Below, one piece after another: positions 1 to 64,000 of a DNA stretch of 64,000 bases. The DNA lies in the NCBI GenBank assembly GCA_016786585.1, contig JAEUUI010000008.1, forward strand, positions 372,001 through 436,000. Reading direction: 5' to 3'. The notes beneath the pieces were generated by a model. That model did no database searches. It was not told the origin of the DNA and was given only the letters and a program-made list of their open reading frames with translations. Origin of the DNA: Cyclobacteriaceae bacterium (lineage in GTDB: Bacteria > Bacteroidota > Bacteroidia > Cytophagales > Cyclobacteriaceae). The translations under genes were made by a program, and so were the position numbers. How positions within the stretch are numbered: position 1 is the first letter of the stretch; each line of letters opens with the position of its first letter.

Positions 1-298
1 GGTCGCAGATAAACAAGGATATGATCGCGCCTGCAGCCAGATTCCAGGGACTTGGAAGATGAAGTAATAAAATCAGCACGCCCGTTCCTGCACCGATGAA
101 GTTTGCCTTAATCCGCGTAAGCGCCAGATCAAGTGCGTCTTTTCCTTCGGGCGATAACACCAGGATTACCGAGATTAAACTCCAGGTATAATCTACCCAT
201 GCGTTCAGGAACATGTATATCGGAAAACACAGCAGAACTCCGGCAACACATTTCGCAGCATAAATGGCCAGCGTTTTGTTTCTTGCACTTAACTTCAT
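1..298 (-). CDS. FUSC/aromatic-acid-exporter-like membrane protein, partial
   Basis: Only the first 99 codons are in the window; the gene runs off the left edge. Translation from the ATG at 298 gives a short basic N-terminus (MKLSARNK) followed by several hydrophobic segments. Between the second and third lies a loop reading VLSPEGKDALDLALTRI, then GAGTGVLILLL. The pattern of short helices followed by an 'ILSPEG..A...A..RI.G...G' loop is typical of the N-terminal membrane half of FUSC/ArAE proteins (efflux-type inner-membrane proteins). Function and substrate are inferred from the family only. It is divergent from arfB, with 32 bp between the two starts. Confidence 0.6.
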   Translation of the reverse strand, partial: MKLSARNKTLAIYAAKCVAGVLLCFPIYMFLNAWVDYTWSLISVILVLSPEGKDALDLALTRIKANFIGAGTGVLILLLHLPSPWNLAAGAIISLFICD

Positions 299-330
299 TC
301 AAAGGGATTTGTACCTTCGAAATTACTAAA

Positions 331-744
331 ATGCAATCACGAAAATTAACGTCAGCTATTCTTCTACCCGAACTTGTATTCAGCGCTTCACGCAGCAGCG
401 GTCCGGGAGGTCAGAATGTTAACAAAGTCAACTCGCGCATCACACTGAGATTTTCAATTCGCGAATCGAACATTCTTACAGAAGACGAGAAAGCCATTTT
501 GCTATCAAAGCTTTCGTCACGCCTTACGGATGCCGGAGAGCTAATGGTGCATGCGCAGGACAAACGCTCACAAATCCAAAACAAGGAAGAAGCCATGCAC
601 AAGCTGGATGCAATCCTGGCAAAAGCATTTAAAAAAAAGAAGCCGAGAAAAGCCACAAAGCCTTCCAAAACGGCGGTTCAGAAACGCATCAACAGCAAGA
701 AGAGGAATTCTGAAAAAAAACAGTGGCGTCAGAAGCCCGACTAG
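331..744 (+). CDS. arfB: peptidyl-tRNA hydrolase ArfB (ribosome rescue)
   Basis: A 137-residue protein of the ArfB/YaeJ/ICT1 class, which releases nascent peptides from ribosomes stalled on truncated mRNA. The release-factor GGQ motif is visible in SSGPGGQNVNKVNS (about residues 26-39), followed by a compact domain 1 and a Lys/Arg-rich C-terminal tail (KKKKPRKATKPSKTAVQKR...). In the family that tail enters the empty mRNA channel. Length matches the E. coli protein. The ATG at 331 was chosen because the open frame upstream (to 133) is antisense to the FUSC-like gene and shows no family resemblance. The next gene on the same strand begins 57 bp downstream. Confidence 0.93.
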   Translation: MQSRKLTSAILLPELVFSASRSSGPGGQNVNKVNSRITLRFSIRESNILTEDEKAILLSKLSSRLTDAGELMVHAQDKRSQIQNKEEAMHKLDAILAKAFKKKKPRKATKPSKTAVQKRINSKKRNSEKKQWRQKPD

Positions 745-801
745 GGTGTCCTCGGCACTTACGTTCAGTTTGGTATATTTGTGCCCGATTAGCTTACCGT
801 C

Positions 802-1542
802 ATGAGACTTGGACAATTAGCCCGCAAACTTTCACTCAGGCCTTCGCAACTGGTTGATTTTCTCGCTGCGCATAATATCGAAACCGCAGAAGGTTCCAAC
901 AGCCGGTTAGAAGATGATCATACACGAATGATCATCAATCATTTCGCACCTGAAAGTCTGGAGGAAATTATGAAGCCTGCGGTTGAAACTGAGACGCAAC
1001 CGGAAATTGAGCAACCCGCTGAGTCGTTGCAGTTGGAGCCTGTGGCAGATGCTGAACCCGAATTGAAATCCGAAATTCCCGTAACACTAGATGACGAAAC
1101 TTCTCAGGAACCTCAAGGCGAACCGGAAGTCATCCGCGTTCAGCGTATTGAGTTGTCCGGATTAAAAGTTCTGGGCAAGATTGATCTTCCGGAACCTAAG
1201 AAAAAAGAACCAAAGGCAGACGGTGAGGGTAATGAAGAATTAAGGCAGGAGCGGAGAGGCAAAGCCAAGCATCCGAAGCACGAACGCGATACCCGCAACT
1301 GGCGTAACCCGGTTGAAGTTCAGCGTCAGCGGGAAGCGAGAGAACTGGAAGAGAAACGCAAGGCTGAAATTGAGCGCGAAAAAGAAAAGCGCAAGCAGCA
1401 TTATCAGACAAAGGTAAAGCAGGTAAAGGCAGTTAAGCGCACGAAGACTGACAAGGAAACTGTTATTGCTAAAAAGCCGATTAATACCCGTCCGGCACCG
1501 AAAACATGGATCGGAAAATTCTTCCGTTGGTGGACTACCTGA
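802..1542 (+). CDS. IF2-N-like domain protein with charged linker
   Basis: A 246-residue protein of unknown function. Residues 1-50 (MRLGQLARKLSLRPSQLVDF, then a conserved-looking LEDDHTRMI stretch) resemble the small N-terminal domain of bacterial initiation factor IF-2. Residues about 55-125 are an acidic, Glu/Pro-rich linker and residues 130-225 are strongly basic and probably helical. The C-terminus ends in an aromatic patch, WIGKFFRWWTT. No GTPase domain follows, so it is not IF-2 itself. A nucleic-acid or ribosome-associated role is possible but is inference. It lies between arfB and tspO on the same strand. Confidence 0.75.
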   Translation: MRLGQLARKLSLRPSQLVDFLAAHNIETAEGSNSRLEDDHTRMIINHFAPESLEEIMKPAVETETQPEIEQPAESLQLEPVADAEPELKSEIPVTLDDETSQEPQGEPEVIRVQRIELSGLKVLGKIDLPEPKKKEPKADGEGNEELRQERRGKAKHPKHERDTRNWRNPVEVQRQREARELEEKRKAEIEREKEKRKQHYQTKVKQVKAVKRTKTDKETVIAKKPINTRPAPKTWIGKFFRWWTT

Positions 1543-1612
1543 CGCGTTAAACAAATCGTGCGGACCTTTGTTAAACGACTGGCAGGCACGGACTTTGTGT
1601 CGGCATAATTCT

Positions 1613-2089
1613 ATGACAAAGAGTAATATTCTAAAGTTGGCTATTTCCCTTGCGGTACCTCTTGGTGTGGGTTTCGCAGGTAGTATTTACACCCGCGATT
1701 CTATTCAGGACGGCTGGTATAGCTCATTAAATCAACCTTCCTTTAATCCACCCAACTGGGTGTTCGGCCCTGTGTGGACGGTACTTTACATTCTCATGGG
1801 CATCTCACTATACATGGTGTGGAAACAGGTTCCCGGCAGGAAGCGGGAGAATGCACTGGGAATTTTCGCGCTCCAACTACTGCTTAATTTTTTATGGAGC
1901 TTATTCTTTTTTTACTTCAAAGACATTGAGATCGCACTGATAGACATCGTTGCACTTTGGTTTACGATTGTTTTAATGATCGGCATGTTTCACCGCGTTA
2001 ACCCGCTCGCTGCCAAGCTTAATATTCCTTATTTGTTGTGGGTAACGTTTGCTGCGACACTCAATACTGCGTATTACGTACTAAACTAG
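1613..2089 (+). CDS. TspO/MBR family protein
   Basis: A 158-residue membrane protein of the TspO/peripheral benzodiazepine receptor family, which binds tetrapyrroles and is linked to porphyrin and stress physiology. Five hydrophobic helices are visible. The family signature is clear: PPNWVFGPVWTVLYILMGIS in the second helix, LLLNFLWSLFFF in the third, and Trp/Tyr-rich loops. The ATG at 1613 starts just before the first membrane helix (MTKSNILKLAISLAVPLGVG); the open frame upstream has no similarity and overlaps the preceding gene. Its stop codon overlaps the convergent OmpA-type gene by 4 bp. Confidence 0.93.
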   Translation: MTKSNILKLAISLAVPLGVGFAGSIYTRDSIQDGWYSSLNQPSFNPPNWVFGPVWTVLYILMGISLYMVWKQVPGRKRENALGIFALQLLLNFLWSLFFFYFKDIEIALIDIVALWFTIVLMIGMFHRVNPLAAKLNIPYLLWVTFAATLNTAYYVLN

Positions 2090-3285
2090 TCTTCCAGAAT
2101 TTCTATTTCAATTCTGTCATTCAATTTCGCACCCGGACTTGTTTCCGCAACAAGCATATTTGAACCGCCCCAGGCAAATGTTTCCATGCGGTTGGCAGCG
2201 ATGCCATGCTCGGTGAGGTAATCCAGCACTGCTTGTGCGCGCAGCTTTGAAAGCTCTTTTGTTGTACCGTTCTTTTGTTTGGATCCTTTGATATCGAAGT
2301 AGCTCTTTACTTTACCGAGCACAATCATCTTCGTTTTTCCGTTTCCATTGGCATGTCCGTGAATGCGGATTTTATAATTCGGATTCGAGGACATCATGTT
2401 CACCAGTTCATCCAGCTCTTCCTGCGACCTGGGTAGCATGATCACGGCGTCTTTATAAAACGATACATCGTACATGACGGACACATCACCTTTCTTCAAT
2501 CTTTCCAGTTTAAATGGAATAGTCCATATACCATTTTCATCCTGTACGGCACCGGTTGTAATTCCCGGATTGGCATAATCCACCAGTTGCGTTACTTCTT
2601 TGTATCCAAAAATCCCACACACAATTGTCATTGGTTCATCGCGGGTGGATGACGAAGGGCGTGGCACATCGCTGTATTCGTTGCTGCTGTATGATGCGAT
2701 ATCGCGGCCCTGCTTTAAATCAACATGATGAACCTTTCCGGCGAACGGTTCGCCCGAGGGCCCTACGATGGAGAACTTCATGAATTTTCCTTTTGCTTTG
2801 CGCGCGACAGGCTCGTTGGCGACTTTAACTTCGGGTTCTTTTTCCGGGGTAATTGGCACAGCAGGTGTAACCGTGGTGTTGATGGCAGAATCGGTTGCTG
2901 GTTGTGGAATTTCGGGTTCGGTTTTTTTCGTTTCCTCAACCGGTTGACTGATGGTCACGGCAGGTGTTGCGATCGTATTGCCGAGTGATCCGGTGAATAC
3001 CCAACAATCCCTGAACATTTCTTCCTTCCGGAGAATCAGTGCCTGATCGACTGCTTCCTTTTTCGCATCGCTTTTAATGACGTATACATAAAAGAGATTT
3101 CTTGCCGGATTCAGTTCGTAAGTAGCCTGGAAGAATCGGCTCCGCGCAAAACCGCTGAATTTTTTGGCATTGCTCTCTTTCGCAAATGCACCGATAACAA
3201 CGTAATAGTGAGTGGCTTGTGTGTAAGCGGCTGTTGTGCAGCAAAGCAGGCTTGCCAACAGAACCAGGCGGAGTGAGGCGGTCAT
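2086..3285 (-). CDS. SPOR-like / OmpA C-terminal domain envelope protein
   Basis: A 399-residue exported protein. Residues 1-23 form a signal peptide ending near TTAAYTQA. Residues 25-95 look like a SPOR-type peptidoglycan-binding module (YYVVIGAFAKESNAKKF...YVYV...WVFTG). A Pro/Thr/Glu-rich linker covers about 100-150, followed by a beta-rich middle part. Residues about 280-399 are an OmpA C-terminal domain with the motifs KIRIHGHANGNG, LSKLRAQAVLDYL and NDRIEIEI. The protein probably tethers the outer membrane to peptidoglycan. It is convergent with tspO and separated from the glycosyltransferase gene upstream by 83 bp. Confidence 0.85.
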   Translation of the reverse strand: MTASLRLVLLASLLCCTTAAYTQATHYYVVIGAFAKESNAKKFSGFARSRFFQATYELNPARNLFYVYVIKSDAKKEAVDQALILRKEEMFRDCWVFTGSLGNTIATPAVTISQPVEETKKTEPEIPQPATDSAINTTVTPAVPITPEKEPEVKVANEPVARKAKGKFMKFSIVGPSGEPFAGKVHHVDLKQGRDIASYSSNEYSDVPRPSSSTRDEPMTIVCGIFGYKEVTQLVDYANPGITTGAVQDENGIWTIPFKLERLKKGDVSVMYDVSFYKDAVIMLPRSQEELDELVNMMSSNPNYKIRIHGHANGNGKTKMIVLGKVKSYFDIKGSKQKNGTTKELSKLRAQAVLDYLTEHGIAANRMETFAWGGSNMLVAETSPGAKLNDRIEIEILED

Positions 3286-3368
3286 AACGTGGGGATTGAT
3301 AAAGTCAAGTTAGCGAATATGCTGAATGAATTCCAATCCATCCGGTGCGGTAACCCCGAAACGAGGGA

Positions 3369-4487
3369 TTATGACCGACCGAGTGTCACCTCCATGCGTT
3401 TGGTGCGGCTTGATTGTGCCCGTTCGATCAGATCTTTATACAGGCTAATGAGCTGTTTACGGATGGTTTCTTTTTCGAACTGGGTGAGTAGTTGCCGTGA
3501 TGCCTGTACACATTGCTCGTAGAAGGATTTATCGGATTGCAATCGCGCGATCCAGGCAGCAAAATCGTCATATGTGTTGCCCTTGAAATATTCGTTGCGA
3601 TAGAGCATCCTGTATTCACGAAGATCACGATACATGACCGGCATCCCTGAGGCTGCTGCTTCGATGGGCGCCAGCGGTGAATTCTCCTGGTAGGATAAGA
3701 ATACAAATGCATCGGCTGCTGCGTACAGTGCAGGCATTTCATCCAGCGAGAACAAGCCTGCAAACATTACATTGTCGGGCGCTTCTTCAATTTTCTTATT
3801 CAGTCGATTCACGCCTTCGGTTATGGCTCCGAAAGGGCGACCACCAATCCAGCGAAATTGAATATGCGGGAGCTTACGCGCGATGTCAACAAAATCTTCG
3901 GGTCCTTTGCGGGACTGAAGCTGACCTACATCCATCACGCAGAATTCACCCTCTTTCAGGTTCAGAATTTCGCGACCTTTTTTACGCAACGCTTCGGTAC
4001 GTTTCCATTTATCGAGTTGTACCGGGTTTGCCATCCTAACAATGCGGGTGGTTACACCTAAGTCACGAATAGCTTCCTCAACCATCGGACTTATCGCAAT
4101 CAACACATCCGCAAATGAGTATACCTGCTTAAAGTACCAACGCACAAACGGCATTAACTGTTTTGCAAAGGGGAGGGATCCTTTTATAGAATCCGGGATG
4201 ACATGGACTGTTAATATTTTACGCCTCGGATAAAACAATCCTTTTAGGAAAAAATACGGGCCATATGTGTGACTGTGCATCACATCGCCATGGCCACGAC
4301 TGTTGATTATGACTTCAACGTCTGTTTGTTCCTGAAGCAGTTCAGCGCATTCTACAAACGCGGTATTAACACCTTCCCCGCGCATGTTGAGAATGGCAGT
4401 TTCAGAGCATACATTGATTTTTAACGGATTGTAAGACTCGGTTGACGTAGCGTAGAGCTGCATGTTGTCGGATTGTGGTGTTGTCAT
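3369..4487 (-). CDS. glycosyltransferase family 4 (GT-B)
   Basis: A 372-residue cytoplasmic GT-B glycosyltransferase. The N-terminal half binds acceptor; the C-terminal half carries the nucleotide-sugar site with the GT4 EX7E motif in ENSPLAPIEAAASGMPV. A further segment, FAGLFSLDEMPALYAAADAF, matches the family's conserved region before that motif. SRGHGDVMHSHTYGP near residue 65 is the usual substrate-cleft loop. It is not embedded in a polysaccharide cluster, so the acceptor (lipid glycan or capsule) cannot be deduced. The start ATG at 4487 gives the usual family length. Confidence 0.85.
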   Translation of the reverse strand: MTTPQSDNMQLYATSTESYNPLKINVCSETAILNMRGEGVNTAFVECAELLQEQTDVEVIINSRGHGDVMHSHTYGPYFFLKGLFYPRRKILTVHVIPDSIKGSLPFAKQLMPFVRWYFKQVYSFADVLIAISPMVEEAIRDLGVTTRIVRMANPVQLDKWKRTEALRKKGREILNLKEGEFCVMDVGQLQSRKGPEDFVDIARKLPHIQFRWIGGRPFGAITEGVNRLNKKIEEAPDNVMFAGLFSLDEMPALYAAADAFVFLSYQENSPLAPIEAAASGMPVMYRDLREYRMLYRNEYFKGNTYDDFAAWIARLQSDKSFYEQCVQASRQLLTQFEKETIRKQLISLYKDLIERAQSSRTKRMEVTLGRS

Positions 4488-4721
4488 GCAAAGCTATCGT
4501 GCAAAAATCCTGCGCGTGTTACTGATTTGTGATGATATAAGACGATCGTATTAAATCGACTATCGGTTAAAGGGAAAAGGCAATATTCCGGTAATAATTT
4601 TCTTATCTGACGTTAATTTCTTTTCCAAAGAAGTTACCCAGACTTCGATCTGCACAGAAATGCCAGTTAGTGAGCAAGATTCTCCCCACGATCTCACACA
4701 AATTTTTGCTCATGGTTGTTT

Positions 4722-4841
4722 TTAGCTGCAGTATCCGAGCGCCATCCAGATCAGGAAAAACACCAGGATTGTTCCGAGGCAACCGCCACCCCATTTATAC
4801 GCGCCATAACCGGCTAAAAGACCTCTGAATAAATTGTTCAT
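4722..4841 (-). CDS. 39-residue membrane microprotein
   Basis: A small gene found by reading the minus strand: ATG at 4841, stop TAA at 4722-4724. The protein starts MNNLFRGLLAGYGAYKWGGG, then a hydrophobic segment (TILVFFLIWMALGY) forms one membrane helix, and it ends in CS. The start codon overlaps the stop codon of the SemiSWEET gene (ATGA), which indicates translational coupling and supports it being real. Similar glycine-rich one-helix peptides are common in this phylum, but I know no function. A role next to the transporter is only a guess. Confidence 0.65.
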   Translation of the reverse strand: MNNLFRGLLAGYGAYKWGGGCLGTILVFFLIWMALGYCS

Positions 4842-5104
4842 GCGTGCTTACGTTTAAAATAAATTGTGAGAACTCCACTTATAAAATTGATGATCAGAGC
4901 AAAAATGTTTGCAATGATGATGATCCAGTCTGTTTTCATAAAACCATACCAAACCCAAAGCGCCAGCCCGGTGAACAGCACCGCCAGCATGGCAATGGAG
5001 ATGTCATTGGCCTTCTTCTCGCGAATGATTTTGATAAGCTGCGGCAGCAGCGCGGTTGATGTGAAAACACTCGCTGCAATGCCTATAATCGCTTCGAAGC
5101 CCAT
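4838..5104 (-). CDS. SemiSWEET sugar transporter
   Basis: An 88-residue inner-membrane protein with three transmembrane helices, the length of a bacterial SemiSWEET, which dimerises to make a sugar channel or uniporter. The PQ-loop signature is in the first helix (TALLPQLIKIIREKKANDIS), followed by LALWVWYGF in the second helix and a third helix with IIIANIFALIINF. Its start lies inside the 3' end of the CinA-type gene (22-bp overlap), and its stop overlaps the start of the 39-residue microprotein, so it sits in the middle of the ku-ligD-led transcript. Confidence 0.9.
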   Translation of the reverse strand: MGFEAIIGIAASVFTSTALLPQLIKIIREKKANDISIAMLAVLFTGLALWVWYGFMKTDWIIIIANIFALIINFISGVLTIYFKRKHA

Positions 5105-5577
5105 ACGGTTTTACTAAATTCCTTCAACACTGTTTCAGCATAATACTCCTGGGCTTCCCGGATTTCGAGCCGCGGTGCCTTGAGTTTCCGGCTAACTGTT
5201 TTCTGTCCGCGGTGTGCAAACGCACAGTAGGCATGCAATTCGTTTATATCTAATTCAGGAACGTGCGCTGCGTAACCGGTTATTCCAATGCCCCAATCGC
5301 TGCTGAACAATTCACAGACCTGTTCGGCCATTTCAACCGCAACCTGTTCAGAAACACAATTGCATAACTCTCCATGGATCGGGTTGATTTTCAGGTGACG
5401 TGCTTTCTGACCGAGATTATATGCGGTAATGCCGCCCTGGAAAAAACTGGTAGCATCTTCTGCAAGAGAGAATGCAGCTTGCAAATTGCCCGATGTTACG
5501 CTTTCCGCAACTGCGAGTGTCTCATGGCGCGCAAGCATGTATTTTTTTATACGTTCCAGCGGACGTTCAACATTCAT
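5083..5577 (-). CDS. CinA C-terminal domain / PncC-type nicotinamide-nucleotide amidase
   Basis: A 164-residue stand-alone CinA C-terminal domain. In the family these deamidate nicotinamide mononucleotide in pyridine-nucleotide salvage. The motif AESVTSGNLQAAFS (about 24-37) corresponds to the usual AES-T-G block, and FFQGGITAYN and GIGITGYAAH to the next two conserved blocks. The second position reads VTSG where most members have CTGG, so activity is likely but not certain. It lies 6 bp downstream of ligD and overlaps the SemiSWEET gene. NMN is a by-product of NAD-dependent ligation, but LigD is ATP-dependent, so a direct biochemical link is not implied. Confidence 0.85.
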   Translation of the reverse strand: MNVERPLERIKKYMLARHETLAVAESVTSGNLQAAFSLAEDATSFFQGGITAYNLGQKARHLKINPIHGELCNCVSEQVAVEMAEQVCELFSSDWGIGITGYAAHVPELDINELHAYCAFAHRGQKTVSRKLKAPRLEIREAQEYYAETVLKEFSKTVWASKRL

Positions 5578-5583
5578 AGTTCC

Positions 5584-8175
5584 TTACGATTCAAGCCGAT
5601 CGATGCATTTGCGCAGATCGTTTTTATCCGTAAGGACGTTGGCAAAAAGGTCGCCAACTTTATCGAGCCGTTTGTGAATAGTTTTGATGGTGAAATCAAG
5701 CGGGCTTAATCCCCGTTTTACTTCGCTCCACTTCAGGGGCGTGGACACGCTTGCACCCGGAACGGGGCGGATACTGTATACAGACGACAGCGTTTGCCCG
5801 CGTCTGTTTTGCAAAAAATCGATATAGATGCGGCCTTTCCGCTGATTTAACGGTCGCTCAACTGTTGTAAAATCAGACAGTTGTTCCTGCGCGAGATTCG
5901 CAATGATCTCCGAAAACGGGCGTGCCTGATCGTAGGTATAACGCCCCTGTAACGGAATGTAAATGTGCATGCCGGTTGCTCCGGATGTTTTGCAATAGCA
6001 TGTACAGCCGGCTTTGTCAAGTATTTCTTTGATAACCAGTGCAACATCGACCACCTGGTTAAATGTATTTTTTTCTGATGGATCGATATCCATAATTAGG
6101 TAATCCGGGTTGTCGGGCTTTTGCACACGCGAGTTCCATGGATTTATTTCAATGCAGCCAAGGTTATTCAGATAAAGCAATGTTGCCTTGTTATTGCACA
6201 GGATATAGTCGATCGTTTTGTTTCCGCTTTCGGAATAAATTTCCACGCTCTTTACCCAATGTGGTGCCTTGTCGCCTGCATCTTTGTGGTAGAAGCCTTT
6301 ATCTTCAATGCCCTGTGGATTGCGCTTTAATGATTGAGGCCGATCAATCAAATAGGGGAGAAGGTAATCGGAAACTTTATTATAGTAGGCAATCACATCG
6401 CCCTTGGTGTATTTTTCTTCTGGCCAGAAGATTTTATTCTGATTGGTAAGTTTGAGTTGGTGTCCGTCAACCGTAACAATCCGTTCGTTCTCTTTGCTGG
6501 TACCGATATCGTTCGATTTTGAGCCTGACTTCTTAGCGGTTGTTTTTTTAACGGCCGTTTTGACAACCGTTTTTTTAGATGATGTTTTTTTAGCAGCTGT
6601 TTTGGCTTTTGTTTTCACGGATTCATCGACATGGTCTACCTCTTCCGGTTCCTTATCAATTCTCAGGCCCATAAATACGGGATGGCGCATAATGCCATCA
6701 TCTGTCAGTTCGCTGAATTTCACATTGCAAACCAGTTCAGGTTCAACCCACGTCACCGCAGCGTTTACCGGTACCTTCTCATCAAACGGTGATTCATCCA
6801 TTACCAGGGGCTGAAGTTTCGTGTAAAGCTCTTTCAGCATTTTGTCGGTAAAGCCCGTACCGCTGTGACCGATGTAGCGAAGTTTCTTTTTGTCGTATAC
6901 CCCCAATATAAGAGCGCCAAAGTACTTTCGGCTTTCACGCGGAGCCGTGTAGCCCGCGATAATCGCTTCCTGTGTGTTAACGAGTTTGATCTTCAGCCAC
7001 GATCGTGTTCTGCGCCCTTCATCATACGTACTGTCGGCGCGCTTTGCCATCATGCCTTCCAGACCTTCGATCTTGATAATCTCGCTGAAAAACTTTTCAC
7101 CCTGTTCTTCGAGATGGTCGGAGTACAAGATTACGTTACTCTTGGGAATCGCTTTTTGTGCATACTTTTTTCGTTCCAGCAGTGGGAGGTCGGTAATGTC
7201 CTTGCCATCATACGAAAGGCAATCAAACACATAGTATAAGATCGGCAGGCCGCGATTATCATCAAATTGCTGAAGCTTCTGAAAACTGGGCTTACCTTCC
7301 TCATTCAGCACCACAATCTCACCATCGAGCACACAGTCTTTTTTAATCTTTGTTAGCTCATCGGCAACTTCCGGATACAGTTCGTTGAAGGTTAGTCCAT
7401 TGCGCGAGTAAAACTTGATATTCTTTCCTTTCTTTTCGGTGATTGCCCGATAGCCATCCCACTTGATTTCGAATACCCAGTCTTTATCATTGAAGGGCAC
7501 CTCGCTCGGTGTAGCCAGCATCGGCTTGATGTAGTGTGTGAGCTTATGCGATTTACCGCGGACACTGCGTGCAGCTGCAGCGTTCTTCTGGCGTGAGTTC
7601 GGACGGTTCGATTGCCATGTTTTGTCAGTATTATGTGATTTGATAGGAGCAACCTCTTCGCTGTCGTATTCATCTACCGCATATTTATCCCGATGTTTGA
7701 TCAACAACCAGTTCTTTTCATCGCGCAGACGAACTAATGCGAACGATCCTTTCAAATGCGTTCCGTTCATCACGAACTTCAGCTGACCTTTCTCGAGCAT
7801 CTTGCGGAGCTCAGCTTTTTCATTCTTGGTTTTGGCGTGGTCGGGATCAACAGTGTATGTTCCTTCATCCCAAATGTCAACTGTTCCGGCACCGTAATTT
7901 CCTTTCGGGATTACTCCATGGAACTTGTTGTATTCCATCGGATGATCCTCCACCGCTACGGCTAGTCGCTTGTCATGTGGATTTAGGGAAGGACCTTTCG
8001 GAACGGCCCAGCTTTTCATAACGCCATCGAGTTCCAGGCGAAGGTCATAATGCAGACGCGATGCATCATGCCGCTGAATTACGAAGCGAAGTTTGTTGCT
8101 GGACGCCTTAACTTTACCCTCAGGCTCGGGTGTATTCTTGAAATTCCGCTTTTTGTTGTAAAGCTTTAATCCCAT
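5584..8175 (-). CDS. ligD: ATP-dependent DNA ligase D (NHEJ)
   Basis: An 863-residue multidomain end-joining enzyme, in the order phosphoesterase, ligase, polymerase. Residues about 25-160 are the 3'-phosphoesterase (RHDASRLHYDLRLELDG, WAVPKGPS). The ligase spans about 215-515, with catalytic Lys238 in FEIKWDGYRA. A Lys/Thr/Ala-rich linker runs about 520-565. The archaeal-type primase/polymerase spans about 575-860, with the acidic pair in MDIDPSEKN and a third Asp in IYIDFLQNRRGQT. The gene begins directly after the ku stop codon (TAAATG), so the two are co-translated, and it partners Ku in repairing double-strand breaks. Confidence 0.97.
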   Translation of the reverse strand: MGLKLYNKKRNFKNTPEPEGKVKASSNKLRFVIQRHDASRLHYDLRLELDGVMKSWAVPKGPSLNPHDKRLAVAVEDHPMEYNKFHGVIPKGNYGAGTVDIWDEGTYTVDPDHAKTKNEKAELRKMLEKGQLKFVMNGTHLKGSFALVRLRDEKNWLLIKHRDKYAVDEYDSEEVAPIKSHNTDKTWQSNRPNSRQKNAAAARSVRGKSHKLTHYIKPMLATPSEVPFNDKDWVFEIKWDGYRAITEKKGKNIKFYSRNGLTFNELYPEVADELTKIKKDCVLDGEIVVLNEEGKPSFQKLQQFDDNRGLPILYYVFDCLSYDGKDITDLPLLERKKYAQKAIPKSNVILYSDHLEEQGEKFFSEIIKIEGLEGMMAKRADSTYDEGRRTRSWLKIKLVNTQEAIIAGYTAPRESRKYFGALILGVYDKKKLRYIGHSGTGFTDKMLKELYTKLQPLVMDESPFDEKVPVNAAVTWVEPELVCNVKFSELTDDGIMRHPVFMGLRIDKEPEEVDHVDESVKTKAKTAAKKTSSKKTVVKTAVKKTTAKKSGSKSNDIGTSKENERIVTVDGHQLKLTNQNKIFWPEEKYTKGDVIAYYNKVSDYLLPYLIDRPQSLKRNPQGIEDKGFYHKDAGDKAPHWVKSVEIYSESGNKTIDYILCNNKATLLYLNNLGCIEINPWNSRVQKPDNPDYLIMDIDPSEKNTFNQVVDVALVIKEILDKAGCTCYCKTSGATGMHIYIPLQGRYTYDQARPFSEIIANLAQEQLSDFTTVERPLNQRKGRIYIDFLQNRRGQTLSSVYSIRPVPGASVSTPLKWSEVKRGLSPLDFTIKTIHKRLDKVGDLFANVLTDKNDLRKCIDRLES

Positions 8176-8937
8176 TTACGATGCCTTTTTCAGACTGGCT
8201 TTCAGCTGTGCCATCAAATCGGTTGTCTTGCGGTGGGTAACTTTCAATACAGGCTGCTTGATCTTCTTGCCTTTTGATTTGGCTTTGATCAGTTTCATCA
8301 GCTCGGATGAGTATGTGTCCTTAAACTTATCGATGTTAAACTTGGTCGTGAGCTGATCAATCAGCGAAAGCGCCATCTTCACCTCTTCGGGTTTTGCTTT
8401 CGTTTTCGGAATATTCAGTTCGCTCAAATCACGGATCTCTTCTGCAAAGCGAATTTTATTCAATAATATGATCCCGTTGTAGGGCTTCAGGATACAGAGA
8501 TTCTCTTTATTACGCAGTACAAAACTTCCCAAACCGGCTTTGCCACTCTTTTGCAGTGCATCGTGTAACAGCACGTATGCTTTCTCGCCAGACTTATCGG
8601 GCTCCAGAAAGTAGGGCGTTTCGAAGTATACACTTTCAACTTCCGCTTCCTTTATGAACGAACTGATCGTGATGATCTTGCTTTTCTCCGGACTTGCTGC
8701 CTGGAAATCCTTATCATCCAATACTACATAGTCGCCATCGAGGTTGTAGCCTTTCACGATGTTTTTCCATTCCACCACCTTGCCGGTAGTTTCATTGATG
8801 CGCTGGTAGCGGATGCGGGCATGGTCTTTTTTATCGAGCATGTCCATACTAATGTTGCTTTCCTGCGATGCGCTGTAAAGCTTTACCGGAATGTTTACAA
8901 GGCCGAAGCCGATAGCGCCTGTCCAGATCGATCTCAT
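8176..8937 (-). CDS. ku: Ku DNA-end-binding protein
   Basis: A 253-residue bacterial Ku homodimer subunit that rings DNA ends and recruits LigD. The N-terminus MRSIWTGAIGFGLVNIPVKL is the family signature, followed by beta-barrel segments such as HARIRYQRINETTGKVV. The C-terminal tail is basic (KAKSKGKKIKQPVLKVTHRK), as in other bacterial Ku proteins where it aids DNA threading. It is the first gene of a minus-strand operon ku-ligD-cinA-type-semiSWEET-microprotein. Upstream, 8938-9057 is an AT-rich intergenic stretch that probably holds the promoter, though I could not fix its elements. Confidence 0.96.
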   Translation of the reverse strand: MRSIWTGAIGFGLVNIPVKLYSASQESNISMDMLDKKDHARIRYQRINETTGKVVEWKNIVKGYNLDGDYVVLDDKDFQAASPEKSKIITISSFIKEAEVESVYFETPYFLEPDKSGEKAYVLLHDALQKSGKAGLGSFVLRNKENLCILKPYNGIILLNKIRFAEEIRDLSELNIPKTKAKPEEVKMALSLIDQLTTKFNIDKFKDTYSSELMKLIKAKSKGKKIKQPVLKVTHRKTTDLMAQLKASLKKAS

Positions 8938-9057
8938 AGTTTATAATTAAAGGTGATCAAGTTTAACCGTTCTTAAATCATGTTAGGCGTTAAATTTATT
9001 TTATAACCTGCTCATTTGCAAGCTGTTTTCTACGGTTAATTACATAGTTAATATAAC

Positions 9058-10119
9058 CTAATTATTGTCCCATTCGCCCGGCCGGTCTTCCCGGATCAGG
9101 AACGTAATTCCCTCATTTTTAAATGCTTCCATGATCTTCAGGTTAATCTCCTGCTGTACGTCCATGTATTTATTGTAGTCGGCAACAGTTACAAAATAGA
9201 CTACTTCAAACGCAAGGCCGTAGTCTGTAAACCGGGCAAAATGGGCGCGGTCGAAGCGGGTTGGCCCTGCAGCCTCAATGATTGTTTTGACTATGCCTGG
9301 AATCTTTTTTAGTTTATCCGGGTCATTCTGGTAACGCACATTCAGCGTGAATGCGATTCTTCGCGTTTCCTGCCGCTTATAATTATGAACTGGCGATTTG
9401 GTCAGATCGCTATTCGAGATAATGATTTGTTCGCCCGTCAGGCTTCGGAGCCGCGTGGTTTTTAACCCGATATATTCGATTGTTCCGTTCTTGTCGTTGA
9501 CGTTAATCGCATCGCCTACTTCAAACGGTTTGTCGAAAAAGATTACGAAGTAGTTGAACAAGTCGCCAACAATGTTTTGAGCCGCCAGGGCAATCGCGAT
9601 ACCACCAATACCAACACCGGTGAGAATGGTGGTAACATTATACCCCAGATTATCGAGCAGAAACACCAGCCCCAAAATCCAGATAACCATGTTAATGATG
9701 ATCATTAGCCCACCAATCTGCTTGATCTTCGTCTCGCCATTTTCCTGGCGCCTTACGCCTGAGGAGATCAGGTTTTGGATGATGGCGGAAATCAACCGAA
9801 TGACGAAGTACGCAATCACTACCGATGTAGCTACGGTAAGAACCTTTTCCACTTTTGCGGAAAGTGAAAGAGAATTGATGGCCCAGTAAATGATGGCGAA
9901 GGAGAGTATCGGCAAACCGAATCGTTCGAGTCCTCGAACGATCATATCGTCAACCTTTGTGTGGCTGTTGGCAGTCCACGTGCGGATACGGTTCAGCATC
10001 ATCCGCTTGAAAATCATAATAATGATTAATCCGGCTAAAATAACTCCTAAGGCAACGAGATAATCCTGAACCGTATTACCCCAATATTCGCGTAACAAAA
10101 AGTCCTGTGTTGAATTCAT
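9058..10119 (-). CDS. MscS-family mechanosensitive ion channel
   Basis: A 353-residue inner-membrane protein with hydrophobic helices at about 20-40, 70-90 and 95-115, and an extra pair at 135-165. It is a larger MscS-like layout rather than the minimal three-helix one. The pore-lining helix and following beta domain are recognised by GVGIGGIAIALAAQNIVGDL and then FDKPFEVGDAINVNDKNGTI, both hallmark MscS blocks. The C-terminal cytoplasmic cage contains TTRLRSLTGEQIIISNSDL. The protein probably releases solutes on osmotic downshock. It is transcribed alone, flanked by gaps of about 120 bp. Confidence 0.93.
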   Translation of the reverse strand: MNSTQDFLLREYWGNTVQDYLVALGVILAGLIIIMIFKRMMLNRIRTWTANSHTKVDDMIVRGLERFGLPILSFAIIYWAINSLSLSAKVEKVLTVATSVVIAYFVIRLISAIIQNLISSGVRRQENGETKIKQIGGLMIIINMVIWILGLVFLLDNLGYNVTTILTGVGIGGIAIALAAQNIVGDLFNYFVIFFDKPFEVGDAINVNDKNGTIEYIGLKTTRLRSLTGEQIIISNSDLTKSPVHNYKRQETRRIAFTLNVRYQNDPDKLKKIPGIVKTIIEAAGPTRFDRAHFARFTDYGLAFEVVYFVTVADYNKYMDVQQEINLKIMEAFKNEGITFLIREDRPGEWDNN

Positions 10120-10235
10120 GCGTGTACCGCATGACAGAACTGTACCAAGTTAACGGCAGTAGAGATATTTTTGAAAATCAGCCGTTTGGAGGCTAGAAGC
10201 GCGCTAGCCTGTGTGGCACAAATTCCTCAATCCGG

Positions 10236-10703
10236 TTATGCTTTGTCGGTCCGGATATAATTTACAATCACGAATGTTGCCATGAAGCCCGAGAAAATAC
10301 CCTCCAGCCATACGCTAAACGAAGCGATGTAAGGATCGAGGTATTCGCCTAAAGGGGCATGCTCGCGAATCGTTTGCATCATGTTGGGATCGATGTACAA
10401 GTAGATAAACAGGAACAGCACGAACGTTGACGTAGCGATAAAGGACGTGCCTACCCCGACAGACATAGCCCGTAAATAATTCAGTTCACCCTCATGTGTT
10501 CTGCGATATTGTTTGAGTGCTAGGTAGATGCCGGCAACCTGTATGAACAGATTTATTACCCGCAGCTCTGTTACATAAATAAATCCGATCGCGTAGATAA
10601 GAAAGAAGTATAGAATGAGTGCGATTGTTACCAGCGTTCCGTAAATCTGCGGAATACGCGTTGGGTATTTGGCCATTTTTCGAACGAATGTTGTCATTTC
10701 CAT
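10236..10703 (-). CDS. DUF4199-like membrane protein
   Basis: A 155-residue protein with four predicted membrane helices (about 18-40, 45-62, 80-102, 125-148). A conserved-looking central loop reads LKQYRRTHEGELNYLRAMSVG, and a Gly-rich third helix follows. This arrangement, including the 'yr....G.l.y..a...G' loop, fits the DUF4199 family common in Bacteroidota, whose function is unknown. The ATG at 10703 (MEMTTF) is preferred to an upstream in-frame TTG. It is isolated by gaps of about 115 bp on both sides. Confidence 0.65.
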   Translation of the reverse strand: MEMTTFVRKMAKYPTRIPQIYGTLVTIALILYFFLIYAIGFIYVTELRVINLFIQVAGIYLALKQYRRTHEGELNYLRAMSVGVGTSFIATSTFVLFLFIYLYIDPNMMQTIREHAPLGEYLDPYIASFSVWLEGIFSGFMATFVIVNYIRTDKA

Positions 10704-10822
10704 ATTCAAAGCTTATTAATGGGCGCGTTTCAAAATTGTTGCCAATGTGAAAACATAACGTAGCGCACGGAAGCTCATTCGTTTTGTTGTAGACGTGAGC
10801 GGTTTGCCCACAACAGTGTGGA

Positions 10823-11560
10823 TTAATAAAGTTCCTGGCATGTCGGGCAATAAAATGTTCTTCGGGACGCTACGCCGAGGTAATGCTTTTTAATTTTAGT
10901 GCCATCCCGCGGGCAGATTTTTTTAGTGTACACGAGCCAGTGTTTTCGAAGTGTGCCTGCTTCACGCCATTCTTTGAATTGAAAACTGTAATGAACAGTT
11001 TCCTTAATCATCTTTCGCAGCACCGGCAGCGGAATACTTCCGATTTTGCTTTTCGGATGGATTTTTACCCGGAACAAGACTTCATTCTTTATAATGTTTC
11101 CCGATCCGGCAAAGATTGTTTGATCGAGCAAGGCATCCGTTGCCGTCATTTTGGGATGATGCGAGAGTCGTTCGATAGTCTTTTTAACCGTAAACGCGGG
11201 ATTCATCACATCGGCAGACCAATCATAAAGGTCGTCCAATGATTGGGTGAGCATAACAATAGAACATGCATAAAAGGATAGCGTTTGTCCATCGGCAAAA
11301 CGTAGCCTTAGTTTTGGATTGCGGTCTTTCTTATCGTTGTTGATGCGGTAGCTGCCAAACATCAACAGATGAATTCGAATGGTGAAATCAGGAAAACACA
11401 GTAATAAATGTTTCCCAAAAGTTTTGATGTCTTTTAGCTTGGTGCCGTGAAGCCTTCCATAGGCCAAACCTTTTCCGTAACCATCCGCCTCAAGAATCTT
11501 TTTCCCCCTGAACGAATCGATGGCCTCTTTCAAGATCACTATGGAAGGACCTTCCGGCAT
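10823..11560 (-). CDS. Fpg/Nei family DNA glycosylase
   Basis: A 245-residue base-excision glycosylase/AP lyase. The catalytic N-terminus is MPEGPS, where Pro1 after Met removal and the adjacent Glu form the active site. The helix-two-turn-helix is represented by DATDALLDQTIFAGSGNIIKN in the middle. The C-terminus has the beta-hairpin zinc-finger region, but the first CxxC pair reads CPRD, so only three of the usual four cysteines are present (CPRD...CPTC). A small basic protein gene lies 14 bp upstream on the same strand. The Asn-ending GSGN(I)IKNE block supports catalytic competence. Confidence 0.9.
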   Translation of the reverse strand: MPEGPSIVILKEAIDSFRGKKILEADGYGKGLAYGRLHGTKLKDIKTFGKHLLLCFPDFTIRIHLLMFGSYRINNDKKDRNPKLRLRFADGQTLSFYACSIVMLTQSLDDLYDWSADVMNPAFTVKKTIERLSHHPKMTATDALLDQTIFAGSGNIIKNEVLFRVKIHPKSKIGSIPLPVLRKMIKETVHYSFQFKEWREAGTLRKHWLVYTKKICPRDGTKIKKHYLGVASRRTFYCPTCQELY

Positions 11561-11574
11561 GTAGTCGGTACTGT

Positions 11575-11712
11575 TTATTTTCCGGACTTCTTGCCACTAC
11601 CGAATTTCTTCGCAGGGGTTTTCCGGTTCTTTTCGTACGCTACTTCGTACTTCTGACTTTTATTTACGTAGTCTTTGTCCTTCGGTCCTGATTTTTTAGC
11701 TACAGTTGCCAT
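11575..11712 (-). CDS. small basic protein, 45 residues
   Basis: A 45-residue Lys-rich protein (MATVAKKSGPKDKDYVNKSQ, then KNRKTPAKKFGSGKKSGK at the end). It has no hydrophobic segment and is likely disordered. The ATG at 11712 was chosen because the longer upstream frame overlaps the next gene and looks non-coding. It lies 14 bp upstream of the Fpg/Nei glycosylase on the same strand and so is probably co-transcribed. A nucleic-acid-associated role would fit the composition, but no function is known. Confidence 0.6.
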   Translation of the reverse strand: MATVAKKSGPKDKDYVNKSQKYEVAYEKNRKTPAKKFGSGKKSGK

Positions 11713-11737
11713 AGCGTTAATTGGTTTAAATAGAAAA

Positions 11738-12307
11738 TTAATCTTTCGGAATATTGCCTGATGTTGCCGTTGTTGAGCTGTACGGTGCCGTGCTGAATTT
11801 TCCCTGGCCATCGGCCCAAACAGTTGATGGTGTTCCGCTTTTATCACGGAGTTCCAGGTAATAACCTGATTTACCGGCATCAGTCACCGACCAGTATCCT
11901 GTTACCGTTTGATCTTTATACGGACTTTGCCCGTACGCATTAATGAGCGTAGCAGGCACATTCGCCCGGTTCCATTCGGTGCGTCTTAACATTTCCACAT
12001 AGTTCCCCTGCTGATCATATCGGGCCATGTATTGTGCTGAGCCGATCGTGTAATTGCCGGTGTATCCGTAGTTAGTTTCGTACCACTTGATTGTCTGTGT
12101 TTCGGTTGCAGGGTTACGCCCGTTAAGATCACGCGCGAGTCGTTCGCTCACCATTGGGTCACTAACGGGTTGCTGTGCGGGTGGCTTTACTCCGGTTGCC
12201 TGCACCGGAAGCGGGGTGGGAGTGGTTTGCTCCTGACTTTGTGCATATGTCGTAACTCCGCAAATGAGTAAGGCCACAGCGACAAGGCAAAATTGGATGT
12301 ATTTCAT
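11738..12307 (-). CDS. secreted protein of unknown function
   Basis: A 189-residue exported protein when started at the ATG at 12307 (MKYIQFCLVAVALLICGVTTYAQ is its signal peptide region, abbreviated here as residues 1-23). Upstream in-frame starts at 12370 and 12331 would add a charged extension ahead of the signal and are less likely. The mature part begins with a Pro/Thr/Gln-rich stretch. It then has a Tyr/Trp/Gly-rich beta region (WYETNYGYTGNY, ARYDQQGNYVEML, GYWSVTDAGKSGYYLEL) resembling PepSY-like or beta-lactamase-inhibitor-like folds. The family is not recognised. Confidence 0.6.
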   Translation of the reverse strand: MKYIQFCLVAVALLICGVTTYAQSQEQTTPTPLPVQATGVKPPAQQPVSDPMVSERLARDLNGRNPATETQTIKWYETNYGYTGNYTIGSAQYMARYDQQGNYVEMLRRTEWNRANVPATLINAYGQSPYKDQTVTGYWSVTDAGKSGYYLELRDKSGTPSTVWADGQGKFSTAPYSSTTATSGNIPKD

Positions 12308-12474
12308 ATAGTTTCGTGTTATTCGATTCATGTTATTCGATCGATTGCGCCACTCAAAATATTGTGCCACTGTTTTAAGGTGGACTTAATCCGTCATGAA
12401 CGGTGATTGTTTTGAATCTCCTTAAGGTGTTGCGTTTGCATGACGGGCTTCGGCCTCATTCTGCGGAATAAACC

Positions 12475-12924
12475 TTACGGAAGAATGTGATACCCGAACC
12501 ATGCACCAATGCCGAAAATCACATGGCTGAAAAAAATCGGTATGTAAAAATCTCTCAGATCAATCCTGGGTGGAGCAGGATGAAGTTTGAAAACCACGGT
12601 CCAGGCGATGAGCCAAATGATGCCAGTGGCAGCACCCAACTCACACGCGCTTAAAAATGTCGAGCCGTAGTAGTTGTTTTCCCAGATAAAATGATATGCG
12701 GTAACGAACAGCACTCCGAAAAAGAAGTGAAGGGCCCATCCACCCAGGAACAATTTTTCGTTCCGGATCTTAAGAAACCGGATGGGCTTTAAAAGATGGT
12801 TGATGATTTCAGGTTCCCTGAAATCCTTTTTCCGGATGAAGCTAACGCCATACGTAAAAATAGTCATTAGCACAGTCGCGGTGACTTTGGCAATGAAAAC
12901 TTTTAGAAATGCGTACCAGTCCAA
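12475..12924 (-). CDS. four-helix membrane protein of unknown function
   Basis: A 149-residue integral-membrane protein that begins with a TTG codon (no in-frame ATG lies upstream before the neighbouring gene). Hydrophobic helices occur at about 5-27, 58-78, 88-110 and 126-146. Short polar loops include FIRKKDFREPEIINHLLKP and HPAPPRIDLRDFYIP. I do not recognise the family. The next gene upstream on the same strand ends 26 bp away, so the two may be co-transcribed. Confidence 0.55.
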   Translation of the reverse strand: MDWYAFLKVFIAKVTATVLMTIFTYGVSFIRKKDFREPEIINHLLKPIRFLKIRNEKLFLGGWALHFFFGVLFVTAYHFIWENNYYGSTFLSACELGAATGIIWLIAWTVVFKLHPAPPRIDLRDFYIPIFFSHVIFGIGAWFGYHILP

Positions 12925-12950
12925 CCGTGCCGGGCAATTTATAGGTATGA

Positions 12951-13145
12951 TTACGCAGCGACAGTCAACGTCATGCGTCTGTTATCGAGGGCTTCTTTTG
13001 CAAGGGCAATAAGCTGTTCCATGGTTTCGGTCGACATCAGCAACTGGTCGAGATCCTGTTCAATCATGTCAAGTTCTGTTGTAGTGAAATTTTCCCGGAG
13101 TGTGGAGAAAACTTGTTTGATAGAGAGATCTTGTAGCGTTTTCAT
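12951..13145 (-). CDS. small acidic helical protein, 64 residues
   Basis: A 64-residue protein that looks almost entirely alpha-helical and amphipathic (MKTLQDLSIKQVFSTLRENF, TTTELDMIEQDLDQLL, METMEQLIALAKEAL-like pattern). No signal peptide, membrane helix or metal motif is visible. It is read from an ATG at 13145 just upstream of the membrane-protein gene at 12924. The size and amphipathic pattern would suit a small dimeric or regulatory protein, but nothing identifies its role. Confidence 0.5.
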   Translation of the reverse strand: MKTLQDLSIKQVFSTLRENFTTTELDMIEQDLDQLLMSTETMEQLIALAKEALDNRRMTLTVAA

Positions 13146-13317
13146 AGTCTTTTTCGGTTTTTGATTGATTTGTTTCAGATCGTTGCCGTCTGTTTCGGGT
13201 AATCATGACAAGTCAAGTGCCAGCCATACAGAATTTGTAAACTTTTTTTACCGGACGATTACATGAGCGGATTGATCGCGCGGTATCGGCCGGCTAGCTT
13301 GCGTTTGTAAATCGATT

Positions 13318-14049
13318 ATGAACAAGTTTATCCTACTTTTTGCGGTGATGCTGATTAGCGCAACCGCTTATAGCCAGTCTTCAGACCCGGCTTCAACCGA
13401 GGAACTGATTGAAAAAATGTACAACACGTATAAGGGTGTTTGGTACGAGGCAATAACGTTTCAGCAACAGACTGAATTTTTCAAAGATGGCGTCAAACAG
13501 CGGGAGGAAACTTGGTATGAGGCGATGGACATGAAATCAGGCGCGCTGGTAATCAAGTTTAACTCAATGGATAGCGGTAGTGGAATGATATTCCGCAACG
13601 ACAGCCTGTTAAGTTATGCCGACAACCAGCTGAAAAGCAAGACGTACCGTATTCATGAATTGATTGTATTGGGCTTTAGCGTTTATACCAACCCGCCAAA
13701 GTCGACCCTTGAAAAGATTAAAGCTTCAGGCTTCGACACGCACATCTTCGGGCAGGAAATGTATGACTCGAGAATGCACTATGTAGTAGGGGATCCGGAA
13801 AAAGCCCAGTTCTGGATTGATGCAAAAACACTTGTTTTCACCAAGATGAAGCGTGTGTCGCAAGGCCGCACCCAGGAAATTGAGTTCAAAGGGTATCAAA
13901 AACTTGGAAAAGGATGGGTTGAAACAGAAGTTCTTTTTGTTGTGAACGGTCAACTGTTTATGCGCGAAGTGTACAGTAACATTCAGGCACCTAAGGCGCT
14001 TCCGGCCAGTTTTTACAAGCAATATGTGTTTAACCAAATAATTTGGTAA
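13318..14049 (+). CDS. LolA-like outer-membrane lipoprotein-sorting family protein
   Basis: A 243-residue secreted protein with a signal peptide (residues 1-19, ending ISATAYSQ). The mature chain is beta-rich. It begins with a helix (TEELIEKMYNTYKGVWYEAI), followed by alternating strands with motifs such as ALVIKFNSMDSGSGMIFRND and AQFWIDAKTLVFTKMKR. This is the half-barrel pattern seen in LolA/LolB-like proteins. Such Bacteroidota homologues are annotated as outer-membrane lipoprotein-sorting proteins, but lipoprotein transfer is not shown for them. It stands alone, between intergenic spacers of about 150-170 bp. Confidence 0.6.
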   Translation: MNKFILLFAVMLISATAYSQSSDPASTEELIEKMYNTYKGVWYEAITFQQQTEFFKDGVKQREETWYEAMDMKSGALVIKFNSMDSGSGMIFRNDSLLSYADNQLKSKTYRIHELIVLGFSVYTNPPKSTLEKIKASGFDTHIFGQEMYDSRMHYVVGDPEKAQFWIDAKTLVFTKMKRVSQGRTQEIEFKGYQKLGKGWVETEVLFVVNGQLFMREVYSNIQAPKALPASFYKQYVFNQIIW

Positions 14050-14104
14050 GCCATATATTCGTTTGCGCGAGTAAATAAATATTTTAAAAAATACTTCCGG
14101 GACA

Positions 14105-14119
14105 TAGGAGTTACTCCTA
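14105..14119. promoter_or_regulatory. 15-bp palindrome TAGGAGT-T-ACTCCTA (copy 1)
   Basis: A perfect inverted repeat, TAGGAGT/ACTCCTA around one central base, 82 bp before the DUF3892 gene. The same 15 bases occur in inverted orientation at 53034-53048, upstream of the TPR-GAF protein gene. The half-site TACTCCT resembles NarL/FixJ-type (LuxR-family HTH) heptamers. This suggests an operator for such a regulator, but none was identified in the window. Confidence 0.5.
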
Positions 14120-14201
14120 GTGTACTTGACATTTTATAGTTCGTTGATGTAGATTCGTTGCGCGGCGATAAACCCCTGATTACCGCGACAACCACGAAGT
14201 A

Positions 14202-14483
14202 ATGCCCGTAAAACTTCAAATCACCTGCATCGATCGAACGGATTCATCTGATCCGCATCATCGCATTCTTTCGATTGGCGGTGGAAGTTCCGTTCACCGA
14301 TGGACGGTTAGCCAGGAAGATGCCATTCGCGGCATTGAGCGTAACGATTGGGAATTTTATATCTACCGGCAGGGGAAAATTATGAACATTGTTGTGGCAG
14401 AACGTGATGGTGAAAAGTATTTGAAAGCTACGTGTGATGCCGATCAACCCGAGATGTTGCTTACACTCCCCCAGGTAAAATAA
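14202..14483 (+). CDS. DUF3892-like small protein
   Basis: A 93-residue soluble protein. The N-terminus QITCIDRTDSSDPHHRILSI, followed by IGGG and WTVSQEDAIRGIE, matches the layout of the DUF3892 family: a small alpha/beta domain with an 'I..I....r...H..I..iGG' start. Function is unknown. A Rho-independent terminator follows directly, and the short palindrome at 14105-14119 lies upstream, so it is probably a monocistronic, individually regulated gene. Confidence 0.7.
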   Translation: MPVKLQITCIDRTDSSDPHHRILSIGGGSSVHRWTVSQEDAIRGIERNDWEFYIYRQGKIMNIVVAERDGEKYLKATCDADQPEMLLTLPQVK

Positions 14484-14484
14484 A

Positions 14485-14512
14485 AAAGGCCACCCGAAGG
14501 CAGCCTTTCATT
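14485..14512 (+). terminator. Rho-independent terminator, bidirectional
   Basis: The sequence AAAGGC-cacccgaaggca-GCCTTT forms an A/T-flanked hairpin directly after the DUF3892 stop codon. It is followed by T-rich sequence on the plus strand and preceded by an A-run that would be a T-run on the minus strand. It therefore can serve both this gene and the convergent outer-membrane protein gene ending at 14527. Confidence 0.6.
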
Positions 14513-14526
14513 CTCATTTGAATATT

Positions 14527-15171
14527 TTATTTCTGGTTGAAATTGAATGACACGTAAACCTGTGCATTCGAATTTTTTGAGTCACCCAGAATGCCATCGG
14601 CTAAGTCTGAATCTGCAATTTTCTGCAGACCGTAGTTGTAACGAGCGCCTAACTGAACCGGGCCAACATTAAAACCTACACCTGCTGAAATACCGTAGTC
14701 CCAAGACTTAAAGTTATCGCGGTCGATGTCATCGCTTCCGTCAACGTCACCGTCAACATCCACATTAGCGTTTAACAAATAACCGAAATACGGACCAACA
14801 TGAATCTCAGCGGCATCTCCGAGCTTAAAAACAGCCAATACCGGGATGTCGATATAATTCAGGTTAAAATCCAGCGTTGCGTCATATAAGTCGCTGTTGT
14901 CTTCGATGCGTGTACCTTTGGTTGAGTACAGAATTTCTGGCTGAATAGCGAATACATCCGATTGGAAGAGTTGTGTATAAACACCTAAATGAAATCCATA
15001 ACGCGGGTTTTCATCATCCACATCATCAACATACAGATTGGTTACGTTCAGACCACCCTTGATCCCAACACGAAGACCATTGTCGGAGTCCTGCGCAACT
15101 GCTACACTGGTTGCTGATATTAATAAAAATCCGAGGAAAAGGCTTGCTAAAAATTTTGACTTAAAGTGCAT
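14527..15171 (-). CDS. PorT-type outer-membrane beta-barrel protein
   Basis: A 214-residue exported protein with a signal peptide (residues 1-26, ending ATSVAVAQ) and an antiparallel beta-barrel pattern of alternating hydrophobic and polar residues. It starts GLRVGIKGGLNVTNLYV, a start typical of PorT family/OMP_b-brl_2 proteins in Bacteroidota. Asp-rich loops (around DVDGDVDGSDDIDRDN) may bind calcium or reflect surface loops. The C-terminus ends in a strand with terminal aromatic residues (AQVYVSFNFNQK). It is convergent with the DUF3892 gene and shares its terminator region. Confidence 0.8.
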   Translation of the reverse strand: MHFKSKFLASLFLGFLLISATSVAVAQDSDNGLRVGIKGGLNVTNLYVDDVDDENPRYGFHLGVYTQLFQSDVFAIQPEILYSTKGTRIEDNSDLYDATLDFNLNYIDIPVLAVFKLGDAAEIHVGPYFGYLLNANVDVDGDVDGSDDIDRDNFKSWDYGISAGVGFNVGPVQLGARYNYGLQKIADSDLADGILGDSKNSNAQVYVSFNFNQK

Positions 15172-15411
15172 AACGTTTGTTTTTTGGTTTGTCGGTACTT
15201 CTTTAAATATCAGGCCAAGAAAAAAAGCGTGGATATCAACAGATTGGACAATCTGAATGCACTTGGCTGAATGAATCTCCCTGAATTGTAGACGGGCTTC
15301 TACAAATTTGAACGGTCGTTATCACCCGGATTTATCGAAACCGGCAATTCCCCGGAACCGAAGGGTATATTATTGGGCGAAAAAACTATCTTTGACTCTA
15401 CAACTCCACGC

Positions 15412-15834
15412 ATGTCCAAATCCATTCTGCTTGTTGAAGATGACGCAGACGACCGAATGTTGTTCACGGAAGCTTTGTATGAGCTTACGACTGACATCCG
15501 GTTAACAACCGCCAGTCATTGCGATGACGGGATCGATTCGCTCATCCGGCCGAATGACGAATTGCCTGACCTGGTAGTGATGGACATTAATATGCCTGGC
15601 AAGAACGGACTTGAATGTCTTGAAGATATTCGTAATCACTCCAGGCTCAACACGTTACCCGTGGTAATCCTTTCCACGGATACCGATGAAAGCGTAATCC
15701 GCGATGCTTACAGACGCGGGGCAAATTTTTATATTTCCAAACCTAATTCGTTTCAGGCCTTGAAACGTGAAGTTCATAAGCTGATTACCACCGATTGGCG
15801 GTCATATCCGAAAGGCCATTCTTCATCCCTTTAA
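15412..15834 (+). CDS. single-domain response regulator
   Basis: A 140-residue CheY-like receiver with no output domain. Visible key positions are the acidic pair in LVEDDADDRMLF, the phospho-acceptor Asp in LVVMDINMPGKNGLE, the conserved Thr/Ser in VVILSTDTDES, and the Lys in FYISKPNSFQAL. The variant start (rcp1-like, with a long loop DGIDSLIRPNDELPD) is common in receivers that interact with bacteriophytochrome or GAF kinases. ATG at 15412 is chosen over the upstream frame because it places the first strand at residue 3. No partner kinase is adjacent. Confidence 0.9.
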   Translation: MSKSILLVEDDADDRMLFTEALYELTTDIRLTTASHCDDGIDSLIRPNDELPDLVVMDINMPGKNGLECLEDIRNHSRLNTLPVVILSTDTDESVIRDAYRRGANFYISKPNSFQALKREVHKLITTDWRSYPKGHSSSL

Positions 15835-16008
15835 TCTCCGTTGAAAATCCGCACCCGTGGAAAGTAATTCCACAAAATGGCGTTGATACTCGTCACGAAG
15901 GGTTTACGAGCTCACCTTTTTTAATGGCATTGTTTTTCAGGTTATCCTCAACAGACCCTGCTTGAAGCAGGTAAACTGTAAACATTTTAAACCAATTAGG
16001 AATTAACT

Positions 16009-16722
16009 ATGAAAGCGTTAAAAATCGCAGCGATGATGCTGCTGACAGCAGGTTTCGTTCAGGCCCAGGATGTGGTTGTGAAAGGAAACACGAAAGTAAA
16101 CACCGATTTCAGTAAGTATAAAACATTTGCGTGGGCACAAATGGATGAAACCGCCCAGCCTGAAAGCGGATACTACATCTACACATACACCGAACAAAAG
16201 GCGTTGCCACCGGCTACTAAAACAACCCGTACCACAAAGTCGGCTAACAAAACAACGACTACCACCACCACAACCGTTACGGCTCCATATGTTTATTCAT
16301 ACAATGTGATCATTCCATCGACCAACCTGATGGTGAATACAGCGGTGAAAGGTGCTGTTTCTGAAGAACTTGTGGCTCGCGGCTACCGCGAGAATCAGGT
16401 TCGTCCGGATTTGATTGTCGCTTATCGCGTGCTGGAAAGACAAGCAAAAATGAAAGGTTATGTGAACGATGTTCCTACGATGGTAACAGGCGGCAAAGAA
16501 GTTCGCACGCCAAGTGATACAACTACACATGTACTGTTGCCAGGTACATTGATCATTTCATTGATCGACAGCAAAACTTCCGAGGTTGTATGGGATGGCT
16601 TTGCATCTGGCCTGGTTCGTGATAACGCGTTTATCACAGAAGAGACTAAAATCAAGGAAGCTGTTCACTTGATTATGAACGAGTTTAAATATCGGGGCGA
16701 TAAAGTGAACAAGGTAGATTAA
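16009..16722 (+). CDS. DUF4136 domain secreted protein
   Basis: A 237-residue exported protein with a signal peptide (residues 1-19, ending GFVQAQ). The mature domain opens TKVNTDFSKYKTFAWAQ, the usual start of DUF4136. An unusual low-complexity Thr/Lys/Pro insertion follows (about residues 65-90, rich in TTT). The C-terminal half matches the family core: ELVARGYRENQVRPDLIVAY and VWDGFASGLV. DUF4136 proteins are envelope proteins of unknown function. A hairpin terminator follows at 16746. Confidence 0.85.
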   Translation: MKALKIAAMMLLTAGFVQAQDVVVKGNTKVNTDFSKYKTFAWAQMDETAQPESGYYIYTYTEQKALPPATKTTRTTKSANKTTTTTTTTVTAPYVYSYNVIIPSTNLMVNTAVKGAVSEELVARGYRENQVRPDLIVAYRVLERQAKMKGYVNDVPTMVTGGKEVRTPSDTTTHVLLPGTLIISLIDSKTSEVVWDGFASGLVRDNAFITEETKIKEAVHLIMNEFKYRGDKVNKVD

Positions 16723-16745
16723 ATCGAATTATTAATCAGAATACG

Positions 16746-16770
16746 AAAGGGGGCGAAAGCCCTTTTTCTT
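16746..16770 (+). terminator. Rho-independent terminator after DUF4136 gene
   Basis: AAAGGGGGC-GAAA-GCCCTTTTTC forms a GC stem with a GAAA tetraloop followed by five T residues. It lies 24 bp after the DUF4136 stop codon and just before the SRPBCC gene at 16784. Confidence 0.65.
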
Positions 16771-16783
16771 TAACCAGCGGGTT

Positions 16784-17215
16784 ATGAAAGAATACATTGT
16801 AAAACAAGAGATCGTAATTAATAGCTCCGCCGAAAATGTGTGGCGGGCGCTAACAGATCCTGAATATACGCAGCGATGTTTTTTCGGCTGCCGTGTATAC
16901 TCCAACTGGAACACAGGCGATTCGATTACTTTCAAGCGGATGATTTTATGGATCTTCCCGTTCGAGTTAAAAGGTAAGATTTTACGAATCAATCGTGGAT
17001 CGCTGTTAAACTACTCACTTAAAAATTCGAAGTCTGAAACCGAATCTATCGTAATCATTCAGCTAACAGAAAAGAATGGCAACACAATTGTATCCATCTC
17101 GGATGATGTAGGGCAGGGCGAAGGCGCTCAGGCACGATATAACCGCTCTGTAAAAGGATGGAATAAAGTGCTTACCGGCCTGAAGAGGACTGTGGAAAAT
17201 GACTTTGCACAATGA
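16784..17215 (+). CDS. SRPBCC/AHSA1-like domain protein
   Basis: A 143-residue soluble protein with the helix-grip (START-like) fold. The opening IVKQEIVINSSAENVWRALT and the DPEYTQRCFFG segment are the family's usual first strand and helix. WNTGDSITFKR and the long C-terminal helix (SVKGWNKVLTGLKRTVEND) follow. Such proteins bind hydrophobic ligands or act as Hsp90-activator-like factors; the ligand here is unknown. The stop codon overlaps the start of the next gene by 4 bp (ATGATG context), so the two are coupled. Confidence 0.85.
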   Translation: MKEYIVKQEIVINSSAENVWRALTDPEYTQRCFFGCRVYSNWNTGDSITFKRMILWIFPFELKGKILRINRGSLLNYSLKNSKSETESIVIIQLTEKNGNTIVSISDDVGQGEGAQARYNRSVKGWNKVLTGLKRTVENDFAQ

Positions 17216-17556
17216 TGTTTACAAAAACCAAAACGAGCCAGCCCGCACTTTCGCATGATGTGCCCCGCACATTGTTGCTGATCGCGCATGCGCATGTATT
17301 TACCTTTATTGAAGGATGGAATGAACTCCGCGATGAGAAGGAAATATTTCCATTTGCAGAACATGCTTTTAATTTCGACTACCTGTTGCATCTGAGTGGA
17401 ATCAATTACCTGATTCATCCGGAAGATGTTGCTCAAATTATCCAGATGATTCAACAAGGTGTTTCTGAATTGGTAGAATTTAAGTTCAGATTCATTAACC
17501 GGGCGGGAGAGATTAAAACGTTACTGGGGCTGGCACGATTGGTGCCGAAAGTTTAA
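17212..17556 (+). CDS. PAS-like single-domain protein
   Basis: A 114-residue soluble protein translationally coupled to the SRPBCC gene. The second half resembles the C-terminal part of a PAS fold: YLIHPEDVAQIIQMIQ followed by FKFRFINRAGEIKTLLGLA, the HPEDV helix and paired strands seen in PAS_3 domains. The N-terminal part is less clear. No kinase, cyclase or HTH domain is attached. It may be a stand-alone sensor partner of the receiver at 15.4 kb, but that is speculation. Confidence 0.6.
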   Translation: MMFTKTKTSQPALSHDVPRTLLLIAHAHVFTFIEGWNELRDEKEIFPFAEHAFNFDYLLHLSGINYLIHPEDVAQIIQMIQQGVSELVEFKFRFINRAGEIKTLLGLARLVPKV

Positions 17557-17573
17557 CCAAAAATCTGACAGTT

Positions 17574-17786
17574 ATGAAAAAGCATAAGAAAGATAAACTC
17601 CGTCATAAAGAAGGTTTTATTTTGCGTAACAAAATTGTGCTGGCAACGGTTGCAGGTGCACTTACAGGCTTAGCAGTGACATACTTACTGGAATCTGAAA
17701 AAGGCAGAAGCATGCTCGCGCAACTCGGAACATCGGTGAAGAATCTGGCAGGAAACATCAGCTTGCCTTCGCTGCTCCGGTCGTAA
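17574..17786 (+). CDS. YtxH-like small membrane-anchored protein
   Basis: A 70-residue protein with a very basic N-terminus (MKKHKKDKLRHKEGF). One Gly/Ala-rich membrane helix (VLATVAGALTGLAVTYLL) is followed by ESEKGRSMLAQLG and an amphipathic tail. This is the usual layout of YtxH/gas-vesicle-like stress proteins. The gene is 17 bp downstream of the PAS-like gene and is probably in the same transcript. It ends exactly where the convergent Nudix gene ends (0-bp spacing). Confidence 0.65.
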   Translation: MKKHKKDKLRHKEGFILRNKIVLATVAGALTGLAVTYLLESEKGRSMLAQLGTSVKNLAGNISLPSLLRS

Positions 17787-18248
17787 TTACTTCAGGGAGT
17801 TATATGCACGTTGTAATAACGGCAATTGTCCCGGGTTGATCATGACAGATGCCTTGTCGTACGACATCCATTCCGCACGATCAGCCTCCGGTATTGATAT
17901 TGTTTTACCCGAGCGTGGCGGCCATTCGATGTTGATGTAATTTGATTTTATGCCTCTTTCCGGATTCCACTCACCTTTAAACGCCCATGCGTAAACCGTT
18001 TTTCCACTTTTCATTTTTGCGGAGCCAAGCGATTGATAAGGGCCATTTGGGATAATACTGGTTTCTTCTTCAAACTCGCGGATAGCCGTAGCAAGCGGTT
18101 CTTCATCAGTATTGCCAATGCCTTTTGGAATACTCCATGCGCCCTCATTTTTCTTTGCCCAAAACGGTCCTCCCGGATGGATCAGAAAAAATTCTGGTTC
18201 GCTCTTTTCAATACGATACATGATCAGGCCGGCTGATTGTTGAGGCAT
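17787..18248 (-). CDS. Nudix hydrolase
   Basis: A 153-residue enzyme of the Nudix superfamily. The Nudix box GX5EX7REUXEEXGU is visible from GIGNTDEEPLATAIREFEEE, with the pyrophosphate-binding Glu residues in REFEEET. The start SAGLIMYRI and WSIPKGIG before the box are typical of the ADP-ribose / diadenosine polyphosphate group, whose members often carry WSIPKG. The exact substrate is not determinable. It is convergent with the YtxH-like gene. Confidence 0.93.
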   Translation of the reverse strand: MPQQSAGLIMYRIEKSEPEFFLIHPGGPFWAKKNEGAWSIPKGIGNTDEEPLATAIREFEEETSIIPNGPYQSLGSAKMKSGKTVYAWAFKGEWNPERGIKSNYINIEWPPRSGKTISIPEADRAEWMSYDKASVMINPGQLPLLQRAYNSLK

Positions 18249-18275
18249 GCAGCAAGATGCAAAAATCAGTGACGC

Positions 18276-18473
18276 TTAATCGGATTCTTGTTTTGTTTTT
18301 TGTTCAGCCGTAGCCTCACGCTTTTCACGCACTTTTTGCGGGGTGGAAGTTTGGCTGTTATCGGTGTCATATGACGTGAACTTGCTGTCGTCATGTTCAC
18401 GACCCTTCGTTGCAGGTGTTTTACGTTTGTGATTGTTTGGATTTTCGGGTTTATCAGCTTGTTCGTTTTTCAT
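18276..18473 (-). CDS. small hydrophilic disordered protein, 65 residues
   Basis: A 65-residue, highly charged protein (Lys, Glu, Asp, Asn, Thr, Gln; no hydrophobic core), starting MKNEQADKPENPNNHKRKTP. Its composition is that of an intrinsically disordered, stress-type peptide. No known domain is visible. It is read from an ATG at 18473 and ends 28 bp before the Nudix start on the same strand, so it may be co-transcribed with it. The call is tentative because low-complexity frames can arise by chance. Confidence 0.45.
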   Translation of the reverse strand: MKNEQADKPENPNNHKRKTPATKGREHDDSKFTSYDTDNSQTSTPQKVREKREATAEQKTKQESD

Positions 18474-18661
18474 AGCAGTTGTTTTCCGAATAACCCTAAA
18501 TTCTGCGCCAATTAAAATTTGTGCAAATGCTTGAATTGCGTAGGACGCTGTGGAATGATTTATGAAGCGTGTGGATTAATTCCGTCAAGACAGCGTACAG
18601 AATCAACAAAGTGATGGAAAATTACGGCACGATTGTTCGATTGATGCAGAAAACAATGCAT

Positions 18662-18817
18662 ATGAATTCTAATAAAAATAACGAGGAAAAGGATAACCGG
18701 ACTGAGAAAGTTAAATCCCCGGATAAGGTCGAGACGCCTCCGCCACCCCAACACATAGATCCCTCTAAAAAACCGGAACCACCCGAGCAGGAGAGAAGCG
18801 ATAAAAAGCGGCAATAA
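18662..18817 (+). CDS. small Pro/Lys/Glu-rich protein, 51 residues
   Basis: A 51-residue hydrophilic frame (MNSNKNNEEKDNRTEK..., a PPPP run, then KKPEPPEQERSDKKRQ). Several in-frame starts exist upstream (18569 GTG, 18614, 18644, 18656); 18662 removes the non-descript leader. It is similar in style to the preceding gene on the other strand and is followed immediately by a hairpin. Evidence for expression is only the composition and the hairpin, so confidence is modest. Confidence 0.4.
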   Translation: MNSNKNNEEKDNRTEKVKSPDKVETPPPPQHIDPSKKPEPPEQERSDKKRQ

Positions 18818-18840
18818 AAAGGGCCGCCTCCGCGACCCTT
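18812..18840 (-). terminator. Rho-independent terminator for the DUF6496 gene
   Basis: AAGGG-cCGC-ctcc-GCGa-CCCTT forms a GC-rich stem; read on the minus strand it is followed by TTTTTATT. It lies 14 bp past the DUF6496 stop codon. On the plus strand it also directly follows the 51-residue frame, with a weaker tail. Confidence 0.55.
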
Positions 18841-18853
18841 GTTAAGCCTTTAT

Positions 18854-19093
18854 CTACGAGGATTTTTTCCGGGAAGACTTCTTTCGCGCAGTCTTTTTCC
18901 GCGAAGTCTTCTTTCGTGCAGTTTTCTTCTTCGGCACTTTAGCGCCTTCTTTGCGGGCTTCCGACAAACCGATTGCGATTGCCTGCTTCCGGCTCGTAAC
19001 CTTTTTACCACTTCCGCTGCGCAACGTTCCGCGCTTCTTCTCGCGTATTACTGTCTCAACTTTCCTGGATGCTTTTTTTGAATACTTTGCCAT
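18854..19093 (-). CDS. DUF6496-like Lys/Arg-rich protein
   Basis: A 79-residue, very basic protein. The N-terminal 50 residues (MAKYSKKASRKVETVIREKK, GSGKKVTSRKQAIAIGLSEA) match the DUF6496 pattern, common in Bacteroidota and related to plasmid-stabilisation-like or DNA-binding small proteins. The tail is a run of KKTARKK/KKTSRKK repeats that looks histone H1-like. A nucleoid-associated role would fit the composition; no experiment is known to me. It is transcribed away from the terminator at 18812. Confidence 0.7.
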   Translation of the reverse strand: MAKYSKKASRKVETVIREKKRGTLRSGSGKKVTSRKQAIAIGLSEARKEGAKVPKKKTARKKTSRKKTARKKSSRKKSS

Positions 19094-19120
19094 AGCATGT
19101 TTGTTTTGAGTGTTGATAAA

Positions 19121-19996
19121 TTATCCGTTTACAATTTCACCTCCGTTCGGGTGAAGAAATTGTCCTGTCATATAAGCCGAATCGCTGCTCGCCAGGAATA
19201 AGTAACTTGGGGCAACTTCATTTGGCTGTCCTGCGCGACCCATCGGCACATCGCTTCCGAACTTGGCAACTTTCTCCGGTTTAAAGGAAGATGCAATCAG
19301 CGGAGTCCAGATCGGCCCCGGTGCAACCCCGTTAACACGAATACCTTTTTTTGCCAGGTTAGCTGATAAACTTCTGGTGAACGACACAATCGCGCCTTTC
19401 GTTGATGCGTAATCAATTAGCGAGTCACTTCCGCGATAAGCGGTTACCGATGACGTATTGATAATGCAGCTTCCTTTTTTAAGATGTTCGAGTGCTGCTT
19501 TCGTAACCCAGAAATAGGGCATCACATTGTTGTGGAGTGTTTTTTCGAACTGTTCAGTGGAAATATCTTCGAGCGACTTGCTTTCCCAATGCAGAGCAGC
19601 ATTGTTTACCAGGATGTCCAGCTGACCGAATTTCTTTACGGTCTTATCAACAATGGTTTTGCATTGCTTTTCTTTACCCAGGTCGCCTGCGAGGATCAGG
19701 CATTCGGTAAATTCATCAACCATACGTTTTGTTTCGCGTGCATCGTCATCCTCATTCAAATAGGCAATGGCAACTTTTGCACCTTGCTGCGCAAACAGAA
19801 CAGCGACAGCACGACCAATACCACTATCACCTCCGGTTATTAAGGCTACTTTGCCCGTAAGCTTTCCTGCAGGTTGTTCCTTTGGTTCCGACTCAGGCTT
19901 CGGGGTCATCTTACTTTCTTTTCCGGGCCGTGGCTGTGCCTGCGGTTTGCGTACCGGTTTTGCTTCTCCTCCTTTTTGCATGATCAAGTTTTTCAT
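19121..19996 (-). CDS. SDR family oxidoreductase (YghA-like)
   Basis: A 291-residue NAD(P)-dependent short-chain dehydrogenase. The cofactor motif ALITGGDSGIGRAVAVLFA carries the TGxxxGIG signature; NNAALHW is the NNAG-like block. The catalytic Ser and YxxxK are visible in IINTSSVTAYRG and LIDYASTKGA. A Lys/Pro/Glu-rich N-terminal extension of about 45 residues before LTGKVALITGG is typical of the YghA / glucose-1-dehydrogenase-like subgroup, often stress-linked. Start ATG at 19996 (MKNLIMQKGG) is preferred to the longer frame beginning at 20050. The substrate is unknown. Confidence 0.92.
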   Translation of the reverse strand: MKNLIMQKGGEAKPVRKPQAQPRPGKESKMTPKPESEPKEQPAGKLTGKVALITGGDSGIGRAVAVLFAQQGAKVAIAYLNEDDDARETKRMVDEFTECLILAGDLGKEKQCKTIVDKTVKKFGQLDILVNNAALHWESKSLEDISTEQFEKTLHNNVMPYFWVTKAALEHLKKGSCIINTSSVTAYRGSDSLIDYASTKGAIVSFTRSLSANLAKKGIRVNGVAPGPIWTPLIASSFKPEKVAKFGSDVPMGRAGQPNEVAPSYLFLASSDSAYMTGQFLHPNGGEIVNG

Positions 19997-20095
19997 GCAG
20001 TCGGTAAAAAAATGTGCCAATCTGAAATGCGGTATCCTATAACGAAACATTTCAGTAATGTGTCGATCGTTAGATACGTTGGGAAAGATTATACC

Positions 20096-21118
20096 CTAAC
20101 CAATCCTTCGCGTGCTGTTACGAATGATCAATTCGGTTTGCAGCGTTTCCATACGCGGTTTGAAAGAAGACGGATTCTCGACCTGATCGATAAACATGCG
20201 TGCTGCTGCTTCACCCATTTGATACGCAGGTTGAGCTACCGTAGTAATCGATGGTTCGATGTAACGTGATACAGGTTCGTTCGTGAATCCAACCACGGAG
20301 ATTTCATCCGGCACGGCAATTTTTCGTTGCTTCAACACTTGGAGTGTCAGGATCGCCACAGGATCATTCATGCAGAAGATGGCGTCTGGCAGTTCTGGAA
20401 GATCAAGCAGTTGCCGGGTGGCGACAATCGGCTCGTCATGAAATTCATTGCAGAACACCATCAGTTCCTCGCGCACCGGGATGTTGTTGGCTTTCAATGC
20501 ATCGAGATAACCCTTCATGCGCTGGTTGCTGATGGAGAGTGTGAGTGATCCCCCGATGTAGGCAATGCGCTTGCAGCCGGTTTTGATGAGATAGTCTACT
20601 GCTTTGAATGCGCCATCATGATCATCGACTACCACCTTTGGTACATCGAGCGAATCGGCGACACGATCGAATAATACAACGGGAATTTTTTTCTCAACCA
20701 GTTTTTCAAGATGCTGATATTCTCGTGTTTCACTGGCCACAGAGATTAATAATCCATCCACGCGGTTCGATACCAGCATTTGAACATTTGCCTTTTCCGT
20801 TTCAAATGATTCGAGCGACTGGCAGATCATAATGCTGTATCCATGTTTGGATGTATAGTGCTGAATGCCGCTGATTACGGAAGCGAAAAAGTGTATGGCG
20901 ATTTCCGGTACAACAATCCCAATGGTATTTGTTTTCTTAATGCGAAGGCTCTGGGCAACCTTGTTGGGTTCATAATTCATCAGCGCTGCCATTTCAAGTA
21001 CAGCTTTTTTTGTTTCAGGGTTTACATCCTGCGCTCCGCGCAAGGCTCGTGAAACAGTAGAAATAGATATGTTCAGCTTGAGTGCAAGATCCCGAATAGT
21101 GGCCTGAGTATTTTTCAT
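20096..21118 (-). CDS. LacI-family transcriptional regulator of the adjacent glycan locus
   Basis: A 340-residue repressor-type regulator. Residues about 6-28 carry the LacI helix-turn-helix (ATIRDLALKLNISISTVSRA) and the hinge helix follows (NKVAQSLRIKKTNTIGIVVP). The rest is a periplasmic-binding-protein-like effector domain with typical blocks such as VDGLLISVA and PDAIFCMND. It is divergent from susC; the perfect palindrome at 21218-21235 between them is the expected operator type. The effector is probably a mono- or oligosaccharide released by the locus. Start ATG at 21118 places the HTH at the N-terminus; the longer frame from 21163 is less likely. Confidence 0.93.
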   Translation of the reverse strand: MKNTQATIRDLALKLNISISTVSRALRGAQDVNPETKKAVLEMAALMNYEPNKVAQSLRIKKTNTIGIVVPEIAIHFFASVISGIQHYTSKHGYSIMICQSLESFETEKANVQMLVSNRVDGLLISVASETREYQHLEKLVEKKIPVVLFDRVADSLDVPKVVVDDHDGAFKAVDYLIKTGCKRIAYIGGSLTLSISNQRMKGYLDALKANNIPVREELMVFCNEFHDEPIVATRQLLDLPELPDAIFCMNDPVAILTLQVLKQRKIAVPDEISVVGFTNEPVSRYIEPSITTVAQPAYQMGEAAARMFIDQVENPSSFKPRMETLQTELIIRNSTRRIG

Positions 21119-21217
21119 GAGGTGCGGACAAATGTAAACGCTTTTGACTGAAACTTGTCGCAATGCAACCGTTTGAAACGGGTGTTCACCGAAATCGATT
21201 GGAGTTGAACTGCCGAG

Positions 21218-21235
21218 AACGTTACCGGTAACGTT
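21218..21235. promoter_or_regulatory. LacI-type operator, perfect 18-bp palindrome
   Basis: AACGTTACCGGTAACGTT is fully self-complementary with a central CCGG-containing core, the geometry of LacI/PurR-family operators (two half sites around a central CG). It lies in the 208-bp spacer between the divergent regulator (starts 21118) and susC (starts 21327), about 92 bp before the susC start. No second copy was seen near the other glycosidase genes. Confidence 0.75.
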
Positions 21236-21326
21236 ATTTCGTTTCGGTCATCGATTTGAGCGAACAAATGGGGTTTTTCTCTGATACATTCGGGCAACTA
21301 CAATGCTCACCTATCCAAATTATGCT

Positions 21327-24300
21327 ATGAAAGAACCTCTACTCACCGTAAAAAGGCTCTTGCTTTGTACAGCGCTGTTAAGCGTATTGTATTTAAACGA
21401 GGGCTTTGCACAGGGAACCGAGATTACGGTTTCCGGAATCGTGACAGACAGTACGGATAACTCACCGTTACCCGGAGTTAGCGTGATCCTGAAAGGTACT
21501 TCAACAGGAACACAAACGAATGCCGATGGTCGTTACACGTTAACGGTACCTTCAGATGGCACACTTGTTTTCTCTTTTCTGGGTTATATGTCGCAGCAGG
21601 TTTCCGTGGCCTCGCAAACTTCGATCAGCATCGTGCTTCGTACGGACACCGAAACACTTGATGAAGTTGTTATCATCGGTTACCAATCCGTTAGTAAAGC
21701 TGATCTTACAGGCGCAGCAAGTGTAGTGAACACGCAAAATACACAGCGTCTTGCTCCGCGGTCACTACCCGAACAATTGCAGGGTCTTGCAGCAGGTGTA
21801 TCGGTTCGTACTGGGGGAGCACCCGGTCAGGAAGCGGTAGTAAACATTCGTGGCTTGAGTACATTCTCAGGCGCAGGCAGCCCATTGTATGTGATAGATG
21901 GGATGTTCAGCGACCCGAACACTACGATCAACCCAAATGATGTCGAAACGATCCAAATATTAAAAGATGCTTCGGCTGCAGCGATCTACGGATCACGTGC
22001 GGCTAACGGGGTAATTATCATAACAACAAAAAAAGGAAAGCAGGGGCCGGTGGTAATCAACGCTTCAGCCAAATACAGCATCACGTCAGTGCCGCATACT
22101 TACGATATGGTAAATGGCGCTGAGTACGTACGACTTAACACACTTGCTTACCAAAATGCAGGCTATGCACTTCAGCCTTCGGTTGCAAATTATAATGGCA
22201 CCAACACGAACTGGCGGGATAAGGCACTTAATACCGGTTCCATTCAGGATTATAATCTGACCTTATCAGGCGGAAGTGAAACAGCCAAGATCCTGGTGTC
22301 GGGTGGTTACATGCGTGATAAAGGCACATTGCTCGGACATAGTTTCGAGCGCGCCTCACTGCGGGTAAACTCTGAAGTTTCCCGCGGCCGCATCAAATTG
22401 TCGGAGAACCTGATGTTATCAAGTTCAACGCGTCAAAGCCCGGTGCAGGGGAACTTCGAGGTTGGAAATCCGTGGTACGATATGTTTAACAATCTTCCGA
22501 TTCTTCCTGTACGCGGAGATGAGTTTGTATCAGCCGCCAATCCGAAAGGTTATTCGCTCGGAAGCATGGATGCGCGGACATTCTCACGCAACCCGGTGGC
22601 TATTGCCGATTTATGGAATACCAAATCGAATTTCATTAAGGTATTGGGTAACATCTATGGCGATGTGGAAATCACCGATTTCCTGAAATACCGGATTAAC
22701 CTGGCTGGTGAAACGAGTCTTGACAAACATTCAACGGTTCGTGAAGTTGGTATCTGGTATCAGAATCAGGCTGAAAAACCAAGTTCAATTGATGACGCCC
22801 GTTCACAATATTTAAGTGGTATGATTGAACATACGCTGAACTTCGACAAGACTTTTGGTAAAAACGGACTATCTGCTGTACTTGGATATTCGAACCAGGT
22901 TATCCGCGATGACGGAAACCTTGCAAGCCGCACAAACCTGTCGATCTATGGTGGAAGCTATTTCACAACAATTAACTCAGCATCGGGTTCAGCAGGAGCG
23001 AGCGGTACCTATAGCAAAACGTTTATCAATTCGTTCTTCGGCCGGGTAAACTATAACTTCTCTGAAAAGTATCTGGCATCCTTCACATTCCGGAGCGACA
23101 AAAACTCATTGTTCTCTCCGGCCAATCGCAGAGGATTTTTCCCTTCCGGTGCCGTTGCCTGGAAGATTGATCAGGAAGAATTCTTTCAATCCGATGTTGT
23201 TTCAGATCTTAAGTTGCGTGTGTCGTATGGTGTGCTGGGCGTAGCCGGATTTCCTCAAGGATTAGGTGGCCGCTATCAGTTCACAGGATTTTTGAATCAG
23301 GCCCCGCGTGCGGTATTCGGAAGCGATCAGGCACTGTACGTAGGAGCCACTCAAGGAAGACTTGTTTACGAAGATTTGAAGTGGGAAGAAAAACGCACAC
23401 TTAACATCGGCTTGGATGCAGGATTTTTCAACAGTACGTTCCTCGCCACGGTGGAAGTGTTCCGTTCAGTAACGGATGGTGTTCTTACCGGTCAGCCGAT
23501 TCCAACGTATCTGGGTGGCGATGGTGTAGAACCAATCGTTAACATCGGTGAAATTGAAAACAAAGGAATTGAATTAGAGCTCGCCTATCGGCCGGTTTCA
23601 AAGGGCGACTGGAAATGGAATGTGGCGGCTAACGTAAGTGTAATTCGCAACGAGGTATTAAGCCTCGGAAACCTCGGGGTTGACCCGGTAACGGGTGACG
23701 CGCGCAACTATATCCAGTCGGGTAACAGTCGCACACAGGTTGGCCATGCCATTGGAGAATACTACGTTCTGCGTACCGATGGAATTTTCCAGTCACAGGA
23801 AGAGATCGACCAACACGGTGCACAGGCTGACTATGCCAAGCCGGGCGATATCCGTTATAAAAACCTTGTTGATGGAGGAACAGGCGATGACATCACCGAT
23901 CGTGATCGGGAATTTGCAGGATCTCCGTGGCCGAAGTTCACCACAGGTATTCAGGGTAACGTGTCGTTCAAAGCTTTCTCGCTTAACGTTCAGTTCTACG
24001 GAGCGTTCGGCCAGAAGCTGTATAACGATGTGAGACGCGACCTCGATGGAATGGGCTACAGCAACTACCGTGACGGGCTCAACTACTGGACGCCCACCAA
24101 CACAAACACCAATACGCCACGATTGGGTGTTTCGTATGCAACCGGTGTACCGGGCGATCCTGCTGTCGATCGGGGTATCGTATCCAATGCACGCGGTAAC
24201 TCAGATCGTTGGATCGAGAATGGTTCGTTCTTCCGGATCAGAAGCATCGAACTCGGATATAATGTTCCCGCAGCATGGCTTCAGAAAGTCAGCATCACCA

Positions 24301-24464
24301 GTGCCCGCGTTTTTGTAAGCGGACAGAATCTGCTCACGTTCACAAAATACAGCGGACTTGATCCGGATGTGGTGGGAGCAAATGTAAACCTCGAACCGGG
24401 CGTTGACAATGGAAACTATCCATCGTCCAGGATTGTGTCATTCGGATTAAACGTTGGTTTCTAA
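21327..24464 (+). CDS. SusC/RagA-family TonB-dependent outer-membrane glycan importer
   Basis: A 1045-residue outer-membrane transporter. A signal peptide (residues 1-29, ending LNEGFAQG) is followed by a carboxypeptidase-regulatory-like domain (GIVTDSTDNSPLPGVSVILK, about 35-110). The plug follows, with DEVVIIGYQSVSKADLTGA and the SusC hallmark IYGSRAANGVIIITTKKGK. The rest is a 22-strand barrel rich in Tyr/Asn, ending SSRIVSFGLNVGF. It imports oligosaccharides with the SusD lipoprotein encoded 19 bp downstream. An alternative ATG 24 bp upstream (21303) exists; the second start gives a cleaner signal peptide. Confidence 0.96.
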   Translation: MKEPLLTVKRLLLCTALLSVLYLNEGFAQGTEITVSGIVTDSTDNSPLPGVSVILKGTSTGTQTNADGRYTLTVPSDGTLVFSFLGYMSQQVSVASQTSISIVLRTDTETLDEVVIIGYQSVSKADLTGAASVVNTQNTQRLAPRSLPEQLQGLAAGVSVRTGGAPGQEAVVNIRGLSTFSGAGSPLYVIDGMFSDPNTTINPNDVETIQILKDASAAAIYGSRAANGVIIITTKKGKQGPVVINASAKYSITSVPHTYDMVNGAEYVRLNTLAYQNAGYALQPSVANYNGTNTNWRDKALNTGSIQDYNLTLSGGSETAKILVSGGYMRDKGTLLGHSFERASLRVNSEVSRGRIKLSENLMLSSSTRQSPVQGNFEVGNPWYDMFNNLPILPVRGDEFVSAANPKGYSLGSMDARTFSRNPVAIADLWNTKSNFIKVLGNIYGDVEITDFLKYRINLAGETSLDKHSTVREVGIWYQNQAEKPSSIDDARSQYLSGMIEHTLNFDKTFGKNGLSAVLGYSNQVIRDDGNLASRTNLSIYGGSYFTTINSASGSAGASGTYSKTFINSFFGRVNYNFSEKYLASFTFRSDKNSLFSPANRRGFFPSGAVAWKIDQEEFFQSDVVSDLKLRVSYGVLGVAGFPQGLGGRYQFTGFLNQAPRAVFGSDQALYVGATQGRLVYEDLKWEEKRTLNIGLDAGFFNSTFLATVEVFRSVTDGVLTGQPIPTYLGGDGVEPIVNIGEIENKGIELELAYRPVSKGDWKWNVAANVSVIRNEVLSLGNLGVDPVTGDARNYIQSGNSRTQVGHAIGEYYVLRTDGIFQSQEEIDQHGAQADYAKPGDIRYKNLVDGGTGDDITDRDREFAGSPWPKFTTGIQGNVSFKAFSLNVQFYGAFGQKLYNDVRRDLDGMGYSNYRDGLNYWTPTNTNTNTPRLGVSYATGVPGDPAVDRGIVSNARGNSDRWIENGSFFRIRSIELGYNVPAAWLQKVSITSARVFVSGQNLLTFTKYSGLDPDVVGANVNLEPGVDNGNYPSSRIVSFGLNVGF

Positions 24465-24483
24465 CACCTAAAAGAAATTGAAG

Positions 24484-26016
24484 ATGAAAAAGATAATAAT
24501 CATACTCGGAGTCATGGCGCTGGTTACGTCATGCGATATGAATTTTGATGAACCGAATCCAAATGCTCCGACCATTCAGAGTTTTTGGAAAACCAGTGAT
24601 GATGCTGTGAAAGGTGTAAATGCTGTATACAGTATCTTTCACCGCGGCTATGCCGGATATTCCCGTGCAATGTATTTCCACGGTATGCTGAAAAGCGATG
24701 AAGGTTATGGTTCCGGTGGTGATGGCGGGTTAAATACGCTGATGAGTTTCTCGATGAACGATACCAACTTCGGACTCACTGCTGATACATGGGCTAACCT
24801 CTATCAGGGAATTTACCGGGCCAACCAGGTGATCGCGTATGTTCCCGGAATCGACATGGATGAGACGCTGAAAAAACGCGTGGTCGCGGAAGCAACATTT
24901 TTAAGAGGCTTCTTCTACTTTAACCTGACGTTGTATTTCGGAAGGCCGGTTATTATTACTGAACCTTCGCAGCCAACCATGCGTCCGGTTAACGCCACAC
25001 CCGAAGAAGCGTGGGCGCAGGCCGAAGCTGACTTCATTGCAGCAGCAGCCGACCTTCCTGCAACCTATGGCGGAAACGACTTGGGTCGCGTAACAAAAGG
25101 TGCGGCTTACGCCATGCTTGGGAAAACATACCTCCAGCAGCATAAGTACCCGGAAGCGATTGACGCTTTCGCATACATTGTAGAGGGTCCGGGGGCAATT
25201 TATGAACTCACGGCCGACTATGCCGATAACTTCCACATCGATACCGAGAATAACATTGAGTCGGTGTTCGAACTTCAGTTCGCATTCCGCGAGGATGAAA
25301 ACAGCGACAACGACCTCGATGAAGGTGCGCGGCCTAATCCCGGTGCATCAATCGCGAAGTTTTATGCTCCCGGTGGGGGCCCTGGTTTCCAGGACGGTGG
25401 TGCCAGACGCTGGGTTGTTGATGAATTCCTCGAAGAGCAAACTGCACTTGGTGAAAGAGATCCTCGCTTGCCGGTTACATTCTTGTTCGATTACACAGAC
25501 GAACTAGGCCCTGATTTCACGATGATCTATGGTGAAACTTTTACATCACGTTACGGAACCGGGCCGGATTCACAGCGTGTGTGGTATCGCAAGTTATTGA
25601 ATGACCACTGGAGAAACTTTGAAAGCTTCAACTCACCGAATAACTACCGCGTAATCCGGTATGCAGACGTTCTGTTGATGTATGCTGAAGCCCTGAATGG
25701 TGATGGCCGGACAGCCGAAGCGTATGAGTATGTCGACATGGTTCGTGAACGCGCAGGAATGGAACCACTTACAACTGCGATGCCTGGATTGGACGAAGAT
25801 GCTTTCCTCGAACAATTGAAACACGAACGCATTGTTGAACTAAGCGGTGAAGGCTGGCGATTCGCTGACCTGGCACGCTGGGGTGATTTAGGCCCTGCGC
25901 TGGCGGCACGCGATCCTGAGTTCGCAAACTTCGTGGTGGGCAAGCATGAGTGGTACCCGATTCCGCAACGCGACATCGATCTCACTCCGGGCCTCACGCA
26001 AAACCCATTGTATTAA
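24484..26016 (+). CDS. SusD/RagB-family glycan-binding lipoprotein
   Basis: A 510-residue surface lipoprotein that pairs with SusC as the lid of the importer. The lipobox is LVTSC at about residue 18, then DMNFDEPNPN follows. SusD blocks are visible: TADTWANLYQGIYRANQVI, EATFLRGFFYFNLTLYFG, KGAAYAMLGKTYLQQHKYPE (TPR-like), and RVIRYADVLLMYAEALN, ending in FVVGKHEWYPIPQRDIDLTP. The ATG at 24484 is chosen because the upstream start is an in-frame TTG. It ends with a hairpin terminator before the GH43 gene, so downstream enzymes may be expressed at a lower level. Confidence 0.96.
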   Translation: MKKIIIILGVMALVTSCDMNFDEPNPNAPTIQSFWKTSDDAVKGVNAVYSIFHRGYAGYSRAMYFHGMLKSDEGYGSGGDGGLNTLMSFSMNDTNFGLTADTWANLYQGIYRANQVIAYVPGIDMDETLKKRVVAEATFLRGFFYFNLTLYFGRPVIITEPSQPTMRPVNATPEEAWAQAEADFIAAAADLPATYGGNDLGRVTKGAAYAMLGKTYLQQHKYPEAIDAFAYIVEGPGAIYELTADYADNFHIDTENNIESVFELQFAFREDENSDNDLDEGARPNPGASIAKFYAPGGGPGFQDGGARRWVVDEFLEEQTALGERDPRLPVTFLFDYTDELGPDFTMIYGETFTSRYGTGPDSQRVWYRKLLNDHWRNFESFNSPNNYRVIRYADVLLMYAEALNGDGRTAEAYEYVDMVRERAGMEPLTTAMPGLDEDAFLEQLKHERIVELSGEGWRFADLARWGDLGPALAARDPEFANFVVGKHEWYPIPQRDIDLTPGLTQNPLY

Positions 26017-26058
26017 TGAATATGATTTCCTTATAGTTAGATTAGGTTGAGTGCAGGT

Positions 26059-26090
26059 GAGATGCAGTAACATGCATCTCCCTGTTTTTT
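26059..26090 (+). terminator. Rho-independent terminator between susD and GH43
   Basis: GAGATGCA-gtaaca-TGCATCTC forms a perfect 8-bp stem with a 6-nt loop, followed by CCTG and six T residues. It ends 4 bp before the GH43 start at 26094. Such a hairpin would partly stop transcription after susD and set a lower level for the enzymes, or be bypassed by a promoter not seen here. Confidence 0.7.
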
Positions 26091-26093
26091 AAA

Positions 26094-27173
26094 ATGGACA
26101 TGAAGAACGTTTTACAGATAGCACGTTACGCGGGGATTTACCTGATAGTATGTTTATGTGGTTGTGGCGATTCCGGTAGCGGCAACGACCCTGACCCGCA
26201 ACCGGTTGACAATACTGTCTTTACAAATCCTGTTCTAACGGCAGGTCCTGATCCGTGGATCATGCGGCACACCGACAATAACTATTACCTCACGCATACA
26301 ACCGGTAACTCGCTTAAGCTCTACCGCACTGCGAATCCGTCACAGGCAGGCAGTGCATTTAGCAATATCGTATGGACGGCTCCTGCAACCGGCATGAACT
26401 CACGTAACATCTGGGCGCCCGAACTGCATTTTATTAACAACAAGTGGTACTTCTATTATGCTGCAGATGATGGTGACAACGCAAACCATCGCATGTGGGT
26501 GCTTGAGAATTCAAATGCAAATCCGTATGGCGGAACGTGGGTTGATAAAGGCAAGCTCGCGCTGCCCGATGATAAATGGGCCATCGATGGAAGCATCTTC
26601 GAACACAGCGGGCAGTTGTATTTTATCTGGTCAGGGTGGGAAGGCAACACCGATGGTCAGCAGAATATCTATATCGTAAAAATGTCGGACCCTGTAACTC
26701 CGGTAGGAGCGCGGGTTAAAATTTCATCACCTGACCTTGCATGGGAACGCAATGGCGGACCTGCCTATGTCAACGAAGGCCCGCAGTTTTTAAAACACGG
26801 TGAAAAAGTATTTATCATTTACTCGGCCAGCGGGTGCTGGACGGACGACTATGCGTTGGGAATGCTTTCGGCTGATAGCGATGCAGATTTAACAGATCCA
26901 GGGTCGTGGACGAAATCGTCACAACCTGTATTCCAGAAGAACGCAGCTTCAAAAGCATTTGGTCCGGGTCACAACAGTTTCTTTCAATCGCCCGATGGAA
27001 CCGAAGACTGGATAATCTATCACGCCAATCCTACGAGCGGCCAGGGGTGTGGAAATAACCGTTCCATCCGAATGCAGCCGTTCACCTGGAACGAAGATGA
27101 TTCTCCGAACTTCGGTGTACCGGTTGAACTTTATAAAAAAATCAAAAAACCATCCGGAGAGCAAACGGAATAA
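26094..27173 (+). CDS. GH43 family arabinofuranosidase-type lipoprotein (1)
   Basis: A 359-residue exported enzyme with a lipoprotein signal (Cys in CLCGCGDSGSG near residue 24). The five-bladed propeller GH43 motifs are visible: catalytic base Asp in AGPDPWIMRH, transition-state Asp in KWAIDGSIFEH, and the acid Glu in YVNEGPQFLKHG. Late blocks FGPGHNSFFQSPDGTEDWII and WIIYHANP resemble exo-1,5-alpha-L-arabinofuranosidase-like members. Start is ATG 26094; a second ATG two codons on is possible. The terminator directly upstream is unusual. Confidence 0.88.
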   Translation: MDMKNVLQIARYAGIYLIVCLCGCGDSGSGNDPDPQPVDNTVFTNPVLTAGPDPWIMRHTDNNYYLTHTTGNSLKLYRTANPSQAGSAFSNIVWTAPATGMNSRNIWAPELHFINNKWYFYYAADDGDNANHRMWVLENSNANPYGGTWVDKGKLALPDDKWAIDGSIFEHSGQLYFIWSGWEGNTDGQQNIYIVKMSDPVTPVGARVKISSPDLAWERNGGPAYVNEGPQFLKHGEKVFIIYSASGCWTDDYALGMLSADSDADLTDPGSWTKSSQPVFQKNAASKAFGPGHNSFFQSPDGTEDWIIYHANPTSGQGCGNNRSIRMQPFTWNEDDSPNFGVPVELYKKIKKPSGEQTE

Positions 27174-27198
27174 ATAATGGTATGGTAATATTGGGTGT

Positions 27199-28236
27199 AT
27201 GAGAGGAAAGCTTGCTATTCTATTTTTGTTCCTGAGTGTTCTTGCCTGCCGGCAGAAGGCAGATCCCGAAACCTTCACGAATCCGTTGCTTCCATCGGGT
27301 GCCGATCCGTGGAGCATCTATAAAGACGGCTACTATTATTACACCAATACGTTGGGAAACAGGCTCGCCATCTGGAAAACAAAAAGTCTTGCTGACCTGA
27401 AGCATGCCGAAAAGAAAGTGATCTGGAATGCCGTTCCCGGATCGAACTACGCTAGTGGAATTTGGGCGCCTGAACTTCACTTCATCGAGAATAAGTGGTA
27501 CATGTATTTTGCCGGTGACAACGGAAAGAATGAAAATCATCGGTTGTATGTGCTGGAGAATTCTTCCGTTGACCCGATGCAGGGTGAATGGATTCTGAAA
27601 GGAAAGATCAGCGACCCGTCTGATAAATGGGCGATAGACGGAACCGTGTTTATGCATAACGGTCAGCGGTATATGGCATGGTCAGGTTGGGAAGGTGACG
27701 TAAACAAACGGCAGGACATCTACCTCGCAAAGATGAAGAACCCCTGGACAATTGAGGGGAAACGCGTAATGCTTTCGAAACCTGAGTTTGATTGGGAAAC
27801 ACATGGCGACCTGAACGATCCGGATAATCCACCGCATGTGGATGTGAACGAGGGTCCGCAGTTTCTTGCGCACGAAGGGAAGGTGTTTATCATCTATTCT
27901 GCGAGTGGCTGCTGGACAGATTTTTATGCGCTCGGAATGCTCTCGGCACCGGCTTCCAGTGATTTAATGGACTCCACCGCATGGACTAAATCAGAAAAGC
28001 CCGTATTTTTCCAAACTCCTGAAAATGGAGTATATGCCCCCGGACACAACTCTTTTTTTAAATCACCTGACGGTGCGGAAGACTGGATTCTGTATCACGC
28101 CAATGACGAGCCCGGCCAGGGGTGCGGTGAGCATCGTTCGCCCCGGGCGCAAAAGTTTACCTGGCGTGCCGACGGTACTCCCGATTTCGGTACCCCGGCT
28201 AAAGCGGGTGTTCCACTTGAAGTTCCATCTCATTAA
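27199..28236 (+). CDS. GH43 family arabinofuranosidase-type lipoprotein (2)
   Basis: A 345-residue paralogue of the preceding gene, with a lipobox in FLSVLACRQKAD. The same catalytic positions are present: Asp in GADPWSIYKDG, Asp in KWAIDGTVFMHN, Glu in VNEGPQFLAHEG. The C-terminal block APGHNSFFKSPDGAEDWILY is close to the first enzyme. The two thus arose by tandem duplication and may differ in chain-length or linkage preference. The spacing of 25 bp, same strand and shared downstream genes support one operon. Confidence 0.88.
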   Translation: MRGKLAILFLFLSVLACRQKADPETFTNPLLPSGADPWSIYKDGYYYYTNTLGNRLAIWKTKSLADLKHAEKKVIWNAVPGSNYASGIWAPELHFIENKWYMYFAGDNGKNENHRLYVLENSSVDPMQGEWILKGKISDPSDKWAIDGTVFMHNGQRYMAWSGWEGDVNKRQDIYLAKMKNPWTIEGKRVMLSKPEFDWETHGDLNDPDNPPHVDVNEGPQFLAHEGKVFIIYSASGCWTDFYALGMLSAPASSDLMDSTAWTKSEKPVFFQTPENGVYAPGHNSFFKSPDGAEDWILYHANDEPGQGCGEHRSPRAQKFTWRADGTPDFGTPAKAGVPLEVPSH

Positions 28237-28258
28237 CCTATCGTAAAACAGAAAGAGC

Positions 28259-29365
28259 ATGAAGCGTTTATCGTATCTATTTTTAAGTCTTGTTTGGATC
28301 ATGGCCGTGTCGTGCGGAAAGAAAGAATCCGCAGAAACGGAGGCAACCAAACCCGACACAACACAAACTGTTCGTGAAGCCTGGCCGGAAGACCAAGCCA
28401 ATGAATGGTACAAGCAATGGGGCTGGCTGCGCGGTTCGGATTTTATCCCAAGCACGGCAATCAACCAGCTTGAAATGTGGCAGGCGGAAACATTCGATAC
28501 CGCAACAATCAATCGTGAACTCGGGTGGGCTGAATCAATTGGTTTGAATTCGATGCGGGTGTATCTGCATCATTCCGCATGGGAAATCGATCATGAAGGT
28601 TTTAAAGATCGCGTTAACCAATATCTGACCATCGCTGACAAGCATGGTATCTCTACTATTTTTGTATTCTTTGACGATTGCTGGAATCCAACCTACCAAA
28701 CCGGGAAACAGCCCGACCCGAAAGTGGGCATTCATAACTCCGGCTGGATTCGCGACCCGGGCGATCTCATTCACCAGGATTCAACACTCATTAATACACT
28801 TGAAGCGTATGTAAAAGATGTGCTGAAGCGGTTCTCTGGCGATAAACGTATTGTTCTTTGGGATTTGTACAACGAACCCGGCAATTCCGGCTATCAGAAT
28901 AAATCAATGCCACTGTTGCAGCAGGCATTCCGCTGGGGACGTGAAGTAAACCCGTCTCAGCCATTGTCAGCAGGAGTGTGGAGCAAAGACCTTGTTGACC
29001 TCAATAATTACCAGCTCGCAAACTCGGACGTGATTACGTATCATAACTATTCCGATCCGGAAGAACATCAGCAATGGATCGACAGTTTGCGCACGTATGG
29101 CGGTCCGCTGATCTGCACCGAGTACATGGCGCGCACGCGCAACAGCCGGTTCGATAACATCATGCCGTTGCTCAAGAAAGAAAACATTGGTGCATACAAC
29201 TGGGGACTGGTATCCGGCAAGACGAACACCATCTACGCATGGGACACACCAATGCCGGATGGAAAAGAACCGAAAGTATGGTTTCACGACATCTTCCGTA
29301 AAGACGGTACGCCTTACAAAAAAGAAGAGGTTAAGCTTATCAAAGAGCTTACCGGTAAGAAATAA
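28259..29365 (+). CDS. clan-A glycoside hydrolase (GH5-like)
   Basis: A 368-residue exported lipoprotein (Cys in MAVSCGKKES). A TIM-barrel clan-A hydrolase is indicated by an acid/base Glu in LWDLYNEPGNSGY at the end of strand 4 and a nucleophile candidate Glu in LICTEYMAR at strand 7. The early strands have GLNSMRVYLHHSAWEID and ISTIFVFFDDCWNP. Sequence style is that of GH5-like enzymes annotated as cellulase-family or 1,4-beta-xylanase; the precise family and substrate cannot be fixed. It is 22 bp downstream of the second GH43 and 10 bp upstream of galK. Confidence 0.75.
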   Translation: MKRLSYLFLSLVWIMAVSCGKKESAETEATKPDTTQTVREAWPEDQANEWYKQWGWLRGSDFIPSTAINQLEMWQAETFDTATINRELGWAESIGLNSMRVYLHHSAWEIDHEGFKDRVNQYLTIADKHGISTIFVFFDDCWNPTYQTGKQPDPKVGIHNSGWIRDPGDLIHQDSTLINTLEAYVKDVLKRFSGDKRIVLWDLYNEPGNSGYQNKSMPLLQQAFRWGREVNPSQPLSAGVWSKDLVDLNNYQLANSDVITYHNYSDPEEHQQWIDSLRTYGGPLICTEYMARTRNSRFDNIMPLLKKENIGAYNWGLVSGKTNTIYAWDTPMPDGKEPKVWFHDIFRKDGTPYKKEEVKLIKELTGKK

Positions 29366-29375
29366 TCTGGACACG

Positions 29376-30560
29376 ATGGACTTTTTGCCTCAGGACGTAG
29401 CCGTCAAGTTCCGCGAACGGTTCAGTGCAGAACCGTTGCTCGTGCGCGCGCCCGGCCGGATCAACCTGATCGGGGAGCATACCGACTACAACGATGGTTT
29501 TGTAATGCCGGCCGCGATTGACTACGGTACGTACTTCGCGCTCGCACCGGCCACCGATGGTGTTACGGAAATTTTTTCACTGAAGTTTAATGAAACCTTC
29601 GGGCTTGATTTAGACGGGGAGATCATCCCGGTTAAAAATCCATCATGGGTTAACTACCTGCTGGGTGTAATTCACCAGTTAAAACAGCACGGCAGATTAA
29701 AGCCATTCAAGTGCGTGTTTGGCGGCAACATTCCGATCGGATCGGGACTTTCTTCTTCCGCCTCAGTAGAGTGCGGATTCGCCTTTGCATTAAATGAACT
29801 GAATAAACTTAACATCGACCGTCAAAAACTTGTGCTGATCGCGCAATGGTCAGAACATAATTTTGTGGGTGTTAAATGCGGCATCATGGATCAGTTTGCG
29901 AGCATGATGAGCAAAAAGGGGCATGTAATTTTGCTCGATTGCCGGTCCCTCGCGTATTCGTATTCTCCTTTTCAATTGTCGGAGCATTCTCTTGTACTTT
30001 GTGACACCCGTGTGAAGCATGCGCTGGTGGATTCCGATTACAACACGAGGCGGCAGGAATGTGAGCGGGGAGTAGCGCGTTTACAGAAACACTACCCCGA
30101 AGTGCGAAGCCTGCGCGATGTGGATGAACAAATGCTCCGCAATCATGAAGGCGAGTTTGAGGGAAAAGAATTTAACCGCTGTTTATACGTAGTTCAGGAG
30201 ATCGCACGTGTGCAGTCGGCCAACCATGATTTAAAGAACAACAACCTCGCAGCTTTTGGAAAGAAAATGTTTGAAACACACCGAGGACTTTCTGAACTTT
30301 ATCAAGTGAGCTGTGAGGAGCTTGACTTTTTTGTTGATATCGCTCAAAAGCATACAGGAGTAATTGGTGCGCGGATGATGGGCGGTGGATTTGGCGGCTG
30401 TACCATCAATCTGGTACGGAACGAAGCGATCGATGAGTTTATCACGGCACTCACAAAATCATATCAGTCGTCATTTGGGAAAGAGGCCGGAATTTATCGC
30501 GTTGCGCTGGAAAATGGAGTGAGCATTGTTCGGGAACATGACCTTAATATGATTTTATGA
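29376..30560 (+). CDS. galK: galactokinase
   Basis: A 394-residue cytoplasmic GHMP kinase that phosphorylates galactose with ATP. The galactokinase signature GRINLIGEHTDYNDGFVMP is near residue 30; the ATP-binding GIGSGLSSSASVE-type block is visible as IPIGSGLSSSASVECG. The third GHMP motif is GARMMGGGFGGCTINLV near the C-terminus. The ATG at 29376 lies 10 bp after the GH5-like stop; the longer upstream frame overlaps that gene. Placement next to galM-type epimerase and glycosidases indicates that released galactose is channelled into the Leloir pathway, although galT and galE are not in the window. Confidence 0.97.
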   Translation: MDFLPQDVAVKFRERFSAEPLLVRAPGRINLIGEHTDYNDGFVMPAAIDYGTYFALAPATDGVTEIFSLKFNETFGLDLDGEIIPVKNPSWVNYLLGVIHQLKQHGRLKPFKCVFGGNIPIGSGLSSSASVECGFAFALNELNKLNIDRQKLVLIAQWSEHNFVGVKCGIMDQFASMMSKKGHVILLDCRSLAYSYSPFQLSEHSLVLCDTRVKHALVDSDYNTRRQECERGVARLQKHYPEVRSLRDVDEQMLRNHEGEFEGKEFNRCLYVVQEIARVQSANHDLKNNNLAAFGKKMFETHRGLSELYQVSCEELDFFVDIAQKHTGVIGARMMGGGFGGCTINLVRNEAIDEFITALTKSYQSSFGKEAGIYRVALENGVSIVREHDLNMIL

Positions 30561-31708
30561 TTAGAAACTATATAGCAATCGGCTGTTTGTACCTGGTAGT
30601 GTTGGGATCGTGCAAGCCCGGGCAAAAGGAAACTGAATCCACTCAACAATCGGACGTTATGTCAACCCCATCCACGAAACCATTCGGTGCCACAACTGAC
30701 GGTCAGGCGGTAACCGAGTACACGCTCACCAACAAAAATGGCATCAGCATGAGTGTCATTAATTATGGCGGCATCATTACCAAACTTACGGCACCCGATC
30801 GCAACGGAAAGCTGGAAGACATTGTTCTCGGCTACGATTCGCTTGCAGGATATATAAAAGAAACGCCCTACTTCGGGGCTATCGTAGGCCGGTACGGCAA
30901 CCGCATTGCCAACGGGAAGTTTACGCTTGACGGCCAAATCTATTCGCTTGCGCAGAACAACAATGGCCAGAGTCTGCACGGAGGTGTGAAAGGCTTCGAC
31001 AAGGTATTCTGGAATATCGAAAAAGCAGCTGATAATAAACTCAGGCTGACGTATCTAAGCAAAGATCTCGAAGAAGGATATCCCGGAAATCTGAACGTTG
31101 AAGTAACCTACGAGCTTACCGATGATAATGAACTGAAGATTGCTTACACCGCAACAACCGATAAAAAGACGGTAGTTAACATTACCCAGCATTCCTATTT
31201 TAACCTGACCGGGAATGTAAAGCGCGATATCCTCGATCATGAGGTTACCCTGTATGCCGATCAGTTTATTCCTGTTAACAACGTCCTGATCCCAACGGGG
31301 CAGATTAAAGATGTAACAGGAACACCTTTCGATTTCAGAAAGCCGACTGCGATTGGCCTGCGTACAAATGATAAAGATCAACAGCTGGAATTCGGCCGCG
31401 GTTACGACCACTGCTGGGTATTGTCTTCAAAAGATTCAGTGAAGCATGCCGCAAGCGTGTATGAACCGTCATCCGGTCGAACGCTTGATGTTTATACAAC
31501 CGAACCCGGAATACAATTTTATGCAGGAAACTTTCTGGATGGTTCTCTCACCGGAAAACAGGGTGTTGTTTACAAGCATCGCTTCGGCTTGTGCCTGGAA
31601 ACGGAACACTTCCCGGATTCACCCAATCAAAAGAACTTCCCTTCAACTGAGTTGAAGCCGGGCGAAGTGTATAAAACCTATACCACCTATAAATTCGGGG
31701 TGCGATAA
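30557..31708 (+). CDS. galM: aldose 1-epimerase (mutarotase), exported
   Basis: A 383-residue mutarotase that interconverts alpha and beta anomers of galactose or related sugars. The first 19 residues form a lipoprotein signal (VVLGSCKPGQ). Core motifs include YGGIITKLTAPDRNG, GRYGNRIANGKFTL, SLHGGVKGFDKVFW, the catalytic His in TQHSYFNLTG, and FCLETEHFPDSPNQ-like C-terminal block with a Glu. Start overlaps the galK stop (ATGA). Unlike the cytoplasmic kinase, this protein is apparently anchored in the envelope, which is usual for Bacteroidota GalM-like proteins. Confidence 0.93.
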   Translation: MIRNYIAIGCLYLVVLGSCKPGQKETESTQQSDVMSTPSTKPFGATTDGQAVTEYTLTNKNGISMSVINYGGIITKLTAPDRNGKLEDIVLGYDSLAGYIKETPYFGAIVGRYGNRIANGKFTLDGQIYSLAQNNNGQSLHGGVKGFDKVFWNIEKAADNKLRLTYLSKDLEEGYPGNLNVEVTYELTDDNELKIAYTATTDKKTVVNITQHSYFNLTGNVKRDILDHEVTLYADQFIPVNNVLIPTGQIKDVTGTPFDFRKPTAIGLRTNDKDQQLEFGRGYDHCWVLSSKDSVKHAASVYEPSSGRTLDVYTTEPGIQFYAGNFLDGSLTGKQGVVYKHRFGLCLETEHFPDSPNQKNFPSTELKPGEVYKTYTTYKFGVR

Positions 31709-31709
31709 G

Positions 31710-31892
31710 TTATTTTCTGCGGGTCATGCGCACGATCAGGAAAATGATCAGCACAATCACGAAGATCACGATGAACATTCCGGTATAAACTCCGGCACCG
31801 AAAATATCTCCGACAACTTCACATCCGCTTAACAGGAGGAGCAGGGTGAATACAACCATCATACTGAGCGGAGCAACTACTGAGTTTTTCAT
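31710..31892 (-). CDS. small membrane lipoprotein-like peptide, 60 residues
   Basis: A 60-residue protein with an N-terminal hydrophobic segment ending in a lipobox-like LLLLSGCEVVGDIFG. A second hydrophobic helix (FIVIFVIVLIIFLIVRM) and a basic tail TRRK follow. Similar short proteins with 'GCE.VG.IF..G...G' and one long helix are frequent in this phylum, with unknown role. Its stop lies 1 bp from the convergent galM stop. Confidence 0.55.
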   Translation of the reverse strand: MKNSVVAPLSMMVVFTLLLLLSGCEVVGDIFGAGVYTGMFIVIFVIVLIIFLIVRMTRRK

Positions 31893-31981
31893 AGTACTTC
31901 TTTTTCCGGGTATGATTCAATAATCAGACCTGCAAGAATGGCCTGAAAAGAAGGTTTTTAGAGGGCGATTGGGGAAAAAAG

Positions 31982-32395
31982 TCAACACGCGTTGTTGTAC
32001 GCCAGCTTCATATACTTTTTAACTTCTGCATTTACATCATCCGTTTCCTGTAGGCGCAGGTGATGATTGAATTGCTGCTGACCGGGAACCTGTGCAATTT
32101 TCTGAAAGCAAAGATTATCCGGGTAAGGTTTGGTAAACGGGAACGTGACGTCAACAAAGTTCTTTCCCAAACGGGTTATGTAAACCATCCGCGTTTTTGC
32201 CGCGACAGCGATCATCGATTTTGTCGGATGAATAGTCACTTTCCCGATCGGCTTGAACGAATCAATAAAATGCCAGAACAGCTCAATCGTGTGTTCACTT
32301 TTTCCATGCAGGAAATCGTCAAGCACTTTATCACCGCACGAATGCGACTGGTTGTTTTTGATAAACTTCTGTTTGCAGTGCGGGCACGTCCACAT
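31982..32395 (-). CDS. DUF5655-like protein with N-terminal zinc knuckle
   Basis: A 137-residue cytoplasmic protein. The N-terminus MWTCPHCKQKFIKNNQSHSC gives a CxxC...H..C zinc-binding set. The rest has the DUF5655 layout: PIGKVTIHPTKSMIAVAAKTR, TRLGKNFVDVTFPF, and FNHHLRLQETDDVN. Function is unknown. It is divergent from the lipoprotein at 32425 (29 bp between starts), which suggests a shared regulatory region, but no motif was recognised there. Confidence 0.75.
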   Translation of the reverse strand: MWTCPHCKQKFIKNNQSHSCGDKVLDDFLHGKSEHTIELFWHFIDSFKPIGKVTIHPTKSMIAVAAKTRMVYITRLGKNFVDVTFPFTKPYPDNLCFQKIAQVPGQQQFNHHLRLQETDDVNAEVKKYMKLAYNNAC

Positions 32396-32424
32396 CGTTC
32401 TGTCAATTTATGTAAATTCACCAA

Positions 32425-32982
32425 ATGAAGAAATTTCTTACTGGACTTTGTTTTATAATCGGTGCTTTGGGCTGCGCACGCATCAATCAGCAACAGGCGT
32501 CATACTCCCCGCGGTTCCCCGCAGAAGAACTGAATATTATTCAGGACGAAAAGTTGTTCAATGAAGCCCGGGAAGTGATTGAAAATGGGATTTATGAATT
32601 ACCTGGAACTACCGAACCGTGGAACGGACCTTGCGAGGAAAATCCGGTGTTCAACAATCGGTTTCAATCGGGGTATTCTTTCGCCAGCAATGATCTTTTC
32701 AAGATTGTAAACCACAAGCTGATTTTAAATATCTCCCACGGAGGTGGGTGCGGGTGTACACAAAAAATGATGATCTGGGATGGTAAGCTCACCCGCGATG
32801 ATCAAGGCAATCAGGTTGCGCAACTTGTTTTTTCATTTAAGAATCACGATGCCTGCAAGGCATTAAAATATACAACGTTAATGTTTGATCTGAAGTCAAT
32901 AAATTTTGGTGCCGCGGAAGAGGTTCTTATTCGGATCAATCGCCTGCCTGAATCAGAGATGTATCGCCCTTTAGAAAATTGA
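32425..32982 (+). CDS. lipoprotein of unknown function
   Basis: A 185-residue exported protein. The signal (MKKFLTGLCFIIGALGCARI) ends in a lipobox ALGC. The mature part contains a Cys-containing loop GPCEENPVFNN and an unusual Gly/Cys-rich motif, SHGGGCGCTQKMMIWDG, which could bind a metal or form disulfides. LVFSFKNHDACKALKY follows. I do not recognise the family. It is divergent from the DUF5655-like gene and 37 bp upstream of the TonB receptor gene. Confidence 0.65.
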   Translation: MKKFLTGLCFIIGALGCARINQQQASYSPRFPAEELNIIQDEKLFNEAREVIENGIYELPGTTEPWNGPCEENPVFNNRFQSGYSFASNDLFKIVNHKLILNISHGGGCGCTQKMMIWDGKLTRDDQGNQVAQLVFSFKNHDACKALKYTTLMFDLKSINFGAAEEVLIRINRLPESEMYRPLEN

Positions 32983-33019
32983 ATTTGTTTTCAGGACCTG
33001 GCATCACGTTATTGCGGTT

Positions 33020-35077
33020 GTGAATCGACCGTTGACTTTTATACCGCGCAACAGACTTTTAATAGCATTTATTGTTTCAGTTGCATCCATAGGAACTGCA
33101 ATCGGACAGGATGCCGATACCCTTAAGCAAAAGCTGAACGAAGTTGTTATCACCGGCTATCTCTCGCGTCAGCCCATAGCACAAGTACCTGCATCTGTTG
33201 CCGTACTAAGTTCGCAGGCGCTGGCAACCGGGTCGCAACAATCATTACTGCCCGTGATCAACACAGTTCCGGGTGTGAGAATGGAAGAGCGTTCACCCGG
33301 AAGCTACAGGCTATCCATTCGCGGAAGCTTGCTGCGCTCGCCCTTCGGCATCAGGAATGTAAAGATCTACCTCAACGATCTTCCCTTTACGGATGCAAGC
33401 GGCAACACGTATCTCAACCTGGTTGATCCGGTGTTCATTACCCGTGCGGAAATTTTGAAAGGCCCGGATGGAAGTTTGTTTGGTGCGAACTCCGGGGGCG
33501 TTGTGTTATTCGATACGCGACCCGACTCGTCTGGAATTGCCGGAAGCATCTCCGGTGGCTCGTACGGGTTGTTGCGCCAGCATGCGCGGGTAGGAGGTAA
33601 CTCAAAAAAGTTTAGCTGGAATATCGGGGAAGCGTATCAGCGATCAGATGGATATCGCGAGCAATCAGCCATGAAGCGATTGAATCTTCTGGGATTGGCA
33701 ACGATGCGGTACGGAACGTCAAACAGTCTTTCGGTAACAGCCATGTTTTCCGACTTGCATTACGAAACACCCGGTGGATTGAATGAAGCGCAGTTCAAAG
33801 AAAACCCCGAACAGGCCCGGCCGGCTGCAGGACCTTCGGCCGGGGCGAAAACCCAGCATGCGGGTATTTATAATTCGACATTTTTTGGCGGACTTACGAA
33901 TGAATTCATCTTCACTCCGTCACTCCGGCATGTGATCTCTGTGTTTGGAACATTTACCGATTATAAAAATCCATTCATCACCAACTACGAATTGCGAAAT
34001 GAGAAGAATGGAGGCGTGCGATCATTCTTCGAATATACCTACAACACGTCATCACTTACCGTAAAGGCTTATGCCGGAATCGAGGGGCAGATTGGCTATC
34101 AGCAGATTTCAAATTATGAAAACATCGAAGGTAAAAAGGGCCCATTGTTGTCGGACGATGATGCACACATTCGCCAGGGTGTTTACTTTTCAAAAGTTAC
34201 ACTTGATCTCTCCAGCCGGTTCACTGCGGAAGCAGCGCTAAGTCTTAACCAATACCGGTACAGCTTTAATGAAGGTGATGCACAACTCGAAAATGAGTGG
34301 ATGCCGCGGGTAGGCTTAACCTACCGCATTTTGAATGACGTATCGGTTCGGGCTTCTGTAAGCAAAGGATATTCACCGCCCACCATTGCCGAAATCCGGC
34401 CATCGGGTAACGAAATCAATACGAATCTAAAGGCTGAATCAGGTTGGAATAAAGAGATCGGGTTAAGGCTCGGCATCTGGAACGGAAGAGTGCAACTCGA
34501 TGGATCGATATTCCGGTATGACCTCACAAATGCCATTGTGCGCAGAACGACTGACGACACCGACTACTTCCTGAACGCGGGCGGTACAACGCAAACCGGT
34601 GCCGAGTTGCTGTTGAATGCAACCTTGCTGCCGAAAAAGACAACCGGCTTTGTAACAGGGGTAAACCTGATGCTGAGCTATACCCGCAGTCATTTCAGGT
34701 TTGATACGTATACCGTGGATGTGAACGATTATTCCGGCAATCGCCTGACCGGTGTTCCTGCATCTAATGTTGTCTGTGCTCTTTCTGCAGACTTGGTTAA
34801 CCGGCTTACGCTGTTTATACAGTCAACAAATGTGTCACGCCTTCCGCTGAACGATGCCAACTCCGCGTATGCCGGGAATTATCAGTTGCTCCAGGCAAAG
34901 CTCACGTGGAATAACATCAGGCTGTGGAATGCAAATATGAACTTCTTTGCCGGGGCGGATAATTTATTGAACCAGAAATACAGCCTCGGCAACGACATCA
35001 ACGCCTTTGGCGGCCGTTACTACAATGCTGCCCCCCTCCGGAATTTTTATGGCGGGGTTACGGTAATGTTAAGGTAA
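33020..35077 (+). CDS. TonB-dependent outer-membrane receptor (FecA-like)
   Basis: A 685-residue receptor that starts at a GTG codon, with a signal peptide (residues 1-29, ending GTAIGQ). The plug contains the TonB box-like LNEVVITGYLSRQPI, then VPGVRMEERSPGSYRLSIRG and RAEILKGPDGSLFGANSGG. The barrel ends with INAFGGRYYNAAPLRNFYGG and an aromatic C-terminus region VTVMLR. No carboxypeptidase-like N-terminal domain or SusD neighbour is present. It is therefore a siderophore or metal-chelate type receptor rather than a glycan importer; the ligand is unknown. Confidence 0.92.
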   Translation: MNRPLTFIPRNRLLIAFIVSVASIGTAIGQDADTLKQKLNEVVITGYLSRQPIAQVPASVAVLSSQALATGSQQSLLPVINTVPGVRMEERSPGSYRLSIRGSLLRSPFGIRNVKIYLNDLPFTDASGNTYLNLVDPVFITRAEILKGPDGSLFGANSGGVVLFDTRPDSSGIAGSISGGSYGLLRQHARVGGNSKKFSWNIGEAYQRSDGYREQSAMKRLNLLGLATMRYGTSNSLSVTAMFSDLHYETPGGLNEAQFKENPEQARPAAGPSAGAKTQHAGIYNSTFFGGLTNEFIFTPSLRHVISVFGTFTDYKNPFITNYELRNEKNGGVRSFFEYTYNTSSLTVKAYAGIEGQIGYQQISNYENIEGKKGPLLSDDDAHIRQGVYFSKVTLDLSSRFTAEAALSLNQYRYSFNEGDAQLENEWMPRVGLTYRILNDVSVRASVSKGYSPPTIAEIRPSGNEINTNLKAESGWNKEIGLRLGIWNGRVQLDGSIFRYDLTNAIVRRTTDDTDYFLNAGGTTQTGAELLLNATLLPKKTTGFVTGVNLMLSYTRSHFRFDTYTVDVNDYSGNRLTGVPASNVVCALSADLVNRLTLFIQSTNVSRLPLNDANSAYAGNYQLLQAKLTWNNIRLWNANMNFFAGADNLLNQKYSLGNDINAFGGRYYNAAPLRNFYGGVTVMLR

Positions 35078-35203
35078 ACCGCAAGCCTTAACTTCTTGGG
35101 TCTTTGTCTCACGTCTTAAGTCCAAATTCTGCCTATATTAGCTGTGCAGGTAATTCCTGCGAAGTTGAAGTATTATCAAATCAACCAATAGCTAACAATC
35201 AAT

Positions 35204-35839
35204 ATGACACTCACTCAAAGATTCTTAAGAGCGAAGCACTGGCAACTTTTCCTTCTGACATTTGGGATACCAATGATATTTCAGTTTGTTATGATGGGAA
35301 CAATGTTTGCAAATATCGGTAACCAAACTCAGCCTGACCCCACTGCGTTCCTATTCATTTTTCCGCTGATGATGATTGTTTTTACCGGGACCTTTTTTGG
35401 ATGGTTCTGGTCGATTGCAATGGGTCTTCAATATAAAGTTCCGGCCAATGTAAAAATGAAAACCGGTAAGTTTAAGGTATTCTTTTTTACCCCGTTAGTG
35501 TACATGCTGTTAATCTTTATTGGCATGGGGATAATGATGGCGGGTTTATCAAATACACTAGAGGGTGGACAACAACCTGATCCGGGAATTGTGTTCGGTT
35601 CAATTGCTGTGATTCTTCCGCTACATTTATTCTCAATGTTTTGCATGTTCTATTGCTTGTACTTTGTTGCAAAGACATTTAAGACAGTGGAGTTACAACG
35701 GGAGGTAACATTTTCAGATTTTGCCGGAGAGTTTTTTATGATATGGTTTTTCCCGATCGGAATTTGGATCATCCAACCAAAAGTTAATAAAATGGTTGAC
35801 GGTTCTCCGGGTTTATTGATAGATCAACCCGCGAATTAA
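35204..35839 (+). CDS. multi-pass membrane protein of unknown function
   Basis: A 211-residue integral-membrane protein with five likely helices (about 15-35, 47-70, 88-112, 128-155, 175-190). A short amphipathic N-terminus reads TLTQRFLRAKHWQLF. It resembles phylum-specific hypothetical proteins, but no family is assigned. It opens the orphan stretch at 35.2-38.1 kb that separates the TonB receptor from the planctomycete-type cluster. Bases here look more A/T-rich than in the genes before 35 kb. Confidence 0.6.
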   Translation: MTLTQRFLRAKHWQLFLLTFGIPMIFQFVMMGTMFANIGNQTQPDPTAFLFIFPLMMIVFTGTFFGWFWSIAMGLQYKVPANVKMKTGKFKVFFFTPLVYMLLIFIGMGIMMAGLSNTLEGGQQPDPGIVFGSIAVILPLHLFSMFCMFYCLYFVAKTFKTVELQREVTFSDFAGEFFMIWFFPIGIWIIQPKVNKMVDGSPGLLIDQPAN

Positions 35840-35905
35840 GTACACAATGTCTTATAGGCACACACATTTGGCTTATGTGATCACGACAAAAAAGGAGATT
35901 GATCA

Positions 35906-36454
35906 ATGACAAGAGTAATTATCGCAGTACTGTTTATAATAGTCTCCAAGACAATCGTATTTGGTCAAAATTCTCCTTTTGACGAAAAGACCATCTATTC
36001 AAGGGTTATTAGTGCATTCCTAAGAAACCTAAATACAGAAGAGCAAATACTTGTAATACAAAGAGAATTGGATAAGATGGATCTATCCGAAATAGCATTT
36101 ATTGATTCTGCAGTACTAAGGTCTCTGCTTCCGTTGACCTCTTTTAATGCAAACAGACAGATTCTAGATAATCTGGTTTTAGCTGATTATAAGTTAATCT
36201 TCGCATCCCGCAAGGAATTGGGTGAAATGTTTAAAAAGAAGAGTCTGGATAGCTGGAAAGACTTCTATAAAAAGTACCCTAAATCAGGGGGATTGTTGAA
36301 AACATCTCAAATATATTTGAACTCAAGTAAGACAAAGGGGTTGATTTATATATCTATACTAAAAGGCAGTCTTGGTGGAGCTGGTTACGTTATCTATTTT
36401 GATATGACTGCGCCAGAAATTATAAAGTTAACGCAAGAGATTTGGGTTTCGTGA
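35906..36454 (+). CDS. secreted protein of unknown function
   Basis: A 182-residue protein with a signal peptide (residues 1-19, ending TIVFGQ). The mature part is largely helical (TIYSRVISAFLRNLNTEEQI, then VIQRELDKMDLSE), followed by KSLDSWKDFYKKYPKSGGLL and a beta C-terminus (KGLIYISILKGSLGGAGYVI). The last block resembles eukaryote-like or phylum-specific hypothetical proteins with a conserved KxxGxxYIS pattern. No family is recognised. It lies 66 bp downstream of the membrane-protein gene. Confidence 0.55.
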   Translation: MTRVIIAVLFIIVSKTIVFGQNSPFDEKTIYSRVISAFLRNLNTEEQILVIQRELDKMDLSEIAFIDSAVLRSLLPLTSFNANRQILDNLVLADYKLIFASRKELGEMFKKKSLDSWKDFYKKYPKSGGLLKTSQIYLNSSKTKGLIYISILKGSLGGAGYVIYFDMTAPEIIKLTQEIWVS

Positions 36455-36513
36455 AGAATTACCAATGCTTGTTTTTATAGAAAAAGCCGTTGCAAGCTTT
36501 GAAAGCATAATAA

Positions 36514-36765
36514 ATGTCAACACAAATTTGTCCGAAGTGCAAGAGTGACTCCTTTACATGGTCCTATGATGAGGATCGGACTCCGACAACGTACTGGGGT
36601 TGTGGAACTTGTGGCTATGGAGCATTAGAAGATGAATCGTTTGAGAGAACTTGTAATACTTGCGGGACGAAAACGGAAATAAGACTTAAAGATGACGCAG
36701 AAACCTATTGGTGGTGTAGTCAATGTAATAAGGTCACACAAATTGAACTGAAAAGCTTAAAATAA
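36514..36765 (+). CDS. double zinc-ribbon protein, 83 residues
   Basis: An 83-residue protein with four CxxC pairs: CPKC near the start, CGTC, CNTC and CSQC. They are spaced as two zinc ribbons, with Trp/Tyr-rich strands between (DRTPTTYWG, DAETYWW). The near-repeat between the halves (TYWGCGTCGYG / TYWWCSQCNKV) suggests internal duplication. This resembles nucleic-acid-binding zinc ribbons (for example TFIIS-like or Zn-ribbon_8 types), but no partner identifies a role. It lies in an orphan, A/T-rich stretch. Confidence 0.55.
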   Translation: MSTQICPKCKSDSFTWSYDEDRTPTTYWGCGTCGYGALEDESFERTCNTCGTKTEIRLKDDAETYWWCSQCNKVTQIELKSLK

Positions 36766-36894
36766 TAGGAACTCTTCTTGTCATGACAAAGAAGGCCTGG
36801 GACAAAATAGCGGAGAGTCAAAAGGAAAAGGAATAACAGCCTGCAACAAGGGTTCGGAATTTATTTTTCATAATAACATAAAATCAGAATCAAA

Positions 36895-37617
36895 CTGAAC
36901 TGGATTAACAAAGTAAAAGAGTTGCTATCAACGCAGGATAAATCACCTGAGTTGTTAAAAGGAGAGGTAAAACAAATTCTCATTCGTACAGCAAGTGAAA
37001 TTTTGCCTGACTTTGGGTTTTTGGCATATAAAGACAAGTGTTATTCATTTAAACGGGAAAGACAAGTAAATAATATTAAGGTTTACGAATTACTCTATTT
37101 AGTCTTTAACGATAAAGACAAAAGTATTTCCTGTTCAATTGCTTCAATATTAAATCCAGAGTATATTTTTTCGGATCAGTACGACACGGGACTAATAAAT
37201 CCGCATCAGGACTTGAAAGTATTGAAGCATAATTCCGGTGCTTTTAATTTTCATGACGCCTACTATTTTCACAATGGAAAAGTTCAGACGACAATAGAGA
37301 CGGTGAAGCAATTTTTTGGCGACTTTAAAAAGTACGGACTGCCTTTTCTTGATAGGCAACTTGAAAGACTAAAATCGAATTCAATAGTTAAACGTGGTTT
37401 TGACTACATAGATGATTTACAAACTGACAAACAAAAGTTAAAAACGGAATTAACCCAAGAGCTCGGCAAAGGAGGGTTTTTGATTTCGGATATCAAACAC
37501 CCGATCTATGTTGATCTAAAAGAAAAGTTGCAATCGGTAAGCGGACAAAGTAAAGAAGACAGGCAACTAATACCGAAAACCGCACACGAATTGCTAGAAC
37601 TGTACTGCGCGAGATAA
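36895..37617 (+). CDS. unknown protein, DUF4304-like appearance, non-ATG start
   Basis: A protein of about 231-240 residues without a recognised domain. The frame has no ATG near its start. The candidates are CTG at 36895 (LNWINKVKELLS), ATT at 36904 or TTG at 36922 (LLSTQDKS). The helix NWINKVKELL strongly suggests coding sequence upstream of the TTG. The body has an alpha/beta pattern (LLKGEVKQILIRTASEILPD, GFLAYKDKCYSFKRE). It resembles cytoplasmic DUF4304-type or immunity-protein-like families, but this is uncertain. Coordinates use the CTG. Confidence 0.45.
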   Translation: MNWINKVKELLSTQDKSPELLKGEVKQILIRTASEILPDFGFLAYKDKCYSFKRERQVNNIKVYELLYLVFNDKDKSISCSIASILNPEYIFSDQYDTGLINPHQDLKVLKHNSGAFNFHDAYYFHNGKVQTTIETVKQFFGDFKKYGLPFLDRQLERLKSNSIVKRGFDYIDDLQTDKQKLKTELTQELGKGGFLISDIKHPIYVDLKEKLQSVSGQSKEDRQLIPKTAHELLELYCAR

Positions 37618-37689
37618 AGTCACAAACTAGGGCTTTAGCTCCTAAGCGCACTACGGTCGAGTCTTAAAGTAAACCCTAAGTATCAAAGA

Positions 37690-38121
37690 ATGATGCAGGA
37701 GAATGATGAGAGAAATCGAACCTCTAAAGCAGAGTTAGAGAAAGATGAAAAAGAACTGGTTGAGGAGATACGAAACAATGGAATTGAAATCGACTCCGTT
37801 TACGACTTAGTCAATAATTTTGAAAATGCTAAGTACTCTTTGCTTAAAAATAAGTTTACTGGTAAGTACCACAAGGTCTATCCGATTCTTGTTGACCACT
37901 TGGATAAACCCCATCATCCGAGAATAAGAGAAGGAATTATTAGGGCGCTGACAGAAAAAGATGCAAGAGATATAGCGAAGGATAAATTGCTGGAGCATTT
38001 TTATAAGGAGACTGACAGGATTTTGTTGTGGGTTTTGGCAAACGCGTTAACAACTTTGTTAACCGCGGCTGAGAAGAAAAAGAACCCCGACATTGGGCGT
38101 GTAAAGAGCGGATTAATGTAG
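37690..38121 (+). CDS. helical protein, HEAT-like, unknown function
   Basis: A 143-residue, mostly alpha-helical charged protein (MMQENDERNRTSKAELEKDE..., then FTGKYHKVYPILVDHLDKPH, HPRIREGIIRALTEKDARDI). The pair of helices around YPILVDHLDKPHHPRIREGI resembles an ARM/HEAT repeat, as in PBS-lyase-like proteins. No membrane or signal segment is present. It is the last orphan gene before the 7-bp tandem repeat at 38142 and the minus-strand NHL gene. Confidence 0.5.
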   Translation: MMQENDERNRTSKAELEKDEKELVEEIRNNGIEIDSVYDLVNNFENAKYSLLKNKFTGKYHKVYPILVDHLDKPHHPRIREGIIRALTEKDARDIAKDKLLEHFYKETDRILLWVLANALTTLLTAAEKKKNPDIGRVKSGLM

Positions 38122-38141
38122 GGTTATGGTCTAAATCGCAA

Positions 38142-38239
38142 TTCTAACTTCTAACTTCTACATTCTACATTCTACATTCCACCTTCCACATTCGTTATTC
38201 GCAACTCCTAATCCCTAATCCCTAATCCCTAATCCTAAA
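38142..38239. repeat. 7-bp tandem repeat, 14 phased units
   Basis: A continuous 7-bp phase of 14 units: TTCTAAC x2, TTCTACA x3, TTCCACC, TTCCACA, TTCGTTA, TTCGCAA, CTCCTAA, TCCCTAA x3, TCCTAAA. It begins 20 bp after the orphan gene's stop and its last unit overlaps the TAG stop codon of the NHL gene (38235-38237). The latter half resembles telomere-type CCCTAA text by chance. It is likely a minisatellite that grows by slippage. Confidence 0.8.
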
Positions 38240-39293
38240 CCCTCTCCAGCTTCACAGGGTAAGTTTTATTCGCATTCCACTGGCACACATAAAGGTTCTT
38301 GTCGTTGTCAACGCACACATCATGACAATGGTTGAACACCGGAGTTTCCTGGATCATCAGCTGTAATGTGTTATCGCGGTACACAGGTTTTGTGCCTCCG
38401 GGATTGGAAACAACTTTGTTACTCTTGTCGAGAATGGTTACAAAACCTGAGTTGTCGGTTTGGTTAAGATACTTCAACCGCGACCAGCATACACCGGAAT
38501 ACAAAGTCTGATCGTCAATCACAGGCCGGCATACAAATGCTCCCGGTAAAAAGATGGTTGAGAGATACTGTCCATCCAGCGTAAATCGCTTGAATGAATT
38601 ATGCGCGCGCGAAGTGCAAATCAGGGTAGGGTGGTTCTTGTCGCGGGCATCGATACACACACCATGCACGGTGCTGAAGTTTTCATCACCGTCTCCCGGG
38701 CCGCCAAACTTGCGAATGAATTCTCCTTTCGAATTAAACTGAAGCACATATTGCGATCCGTACCCGTCAGCCACATAAATATCACCGTTCGGAGCAACTG
38801 TTGTCTCAGTGGGGTGATAACCTTGTTCGGCTGTATAAACATTAATGCTTTTCGGATTGGGCAGCTCCATCAGTATCTTTCCGTCAAGTGAAGTTTTTAC
38901 AACCCGGCCCGTTTCGTAGTCGCAGATCCACAGCACTTCTTCACCGCCTTCATCAAACAACGTTAGGCCGTGCCCGCCCGGAAACTCATGGCCCCATGAA
39001 GTAATTAGCTTCCCGGACTTATCGTATACAAGAATGTTATTTTTTGTTTCATCGGTAATCATGATCAGGCGACCCTTCTTATCCATCACCATTTCATGAC
39101 AGTTCTTCACCGGAGTTGTATCCGGATTAAGATTCCCCCAGTTTTTGTGTACGCGGTACCGGTAGTCGCCATGACCGATAACGGTATCTTCCAGCGCAGG
39201 CCTGCTGATGATGTTAAACACCGGCAGCGTAATGGCTGCACCGGTTAAGGCGGTCACTTTCAGGAACTGTCTGCGCGAAGTGGACTTACTCAT
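38235..39293 (-). CDS. NHL/6-bladed beta-propeller protein with Tat-like signal
   Basis: A 352-residue exported protein. The N-terminus MSKSTSRRQFLKVTALTGAA is a twin-arginine (Tat) signal, so the protein folds before export. The rest is made of NHL-type propeller repeats: GNLNPDTTPVKNCHEMVMDK, YHPTETTVAPNGDIYVADGY and NFSTVHGVCIDARDKNHPTL. A catalytic motif is not evident; peptidyl-glycine lyase-like propellers carry His ligands similar to those here (CHEM, VHGVC, HCHDVC), so metal binding is possible. It is divergent from the PSCyt1/DUF1549 operon (101 bp between starts), and the pair may work together. Confidence 0.75.
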   Translation of the reverse strand: MSKSTSRRQFLKVTALTGAAITLPVFNIISRPALEDTVIGHGDYRYRVHKNWGNLNPDTTPVKNCHEMVMDKKGRLIMITDETKNNILVYDKSGKLITSWGHEFPGGHGLTLFDEGGEEVLWICDYETGRVVKTSLDGKILMELPNPKSINVYTAEQGYHPTETTVAPNGDIYVADGYGSQYVLQFNSKGEFIRKFGGPGDGDENFSTVHGVCIDARDKNHPTLICTSRAHNSFKRFTLDGQYLSTIFLPGAFVCRPVIDDQTLYSGVCWSRLKYLNQTDNSGFVTILDKSNKVVSNPGGTKPVYRDNTLQLMIQETPVFNHCHDVCVDNDKNLYVCQWNANKTYPVKLERV

Positions 39294-39394
39294 AGGGTTT
39301 AATTTTAATCAACTTACTCAATTCGAAAATCAACGCCTAAAAATTACACAAACGATTTCGCCCTTGCGACCGGAATTAATAACTTTCACTTCAT

Positions 39395-41737
39395 ATGGGG
39401 ATAAAAGGCCTTTCTAAACCTGCCTGGACCAAAATCGTGATCACCGTTGCTGTTGCCGCTGCTGCGGTAGCGGGCACAATGTGGTGGTCGAACAAAACCG
39501 ATCGTGTTGCAGGTAACGCAATGCCCGAAGTGGTTGATTACAACTTTCACATCCGCCCGATCTTTTCCGATCGCTGCTTTAAATGTCATGGGCCCGATGC
39601 CAACCATCGCAAGGCGAACCTTCGCCTTGATACCGAAGAGGGATTGTTCGCAGCTTTAAAAGATGCACCCGATCAACATGTAATCGTTCCGGGCGACCCG
39701 GAAAATTCCGAACTCTACCGAAGACTTGTTGAATCCGACACCGCACAAGTGATGCCACCGCCTGATGCTAACCTGGCCGTAAGTGAGTTTGAAGTTAAGC
39801 TCATCAAAAAATGGATTGCACAAGGCGCCAAATATCAAAAGCACTGGGCGTTTGTTAAGCCACAAAGTAAAGAGGTACCCGATCCCGATCCTGACTGGAC
39901 CATAAACGAGATCGACAAGTTTGTGCTCACAAAAATGAATGAGCAGGGACTTGAACCGAACCAGCCTGCCGACAAGGCGCGCCTGCTCAAGCGCGTATCG
40001 ATGGATCTCACCGGACTTCCTCCAACACTTCAGCAGCAGGAGAGTTTCTTGTCAGACGAAAGCCCTGATGCCTACGAGAAAGCCGTTGATCAATTGCTGA
40101 TGAGCAAACACTACGGTGAACGCATGGCTGTACCGTGGCTTGATGCTGCGCGGTATGCCGATTCGCACGGGTACCAGGATGATGGCCTGCGTACAATGTG
40201 GCCATGGCGCGATTGGGTTATCCATGCATTCAATGAAAACTACCCGTTCGATAAGTTTGCGCTCTGGCAACTGGCGGGCGACTTGCTTCCGAACCCGAAC
40301 AAGGAAATGATTCTTGCCACAGGTTTCAACCGCAATCACAAAATCACACAGGAGGGAGGCGTAATTGACGAAGAGTATCGCATCGAATATGTAACAGATC
40401 GCACCAACACCTTTGGTAAAGCATTTCTGGCGTTAACCTTTGAATGCGCCAAATGTCACGATCACAAATACGATCCGATCAGTCAGAAGGAATACTTCAG
40501 CACGTTCGCATTCTTCAACCAGATAAATGAAAAAGGCTTACTGGGCGATATTCAGCTCGCATCATTGGCTGACCGGCCGAATATTCGAATTACCCGGGAT
40601 GATATTGAAGGCATCCTCAGCTTCATCAACAAAAAACAAGAAGACGAGGTGTCGGTTATGGTCATGCGCGACAGCGCAGTCGTGCGGCCAACCTATGTGC
40701 TTACCCGCGGAGTATACGATGCGCATGGCGAAGAAGTAACCTTCGATGTGCCGAAAGCCATCTATCCGTTTGATGTGAAGGTGTACGAAAAGAACCGCCT
40801 CGGTTTGGCGAAATGGTTAATCAGCAAAGACAATCCATTAACAGCACGGGTGTTTGTGAATCGCATCTGGCAGGAGTTTTTCGGACGCGGCATTGTTAAA
40901 ACCTCCGGAGATTTTGGAATGCAGGGCGAATTGCCAACCCACCCGGAATTGCTCGATTGGCTCGCAGTGGATTTTATGAATCACGGCTGGGATGTAAAGC
41001 GACTGGTGAAACAAATCGTCATGACAAACACCTACCGGCAGTCGGCTGAAATTTCAAAAGATAAACTCGCTGCCGATCCGGATAATATTTATTTGTCGCG
41101 TGCACCCCGACTGCGACTGTCGTCTGAACTGGTACGGGATCTTGTATTGGCATCCAGCGGCTTGCTGGTGCCTGAGATTGGCGGGCCTAGTGTAAAAACC
41201 TATCAGCCAAAAGGCATCTGGGAAGCAGCAACCTCCGGGCGCGGAGTGCTCGCCCGATACAACCAGGATCATAACGATGACCTGTATCGCAGAGGCATGT
41301 ACAATTTCTTCAAGCGAACCGTGCCGCCACCAAACATGCTCATGTTCGATGCCAGCAGCCGCGATCAGTGCGAAGTAAAACGTATGCGCACCAACACTCC
41401 GCTGCAGGCACTCGTGATGATGAACGACCCCACTGTGCTCGAGGCCTCGCGTGTACTGGCCGAGCGGCTTATGCTTGAATCATCAGGTCCTCAGGAAAAA
41501 ATCAGTAAAGCTTTTCAGTTGATTATCTGCCGGAAGGCAACCGATAAAGAACGAACCGTACTGGAAAAATTCTATGCCGAAGAGAAAACCCGGTTCGAAA
41601 AAGATGCCGCTGCTGCAAAAGCATTTATCAAAGTAGGAGAGTTCCGGCACGAGCAGGTTAACGATGTAGCCGCACTGGCCGCAACGATGCAAATCGTACA
41701 CACGATCTACAATATGGATGAGGCAATAACCAAATAA
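39395..41737 (+). CDS. PSCyt1/DUF1549/DUF1553 cytochrome-type protein
   Basis: A 780-residue protein anchored by one N-terminal helix (residues about 12-30). Residues about 45-140 form a planctomycete-type cytochrome c domain with haem motif CFKCHGP and a distal MPPPD segment. DUF1549 follows (WTINEIDKFVLTKMNE, KRVSMDLTGLPPT, HYGERMAVPWLDAARYADSH). The C-terminal DUF1553 has RVFVNRIWQEFFGRGIVKT and DQCEVKRMRTNTPLQALVMM. It is shorter than the planctomycete paralogues, which often exceed 900 residues, because the lectin-like insert between the two DUFs is absent. A redox step in glycan or sulfated-sugar catabolism is the usual guess. Confidence 0.93.
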   Translation: MGIKGLSKPAWTKIVITVAVAAAAVAGTMWWSNKTDRVAGNAMPEVVDYNFHIRPIFSDRCFKCHGPDANHRKANLRLDTEEGLFAALKDAPDQHVIVPGDPENSELYRRLVESDTAQVMPPPDANLAVSEFEVKLIKKWIAQGAKYQKHWAFVKPQSKEVPDPDPDWTINEIDKFVLTKMNEQGLEPNQPADKARLLKRVSMDLTGLPPTLQQQESFLSDESPDAYEKAVDQLLMSKHYGERMAVPWLDAARYADSHGYQDDGLRTMWPWRDWVIHAFNENYPFDKFALWQLAGDLLPNPNKEMILATGFNRNHKITQEGGVIDEEYRIEYVTDRTNTFGKAFLALTFECAKCHDHKYDPISQKEYFSTFAFFNQINEKGLLGDIQLASLADRPNIRITRDDIEGILSFINKKQEDEVSVMVMRDSAVVRPTYVLTRGVYDAHGEEVTFDVPKAIYPFDVKVYEKNRLGLAKWLISKDNPLTARVFVNRIWQEFFGRGIVKTSGDFGMQGELPTHPELLDWLAVDFMNHGWDVKRLVKQIVMTNTYRQSAEISKDKLAADPDNIYLSRAPRLRLSSELVRDLVLASSGLLVPEIGGPSVKTYQPKGIWEAATSGRGVLARYNQDHNDDLYRRGMYNFFKRTVPPPNMLMFDASSRDQCEVKRMRTNTPLQALVMMNDPTVLEASRVLAERLMLESSGPQEKISKAFQLIICRKATDKERTVLEKFYAEEKTRFEKDAAAAKAFIKVGEFRHEQVNDVAALAATMQIVHTIYNMDEAITK

Positions 41738-41743
41738 GCAACC

Positions 41744-43195
41744 ATGGCGAACGAGTTATTTGAAAATCAGTTGAACGTAAACCGCAGGCACTTCCTTGGA
41801 AAGCTGAGTCTGGGGCTCGGAAGCGTTGCGCTGGGTTCGTTACTGATTCCGGGTTTGTTCACGCGGCCCGAAGATGAGACGCTCGCAACACTTGGTCTGC
41901 CGCACTTCGCACCAAAGGCAAAACGCGTTATCTACTTGTTTCAAAACGGTGCCCCGTCACAACTCGAAAGCTTCGACTACAAACCGCTGCTAAACAAAAT
42001 GCACGGCACCGATTTGCCTGAATCCATTCGGCAAGGCCAGCGGTTAACCGGAATGACATCCGGACAAAGCAAATTCCCATTGGTGGGTTCGTACTTCAAA
42101 TTCCAGCAGTATGGAAAATCAGGCGCCTGGGTGAGTGAATTGTTTCCGCAGATCGCAAGCATTGCCGATGAACTCTGCTTCATCAAAACCATGCACACCG
42201 AAGCCATCAATCACGACCCCGCGCTAACCTTTATGCAAACCGGTGCGCAGCAAGGCAACCGGCCCAGCATGGGGGCATGGTTGAGTTATGGATTAGGAAG
42301 CGAGAATAAAAATTTACCTGCTTATTGCGTACTGCTTTCACGCGGACGCGGAAACGGTCAGGGCGTTTACTCGCGCCTCTGGACCAATGGCTTTCTCGAC
42401 AGCATTCACCAGGGTGTTCAGTTCAGCAACAGCGAAGAAGCCGTGTTATATTTGAATAACCCTGCGGGCAGTGATAAAACAAGCCGTAGAAAAATGCTCG
42501 ACAACCTCGCGGAGTTGAACTCCATGAGCTACGAACAATTTGGCGATCCTGAAATTCAAACACGCATTCAGCAATACGAAATGGCGTACCGCATGCAAAC
42601 GGCCGTTCCGGAACTCACCGACTTATCGAAAGAGTCTGATCATATCGTAAAAATGTACGGGCCCGAGTGTTTGATACCCGGTACCTATGCCGCCAACTGT
42701 TTGCTGGCCCGCAAACTTTCCGAATCGGGGGTGCGGTTTGTTCAGCTCTATCACCAGGGTTGGGATCAGCACGGAAACCTTACTGGTGAAATGCCACTGC
42801 AGGCGCAGGATGTCGACCGTGCATCAGCCGCATTGATCCGCGATCTCAAACAACGCGGCTTGCTCGATGAAACACTGGTGATCTGGGGTGGCGAATTCGG
42901 AAGAACAAACTATTGTCAGGGCGATTTAAGCGACAAGAATTACGGCCGCGATCATCATCCGCGTGCATACACCATCTGGATGGCCGGGGGCGGAATCAAG
43001 AAAGGAATTACCTACGGTGAAACCGATGAGTTTGGCTACAACGTGGTGAAGAACCCGGTACACGTAAACGACTTTCATGCCACCGTACTGAATGTGCTCG
43101 GACTCGATCATGAAAAACTTACCTATAAACACCTTGGCCGCCGGTATCGCTTAACCGATGTAGCCGGCAAAGTTGTCAATGATCTGATCGCCTGA
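41744..43195 (+). CDS. DUF1501 family protein
   Basis: A 483-residue protein of the sulfatase-like DUF1501 family, regular partner of DUF1549/DUF1553 genes. The N-terminus NVNRRHFLGKLSLGLGSVAL contains a Tat-type RR motif. Family blocks are visible: KRVIYLFQNGAPSQLESFDY, FIKTMHTEAINHDPALTFMQ, QGRPSMGAWLSYGLG-like block (residues about 178-195), WGGEFGRTNY and RDHHPRAYTIWMAGGGIKKG. It has the AP-superfamily fold but not the canonical sulfatase Cys/Ser nucleophile context, and its reaction is unknown. It starts 6 bp after the upstream stop and ends 2 bp before the next start, so it is strictly operonic. Confidence 0.95.
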   Translation: MANELFENQLNVNRRHFLGKLSLGLGSVALGSLLIPGLFTRPEDETLATLGLPHFAPKAKRVIYLFQNGAPSQLESFDYKPLLNKMHGTDLPESIRQGQRLTGMTSGQSKFPLVGSYFKFQQYGKSGAWVSELFPQIASIADELCFIKTMHTEAINHDPALTFMQTGAQQGNRPSMGAWLSYGLGSENKNLPAYCVLLSRGRGNGQGVYSRLWTNGFLDSIHQGVQFSNSEEAVLYLNNPAGSDKTSRRKMLDNLAELNSMSYEQFGDPEIQTRIQQYEMAYRMQTAVPELTDLSKESDHIVKMYGPECLIPGTYAANCLLARKLSESGVRFVQLYHQGWDQHGNLTGEMPLQAQDVDRASAALIRDLKQRGLLDETLVIWGGEFGRTNYCQGDLSDKNYGRDHHPRAYTIWMAGGGIKKGITYGETDEFGYNVVKNPVHVNDFHATVLNVLGLDHEKLTYKHLGRRYRLTDVAGKVVNDLIA

Positions 43196-43197
43196 AC

Positions 43198-45336
43198 ATG
43201 AAGCGCGTAAACCGAATCCTGGCAAATGCCACATGGGCAAGCGTGGTCTTGTTAACCTTCCTGCTGTTTGTTGAACACCGCATTCACGTACCCGTATGGC
43301 TGCAGGCCTTTGGCCGGATGCACCCGTTGCTGCTTCACCTCCCGATAGGATTACTGCTCATCACCACACTGCTTGTATTCGTGCAGAAACAATTTAACGG
43401 AAAGGGTTTTGAACAGCTCATTCCCTTTCTGCTTCACCTTACAGCGATCACCGCATCACTGAGCGCATTAATGGGTATGTTCCTTTCCCGCGAAGGCGGT
43501 TATGACGAACTCGACCTTCAGCTTCACAAATGGTTTGGCGTAGCAACAAGCTACCTAACCGCAGCCGTGTTGGCGATCAACACAAACGGCAGGTTCTTCA
43601 GGCCGGTGCTTGCTATTGGTGCTGTTGTGCTCATTGCCGCCGGGCATTTCGGATCCGTACTCACGCACGGTGATGCGTTCGTACTAGCACCCTTTCAGGA
43701 AGCAAACGCAAAAACTTCCGCAGGGCCCGATGCCCCGGTATTCGAAGCCGTTGTTCAGCCGATCTTTGATCGCAAGTGTACCAGTTGTCACAACGAAACA
43801 AAGGCTAAGGGAAAACTCATTCTTACTTCCTACGAGCATATTATTAAAGGGGGGAAGAGCGGTGCGCTGTGGAATGATACCGGTCAAAACAGTCTGCTTG
43901 TAAAACGGATTCACCTTCCGCTCACCGACAAGAAGCACATGCCTCCGAAAGACAAGCCACAGTTAACTCCCGAAGAGTTGGATTTTCTTTCGCAGTGGAT
44001 AGCACAGGGCGCGGATGCAAAAAAGAAACTCTCGGACTATGCCGAAACCGATTCGCTGAAGCTAATCGCGTCAAAACTAATCGCATCTAACCAGCAGAGT
44101 ACTCAGCATACAGCAACGTATCATTTTGATTTTGTTTCCACAGATATGATTCAGGCGTTGAACAATCCGTACCGGGCAGTATTCCAGATCGCGCAAAACG
44201 AACCTGCCTTGCACGTTGACTTTTTTGTTCGGCAGGCATTCGATAAAAAGAACCTCGCAGAACTCAGTTCCGTGCAGGAACAGGTAGTGTCTCTTAACCT
44301 GTCGAAGATGCCCGTTACCGATGCTGACCTCGCCTTGTTGAAAGGATTTAAAAACCTCGAAACGTTAAACCTGAATCAGACCGATATCGCAGGCGCGGGG
44401 CTAACCGAACTTCAGTCGCTCGGTCATCTTCAATCCCTTTCGTTATCCGGAACAAAAATTACCCGCAGTGCCATCGATGCAATTAAGGCACTCAAAAGCC
44501 TGAAGAAAGTTTTCATCTGGAACACCGGAATCACATCCGCGGAAGCGGAAGAACTGAAAAAACAGTACCCCGAAATTACCTGGGAGCTTGGGTATGAAAT
44601 CGATCATCGCGAGATGCTCAAACTCAGCGCGCCTTTGCTGATAAGTGAAAACGTAGTTCAGGCAGGAGAGAAGATCAGGCTCAAATCGAGCATGCCCGGC
44701 ACCACCATCCGGTACACCACCGATGGCACCGAACCCGACAGCCTTACAGCAGCCGTGTATACCGATGGCATCGCCGCAATATCCTACCAGACTGTAAAAG
44801 CCATTGCCGTTAAACAAGGCTGGCGAAAAAGCGAAGTGGCAACCTTTGTGATCTTCCAGTCGGGATTGAAACCCTCGCGTGCCGAATTAAAATCATTGCC
44901 CGACCGCCAATATCCGGGCGAGGGTGTGGCCACCTTTACCAACAACAAGAAAGGCTCACCGGAATTCTTTAACGATCCGGTGTGGATTGCCTGGCGCGAC
45001 CGCACGCTTGAGGCCGTATTCTGGTTTGACGACATGCCCGAGATGCATTCCGTAACGCTGAGCTATGCCGAGAGCACCTACGCGATGACGTGGGCTCCCG
45101 CGCGGTGGGAGATCTGGGGCGGAGAAGATGAAGCGCATTTAAAACTGCTGCAGCGCGGAACGCCATCACATCCAACAGCCCTGGGCATTTCCAACGTAAA
45201 AGGCATTGAGCTTACGTTTCCGCCGGTGCGCTACAAATGTTACAAACTGATTGCTGAACCGTTGAACAAACAACCTGCCTTCCGGAAAACAAAAGAAAAA
45301 GGCTGGCTGATGGTAGATGAGATATTTTTTAATTGA
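43198..45336 (+). CDS. DUF2231-cytochrome c-LRR-CHB_HEX chimeric membrane protein
   Basis: A 712-residue mosaic. Residues about 10-160 are a DUF2231-type membrane domain with the HPLLLHLPIG motif and four helices. About 180-275 is a PSCyt1 cytochrome domain (FDRKCTSCHNETKAKGKLIL, with distal MPPKDKP). About 350-460 is a leucine-rich-repeat run (VSLNLSKMPVTDADLALLKG, LETLNLNQTDIAGAGLTELQ). About 490-545 resembles a chitobiase/beta-hexosaminidase C-terminal domain (TTIRYTTDGTEPDSLTAAVY). The last 170 residues are discoidin-like beta. It is in one transcript with DUF1549/1553 and DUF1501 and probably receives or relays electrons at the inner membrane. Confidence 0.88.
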   Translation: MKRVNRILANATWASVVLLTFLLFVEHRIHVPVWLQAFGRMHPLLLHLPIGLLLITTLLVFVQKQFNGKGFEQLIPFLLHLTAITASLSALMGMFLSREGGYDELDLQLHKWFGVATSYLTAAVLAINTNGRFFRPVLAIGAVVLIAAGHFGSVLTHGDAFVLAPFQEANAKTSAGPDAPVFEAVVQPIFDRKCTSCHNETKAKGKLILTSYEHIIKGGKSGALWNDTGQNSLLVKRIHLPLTDKKHMPPKDKPQLTPEELDFLSQWIAQGADAKKKLSDYAETDSLKLIASKLIASNQQSTQHTATYHFDFVSTDMIQALNNPYRAVFQIAQNEPALHVDFFVRQAFDKKNLAELSSVQEQVVSLNLSKMPVTDADLALLKGFKNLETLNLNQTDIAGAGLTELQSLGHLQSLSLSGTKITRSAIDAIKALKSLKKVFIWNTGITSAEAEELKKQYPEITWELGYEIDHREMLKLSAPLLISENVVQAGEKIRLKSSMPGTTIRYTTDGTEPDSLTAAVYTDGIAAISYQTVKAIAVKQGWRKSEVATFVIFQSGLKPSRAELKSLPDRQYPGEGVATFTNNKKGSPEFFNDPVWIAWRDRTLEAVFWFDDMPEMHSVTLSYAESTYAMTWAPARWEIWGGEDEAHLKLLQRGTPSHPTALGISNVKGIELTFPPVRYKCYKLIAEPLNKQPAFRKTKEKGWLMVDEIFFN

Positions 45337-45366
45337 TTGCGCGTGGTCTCACATTCTGAAAAGCAA

Positions 45367-45813
45367 ATGAAAAGACTAAGTTTCATCATATTGGCCGTTT
45401 GTTTCACAGGATGTTCGATGACCGGGAGGTATTACATCAGAAATCTCTCCGATCAGCCGGCAACGGTAACGCTTATCTTTAATGACAGTGCGGCATCGGG
45501 CACGCGTGATACCGTGACCTTGAAGTACGACAACCAGATTAGCGACATAAAGTTTGAAACCGTTAGGTCCCTTAAGAAAAACCTGGTACTCAATCAAATT
45601 GACTCGAAGACGCTGGAATTTATTATTCCCCCCGGATCAACTGTGTTTATGGGGGTAGGAATGAATACTCGTTTTATCGGAGGGATTCAGCACGCAAAAA
45701 TTAAAGTCGGCAGCACGGAGCAAAAAACTGTGGCATTCAACAGGAGTGAAGATTTGAACTTTAAAATACGAGGCCTCGGAAAATACACAGCTCACTATGA
45801 CATCAAGTTATGA
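45367..45813 (+). CDS. lipoprotein of unknown function
   Basis: A 148-residue exported lipoprotein (MKRLSFIILAVCFTGCSMTG; lipobox FTGC). The mature part starts RYYIRNLSDQPATVTLIFND, a beta pattern like small bacterial carboxypeptidase-like or DUF4469-type domains, and continues with DTVTLKYDNQISDIKF and PGSTVFMGVGMNTRF. No family is named with confidence. The ATG at 45367 is preferred to the open frame from 45337. It ends just before the 68-bp repeat array and follows the chimeric gene on the same strand. Confidence 0.6.
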   Translation: MKRLSFIILAVCFTGCSMTGRYYIRNLSDQPATVTLIFNDSAASGTRDTVTLKYDNQISDIKFETVRSLKKNLVLNQIDSKTLEFIIPPGSTVFMGVGMNTRFIGGIQHAKIKVGSTEQKTVAFNRSEDLNFKIRGLGKYTAHYDIKL

Positions 45814-45861
45814 ATCAAAAATCAAAAGTGGAATCTAAAGAGTACTGATTGAAGCGCCAAA

Positions 45862-46115
45862 AGCCCCGAAGAGGCGTAATACCATAACGATGGGCATAGC
45901 CCATCGAAAACATAAGTAGCGAATCAGTAAGCCCCGAAGGGGCGTAATATCATAACGATGGGCATAGCCCATCGAAAACATAAGTAGCGAATCAGTAAGC
46001 CCTGAAAGGGCGTAATATCATAGCGAGGTGGCAACACCCTTGCACGGTAGATAGCAAGCATCATCAGCCCCGAAGGGGCGTAATAACATAAAGATGGGCA
46101 TAGCCCATCGAAAAC
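45862..46115. repeat. 68-bp tandem repeat array A (4 units), double hairpin
   Basis: Four units start at 45862, 45930, 45998 and 46066, exactly 68 bp apart. Each opens with AGCCCCGAAGGGGCGTAATA, whose first 14 bases form a GCCCC-GAA-GGGGC hairpin. In units 1, 2 and 4 a second hairpin, GATGGGC-ATA-GCCCATC, follows, then a spacer AAAACATAAGTAGCGAATC (the fourth unit ends after AAAAC). Unit 3 has a different second half (GCGAGGTGGCAACACCC...). It resembles a REP/BIME-like intergenic family, not a CRISPR array. Intergenic stretch 45814-46187 holds nothing else recognised. Confidence 0.85.
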
Positions 46116-46187
46116 TAATTTCTAATTATATTAGTGATGAACAAGACGTTAGTTGCGAGCATCGTAAACAACTATTGTTAAAGAGAA

Positions 46188-46781
46188 ATGAAAGAACGAA
46201 TACAATACTTTGAGGGTAAGGACAAATTGACCATTTTGATTTTACCATTAATGAAGCCAATTGTAAGAACTGGACTAGCGTTTATAGGACTAATTGTTTG
46301 TGGATTGTCAATAGTCTTTGCCGGTGTGGTGCTTAATAGTTTGGTTGATATGGGATTTATGGCTTTAGTATTTGGAAGTTTTGCCATCTTCGGTTTTTAT
46401 CTGGGTACCAAGTACATTAATAGAGCATTTAACAAAGAGATGGTTGAGATTACTCGGGGCAGTATTACCATTACAGACAAATATTTGTGGAACAAAAAAG
46501 CAAACACTTTTGCCATTCACGAGATAGTGGGCCTCGATTTCGTAGGGCGAAATAAATTTACTCCACATCCGTTGGCAGGTAATTCAATTGACTATACAGG
46601 TTTTGGGGTTTCCGAGACTGAGTTACAATTTATAATTGAAGATGGGTCTATAGAGATCGCAAGTAAACACGAAAAAAGACGGTTTGGTAAAAACGTTCCC
46701 TCTTGGGATGCGGAGATAATAGTAGAGCGACTGACAAAATTTATAAACGGAAGAACTGAAGAAAAGAATCATGTAAATTGA
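46188..46781 (+). CDS. membrane protein of unknown function
   Basis: A 197-residue protein with two closely spaced helices (about 28-50 and 52-75: FIGLIVCGLSIVFAGVVLNS, then GFMALVFGSFAIFGFYLG). A soluble beta-rich C-terminal half follows (GSITITDKYLWNKKANTFAI, VGLDFVGRNKFTPHPL). The arrangement resembles PH-domain-like membrane proteins (bPH/YdbT style), where the soluble half sits at the membrane surface. No family was confirmed. It is the first gene of the repeat island, between array A and the next orphan gene. Confidence 0.55.
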   Translation: MKERIQYFEGKDKLTILILPLMKPIVRTGLAFIGLIVCGLSIVFAGVVLNSLVDMGFMALVFGSFAIFGFYLGTKYINRAFNKEMVEITRGSITITDKYLWNKKANTFAIHEIVGLDFVGRNKFTPHPLAGNSIDYTGFGVSETELQFIIEDGSIEIASKHEKRRFGKNVPSWDAEIIVERLTKFINGRTEEKNHVN

Positions 46782-46913
46782 AATGCCAGCAGCTAACATG
46801 AGATATAATTCATTTGCCTTTGTTTGTTCTTAAATTTAAGGAGAGACAAGTATCTTATATCAAAAAGTTATGTGCAAACCTTGTGTGTAAGTTTAAATGT
46901 GACAAATGATACC

Positions 46914-47237
46914 ATGAAACTATCGGACGATTTCAAACATTGCCTGAGGCACTTTGTATACTACTATACGAACGGAACACTTCCTTACGTGATTGGAGAT
47001 GAAAGTATCTTAATGGACATCGATTATAGAGAAATGCTGAAAACTGAGGCGAGCTTGGTCGAACAAGCATTTGCTATTTATGCGAACAACATTGAGATGG
47101 ACAATCAAGGCAAAGTTCTTAACGACACTCATGCGATGAAAAGAGCTGCACAGTGGATACGACTCGTATGTAGAAATGAAGGTGAGAATTATGAAGTAAA
47201 ACCAGAATTTGAAGACTGGGAGACATATCTGCATTGA
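46914..47237 (+). CDS. small soluble protein of unknown function, 107 residues
   Basis: A 107-residue soluble protein with the start at MKLSDDFKHCLRHFVYYYTN. Downstream is an acidic helix with EASLVEQAFAIYANNIEMDN and a C-terminal helix AMKRAAQWIRLVCRNEGENY. I do not recognise the family. The longer frame from 46824 is preceded by A/T-rich text and lacks a better start. It lies within the repeat island without strand change. Confidence 0.5.
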   Translation: MKLSDDFKHCLRHFVYYYTNGTLPYVIGDESILMDIDYREMLKTEASLVEQAFAIYANNIEMDNQGKVLNDTHAMKRAAQWIRLVCRNEGENYEVKPEFEDWETYLH

Positions 47238-47343
47238 GGAGAAATTTAAAATGCAGACTTCATGACAGGTGCCTAGGTAAAATTGCGATTTGGACCGCCT
47301 GCAAACGGAGTTAAAGAAATTGAGTTGACTCTCGGTAAAAGTT

Positions 47344-47376
47344 AGCCTCCGAAAGGGCGTAATATCATAGCGAGGC
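47344..47376. repeat. degenerate single 68-bp-family copy
   Basis: AGCCTCCGAAAGGGCGTAAT followed by ATCATAGCGAGGC matches unit 3 of array A, with the first hairpin reduced (GCCTCCGAAAGGGC). It is a lone, decayed copy between two orphan genes; the flanking 100 bp on each side show nothing else. Confidence 0.65.
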
Positions 47377-47438
47377 AGAAAATATTCTAAAACACTAACG
47401 TTCAGTAAATAAACATCATCGTAAGTAATATAATAAAT

Positions 47439-48008
47439 ATGCGATCCTTAAAAGCAATTATGCAGACTTCATTAGATGGTTTTGTGGCCGGGGCCGATTC
47501 GGGATTCGATAACTTTGTTGGAGGAGAAGAAAATTTAGAGTTTATCTGTAGCCAGACAGACACCGCCGATCTTGCCATGTTTGGGCGGGTATCCTTTCAG
47601 CTTCTTCACGCTGATTGGCCAACGGCGGGAACCAGACCAGGAGCAACAGAAAATACGATCAAATATTCAAATTGGTATAACACAGTATCAAAAGTTGTCT
47701 TTTCCAGAACCTTATCGGACAACCATACAAAGAACACGATTGTTATGAACGATATTCACATGGCCGAAATCCAAAAATTGAAACAGCAGCCGGGAAGAGA
47801 CATGTTGATTTTTGGAAGCCCCACGGTGGTTCATGAATTGATCGAACGAAACGTTTTGGATGCGATCTGGTTGATAGTACATCCTGTTCTTTTCGGCGAT
47901 GGCATTCCACTTTTCAGAAAGCGAAATCAGGTTGATAAACTGTCTCTTTTACACTCACATTCATTAAGTAACGGCACGCTATGCAATCGATACGCCTGGC
48001 AAAAGTAA
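47439..48008 (+). CDS. dihydrofolate-reductase-like (RibD C-terminal) family protein
   Basis: A 189-residue soluble protein of the dihydrofolate reductase / RibD C-terminal superfamily. The first strand and loop read MRSLKAIMQTSLDGFVAGAD, typical of the YwjB/YyaP subgroup. LAMFGRVSFQLLHADWPT and MLIFGSPTVVHELIERNVLD are the NADPH-binding-type blocks, and IHPVLFGDGIPLFRKR-like text (VHPVLFGDGIPLF) completes the motif. It is an oxidoreductase of unknown substrate. It is embedded in the repeat island. Confidence 0.88.
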   Translation: MRSLKAIMQTSLDGFVAGADSGFDNFVGGEENLEFICSQTDTADLAMFGRVSFQLLHADWPTAGTRPGATENTIKYSNWYNTVSKVVFSRTLSDNHTKNTIVMNDIHMAEIQKLKQQPGRDMLIFGSPTVVHELIERNVLDAIWLIVHPVLFGDGIPLFRKRNQVDKLSLLHSHSLSNGTLCNRYAWQK

Positions 48009-48021
48009 CAACGCCACACCC

Positions 48022-48077
48022 AGCCCTAAGGGGCGTAATATCTCTGACGAGCCCGTGACACCCCCTGCACAGCCAGC
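48022..48077. repeat. degenerate 68-bp-family copy
   Basis: AGCCCTAAGGGGCGTAATAT opens the unit as in array A, then a divergent second half (GACGAGCCCGTGACACCCCC, then TGCAC) follows, similar in position to the alternate tail of unit 3. It lies 14 bp after the RibD-like stop codon, suggesting insertion at the transcript end. Confidence 0.6.
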
Positions 48078-48188
48078 ATCCGAATGGATATGGATGCCAT
48101 GCCGACACGAGTGACAAAATTTTTATCTATCCTCTTTTGTGGAAGATGTGGGTATTTTGCGTCGTAGGTAGACAAGTTCTAAAATTAC

Positions 48189-48767
48189 ATGAGATTATTT
48201 GCACTGATATTTCTCGTTTACTTACCGATCACTGTGTTAGGACAGACGGATGCAGCCGACACGTTGACATTAAACGCAATAATATTTATTGGTGATTCCA
48301 GAAAACAAATAGATTCAATCGAACTTATACCAAGCAATGGACCAATCATTTCATTCTCTACAAACCGATCGGGAAGATTTCTGGTAAAGAATCTCAGTGA
48401 AGGCGGCTACAGGCTTTATATCAAAGAATTTAACTATGACACCGTCATTAATCTTAAGGCGGGGGAGAGAAAGGAATTATGGATTTTCATCCCTGTAGCA
48501 TGTGAAGTAAGTGAGGATGTTGCCAGACTCGATATTCAACAAGGAAATCCCCGGCTACTGCTAATAGGTGGTATTGCACCGTCACATGTGGTTTGTCAGG
48601 AAAAGTTTGAAAGAAAATTCCACGTCAAATACTACGACTTTGGTTGTACTCCACCGGGTTATGCGTGCGTGCTCGCGTACAATAAAGTAATATTTAACTA
48701 CCTCGACAGCATGTATGGCGCAAAGTGGAGAAAGAAAGTCCGGACAGACGTTATCGGATATAACTAG
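48189..48767 (+). CDS. secreted carboxypeptidase-regulatory-like protein
   Basis: A 192-residue exported protein with a signal peptide (residues 1-18, ending ITVLGQ). Residues about 30-95 look like a small carboxypeptidase-regulatory / CNA-B-type beta domain (IELIPSNGPIISFSTNRSGR, FLVKNLSEGGYRLYIKEFNY), as used in peptidases and SusC N-termini. The remainder contains three Cys residues (VCQEKFERKF, GCTPPGYACVL) and no known motif. It is followed directly by the second 68-bp repeat array at 48779. Confidence 0.55.
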   Translation: MRLFALIFLVYLPITVLGQTDAADTLTLNAIIFIGDSRKQIDSIELIPSNGPIISFSTNRSGRFLVKNLSEGGYRLYIKEFNYDTVINLKAGERKELWIFIPVACEVSEDVARLDIQQGNPRLLLIGGIAPSHVVCQEKFERKFHVKYYDFGCTPPGYACVLAYNKVIFNYLDSMYGAKWRKKVRTDVIGYN

Positions 48768-48778
48768 CTGCGTCACCC

Positions 48779-48894
48779 AGCCCCGAAGGGGCGTAATACC
48801 ATAACGATGGGCATAGCCCATCGAAAACATGAGCAGCGAATCAGCAAGCCCCGAAGGGGCGTAATATCAATAGCGGCGGCAACGCCCCTCGCGC
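48779..48894. repeat. 68-bp repeat array B (2 units)
   Basis: Two units at 48779 and 48847, again exactly 68 bp apart. Unit 1 has the same two hairpins and spacer (AAAACATGAGCAGCGAATCA) as array A; unit 2 keeps the first hairpin but has the alternate second half (AGCGGCGGCAACGCCCCTCGC shortened here to its stem GGCG-GCAA-CGCC). It starts 12 bp after the preceding stop codon. The following 145 bp to 49039 show no gene. Confidence 0.8.
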
Positions 48895-49039
48895 AAATAA
48901 CGGCTCGCTTCTCACACACCGGAACCCAACATCGTGTGTAGTCCTGCCAACTGTAAAAACCAGCAAGCTAAAGTATAAAACTCCGTCCCGTTACTTCATA
49001 ACATGCTCCCACATGGATAATTATGGCACCCTCTACAAG

Positions 49040-49375
49040 AAAACTCGCGACCTAATGTGTATACCCCACGACCACGCAGGGGAATCTTGCACCCACGCAC
49101 CCATAACTCGCGGCCACGCGGAGAAAATAGAGAAGCGCAACTGTAGAACTGCCGACCACGCGGAGAAATCCTGCGACCAGATGTGTATAACTTGCAACCT
49201 CATGTGTATAACTCGCGTGGTTACTGATGGAACTCGCAGCTGTCAGTATGGAACTCGCGGCTGTCAGTATGGAACTCGCGATGTCACTGATGGAACTCGC
49301 GTTGTTACTGATGGAACTCGCGATGTAAATGTTAAAACTCGCGTGGTTGCTGCCGGAATTCCCGATTTGGGTCTA
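49040..49375. repeat. 21-bp tandem repeat array, 16 degenerate units
   Basis: Sixteen consecutive 21-bp units keep strict phase. Most share AACTCGCG near the unit start, and eight of the last nine carry the full or nearly full form (GGAACTCGCG followed by a variable half such as CTGTCAGTAT or TGTTACTGAT). Early units are more decayed (TTGCA, CACGCGGAG). Because 21 is a multiple of 3, the plus frame from 49013 stays open and reads heptapeptides such as TRVVTDG. The last unit ends on the phosphodiesterase stop codon. Confidence 0.85.
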
Positions 49376-50605
49376 CTTACCAGGCAACCATACATTGATA
49401 GTATTATTCCGGGCCACGAGAATAACCTTGTAAAACCCCGGTGAAGGGGAGGGAAGCTCAAATTCAAAAGATCCTTTTTTGACGGGAACGGTCCCCAGGC
49501 CCTGGTAAACATCGGATTGCCCGGTTTTGAAGTTATTGGTCCCGGATAGTTTGATTTCCGCTTTACCGGAGCCATCCAGTACGTTCCAGGTCAGCCGTAC
49601 GTTGTTGCCCTTGCGAACTCCTTTCAGGTTACTTACCGATACCTTGCCAACGAACGGCACGCCATCCATTTCATTTCGTACGTTTTCCGGAAGTGGAACT
49701 TTCATAAAGCTTAATAACGATGGGGCAATGTCCACTGCGCCCGGTGTTTCCCGGAAATGTGCATTCAGGTCGCTCACATTGGTTACGATCCACGTAGTTC
49801 TTTCCCGGTCGCTTTGACCACCGTGGTTATGCCCCTTTGCTGCATCGCGGCCGTGATCAGTTGTGATCACAATCATCCACTCTTCTCCAAATTGTTTCTC
49901 CCGTTCCTGGATTGCCTTCCAGATTCTTCCAATCTGCGCGTCCGCCTTTTCGATAGCAGCCCGGGTTTGCGGACTGTCGCCATACCGGTGCCCCATATCG
50001 TCCGTGTATTCCAGGTAAACCCACGACAAGTCAGGTCCGTTTTCTGAAATATATCGGCCGGCTTCGGTGGATACGGCTTCATCGATCTTGAACATATAGA
50101 GCCCGGCTTTATCATGCGGGAAGCGCACCGTATCCAATTCAAGACCATCATAAGAATAGTCAAGCTTAATACTTCCGGCAGCGGGGAGACTTTCAGCCGC
50201 AAGCTTAGTTCGGTTATCAATCCACGAAGAGAAGATTGCAGTCTTTAAGTTAGGATTGTATTCCTTCGCAATCCTGAAAACGTTCCGGTAGTTATAATTC
50301 GGTTCGGCTATGTCGTTGTCCCAAACATTGTGCTTGTTCGTCCATGTTCCCGTAAGCACGTGGTTATATCCCACAGCCGATATCGTAGGCGATTGACTGT
50401 AACCGCCTTTTTCGCCACCTACATACGCGCGCGTGTACCCGCCCTTTGCTTTGATCTGGTTGATAAAAGGAGTGGACACATTTTCGATCACATCGGCAGG
50501 AATTCCATCTACAATGATAAATACCGCTTTACGCTGTGCCTGAAGATCCGTGAAAAAGAGCAGGGATAAAATTGCAGCACAAAGCCTGAAGGACCGAACG
50601 TTCAT
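49373..50605 (-). CDS. exported type I phosphodiesterase / alkaline-phosphatase-superfamily protein
   Basis: A 410-residue exported enzyme (signal residues 1-23, ending FTDLQAQ). Metal-site motifs of the nucleotide pyrophosphatase/phosphodiesterase group are visible: Asp in [13 protein letters not shown], nucleophile Thr in [17 protein letters not shown], then [16 protein letters not shown] and [10 protein letters not shown]-terminal fibronectin-like beta domain ([20 protein letters not shown]) of about 100 residues follows. The substrate is a phosphodiester or phosphonate, unknown. The stop codon TAG at 49373-49375 is the last base triplet of the 21-bp repeat array, so the array lies exactly at the gene's 3' edge. 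Confidence 0.9.
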
Positions 50606-50650
50606 AGAATTTCTGATTGAAACGAAAGATAGCAGAAATTCAAGAACAGA

Positions 50651-52918
50651 TTAAGATGTACCGGGCTCCTGCCTTTTGATTGAGCGGGGTTGTGTTTTGA
50701 TTACTTTACGGTCGAAGTGCTCACCGCCATCCAGCGCGATAGTTATTTTCTTAACGATCGCATCCAGGTCGTCACAGGCAACCTTTAAGTGATGCATCAT
50801 TTCTTTTGGATCGCCATGCTGATCGACTTCCAGCAGGTTGATGAGGCCAAGAATTTTCGAAACCGGACTGCGAAGCAAGTGGGAGTTGATGAACGCGTAC
50901 TCGGTAAGCTGTTCATTCCGGTTTTGCAGCTCAACCGTACGTTCTTTCACGCGTTGTTCCAGCAACTCGTTCATCCGGGCAATCTCCTTGGCTTGTTGCC
51001 GCAGTCTTTTTTCGTAATCTCTTCTTTGCGCGCTCCGGTAGGCAAGCGAGGTAATGTCGGCAACCGAACTCGCAAAAATGATGTCCTCCATTTTCCAGGT
51101 ACGGGCTGCATGCTGATGCTCACAGCAGATTAACCCGTTCAATTCTCCGTCAAGCGAGAACGTTATATCAAGCATGGAGTAAATATTGAGCGGCTTCAGG
51201 TACGTCTCCGTGAATTCGAATGTCTGATGATGGGTGCGGGCATCCGGAGCATCGATTATCCGGGTTGTATTCAACGCTTTCTCGTAGTGCGGGAACAGCG
51301 ACAGATCAAGCGTAACCTTGTCGAGAAACTTTTTACTCGCCAGGTCATAACACTCGACCGATTCCAGTATCCGCGCTTGTTTGTTGAACGTCCAGATGCT
51401 CACGCGGCTTACGTTGAGGGTGCGAGCTGTTAATCGTGTAATGTCTTTAACGGCCTGTTCGGTTGTTCCAAAATTTACAACCTTGCTCTTTGAAAACTCA
51501 AGCAGCGTGGCCACGTGATGTTGAAGTGTGTTGTTCCGTTCGGTTGTTTCATGTACCAGGTTTTGTAACCGGGAGTTGATCGATTCGATTTCGGCTTTTT
51601 GTTCCGCGAGTTTTTGGTTGGCTGTCTTTTTCCGTCGGGCATTTCGCCACTGAAAGTAGAGCAAGCCCAGGGCGAGCAGGGTAATAATTCCCAGGCCGAT
51701 GCCTTGCTGGTATTGATGTTTAATGATCGAATCGCTTTTCGCCTGGTTGGCTTTCAGCAATTCATTTTCCTGTTGCTTACGTTCAATCTCCAGCTGAAAC
51801 TGAAATTTGGCAATGCGGTCAGTCAGGTTAATGTCATTAACCGAGTCTTTTAGTACCAGGTATTCGTTGGAGTGAATAAGTTCCTCTTCACGATTGCCCA
51901 TCTGTTCTGCTGTTTTCCACAGATGGTAGTGTGCGCGCATGCTGCTCTCCATGTATTTCATCTGACGCGACAGGTTCAACGCGATTGTGAAGAATTTCCG
52001 CGCTGCACTGTAATCCTTATCCTGAAAAGCAATTTCTCCCAGCACCAGGTAGGCCCGGGGCAGCAACTTTACATTCTTGAAGTTAAGGATATAACTTAGC
52101 CCTTCCAGGCACAAGGGTTTAGCCGTTGCTGTGTTGCCTTTTCCCAACTCATATTCGGCCATGAGTATTTTTATTTCAGCGTGTGCGAGCGCATCACTGA
52201 TATGCTGACTTACAGAATCAGCTTTCTGAAAATACCGGAGGGCATCATCAAATTGCCGGATGTCAACATAAAGTTTCCCCAGCAAAACAAACGCGGAAAC
52301 AATGTCGCGCGGATTCTTTAACTGCTTGCGGATTTCGAGCGCCTGGCGGTACCGCTGCTCAGAGCGCACAAAGTCTTTTTCCTGTTTATATAAGTTTGCA
52401 AAGCTTTGATATACGTAGGCAAGCCCCGATGAATCTTGTACATACTGAAACAACGATTCGGCACGAACAAAATATGGATAGGATTGTGTGAGCATACCTT
52501 GTTCCGAGAAAAGCCGCCCAATGTTATTCTGGGCATACGCAAGTTCGGTGGAATCTCCGGTGGTGCGGGCTTGTTTTCCTGCCTGCTCGTAATATTCATA
52601 GGCGCGTACCAGGTTGCCTTTATAATAGTGCGCGAGACCAAGATAGTTGAGCGTCTTGCTGTTACTTTTCCCGAGTGTACCGGAAAGATCAAGCGCACGT
52701 TGAGCATACCGAATGGTGGAGTCAGGGTAAGCTGAGCGGCATTCCCACGCAAGGTCATTTAATATTGCCAGTTTCCGTTCGCCAGTTGCCGTGCGAAGTG
52801 CTGTGCGGAGAGAATCAATTTTCGAAAGATTTTGACCAACCGCGGCTGATGTAACCAGCCATACCAGAATAAACGCTACGTACGTGCGCGTGCTGCACAA
52901 GAACCTGCAGGAAGACAT
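50651..52918 (-). CDS. TPR-GAF sensor protein with degenerate histidine-kinase region
   Basis: A 755-residue protein when started at ATG 52918 (an ATG six codons upstream, 52936, is also possible). The signal region MSSCRFLCSTRTYVAFILVW is followed by tetratricopeptide repeats (about 60-360), a membrane helix (about 405-425: LGIITLLALGLLYF), a coiled coil, a GAF-like domain (about 480-630) and another coiled coil (EKRLRQQAKEIARMNELLEQ). The C-terminus holds the kinase dimerisation helix NEQLTEYAFINSHLLRSPVS but stops before any ATP-binding domain, so it probably cannot phosphorylate itself. The palindrome copy at 53034 lies upstream. Confidence 0.85.
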   Translation of the reverse strand: MSSCRFLCSTRTYVAFILVWLVTSAAVGQNLSKIDSLRTALRTATGERKLAILNDLAWECRSAYPDSTIRYAQRALDLSGTLGKSNSKTLNYLGLAHYYKGNLVRAYEYYEQAGKQARTTGDSTELAYAQNNIGRLFSEQGMLTQSYPYFVRAESLFQYVQDSSGLAYVYQSFANLYKQEKDFVRSEQRYRQALEIRKQLKNPRDIVSAFVLLGKLYVDIRQFDDALRYFQKADSVSQHISDALAHAEIKILMAEYELGKGNTATAKPLCLEGLSYILNFKNVKLLPRAYLVLGEIAFQDKDYSAARKFFTIALNLSRQMKYMESSMRAHYHLWKTAEQMGNREEELIHSNEYLVLKDSVNDINLTDRIAKFQFQLEIERKQQENELLKANQAKSDSIIKHQYQQGIGLGIITLLALGLLYFQWRNARRKKTANQKLAEQKAEIESINSRLQNLVHETTERNNTLQHHVATLLEFSKSKVVNFGTTEQAVKDITRLTARTLNVSRVSIWTFNKQARILESVECYDLASKKFLDKVTLDLSLFPHYEKALNTTRIIDAPDARTHHQTFEFTETYLKPLNIYSMLDITFSLDGELNGLICCEHQHAARTWKMEDIIFASSVADITSLAYRSAQRRDYEKRLRQQAKEIARMNELLEQRVKERTVELQNRNEQLTEYAFINSHLLRSPVSKILGLINLLEVDQHGDPKEMMHHLKVACDDLDAIVKKITIALDGGEHFDRKVIKTQPRSIKRQEPGTS

Positions 52919-53033
52919 ACGTTCGACAACATTCATCCGGACGGGGGAGTAACCTAAAAGTAATGAAGATAATGATTTTTACTCTTCTTTACGTAGGTTA
53001 ATCGGCCCGGGTATAAAAACCAATGCTTAAAAA

Positions 53034-53048
53034 TAGGAGTAACTCCTA
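53034..53048. promoter_or_regulatory. 15-bp palindrome TAGGAGT-A-ACTCCTA (copy 2)
   Basis: The identical 15-base palindrome of 14105-14119, in inverted orientation; with flanks, 17 bases match (CATAGGAGTTACTCCTA on the minus strand). It lies about 100 bp before the TPR-GAF gene start, comparable to copy 1 before the DUF3892 gene. The rest of 52937-53145 shows no gene. A shared NarL/FixJ-type operator is suggested. Confidence 0.5.
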
Positions 53049-53145
53049 TGAGGATGCCATTCCGGCCTCGTCTGGCACGGTGTCAGAAGTTTCTATTGCA
53101 CGTACCTTTTTTGATAACGCGGGTAAATTTACTGATGGTTACAGA

Positions 53146-53601
53146 TTAACGCTGGACGTTCACCACTGCGGTCATGGTTACGTTAGCTTTAACCGAATTT
53201 GAGATCAGGCAGTTAGCCTCCGATTTTTGCAAAACCCGGAGTGCGCGGTCGCGGTCTTTCTCATCGCGAATCGTTACAACCGGTTCAAGCATAACTTCCG
53301 ACATCATGAATTTGCCCTCAATCTGTTCTAGCTTTCCTTTCGCTCCGCATTCAAACGAGATGAAATCCAGTTTTGAATTTTCCGCTACCGCGAGAAAGGT
53401 TGTCATCAGGCAACTGCTTACCGCTGCTGTGAACAAATGTTCCGGCGACCAGATGCCCGGCATACCTTTCGGGAACTCCGGCGGCGTGGCTACCTCAATA
53501 CACCCATCGCCCGCATTAACGTTCTTCAATTCAGGTGAACACATAATGCCTTTGCGATCGTTACGCCAGGCGATGTTAACAGTGTAAAGATGAGCATCCA
53601 T
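53146..53601 (-). CDS. OsmC-family peroxidase-like protein
   Basis: A 151-residue OsmC/Ohr-type protein that reduces organic peroxides or related thiol-reactive compounds. The two redox cysteines are visible: Cys in FTAAVSSCLMTTFLAVA and Cys in KSEANCLISNSVKANV. The Glu/Arg environment (PEFPKGMPGIWSPEHLF) matches the SaOsmC-like group. It is 10 bp downstream of the rhodanese gene and third in the operon driven from the promoter at 54168-54211, which suggests a sulfur or thiol-stress function rather than classical osmotic control. Confidence 0.93.
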   Translation of the reverse strand: MDAHLYTVNIAWRNDRKGIMCSPELKNVNAGDGCIEVATPPEFPKGMPGIWSPEHLFTAAVSSCLMTTFLAVAENSKLDFISFECGAKGKLEQIEGKFMMSEVMLEPVVTIRDEKDRDRALRVLQKSEANCLISNSVKANVTMTAVVNVQR

Positions 53602-53611
53602 AGTGTGAAAT

Positions 53612-53923
53612 TTAGATTTTGTTCGTCAGGCTGATCCAGCCACCGCCATTATAAACAGCCTGGTATCCGTTGCCGGTCAGCAATGTCTTGGCCATGCCGC
53701 TGCGCATTCCGGAAGCACAGCACGTAATGATCGGTTTATTTTTATCAGGCAACCGGCTGAGATTATTCTTCAATTGATCTACCGGAATGTTGATCGATCC
53801 CTTGATGTGACCACCACTGTATTCGCCTTTTGAGCGAACATCCAGGATAATTGCACCGTCTTTTACAAGTTGAGCGTAGTCAACCGATTTAATGCCGAGC
53901 ATTCTTTTAATTACATCGATCAT
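53612..53923 (-). CDS. rhodanese-like sulfurtransferase (1)
   Basis: A 103-residue single-domain rhodanese. The catalytic Cys is in IITCCASGMRSGMAKTLL (C-x5-R loop), with the preceding DVRSKGEYSGGHIKGSINIP block. The ATG at 53923 (MIDVIKRMLGIKSVDYAQLV) was chosen; the longer frame from 54214 is non-coding in the region it adds. It directly follows a DUF2892 gene, 8 bp apart, reproducing the two halves of the E. coli YgaP fusion as separate genes. It is followed by osmC, 10 bp apart. Confidence 0.93.
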   Translation of the reverse strand: MIDVIKRMLGIKSVDYAQLVKDGAIILDVRSKGEYSGGHIKGSINIPVDQLKNNLSRLPDKNKPIITCCASGMRSGMAKTLLTGNGYQAVYNGGGWISLTNKI

Positions 53924-53931
53924 GCAGAAAG

Positions 53932-54150
53932 TTATTTTTTGTCGGTAAGTTTTTTGCGAAGCGTATTCAGCCCGAAAGGCAGATAAAGAGGGCAGAAGCT
54001 GATGAGACTGGTAAGCAGAAATATAACCGATGCAACAATCAGAATAATTCCAAGTGTACCGGTTATTGTTCCTGTGGCATACAAGGCAATCATTGCAAGG
54101 GCCAAAATAGTGCGGATTACGCGATCGGCAGTTCCCATGTTCTTTTTCAT
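53932..54150 (-). CDS. DUF2892 (YgaP-like) membrane protein (1)
   Basis: A 72-residue protein with two membrane helices (RTILALAMIALYATGTITG and LGIILIVASVIFLLTSLISF), then a family-specific CPLYLPFGLNTLRKKL tail. The opening MKKNMGTADRVIRTILAL is the usual DUF2892 start. In E. coli the same module is fused after a rhodanese (YgaP). It is the first gene of the DUF2892-rhodanese-osmC operon, whose predicted promoter and GTGAC-type box lie directly upstream at 54168-54211. Confidence 0.88.
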   Translation of the reverse strand: MKKNMGTADRVIRTILALAMIALYATGTITGTLGIILIVASVIFLLTSLISFCPLYLPFGLNTLRKKLTDKK

Positions 54151-54167
54151 AGCTATTGTTTTTTGTG

Positions 54168-54211
54168 TAAAGTTGAATCTGGCGGCTCCGATATTCTGTA
54201 ACCAAAGTCAC
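54168..54211 (-). promoter_or_regulatory. promoter and Crp-type box of the DUF2892-rhodanese-osmC operon
   Basis: On the minus strand, GTGAC-TTTG-GTTAC (54198-54211) is a one-mismatch version of the GTGAC-N4-GTCAC box. Its centre lies exactly 33 bp upstream of the centre of CAACTTTA (54168-54175), a one-base variant of the -7 element used at 61614. The box is thus at about -40, the usual activator position. The first gene starts at 54150. Confidence 0.6.
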
Positions 54212-54294
54212 CAATGTCAGAAATAGATCGTTAACAAAGCTAACCCTTCGTTTTTTGAGCGATCCTGATGAAAATCAGGCTTGAATTTGACTTT

Positions 54295-54492
54295 TCAGCA
54301 ACTTTCGCCCTCTTCAACTCCTGCCTTTTCGAGGATTGTTTCCAGCGGACAAAATCTTGTAATCGATGATTGTAACAGGTTAACGGCAACGAAAGCCGCC
54401 ACGAGAAGCCAGGCTATGTCGATAAAATAAGCCAGTAAGATGCTTGTCAGAACCAGCGTTCCCGCAACTCCTCTGATAATTCGTTCTCTCAT
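54295..54492 (-). CDS. DUF2892 (YgaP-like) membrane protein (2)
   Basis: A 65-residue protein with two helices (GTLVLTSILLAYFIDIAWLL, then VAAFVAVNLLQSSI) and the DUF2892 end FCPLETILEKAGVEEGESC, including Cys residues at both the FCP motif and the C-terminus. It starts 3 bp after the stop codon of the 49-residue gene, so it appears to be the last gene of the tolC-RND efflux operon. The 143-bp gap to the next operon contains a small GAAA-loop hairpin (54264-54279) and the promoter described above. Confidence 0.85.
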   Translation of the reverse strand: MRERIIRGVAGTLVLTSILLAYFIDIAWLLVAAFVAVNLLQSSITRFCPLETILEKAGVEEGESC

Positions 54493-54495
54493 ATT

Positions 54496-54645
54496 TTATG
54501 TTGTTTGGGTGTATTTCCTTCGATAGAATTTTTTACGGCAGAATGCCGTTTGTTTTTGCTCATGGCAAACTTCATCAAGTACACGTTGAGCACGATTGAA
54601 CAACAGGATGTACTGCTCTGCATTGATTTGTTGTTGATTCGTCAT
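54496..54645 (-). CDS. small protein, 49 residues, coupled to the PII-like gene
   Basis: A 49-residue frame not found by length cut-offs: ATG at 54645 overlaps the stop of the PII-like gene (ATGA), stop TAA at 54496. The sequence starts MTNQQQINAEQYILLFNRAQ and ends with a basic tail (FCRKKFYRRKYTQTT). It is helical at the N-terminus, with two Cys residues. Coupled start and 3-bp spacing to the next gene argue for a real gene; no family is recognised. Confidence 0.5.
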   Translation of the reverse strand: MTNQQQINAEQYILLFNRAQRVLDEVCHEQKQTAFCRKKFYRRKYTQTT

Positions 54646-54956
54646 ACTTCATTGCTTGATTTTTCAACCGGTAACATAAAAGCCCGTATGGGGAACCCGG
54701 TTGCCTGTGCATCGTTGTAATCGCGGATCAATTGCAGGGCACGGGTAGCATTCAACTCGGTGGTGAAGCTGAACAGAAAGACAGAATTATACTCATCCCG
54801 TGAATGCGCAAACCAGCTGGTGAGCAAGTTTTCATCGCGGGTGTTTTTGAATCCTGTAGTTTCTGTTGCACTGAATACCGTGATGCCAGCCTGTTCCAAT
54901 ATCCTGGCAACGTCCGCCTGATGTTCCTTCAGGCTGGTAACAAATAGAAGTTTCAT
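54642..54956 (-). CDS. PII-like alpha/beta protein of the efflux operon
   Basis: A 104-residue soluble protein with a ferredoxin-like layout: strand MKLLFVTSLKEHQADVARI, helix, strand ITVFSATETTG, then SVFLFSFTTELNATRALQLI and a final strand FPIRAFMLPVEK. Such PII-like proteins commonly sit next to RND or cation transporters and may sense small ligands, but ligand residues are not obvious here. Its start overlaps the RND stop (ATGA) and its own stop overlaps the 49-residue gene, so translation of the three is coupled. Confidence 0.65.
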   Translation of the reverse strand: MKLLFVTSLKEHQADVARILEQAGITVFSATETTGFKNTRDENLLTSWFAHSRDEYNSVFLFSFTTELNATRALQLIRDYNDAQATGFPIRAFMLPVEKSSNEV

Positions 54957-57900
54957 GGCTTAGAGTTTGTTTTTTGATTACGCATCATTCTGAAATAGAT
55001 CAAGGGTACCACCAGCAGGGTCAGGAATGTGGATGTAATAGTTCCGCCCATCAGTGAGATGGCAAGACCCTGGAAGATTGGATCGAACAGAATAATCACG
55101 GCACCTAATACCACAGCGCCTGCTGTTAACAGAATAGGAGTGGTGCGTACGGCGCCTGCTTCAATAATTGCCTGCTTGATCGGAATACCTTCCTCAAGAC
55201 GAATGTTAATAAAGTCGATCAGCAAAACAGAGTTTCGTACCATCACCCCGGCCAATGCAATAAACCCGATCATGGAGGTGGCGGTAAAGTATGCACCGAG
55301 CATCCAATGGCCGAGAACAATTCCAATCAGCGAAAGCGGAATTGCGGCAAGCATGACAATAGGAACACTGAAATTTTGGAACCACCCTACGATGAGAATG
55401 TAGATCAGCACAATCACCACCGCAAAGGCAATTCCGAGATCGCGAAAAACTTCATACGTTATTTGCCATTCTCCATCCCATTTTAGCGTAAAGTTGTCTT
55501 CAAACTCGGGTTGATGATTAAATGATTCTTCGAGTGTATATCCTGCTGGCAAGGAAATCTCTTTCAGCCTGTCTGATATATCAAAGATTGCGTAAGCCGG
55601 GCTCTCCAGATCTCCGGCCAGGTCGGCCAAAACAAATACAACGCGTTTTTGATTTTTGCGATAGATGCTTTTCTCCTTAATGCCTTTGTGGATTGTTACC
55701 AAATCGCCAACAGCCACCGGGTTACCGAGCCTATTCATCACATGCACATTCCGCAATTCCCCGAGGGTCGATTTTTCATCATCACTCAGCCGCAGTACAA
55801 TATTTATCGGGTCAAAAGACACCGGATTATGAAGGATGCCTGCTGGCATATTCGATAGCGCAGCCTGAAGTACAGCCGTTACCTGCGCAGGAGCAACGCC
55901 CAGGCGCAGTGCTTTATCTTTGTCAATTTCAAATGTATACTCGGTTTGATCGGCTTCTGCCATCCAGTCGACATCAACTACACCTTCAGTTTTGGCAATG
56001 AGTGTTTTTACCTGATCGGCAATGGCCAGCTGCTGCTGATAGTCCGGTCCGTAAATTTCAGCTACCAGCGTTGAAAGCACGGGTGGTCCCGGTGGGACTT
56101 CTACCAGCTTTACATTTGCATGGTATTTTGTAGCAATCTCCTGAATGCGGGGTCGTAACTGCTTGGCGATGTCGTGACTTTGCAGACTCCTGTCTTTTTT
56201 ATGAACAAGATTAACCTGAATGTCGGCAACATGTTCACCGGAACGCAGATCATAGTGCCTTACGAGGCCATTGAAACTGATGGGGCCTGCAGTACCTACG
56301 TAGCCTTGGTAATTGCGAATCAAAGCCTGTGTTGCCAGGTATTGTGATATCTCGCGTGTAACGACTGCCGTACGTTCGAGAGAAGTACCTTCGGGCATGT
56401 CGATCACTACCTGGAGTTCATTTTTGTTGTCGAACGGAAGCATTTTTACTGCCACCCACTTGGTATAGAAAAATGATACGGAGATCAGCAGAATGACAAC
56501 CGTTCCGAGAATAAATGTCCAGCGCTTCCAGCGAGTTTCAAGCATCGGGTTGATAAAGGCTTTATAGATTTTATAAATCTTCGATTCTTCCAGGGTGGGA
56601 TGACCTTTTTCACCGTGTGATTCTTTTTCCCGCAGAAAGAGATATCCCAGGTAGGGGGTAAGCGTGAGCGCAACAACAAGCGAAAGCAACATGGCAATAC
56701 TTGCACCAATCGGCATGGGACTCATGTATGGACCCATCATTCCGGAAACAAAAGCCATCGGAAGCACTGCTGCGATAACGGTAAACGTAGCGAGTATGGT
56801 TGGATTGCCAACTTCATTGATTGCAAATATGGCAGCTTGTAAAAACGGTAACCGTTTCATTCTAAAATGGCGGTGCATGTTTTCAGCAATGATGATTGAA
56901 TCATCCACCACGATACCTGTAATGAAAACCAGGGCGAATAGCGTAATGCGGTTAAGCGTATAATCGAGAAAATAGTAACTGAACAACGTTAGTGCGAACG
57001 TAACCGGGACGGAAAGGAACACAACGAGCCCTCCGCGCCACCCCATGGCAAGCATCACGAACGCAGTTACCGCCAGGATTGCCACAAATAGATGAAGCAG
57101 GAGCTCCGATACTTTTTCTGATGCTGTTTCACCATAATTACGTGTTTCTGAAACCTGTACCTCGGCCGGAATAATTTCTGTTTTCAGATGTTCAACTTTC
57201 TCGAGAATCCGGCGCGAAAGTTTCATAGCGTCAGCACCTTTCTTCTTGGCGATTGATAGTGTCACAGCAGGATATTCAGAAGGAAAGTCGTTGTGTCTGC
57301 CATCTTCTTTACCATATCCAAAGAATACGTATTGAACAGGGGTTTCCGGACCATCTTCCACCTGGGCAATTTGTTTCAGGTACACGGGTTGATCGTTGTT
57401 AGCGCCCACAATTGCATCACTTAAATCTTCAGATGATGCGAAGTAGCTTCCGGTCTCTACCGAGAAGGCCGAATCCCTGGAAATGAAACGTCCTGCATGC
57501 AGTTGTGCATTGCCGCCTTGCAGTTGCTCATAGATCGAAAGAAAGTCGACATGATTTTGAGTCATTTTATTCTTGTCAAGCGTAACACTAACCTGCCTGC
57601 TTCGGCCTCCGATGATGCTGACGGTCGCCACATCGGGAATTTTCTTAATCTCGTTGGTAAGCGTTTGCCCGAGTTGCTTCAAATCGTAGTCATTATAAAC
57701 TCCGCTCCACAAGGTTAGTCCGAGAACAGGCACGTCATCGATAGCGCGTGTTTTCACCAAAGGCATCATCACCCCGGCTGGCATCTTGTCCATATTTTTC
57801 ATCAGCTCGTTATAGAGCTTCACCAGCGATCGTTCAATATCTTCTCCAACATAGAATTGTACGATAATCATCGCCTGACCCTGCAGGGAGGTTGAGTATA

Positions 57901-58153
57901 CATATTCAACACCCTTAATGTTTGAGATGATTTTCTCCAGCGGTTGCGATACGCGGGCTTCTACTTCTTTTGGTGATGCGCCCGGATACCGAAGGAAGAT
58001 GTCGGCCATGGGTACATCAATTTGGGGTTCTTCTTCGCGCGGAATGAGCAGCGTGCTGTACCCGCCAATCAGCAGGAAGCCAATCATTAGCAGGATCGTA
58101 AGCTTTGAGTTGATGAATGCTTTTGCAATATTTCCTGACAAACCTTCTTTCAT
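54953..58153 (-). CDS. RND efflux transporter permease
   Basis: A 1066-residue inner-membrane pump of the AcrB/HAE1 class. Twelve helices are present; the first helix is ILLMIGFLLIGGYSTLLIP, and the two large periplasmic loops follow helices 1 and 7. The proton-relay helix carries DD in LFALVFITGIVVDDSIIIAE, and helix 10-11 contains GVMVRNSVLLIDFINIRLEE. Late block VRTTPILLTAGAVVLGA is typical. The RND/MFP/TolC set exports drugs, metals or metabolites; the substrate cannot be told from the sequence. It is third in the operon that starts with the TolC gene. Confidence 0.96.
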   Translation of the reverse strand: MKEGLSGNIAKAFINSKLTILLMIGFLLIGGYSTLLIPREEEPQIDVPMADIFLRYPGASPKEVEARVSQPLEKIISNIKGVEYVYSTSLQGQAMIIVQFYVGEDIERSLVKLYNELMKNMDKMPAGVMMPLVKTRAIDDVPVLGLTLWSGVYNDYDLKQLGQTLTNEIKKIPDVATVSIIGGRSRQVSVTLDKNKMTQNHVDFLSIYEQLQGGNAQLHAGRFISRDSAFSVETGSYFASSEDLSDAIVGANNDQPVYLKQIAQVEDGPETPVQYVFFGYGKEDGRHNDFPSEYPAVTLSIAKKKGADAMKLSRRILEKVEHLKTEIIPAEVQVSETRNYGETASEKVSELLLHLFVAILAVTAFVMLAMGWRGGLVVFLSVPVTFALTLFSYYFLDYTLNRITLFALVFITGIVVDDSIIIAENMHRHFRMKRLPFLQAAIFAINEVGNPTILATFTVIAAVLPMAFVSGMMGPYMSPMPIGASIAMLLSLVVALTLTPYLGYLFLREKESHGEKGHPTLEESKIYKIYKAFINPMLETRWKRWTFILGTVVILLISVSFFYTKWVAVKMLPFDNKNELQVVIDMPEGTSLERTAVVTREISQYLATQALIRNYQGYVGTAGPISFNGLVRHYDLRSGEHVADIQVNLVHKKDRSLQSHDIAKQLRPRIQEIATKYHANVKLVEVPPGPPVLSTLVAEIYGPDYQQQLAIADQVKTLIAKTEGVVDVDWMAEADQTEYTFEIDKDKALRLGVAPAQVTAVLQAALSNMPAGILHNPVSFDPINIVLRLSDDEKSTLGELRNVHVMNRLGNPVAVGDLVTIHKGIKEKSIYRKNQKRVVFVLADLAGDLESPAYAIFDISDRLKEISLPAGYTLEESFNHQPEFEDNFTLKWDGEWQITYEVFRDLGIAFAVVIVLIYILIVGWFQNFSVPIVMLAAIPLSLIGIVLGHWMLGAYFTATSMIGFIALAGVMVRNSVLLIDFINIRLEEGIPIKQAIIEAGAVRTTPILLTAGAVVLGAVIILFDPIFQGLAISLMGGTITSTFLTLLVVPLIYFRMMRNQKTNSKP

Positions 58154-58177
58154 AATTCTTTCGTTATTGATTAAAGG

Positions 58178-59257
58178 TTAGTTCGTTTTTGGGTGCACCG
58201 GAACACCATTATAAAGTTTACTGTCGGCCTTCAGGATAAATTTCTCCTGTCCGCTAAGCCCCGAGAGAATTTCGATCTTTTCGTCATGTGTTTTTCCGGT
58301 CCGAACCCAGCGCAGCAAGGCCGTGTTGCTTTCGCTTACCGTGTAAACACCCACAAGCTGATCTTTGTAAACCAGGGCCGACACGGGAATGAGTGTTGTT
58401 TCGGCTGCCGTTACCGGGACGGCAAAAGCAACTGTTGCTGCCATACCGCCATAAAGATTCTTAGCTTCGGTCATCTGAAGCGCAACCTTCACTCCATACC
58501 GTCCTCCGCTGTAACTTGAAGACGGACTGATCTCCGATACCTTACCGTTTAAACGTTGCCCGTTTGACTTTAGAAAGATGACTGCAGGCATTCCTACTGT
58601 CAGGCTGTTAACATCTGACTCCGCCACCGAAGTGGCTATTTCGAACGTTCCTTTTTTCTCCAGGATCAGCAACGGCATTCCGGGGTTGGCCATAGTTCCT
58701 TCGCTTGCCATCTTTTGTGTTATCACACCTTCGAACGGTGCTGTGATTCGGGTGTACGCGAGCATTGCTTCTGCCTCGCGTTGCATTTGTTTTGCGGCTT
58801 CTGCCTTCGCTTCAATGGAATGGTGGCGCAGTGTCATGTTTTCGAGTTCTTTCTGCGATGCGCTTTGCTGCTTATATAATTCCTGGTATCGGACCAGGTC
58901 TTTCTTCGCATCGGCAAGGGCAGCTTCTGCCTCGGAGACCATCGCTTCGGCTTGTGCTTTTTTAGCGAGGATGTCGTTGCTATTGACCGATATTAAAAGC
59001 TGTCCCTTTTTAACAGCTTCACCGGGTTTTACATGCACGGCCTGTATAAAGCCCATAACACGTGTGCTCAGTATTGCTGTTTCACTTGCACTTACCTGGC
59101 CGCTTGCAGTTATGCCCGTTGTCTTGCTTAAGACAGGAGTTGCCAACGTTACCGGCACCGAGGCTTGCGAATGTTGTTGAACAGGTTTCTCCTCAGAACA
59201 GGAAGCACCCCACACAGTGGTCAGAATTAAAGCGATATAGAAATGGTATGATTTCAT
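58178..59257 (-). CDS. RND efflux periplasmic adaptor (MFP) lipoprotein
   Basis: A 359-residue membrane-fusion protein. Its lipobox (TTVWGASCSEE) anchors it to the inner membrane. The biotinyl-lipoyl-like half reads SASETAILSTRVMGFIQAVH and PGEAVKKGQLLISVNSNDIL; then comes a long coiled-coil hairpin (about 95-160). The second lipoyl half reads RITAPFEGVITQKMASEGTM. It bridges the RND pump and the TolC-type channel. It follows the TolC gene by 9 bp and precedes the RND gene by 24 bp. Confidence 0.95.
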   Translation of the reverse strand: MKSYHFYIALILTTVWGASCSEEKPVQQHSQASVPVTLATPVLSKTTGITASGQVSASETAILSTRVMGFIQAVHVKPGEAVKKGQLLISVNSNDILAKKAQAEAMVSEAEAALADAKKDLVRYQELYKQQSASQKELENMTLRHHSIEAKAEAAKQMQREAEAMLAYTRITAPFEGVITQKMASEGTMANPGMPLLILEKKGTFEIATSVAESDVNSLTVGMPAVIFLKSNGQRLNGKVSEISPSSSYSGGRYGVKVALQMTEAKNLYGGMAATVAFAVPVTAAETTLIPVSALVYKDQLVGVYTVSESNTALLRWVRTGKTHDEKIEILSGLSGQEKFILKADSKLYNGVPVHPKTN

Positions 59258-59266
59258 AAATAATAG

Positions 59267-60574
59267 TTACAGATTTGTGGTAGCAGTTAAGAAATTCAGA
59301 TAGGCGCGTGTTACGGTCAGTTGAAAAACCGCCTGAGCATGGCCAAGCTTTTGTTGAGACACATTAGTCTGCGCTTGTAATAAGTCAGTTGTTGTGACAA
59401 GACCTTGTTCGTGACGGTTCTGTATCAACCGAAGTGCTTCCTGTGCATGCGCTGTTGTTAATGCTTGTTGATTAACCAAATTTTGCGCATCACGTTCCTG
59501 ACGTATAGTCTTGTCAAGTTCTAATTGCGCCTGTTCTTTTTGATAATGTAATTCCTGGGTGGCTTTGTCGCGTTCGATTCTCGCTGTCGCGATCTTGTTT
59601 TTGGTTGCGGTTCCGTTGAAAATTCTCCAGGATAGTTGCGCACCCACCAGGTAAGCGTTTGATCCGAAGCCAAAAGCTTCTGAATCGTTAAACATATATT
59701 CTCCGAATGCATTCAGTTTCGGAACATACGCCATCGTGCTGGACTTTACCACATTGTTGTGTGCCTCAACAACTGCGGCCATCGCGGCAAAGTCTGCCCG
59801 ATTTTCGGGAAGAACTGCGTCTGAAATCAACGGCAAGTCTTGATTGAGTGTATCTGTTGCGTAAATAACGCCAGGCGGTACACCCATTAAGAGACTTAGG
59901 TAATCGGAAGCATTTTTTACATTGCTTTTAGCTTCGTCAAGCTTGGTTTCCATATTTGCAACAAAAACTTTTACCTGGAGTACATCTGATTTCTGCAGAT
60001 ACCCCTGATCAAACCTATTTTGCGCAGCGGCAGATACGGCTTTAGCTGTAACAACAGCTTCTTCCATTACCGTTTCAGCCCGGTGCGCGAGTTGCAATTG
60101 TGCGTAGGCTTTTTCGACTTCTAAACCGATGTATTGTTTCGTTCGCTCATGTTTCAGTTGAAACGCTTCTGCTTGATTTCCTGCAGCTTCGCGCTGATAA
60201 ATCATATCCATATTGAAGATGGGTTGTAACAGTTCAACTTTAGTCATGAAATTTTGTGTTGCGGAAGGATCGTTGAGTAGGGCAGGATTAAAGTCGGTCT
60301 CGGTAATCGCCTGTTGCTGGAGTTTAAACCCGAATGCATTGAGCGGGTTGTTGGTGCTCAGCGCTGTATAACTCAGATTTATCTGAGGCAGGAACACCGC
60401 TTGTGTCTGTCTGACTTTTGCCTTTGAAACTTCGGCATCCAGTTGTGATAGTTTGATTGACCGATTTTGCTGCTGTGCGGCATTTAATGCCTCGTGTAGC
60501 GTGAGGGGTGTTGTCTGGGCGTTTGCCCAGGCAGGGATGAATAATATCAGAATACTTTTTATCAGGGTGTTCAT
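59267..60574 (-). CDS. TolC-family outer-membrane efflux channel
   Basis: A 435-residue exported protein (signal residues 1-19, ending AWANAQ). It has the TolC repeat of long helices and paired strands: TLHEALNAAQQQNRSIKLSQ, PQINLSYTALSTNNP, YLQKSDVLQVKVFVANMETK and LVTTTDLLQAQTNVSQQKLG. It is the first gene of the efflux operon. The promoter upstream has a perfect TAnnTTTG -7 element and a perfect GTGAC-N4-GTCAC box at 60624-60637. Confidence 0.95.
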   Translation of the reverse strand: MNTLIKSILILFIPAWANAQTTPLTLHEALNAAQQQNRSIKLSQLDAEVSKAKVRQTQAVFLPQINLSYTALSTNNPLNAFGFKLQQQAITETDFNPALLNDPSATQNFMTKVELLQPIFNMDMIYQREAAGNQAEAFQLKHERTKQYIGLEVEKAYAQLQLAHRAETVMEEAVVTAKAVSAAAQNRFDQGYLQKSDVLQVKVFVANMETKLDEAKSNVKNASDYLSLLMGVPPGVIYATDTLNQDLPLISDAVLPENRADFAAMAAVVEAHNNVVKSSTMAYVPKLNAFGEYMFNDSEAFGFGSNAYLVGAQLSWRIFNGTATKNKIATARIERDKATQELHYQKEQAQLELDKTIRQERDAQNLVNQQALTTAHAQEALRLIQNRHEQGLVTTTDLLQAQTNVSQQKLGHAQAVFQLTVTRAYLNFLTATTNL

Positions 60575-60593
60575 GTGCCGGAAATAATGTGCA

Positions 60594-60637
60594 CAAAAGT
60601 ATTAGCCATGGCAGGCTGATACTGTGACTACGGTCAC
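60594..60637 (-). promoter_or_regulatory. promoter and Crp-type box of the efflux operon
   Basis: On the minus strand, GTGAC-CGTA-GTCAC (60624-60637) is a perfect inverted repeat. TACTTTTG (60594-60601) fits the Bacteroidota -7 consensus TAnnTTTG. Their centres are exactly 33 bp apart, placing the box near -40, the class II activator position. The TolC gene starts at 60574, 20 bp after the -7 element. Confidence 0.75.
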
Positions 60638-60649
60638 GCTGATGAAAAA

Positions 60650-60681
60650 GAATAAAAAAAAGACAGTGGTTTCACTGTCTT
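60650..60681 (-). terminator. Rho-independent terminator of the rhodanese-DUF6132-DUF983 operon
   Basis: AAGACAGTG-gttt-CACTGTCTT forms a perfect 9-bp stem. Read on the minus strand it is followed by a run of eight T residues (60652-60659 on the plus strand are A). It lies 25 bp past the DUF983 stop codon and just upstream of the efflux operon promoter, insulating the two units. Confidence 0.85.
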
Positions 60682-60705
60682 GAAAAATATAACTCCTGAA
60701 TTTTA

Positions 60706-61086
60706 TTATCGCTTGTCAAAGGATGGATCGTAACGTACAAAAAAGTTGAGGTAAATTACACGTGATAGCCGCAGGGTAACGGGAAACAATCCGATAACCG
60801 CTGCGATGATGGAATACATATATACATCCATGTCCGGATCAAGGAGTACACGCAACGCCACATACACTGTAGTGAAAATCGCGACCTGCAGCGCATAGCT
60901 TACATACATCGCTCCGGAATAAAAAGACGGCTCAAGTTCGAAACGCTGACCGCAGTGACTGCACTTCTCCGGCATTTTCGTAAAGTTCTTCAGATCGTAC
61001 GCACCTGAAACGAATAACGGGCCGGTTTGACATCGCGGACAGGTTTGGTGCACGATGCTGAATAGTTTATTTCCTCTCGGAAGCAT
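60706..61086 (-). CDS. DUF983 membrane protein
   Basis: A 126-residue protein with an N-terminal zinc-ribbon-like part and two membrane helices. The Cys pairs are visible in HQTCPRCQTGPLF and EKCSHCGQRFELEPSFYSGA, both DUF983 hallmarks; helices lie at about 62-82 and 90-110. Function is unknown; family members are often near respiratory or sulfur genes. Its start overlaps the DUF6132 stop region by 20 bp, and a strong terminator follows. Confidence 0.92.
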   Translation of the reverse strand: MLPRGNKLFSIVHQTCPRCQTGPLFVSGAYDLKNFTKMPEKCSHCGQRFELEPSFYSGAMYVSYALQVAIFTTVYVALRVLLDPDMDVYMYSIIAAVIGLFPVTLRLSRVIYLNFFVRYDPSFDKR

Positions 61087-61273
61087 CGCGTTTGGATGTG
61101 AAAAGATTGGCAGTTAAAAGTCCCATCAAGCCACCATACAATGTGCTGTTGACAGGGGAGGATGTAATGGCGCAGGTTCCGGAGACACATCCTATATAGT
61201 TCCAATATTCATAGCCGGCCAAAGCGCCAATCAATATCCCTGCAGCCCACAAATACCATGTTTTCATTTTCAT
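61067..61273 (-). CDS. DUF6132-like small membrane protein
   Basis: A 68-residue protein with two helices (WYLWAAGILIGALAGYEYWN, then STLYGGLMGLLTANLF). A Cys-containing loop, GCVSGTCAITSSPVNSTLYG, is the DUF6132 hallmark and is often seen next to rhodaneses. The two Cys residues could take part in persulfide chemistry, by inference only. Start overlaps the rhodanese stop (ATGA) and its end overlaps the DUF983 start by 20 bp, so the three genes are tightly coupled. Confidence 0.88.
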   Translation of the reverse strand: MKMKTWYLWAAGILIGALAGYEYWNYIGCVSGTCAITSSPVNSTLYGGLMGLLTANLFTSKRDASERK

Positions 61274-61596
61274 GGTGTTACGATTTTTCCGGGCCAGGAA
61301 CTGATACCGCCAGCCAGATTAAGTACGGTAAATCCCGCATCCGCCATGCTCAGGCAAGCCTGCATGCTTCGGCCACCGCTGCGGCAGTAAACAAAATAAG
61401 TTTTTGATTTATCGAGTTCAGCAATTTCGTCATAAAAACTGTTGCTCATCACATCGATATTGATCGCATCGGGAATGAAGCCGGAATTAAACTCGCTTGA
61501 CGTTCGTACATCAAGCAACACTGCCTGGGGTGTGGTACTCAGCCGGGCCTGAAAATCGGCCGCAGTGAGGTTATCGTAATTGCCTATGTCTTCCAT
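61270..61596 (-). CDS. rhodanese-like sulfurtransferase (2)
   Basis: A 108-residue single-domain rhodanese. The catalytic Cys is in TYFVYCRSGGRSMQACLSMA (C-x4-R loop CRSGGRS); LLDVRTSSEFNSGFIPDAIN precedes it. It differs from the first rhodanese in having the CRSGGR loop, common in thiosulfate sulfurtransferases of the PspE/GlpE group. It is the first gene of its operon; the box and promoter lie between its start and the Crp-type gene, with the -7 element about 18 bp upstream of the start codon. Confidence 0.93.
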   Translation of the reverse strand: MEDIGNYDNLTAADFQARLSTTPQAVLLDVRTSSEFNSGFIPDAINIDVMSNSFYDEIAELDKSKTYFVYCRSGGRSMQACLSMADAGFTVLNLAGGISSWPGKIVTP

Positions 61597-61613
61597 GATT
61601 TTTGCTTTTTTTG

Positions 61614-61657
61614 CAAAGTTGTCCGGTGGACAACATGCGTACAGTGACTTTAGTCAC
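61614..61657 (-). promoter_or_regulatory. promoter and Crp-type box of the rhodanese operon
   Basis: On the minus strand, GTGAC-TAAA-GTCAC (61644-61657) is a perfect inverted repeat that overlaps the final stop base of the Crp-type gene. CAACTTTG (61614-61621) is the -7-like element; its centre is exactly 33 bp from the box centre, as at the efflux operon and the DUF2892 operon. The rhodanese start codon is at 61596. Confidence 0.75.
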
Positions 61658-62310
61658 TATGCCATGGTAATACGGATTATTTCATTTCGGGATACAGAAA
61701 TGACTTTTCTGGCCTCCAGTTTCTTAAGTAAGCGGGATATCACTTCGCGTGACGAATTCAGATCGTCAGCAATCTGCTGGTGGGTGATGGTAATCGTATT
61801 TGATTGTATGGAATCAAACTGGCGCCTCAGATAAAATTCAAGTTTTTCGTCCATCGACCGGAAAGCTACCTGATCAATCACCTCCAGCAGTTCCTCAAAG
61901 CGGCTGCGGTATGTTTCGAGCACAAAATAGTACCAGCTTTTGTAGTCTTTCATTAAACTGTCCATGTGCTGGATAGGTATCGCGAGTGCTTTAACCGGAG
62001 TTACGGCAATTGCCTTTACCGCACTGGCTTCGTTTTTTGTAGCACAGATCATTGATAATGCGCAAGCGTTTCCTTTTTCGAGAAAGTAAAGAAAGAATTC
62101 TTCACCGTCATCCCCTTCGCGATAAAGTTTAACACGGCCCTCCAGAATCAGCAGGGAGCTTTTAAAGTACTGCCCCGGGCGCATCATGTTTTCGCCTTCA
62201 GGGAATTCAACGACCTGCCCGATTTTTTCGAGATGGCTGATGAGTTCAGGGTTGAATGTGGGAAAAAGATCGTGAAGTGATGAATGGATGGCTGTGCTTT
62301 CTGTTGGCAT
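61657..62310 (-). CDS. Crp/Fnr-family transcriptional regulator
   Basis: A 217-residue regulator. Residues about 15-130 form the cyclic-nucleotide-binding-like barrel (VVEFPEGENMMRPGQYFKSS, LLILEGRVKLYREGDDGEEF), and a long dimer helix follows. The winged HTH is QQIADDLNSSREVISRLLKK; the recognition helix has R-E-x-x-x-R spacing as in CRP, which reads GTGA. The nucleotide pocket lacks the Arg-Ser pair of CRP, and no Fe-S cysteine quartet is present, so the signal is unknown. Start ATG 62310 (MPTESTAIHSSLHDLF) is preferred to 62370. It is adjacent to its likely targets. Confidence 0.93.
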   Translation of the reverse strand: MPTESTAIHSSLHDLFPTFNPELISHLEKIGQVVEFPEGENMMRPGQYFKSSLLILEGRVKLYREGDDGEEFFLYFLEKGNACALSMICATKNEASAVKAIAVTPVKALAIPIQHMDSLMKDYKSWYYFVLETYRSRFEELLEVIDQVAFRSMDEKLEFYLRRQFDSIQSNTITITHQQIADDLNSSREVISRLLKKLEARKVISVSRNEIIRITMA

Positions 62311-62498
62311 AAACGAATTTACGGAATGAATTTGATACGATTGCTGATACTTACCCGAACTTTGACCCATGGAACGCAGATTGAGGCTTCAATCCCGGGC
62401 GAAATGTTAAATATTTACTTGTGTAAGATTTTGATACAGTTTGTAACTGTTTTTCCATAGCGCTCCCGGTATCTTCATGGCGGCTTTAATTTACCCCT

Positions 62499-62801
62499 AT
62501 GAAAACTGCAACATATAAAAAAGGCGTTCAGGAAATCGTTTCCCGTGCACAGGAAATCAACCCGCAGATCGGTAGCTACCAGGACCACCGGCCGTCAGGT
62601 CCCGACCATTTCCAGATTACGCTGTCAAACGGAACGTTAATCTTGCCACGACTTGTTGCCCAGAATCAGCAGGAATTCCCCGACCAGGTTTCGCGCGACT
62701 GGGTTGCCGAGATCGCGAATACGTTTGAGAAAGGTGCCAGCGAAGCACGTCAGCAAACTGTTTTTGAACGATTCTTAAACCGGTTCAAATCCGGAAAGTA
62801 G
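62499..62801 (+). CDS. small soluble protein of unknown function, 100 residues
   Basis: A 100-residue soluble protein (MKTATYKKGVQEIVSRAQEI at the start). Its middle part reads GPDHFQITLSNGTLILPRLV, and the rest is helical (DWVAEIANTFEKGASEARQQ). No membrane, signal or metal motif is seen, and no family is recognised. It is divergent from the Crp-type gene (188 bp between starts), and an A/T-rich upstream region may hold a promoter that I could not define. Confidence 0.5.
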   Translation: MKTATYKKGVQEIVSRAQEINPQIGSYQDHRPSGPDHFQITLSNGTLILPRLVAQNQQEFPDQVSRDWVAEIANTFEKGASEARQQTVFERFLNRFKSGK

Positions 62802-62989
62802 TTAATCGCACTACTGGTTTGTAAACTGTTAGTTTTAGCCGGATGATTCCTCATCACTAAATACTATTTTCGTGTCGGGCCATCTAATGAAACAGGAATA
62901 GCCGGAAAAAAACGGGTTCTTTCTGCTGAATAGATGGAAGCCGGCCTTAAAAAGTAGTGTACAACCAATTATCCCAATCAGATCGGACA

Positions 62990-64000
62990 ATGAAAATTCA
63001 TCTGTCATTAGTGCGTTGCGCTCGCATGGTTATCATTATTTCTGCGCTGGCGATAATAACGGAAACATTCGCTCAAAACACGATCATCATTAATACAGAT
63101 AAGCCTGGTGTGGTTATCAGTAAACACCTCTACGGTCATTTCGCAGAGCATTTGGGCAGGTGTATTTATGATGGGATGTATATCGGTGAGCAAAATAACC
63201 AGATCAGCCATACCGATGGAGTTCGCAACGATGTTATTGAAGCGCTCCGGAAGTTAAAGGTTCCAAATCTTCGCTGGCCGGGAGGATGTTTTGCAGACAC
63301 GTATCAGTGGAAAGATGGCATTGGCGATAAGGCTAAACGACCGAAAATTGTAAACGTGTGGTGGGGCGGAGTTACTGAAGATAACAGTTTTGGCACGCAC
63401 GACTTTTTGAATTTATGTGAACGCATCGGGGCCGAACCGTATCTGGCAGCCAATGTTGGAAGCGGAACAGTGAAAGATTTTTCAGACTGGGTTCAATACG
63501 TGAACTTTTCAGGAGTGAGTCCGATGTCCGATTTGCGGCAAAAGAACGGTCGCGAAAAACCCTGGAATGTAACGTACTGGGGTGTAGGCAACGAAGCCTG
63601 GGGATGTGGCGGAAATATGAAGCCTGAATATTACGCAAACCTGTACAGGCAGTATGCAACATTTATGACGGGAAGCAATCTGTTTCGCATTGCTTCCGGT
63701 GCTAACTCGTCCGATTATAACTGGACGGAAGTATTGATGCGCGAAATTCCGTTACACCTGCTGGAAGGAGTCGCACTGCATCACTATTCGGTAATTGATT
63801 GGAATAAAAAGGGATCGGCAACTGACTTTAGCGAAGAGCAATATTTCAAAACCATGCAGCGTGCCATGCAGATGGGAGAACTTGTTACAAAGCATGCTGC
63901 GATCATGGATAAATATGATCCGCAACGCAAGGTAGCCCTTGTGGTGGATGAATGGGGTGGGTGGTACGATGTCGAAAAGGGAACCAATCCCGGATTTCTT
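62990..64000 (+). CDS. GH51 alpha-L-arabinofuranosidase, partial at right edge
   Basis: 337 codons are visible before the window ends; the frame continues. Residues 1-28 form a signal peptide (ending ITETFAQ). GH51 blocks are clear: NIDTDKPG-like first strand (TIIINTDKPGVVISKHLYG), HFAEHLGRCIYDGM, NLRWPGGCFADTYQWKDGIG and the acid/base Glu in YWGVGNEAWGCGG. The nucleophile Glu is in ALVVDEWGGWYD near the visible end. It acts on terminal arabinofuranosyl residues of arabinans or arabinoxylans and complements the GH43 genes at 26-28 kb, though 35 kb away. Confidence 0.95.
   Translation, partial: MKIHLSLVRCARMVIIISALAIITETFAQNTIIINTDKPGVVISKHLYGHFAEHLGRCIYDGMYIGEQNNQISHTDGVRNDVIEALRKLKVPNLRWPGGCFADTYQWKDGIGDKAKRPKIVNVWWGGVTEDNSFGTHDFLNLCERIGAEPYLAANVGSGTVKDFSDWVQYVNFSGVSPMSDLRQKNGREKPWNVTYWGVGNEAWGCGGNMKPEYYANLYRQYATFMTGSNLFRIASGANSSDYNWTEVLMREIPLHLLEGVALHHYSVIDWNKKGSATDFSEEQYFKTMQRAMQMGELVTKHAAIMDKYDPQRKVALVVDEWGGWYDVEKGTNPGFL

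Follow-up and report, generated by a model that had tools for sequence, protein, structure and literature searches.

Which regulator acts on the three promoters of this locus that carry the same Crp-type box, and what do the genes behind them do? The window is the whole analysed stretch of DNA, 64,000 nucleotides in length. Boxes and paired elements:

61644–61657, minus strand: perfect Crp-type box GTGAC-N4-GTCAC, rhodanese promoter; at 33 bp in related loci L067 and L068 too
61614–61621, minus strand: −7-like element CAACTTTG, centre 33 bp from the centre of the 61644–61657 box
60624–60637, minus strand: perfect Crp-type box, tolC-MFP-RND promoter; at 33 bp in L068 too
60594–60601, minus strand: −7-like element TACTTTTG, centre 33 bp from the centre of the 60624–60637 box
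54198–54211, minus strand: Crp-type box GTGAC-N4-GTTAC (one mismatch), YgaP-TM/rhodanese/OsmC promoter; counterpart at 33 bp in L068, 34 bp in L067
54168–54175, minus strand: −7-like element CAACTTTA, centre 33 bp from the centre of the 54198–54211 box

The three boxes and their 33-bp distances are as described in an earlier note made from the letters of this DNA (centre distance 33 in three of three). All three −7-like elements are on the coding strand of their genes. No further site within one mismatch of GTGAC-N4-GTCAC is present in the window.

Chance clustering of boxes is not excluded by counts alone. Three boxes in the window compare with 1.10 expected from shuffling (three reached in 6 of 100 shuffles). 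Genome-wide, boxes within one mismatch number 47, against 89 for the reversed pattern. Only three perfect boxes occur in the whole 4.19 Mb genome, two of them in the window; the third (C16:181896) has a Usp gene on one side, an OB-fold-type gene on the other, and no −7 element at 33 bp. Fixed spacing and homologous promoters rule chance out. When distances of 15–79 on either side were tested, only 33 on the minus strand gave at least two of three boxes with [CT]AnnTTT[GA]; the chance of the shared spacing is about 2e-7, a post hoc estimate because the pattern was written to fit the three boxes. In the window and 80 related loci, AnnTTTG lies exactly 33 bp from 86 of 131 boxes and from 0 of 70 control boxes. 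At 34 bp it accompanies 9 of the same 131, and at other distances of 20–59 almost none. The geometry, earlier held to be hard to explain by chance, is far beyond it. Sigma-70 consensus promoters gave no support (17 present, 14.6 expected).

For homologues, proteins were identified first and the promoter was then sought, with spacings of 32–34 allowed. TolC homologues carry the exact promoter in 7 of 17 cases, the window's own included, and within two mismatches in 13 of 17; two control motifs each gave 0 exact and 1 within two mismatches. YgaP-TM homologues carry it exactly in 9 of 28 cases and within one mismatch in 19 of 28, the window's own among the 19; both controls gave 0. In L068, a collinear locus, all three promoters are retained at 33 bp. 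Conservation in orthologous promoters, one of the checks named by the earlier note, is present at the tolC, YgaP-TM and rhodanese counterparts. Of the 80 loci with a member of this Crp/Fnr subfamily, 64 contain promoter sites; the loci were chosen by Crp similarity and include many close kin (Flavobacterium accounts for 23 of the 64).

A fixed distance from box to −7 element, as expected at a class II position, is seen at 33 bp in the window and in relatives. The Bacteroidota −7 element is TAnnTTTG. The box is proposed to replace the −33 element of Bacteroidota promoters, and the regulator would therefore be a class-II-like activator working on the −7 element. A dimer of the 61657–62370 protein would occupy GTGAY-N4-RTCAC, centred about 40 bp upstream of the transcription start. 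Repression is improbable. In that case a dimer over the −33 region would block polymerase until a signal released it, as with BigR or CstR, and the box does overlap the expected −33 position; CstR and BigR are sulfur-responsive repressors (PMC7315123). Near-fixed spacing (86 of 131 at 33, 9 at 34) is, however, what contact between an activator and polymerase would produce, and no −33 consensus was seen between box and −7 element in the promoter comparison across related loci. Activation stays the preferred reading; like binding, the signal and the cargo of the pump, it is inferred.

Genes of the locus, all on the minus strand:

61657–62370, minus strand: Crp/Fnr-type regulator, 237 aa as called (PF00027, PF13545, PF00325; AF2 model)
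61270–61596, minus strand: single-domain rhodanese (PF00581)
61067–61273, minus strand: DUF6132 small protein (PF19628)
60706–61086, minus strand: DUF983 protein (PF06170)
59267–60574, minus strand: TolC-family outer-membrane efflux protein (PF02321)
58178–59257, minus strand: RND periplasmic adaptor (TIGR01730 above cut-off)
54953–58153, minus strand: RND permease (no NCBIfam model at its cut-off)
54642–54956, minus strand: PII-like protein, 104 aa (AF2 model; no Pfam or NCBIfam match)
54295–54492, minus strand: YgaP-like TM protein of DUF2892 type, 65 aa (PF11127)
53932–54150, minus strand: YgaP-like TM protein of DUF2892 type, 72 aa (PF11127)
53612–53923 (53612–53926 in the Pfam search), minus strand: single-domain rhodanese (PF00581)
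53146–53601, minus strand: OsmC-family protein (PF02566)

The regulator has the cNMP-binding-type beta-roll domain and the Crp-type HTH of the Crp/Fnr superfamily. Met21, near 62310, seems a better candidate for the start than the called one, because the first 20 residues are of low confidence and missing in most relatives. Recognition helix SREVISRLLKKLE. Two cysteines only, C103 and C109. Both are kept in 80 of 80 related sequences; in a wider set C103 is invariant (47 of 47) and C109 reaches at least 90%. In profile alignment GxxCAxSxxC falls at the cAMP cassette, with an indel. The protein does not score as an orthologue of cAMP-activated CRP (NF008732, 45.2 bits, cut-off 266) or of FNR (NF008365, 22.2 bits, cut-off 228). 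FNR, the [4Fe-4S] oxygen sensor, has four cluster-ligand cysteines, against two here.

The genome holds 16 cNMP-binding matches, and 7 of the 15 paralogues are close enough to align. Cysteine pair and SREVISR helix are absent from all 7 aligned paralogues. On this comparison no second member of the adjacent gene's subfamily was seen in the genome, which supports the earlier naming of that gene as the regulator. That the boxes serve an oxygen- or cAMP-responsive Crp/Fnr paralogue, the adjacent gene not being the main regulator, is very unlikely. Eight of the 16 matches lie outside the comparison and the core of the box is similar to the half-site of E. coli CRP, but the helix is confined to the adjacent gene among those compared and promoter sites accompany the subfamily in 64 of 80 loci.

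Relatives of the regulator tend to lie near sulfur genes. A sulfur-type gene lies at most 4.5 kb from 74 of 80 related Crps, and from 43 of 59 Crps. Near the 80, TauE-type genes occur at 63 and persulfide-dioxygenase (PDO)-type genes at 46. None was found in a 198 kb background from the same genome, a sample that omits the surroundings of the SQR-like gene and of the PDO-like gene. Partner genes in relatives are persulfide-dioxygenase-like MBL-rhodanese, TauE, YeeE/YedE-type, SulP and cytochrome bd. First genes after 105 promoter sites include 61 in a rhodanese-type cluster and 27 TauE; after 67 sites in family genomes they include 10 rhodanese, 9 YgaP-TM, 5 MBL-fold and 5 TolC. OprD-type genes make up 11 of the same 67; some family members therefore govern other things.

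In the window's own genome the promoter is also found on other contigs, upstream of SQR-like (113.6 bits, cut-off 525) and persulfide-dioxygenase-like genes. Promoter sites within one mismatch number nine: three in the window, one at the SQR-like gene, one at the PDO-like gene and four others. Another site upstream of the PDO-like gene, with two mismatches, lies 34 bp beyond the first. Sites at C9:171147, C9:317624 and C16:256136 (L150, L152, L153) are inside ORFs as called, and that at C16:264914 (L154) overlaps a gene start. At two mismatches a genome-wide regulon is noise (53 sites, 46 for the control). At four further rhodanese loci in this genome (L285, L286, L290, L292) the best sites have three or more mismatches; the check covered these four and left out the gene at C7:238988. 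The sulfane-sulfur role suggested earlier is backed by the partner genes of relatives and by the boxes at the SQR-like and PDO-like genes.

Taken whole, the protein is probably a class-II-like activator of a sulfide and sulfane-sulfur detoxification regulon, with sensing by the cysteine pair as a probable feature. Box, spacing, conserved promoters and the link of regulator to sulfur genes are well supported by comparison of sequences. The local regulon would comprise two rhodaneses, two YgaP-TM proteins, OsmC and the TolC-RND pump with its PII-like protein; elsewhere in the genome, the SQR-like oxidoreductase and the MBL-fold/rhodanese protein of persulfide-dioxygenase type. The signal is probably a persulfide, or another thiol-reactive form of sulfur, that modifies C103 and C109, and sensing of reactive sulfur by these cysteines is likely. 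A general thiol-redox switch is possible and clearly the less likely: the same regulator, box and genes, with the pair answering disulfide, peroxide or electrophile, and with the sulfur genes belonging to a broader response to thiol stress. The OsmC gene of the locus fits it, as do 7 AhpC-TSA-type and 6 thioredoxin proteins, which may overlap, among the 67 first downstream genes, and CprK is a Crp/Fnr precedent with redox-active cysteines. Against it, the commonest partners of the subfamily are sulfide and sulfane-sulfur genes (TauE-type 63 of 80, PDO-type 46 of 80).

Among known proteins, E. coli CRP at class II promoters shares the Crp fold with HTH, the R-E-x-x-x-R helix, GTGA/TCAC half-sites and a site near −40. 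It differs from the present system, in which the inner C/G of the box is conserved, two cysteines stand at the cAMP-cassette position, the promoter is of the Bacteroidota −7 type and the regulon is one of sulfur. CprK is a Crp/Fnr protein whose cysteines, Cys105 and Cys111, are spaced much like those of the regulator; unlike the regulator, CprK governs dehalorespiration. The profile match to PDB 3e5u (CprK) is weak (32.6 bits). The best PDB sequence match is 3dv8, a Crp/Fnr-family regulator (E 4e-38), with a C-x-L-S-x-x-C stretch common to both. Among the best 50 structure matches listed for the AF2 model 3dv8 and 3e5u are absent, which has no bearing on the fold.

None of FisR (a sigma-54 activator), BigR or CstR (repressors from other families) is Crp/Fnr, unlike the regulator here. 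These regulators (FisR, BigR/SqrR, CstR), which respond to sulfide or persulfide, are associated with gene content similar to this regulon: in A. baumannii PDO, SQR and TauE are under FisR, yeeE-yedE-pdo2 under BigR, and cydAB is sulfide-induced (PMC7315123). The Crp-like A1S_1182 of A. baumannii, highly persulfidated under sulfide, is likewise of the Crp family; unlike the regulator, it is closely related to E. coli CRP and Vfr, and it is not tied there to a sulfur regulon or a paired-cysteine cassette (PMC7315123). No named regulator for PDO/TauE/rhodanese clusters of Bacteroidota was found in a literature search that covered few subscription journals and in which 'Crp Fnr' may miss 'Crp/Fnr'; a Halomonas paper with 'FNR family' and 'persulfide' has no such regulator in its available text (PMC8014003). 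Clusters of persulfide dioxygenase, TauE and rhodanese are common beside the regulator in the Bacteroidota loci examined. With regulator, box and promoter geometry named, the sulfide response of the phylum becomes directly testable, and the promoter rule is usable for target prediction. Candidate new chemistry is placed within the Crp/Fnr fold, and an RND pump, together with its PII-like partner, would be linked to sulfur stress.

Helix type and box sequence tend to vary together among relatives. As statistical proof this covariation was rejected, because the tree leaves one independent pair. G065 and G122, with one member each, are V-type with GTGAC promoters, and G033 combines an E-type helix with a neighbouring GTAAC box; these cases speak against a strict rule. 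Classic E. coli CAP Glu181 mutants change specificity. A broader proposal is offered tentatively, at somewhat less than even confidence: a Bacteroidota-wide Crp/Fnr subfamily in which the cyclic-nucleotide pocket became a two-cysteine persulfide sensor, serving as the principal control in the phylum over the oxidation of sulfide, the handling of sulfane sulfur and the RND export that goes with them, one clade having moved to a GTAAC box with Glu-to-Val in the recognition helix as a natural counterpart of those mutants.

The 54642–54956 protein has the PII ferredoxin-like fold by predicted structure (pLDDT 82; Foldseek best 6yc7 GlnK, E 4e-5). Its best 50 listed matches are PII or PII-like by description, apart from TT1020 entries, which are PII proteins. 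A 49 aa gene earlier placed in the tolC operon is to be dropped: the ORF (54496–54645) has no homologue among the related loci compared, and about 25 bases between the PII-like and YgaP-TM genes of L068 leave no room for it. Other features:

60660–60681, minus strand: hairpin resembling an intrinsic terminator, with T run, lying after the rhodanese unit and before the tolC promoter; similar stretch in L068
54265–54278, minus strand: second palindrome CTGAT-N4-ATCAG, 67 bp upstream of the 54198–54211 box; kept in two relatives

Terminator-like hairpins with a T run number 16 in the region, 9.9 in shuffles. The palindrome may be a second weak site or a hairpin.

The boxes (GTGAC-N4-GTCAC) and the regulator gene lie in the window as follows.
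61657..62370, - strand: Crp/Fnr-type regulator, adjoining the rhodanese promoter
61644–61657: box of the rhodanese promoter
60624–60637: box of the tolC promoter
54198–54211: third box, with one mismatch, of the promoter of YgaP-TM (YgaP-like TM protein, DUF2892 type)
The three boxes reported in the earlier note are present, and the geometry claimed with them holds: measured centre to centre, all three boxes stand exactly 33 bp from a -7-like element of the - strand, the strand from which the three gene sets downstream are read. At every other distance between 15 and 79, on either side, at most one of the three boxes has such an element. The striking feature is the box geometry, not the box number. 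The stretch separating DUF983 from the tolC promoter contains a terminator-like hairpin. A palindrome, CTGAT-N4-ATCAG, at 54265–54278, upstream of the third box, is kept in the related loci L067 and L068 and is either a second weak site or a hairpin. The genome's only further perfect GTGAC-N4-GTCAC (G000:C16:181896; loci L003 and L046) has a universal-stress-protein gene on one side and an OB-fold-type gene on the other, with no -7 element at 33 bp.

The spacing recurs in relatives. A search with the regulator alignment gave confirmed, named Bacteroidota loci, the best 80 of 547 of which, with the window, hold 131 distinct boxes of at most one mismatch, a count inflated because the loci are related. 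AnnTTTG stands at exactly 33 bp from 86 of the 131 (22/36 perfect boxes, 64/95 with one mismatch) and at 34 bp from 9; other distances between 20 and 59 have a mean count of 0.2 or less. Among 70 control boxes with reversed or scrambled half-sites none has AnnTTTG at 33 bp, and the distances listed show one match each at 31, 32 and 34. Promoter sites (AnnTTT[GA], 32–34 bp) occur in 64 of the 80 loci, 23 of the 64 from Flavobacterium, in 23 genus-level groups; they number 105 in the best 80 of 547 loci, 95 at 33 bp and 10 at 34 bp. Across the window's family (148 genomes), 81 genomes carry the exact promoter pattern, at 147 places in all, versus 10 for the reversed pattern. No conserved -33 element was found between box and -7. 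The regulator would be a class II-type activator at a box centred near -40; class II activation fits because the box is near -40, the spacing is nearly fixed and a conserved -33 element is lacking.

Loci fetched via the regulator were to be avoided for the homologous promoters, so the family was searched by protein for TolC and the 72-aa YgaP-TM and the upstream sequence then read, accepting spacings of 32–34. Both sets include the window's own gene. TolC gave 19 places, all with loci and 17 with full flanks: the exact promoter precedes 7/17 and one with at most two mismatches 13/17 (0 and 1 in each of two controls). YgaP-TM matched in 87 genomes; 30 loci were examined, 28 with full flanks, and the promoter is exact in 9/28 and within one mismatch in 19/28 (0 in both controls). 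The search upstream of orthologues proposed in the earlier note finds the promoter before a share of both kinds of homologue, well above the controls. L068, one MAG contig, has the full order crp-rhodanese-DUF6132-DUF983-tolC-MFP-RND-PII-like-YgaP-TM-YgaP-TM-rhodanese-osmC; box, 33-bp spacing and -7 are retained in its three promoters and the intervening bases have drifted. L067 has the rhodanese promoter at 33 bp and the YgaP-TM promoter at 34 bp. The 49-aa ORF has no homologue among the loci compared.

The regulator has Crp/Fnr domains, CRP-like structural matches and an AF2 model with a mean pLDDT of 87; by NCBIfam scores it is neither CRP nor FNR. C103 and C109 are its only cysteines; they form the motif G-x-x-C-A-x-S-x-x-C, located where CRP has its cassette. 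Both are invariant in 80/80 sequences (window plus 79 of 80 loci; incomplete L140 dropped). In a wider set (n=47) C103 is invariant and at least 90% of the sequences have C109, which is missing from several distant members. Only protein of its kind seen in its genome, it has 7 alignable paralogues of 15, all without the cysteine pair; one of these 7 is the genome's second match in a profile search. Two same-genus genomes contain no close orthologue and one distant member apiece. PDB 3dv8 (Crp/Fnr-family), the best PDB sequence match, also has a C-x-L-S-x-x-C stretch. On sequence, the motif may reach beyond the regulator's subfamily.

In the recognition helix, E209 directly follows the conserved R208; other members carry V. 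Box counts by helix type are given as GTGAC and GTAAC. In the first set E loci have 86 and 2, V loci 1 and 8; with the mixed loci L199 and L208 set aside, the counts are 85 and 1, and 0 and 7. A second set (40 further loci, 39 with a member) has 11 and 1 for E, 0 and 15 for V; it was chosen by regulator place and not blind, most GTGAC promoters being already known from earlier scans and the 15 GTAAC boxes not. Exact promoters number 54 and 7 in the 30 genomes of the first 30 Crp loci (fetched member E-type), 21 and 63 in 34 genomes with a V-type member seen; the sets overlap (G121 in both; many of the 34 also with an E-type member), and GTAAC has the higher background (93 places versus 36 for its reversed control). 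On the tree the comparison reduces to one independent pair, and genomes G065, G122 and G033 are exceptions. In CAP, Glu181-to-Val shifts preference at the corresponding base pair; the trend here runs in the same direction. The pairing supports contact between this subfamily and this box, short of proof.

Simple gene calling assigned the first genes after the 105 sites to a rhodanese-type cluster (61), a TauE cluster (27), TolC (4), crp itself (3) and others (10); the 61 include the window's third site because it was assigned to a long ORF spanning rhodanese through the YgaP-TM gene. In relatives the neighbourhood of the regulator holds rhodaneses and an MBL-fold protein that also bears rhodanese domains, together with TauE, YeeE/YedE-type, SulP and cytochrome bd genes. 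A sulfur-type gene (rhodanese, persulfide dioxygenase (PDO), TauE, YeeE/YedE, SulP, SQR, YgaP-TM or cytochrome bd subunit I) lies within 4.5 kb of the regulator in 74/80 named loci and 43/59 more distant family members (L384, without regulator, excluded). The same queries have zero matches in 198 kb of own-genome background, which is not quite neutral because L003, L151, L154, L155 and the window's own sites were excluded. Elsewhere in the genome, promoters with one mismatch precede an SQR-like oxidoreductase of 400 aa (contig C9), a provisional name because its best NCBIfam score is well under cut-off, and a 473-aa MBL-fold/rhodanese protein on contig C30. YgaP-TM has two matches in this genome, both inside the window; rhodanese has 11, in 8 genes.

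In Acinetobacter baumannii, according to PMC7315123, FisR controls PDO, SQR and TauE, BigR controls yeeE-yedE-pdo2, cydAB is induced by sulfide, and a Crp-like protein is highly persulfidated. Set beside these FisR, BigR and cydAB sets, the gene content here matches a known sulfide response under a regulator of another kind. No Crp/Fnr-type sulfane-sulfur regulator of Bacteroidota was found among the papers listed by searches of literature mostly outside subscription journals, searches that may have missed the spelling 'Crp/Fnr'; passages of PMC8014003 and PMC7315123 describe none. The cysteine pair and gene content make persulfide or polysulfide the leading candidate signal, with a slight balance in its favour, provided the regulator works as described. 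The main rival reads the signal as general thiol redox.

First genes were also assigned in family genomes (70 loci of the 147 places; 73 sites, 67 with a first gene): OprD 11, rhodanese 10, YgaP-TM 9, AhpC-TSA 7, thioredoxin 6, MBL-fold 5 and TolC 5, counts drawn from 25 of 41 families, in which one protein can carry several. The pattern before OprD-type porin genes (L217–L227 and others of the 67 sites), often with GTGATAAATGTCAC, hints at a further regulon governed by a related regulator. The OprD group shows no evident connection to sulfur. The 104-aa protein (54642–54956), without Pfam match, is PII-like by its modelled fold; it directly follows the RND permease also in L068, L069, L082, L209 and L365. 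In L052 and L061, a family member of the regulator and cytochrome bd subunit I are neighbours, and the box there has its -7-like element at 32 bp, suggesting a tie to sulfide-resistant respiration.
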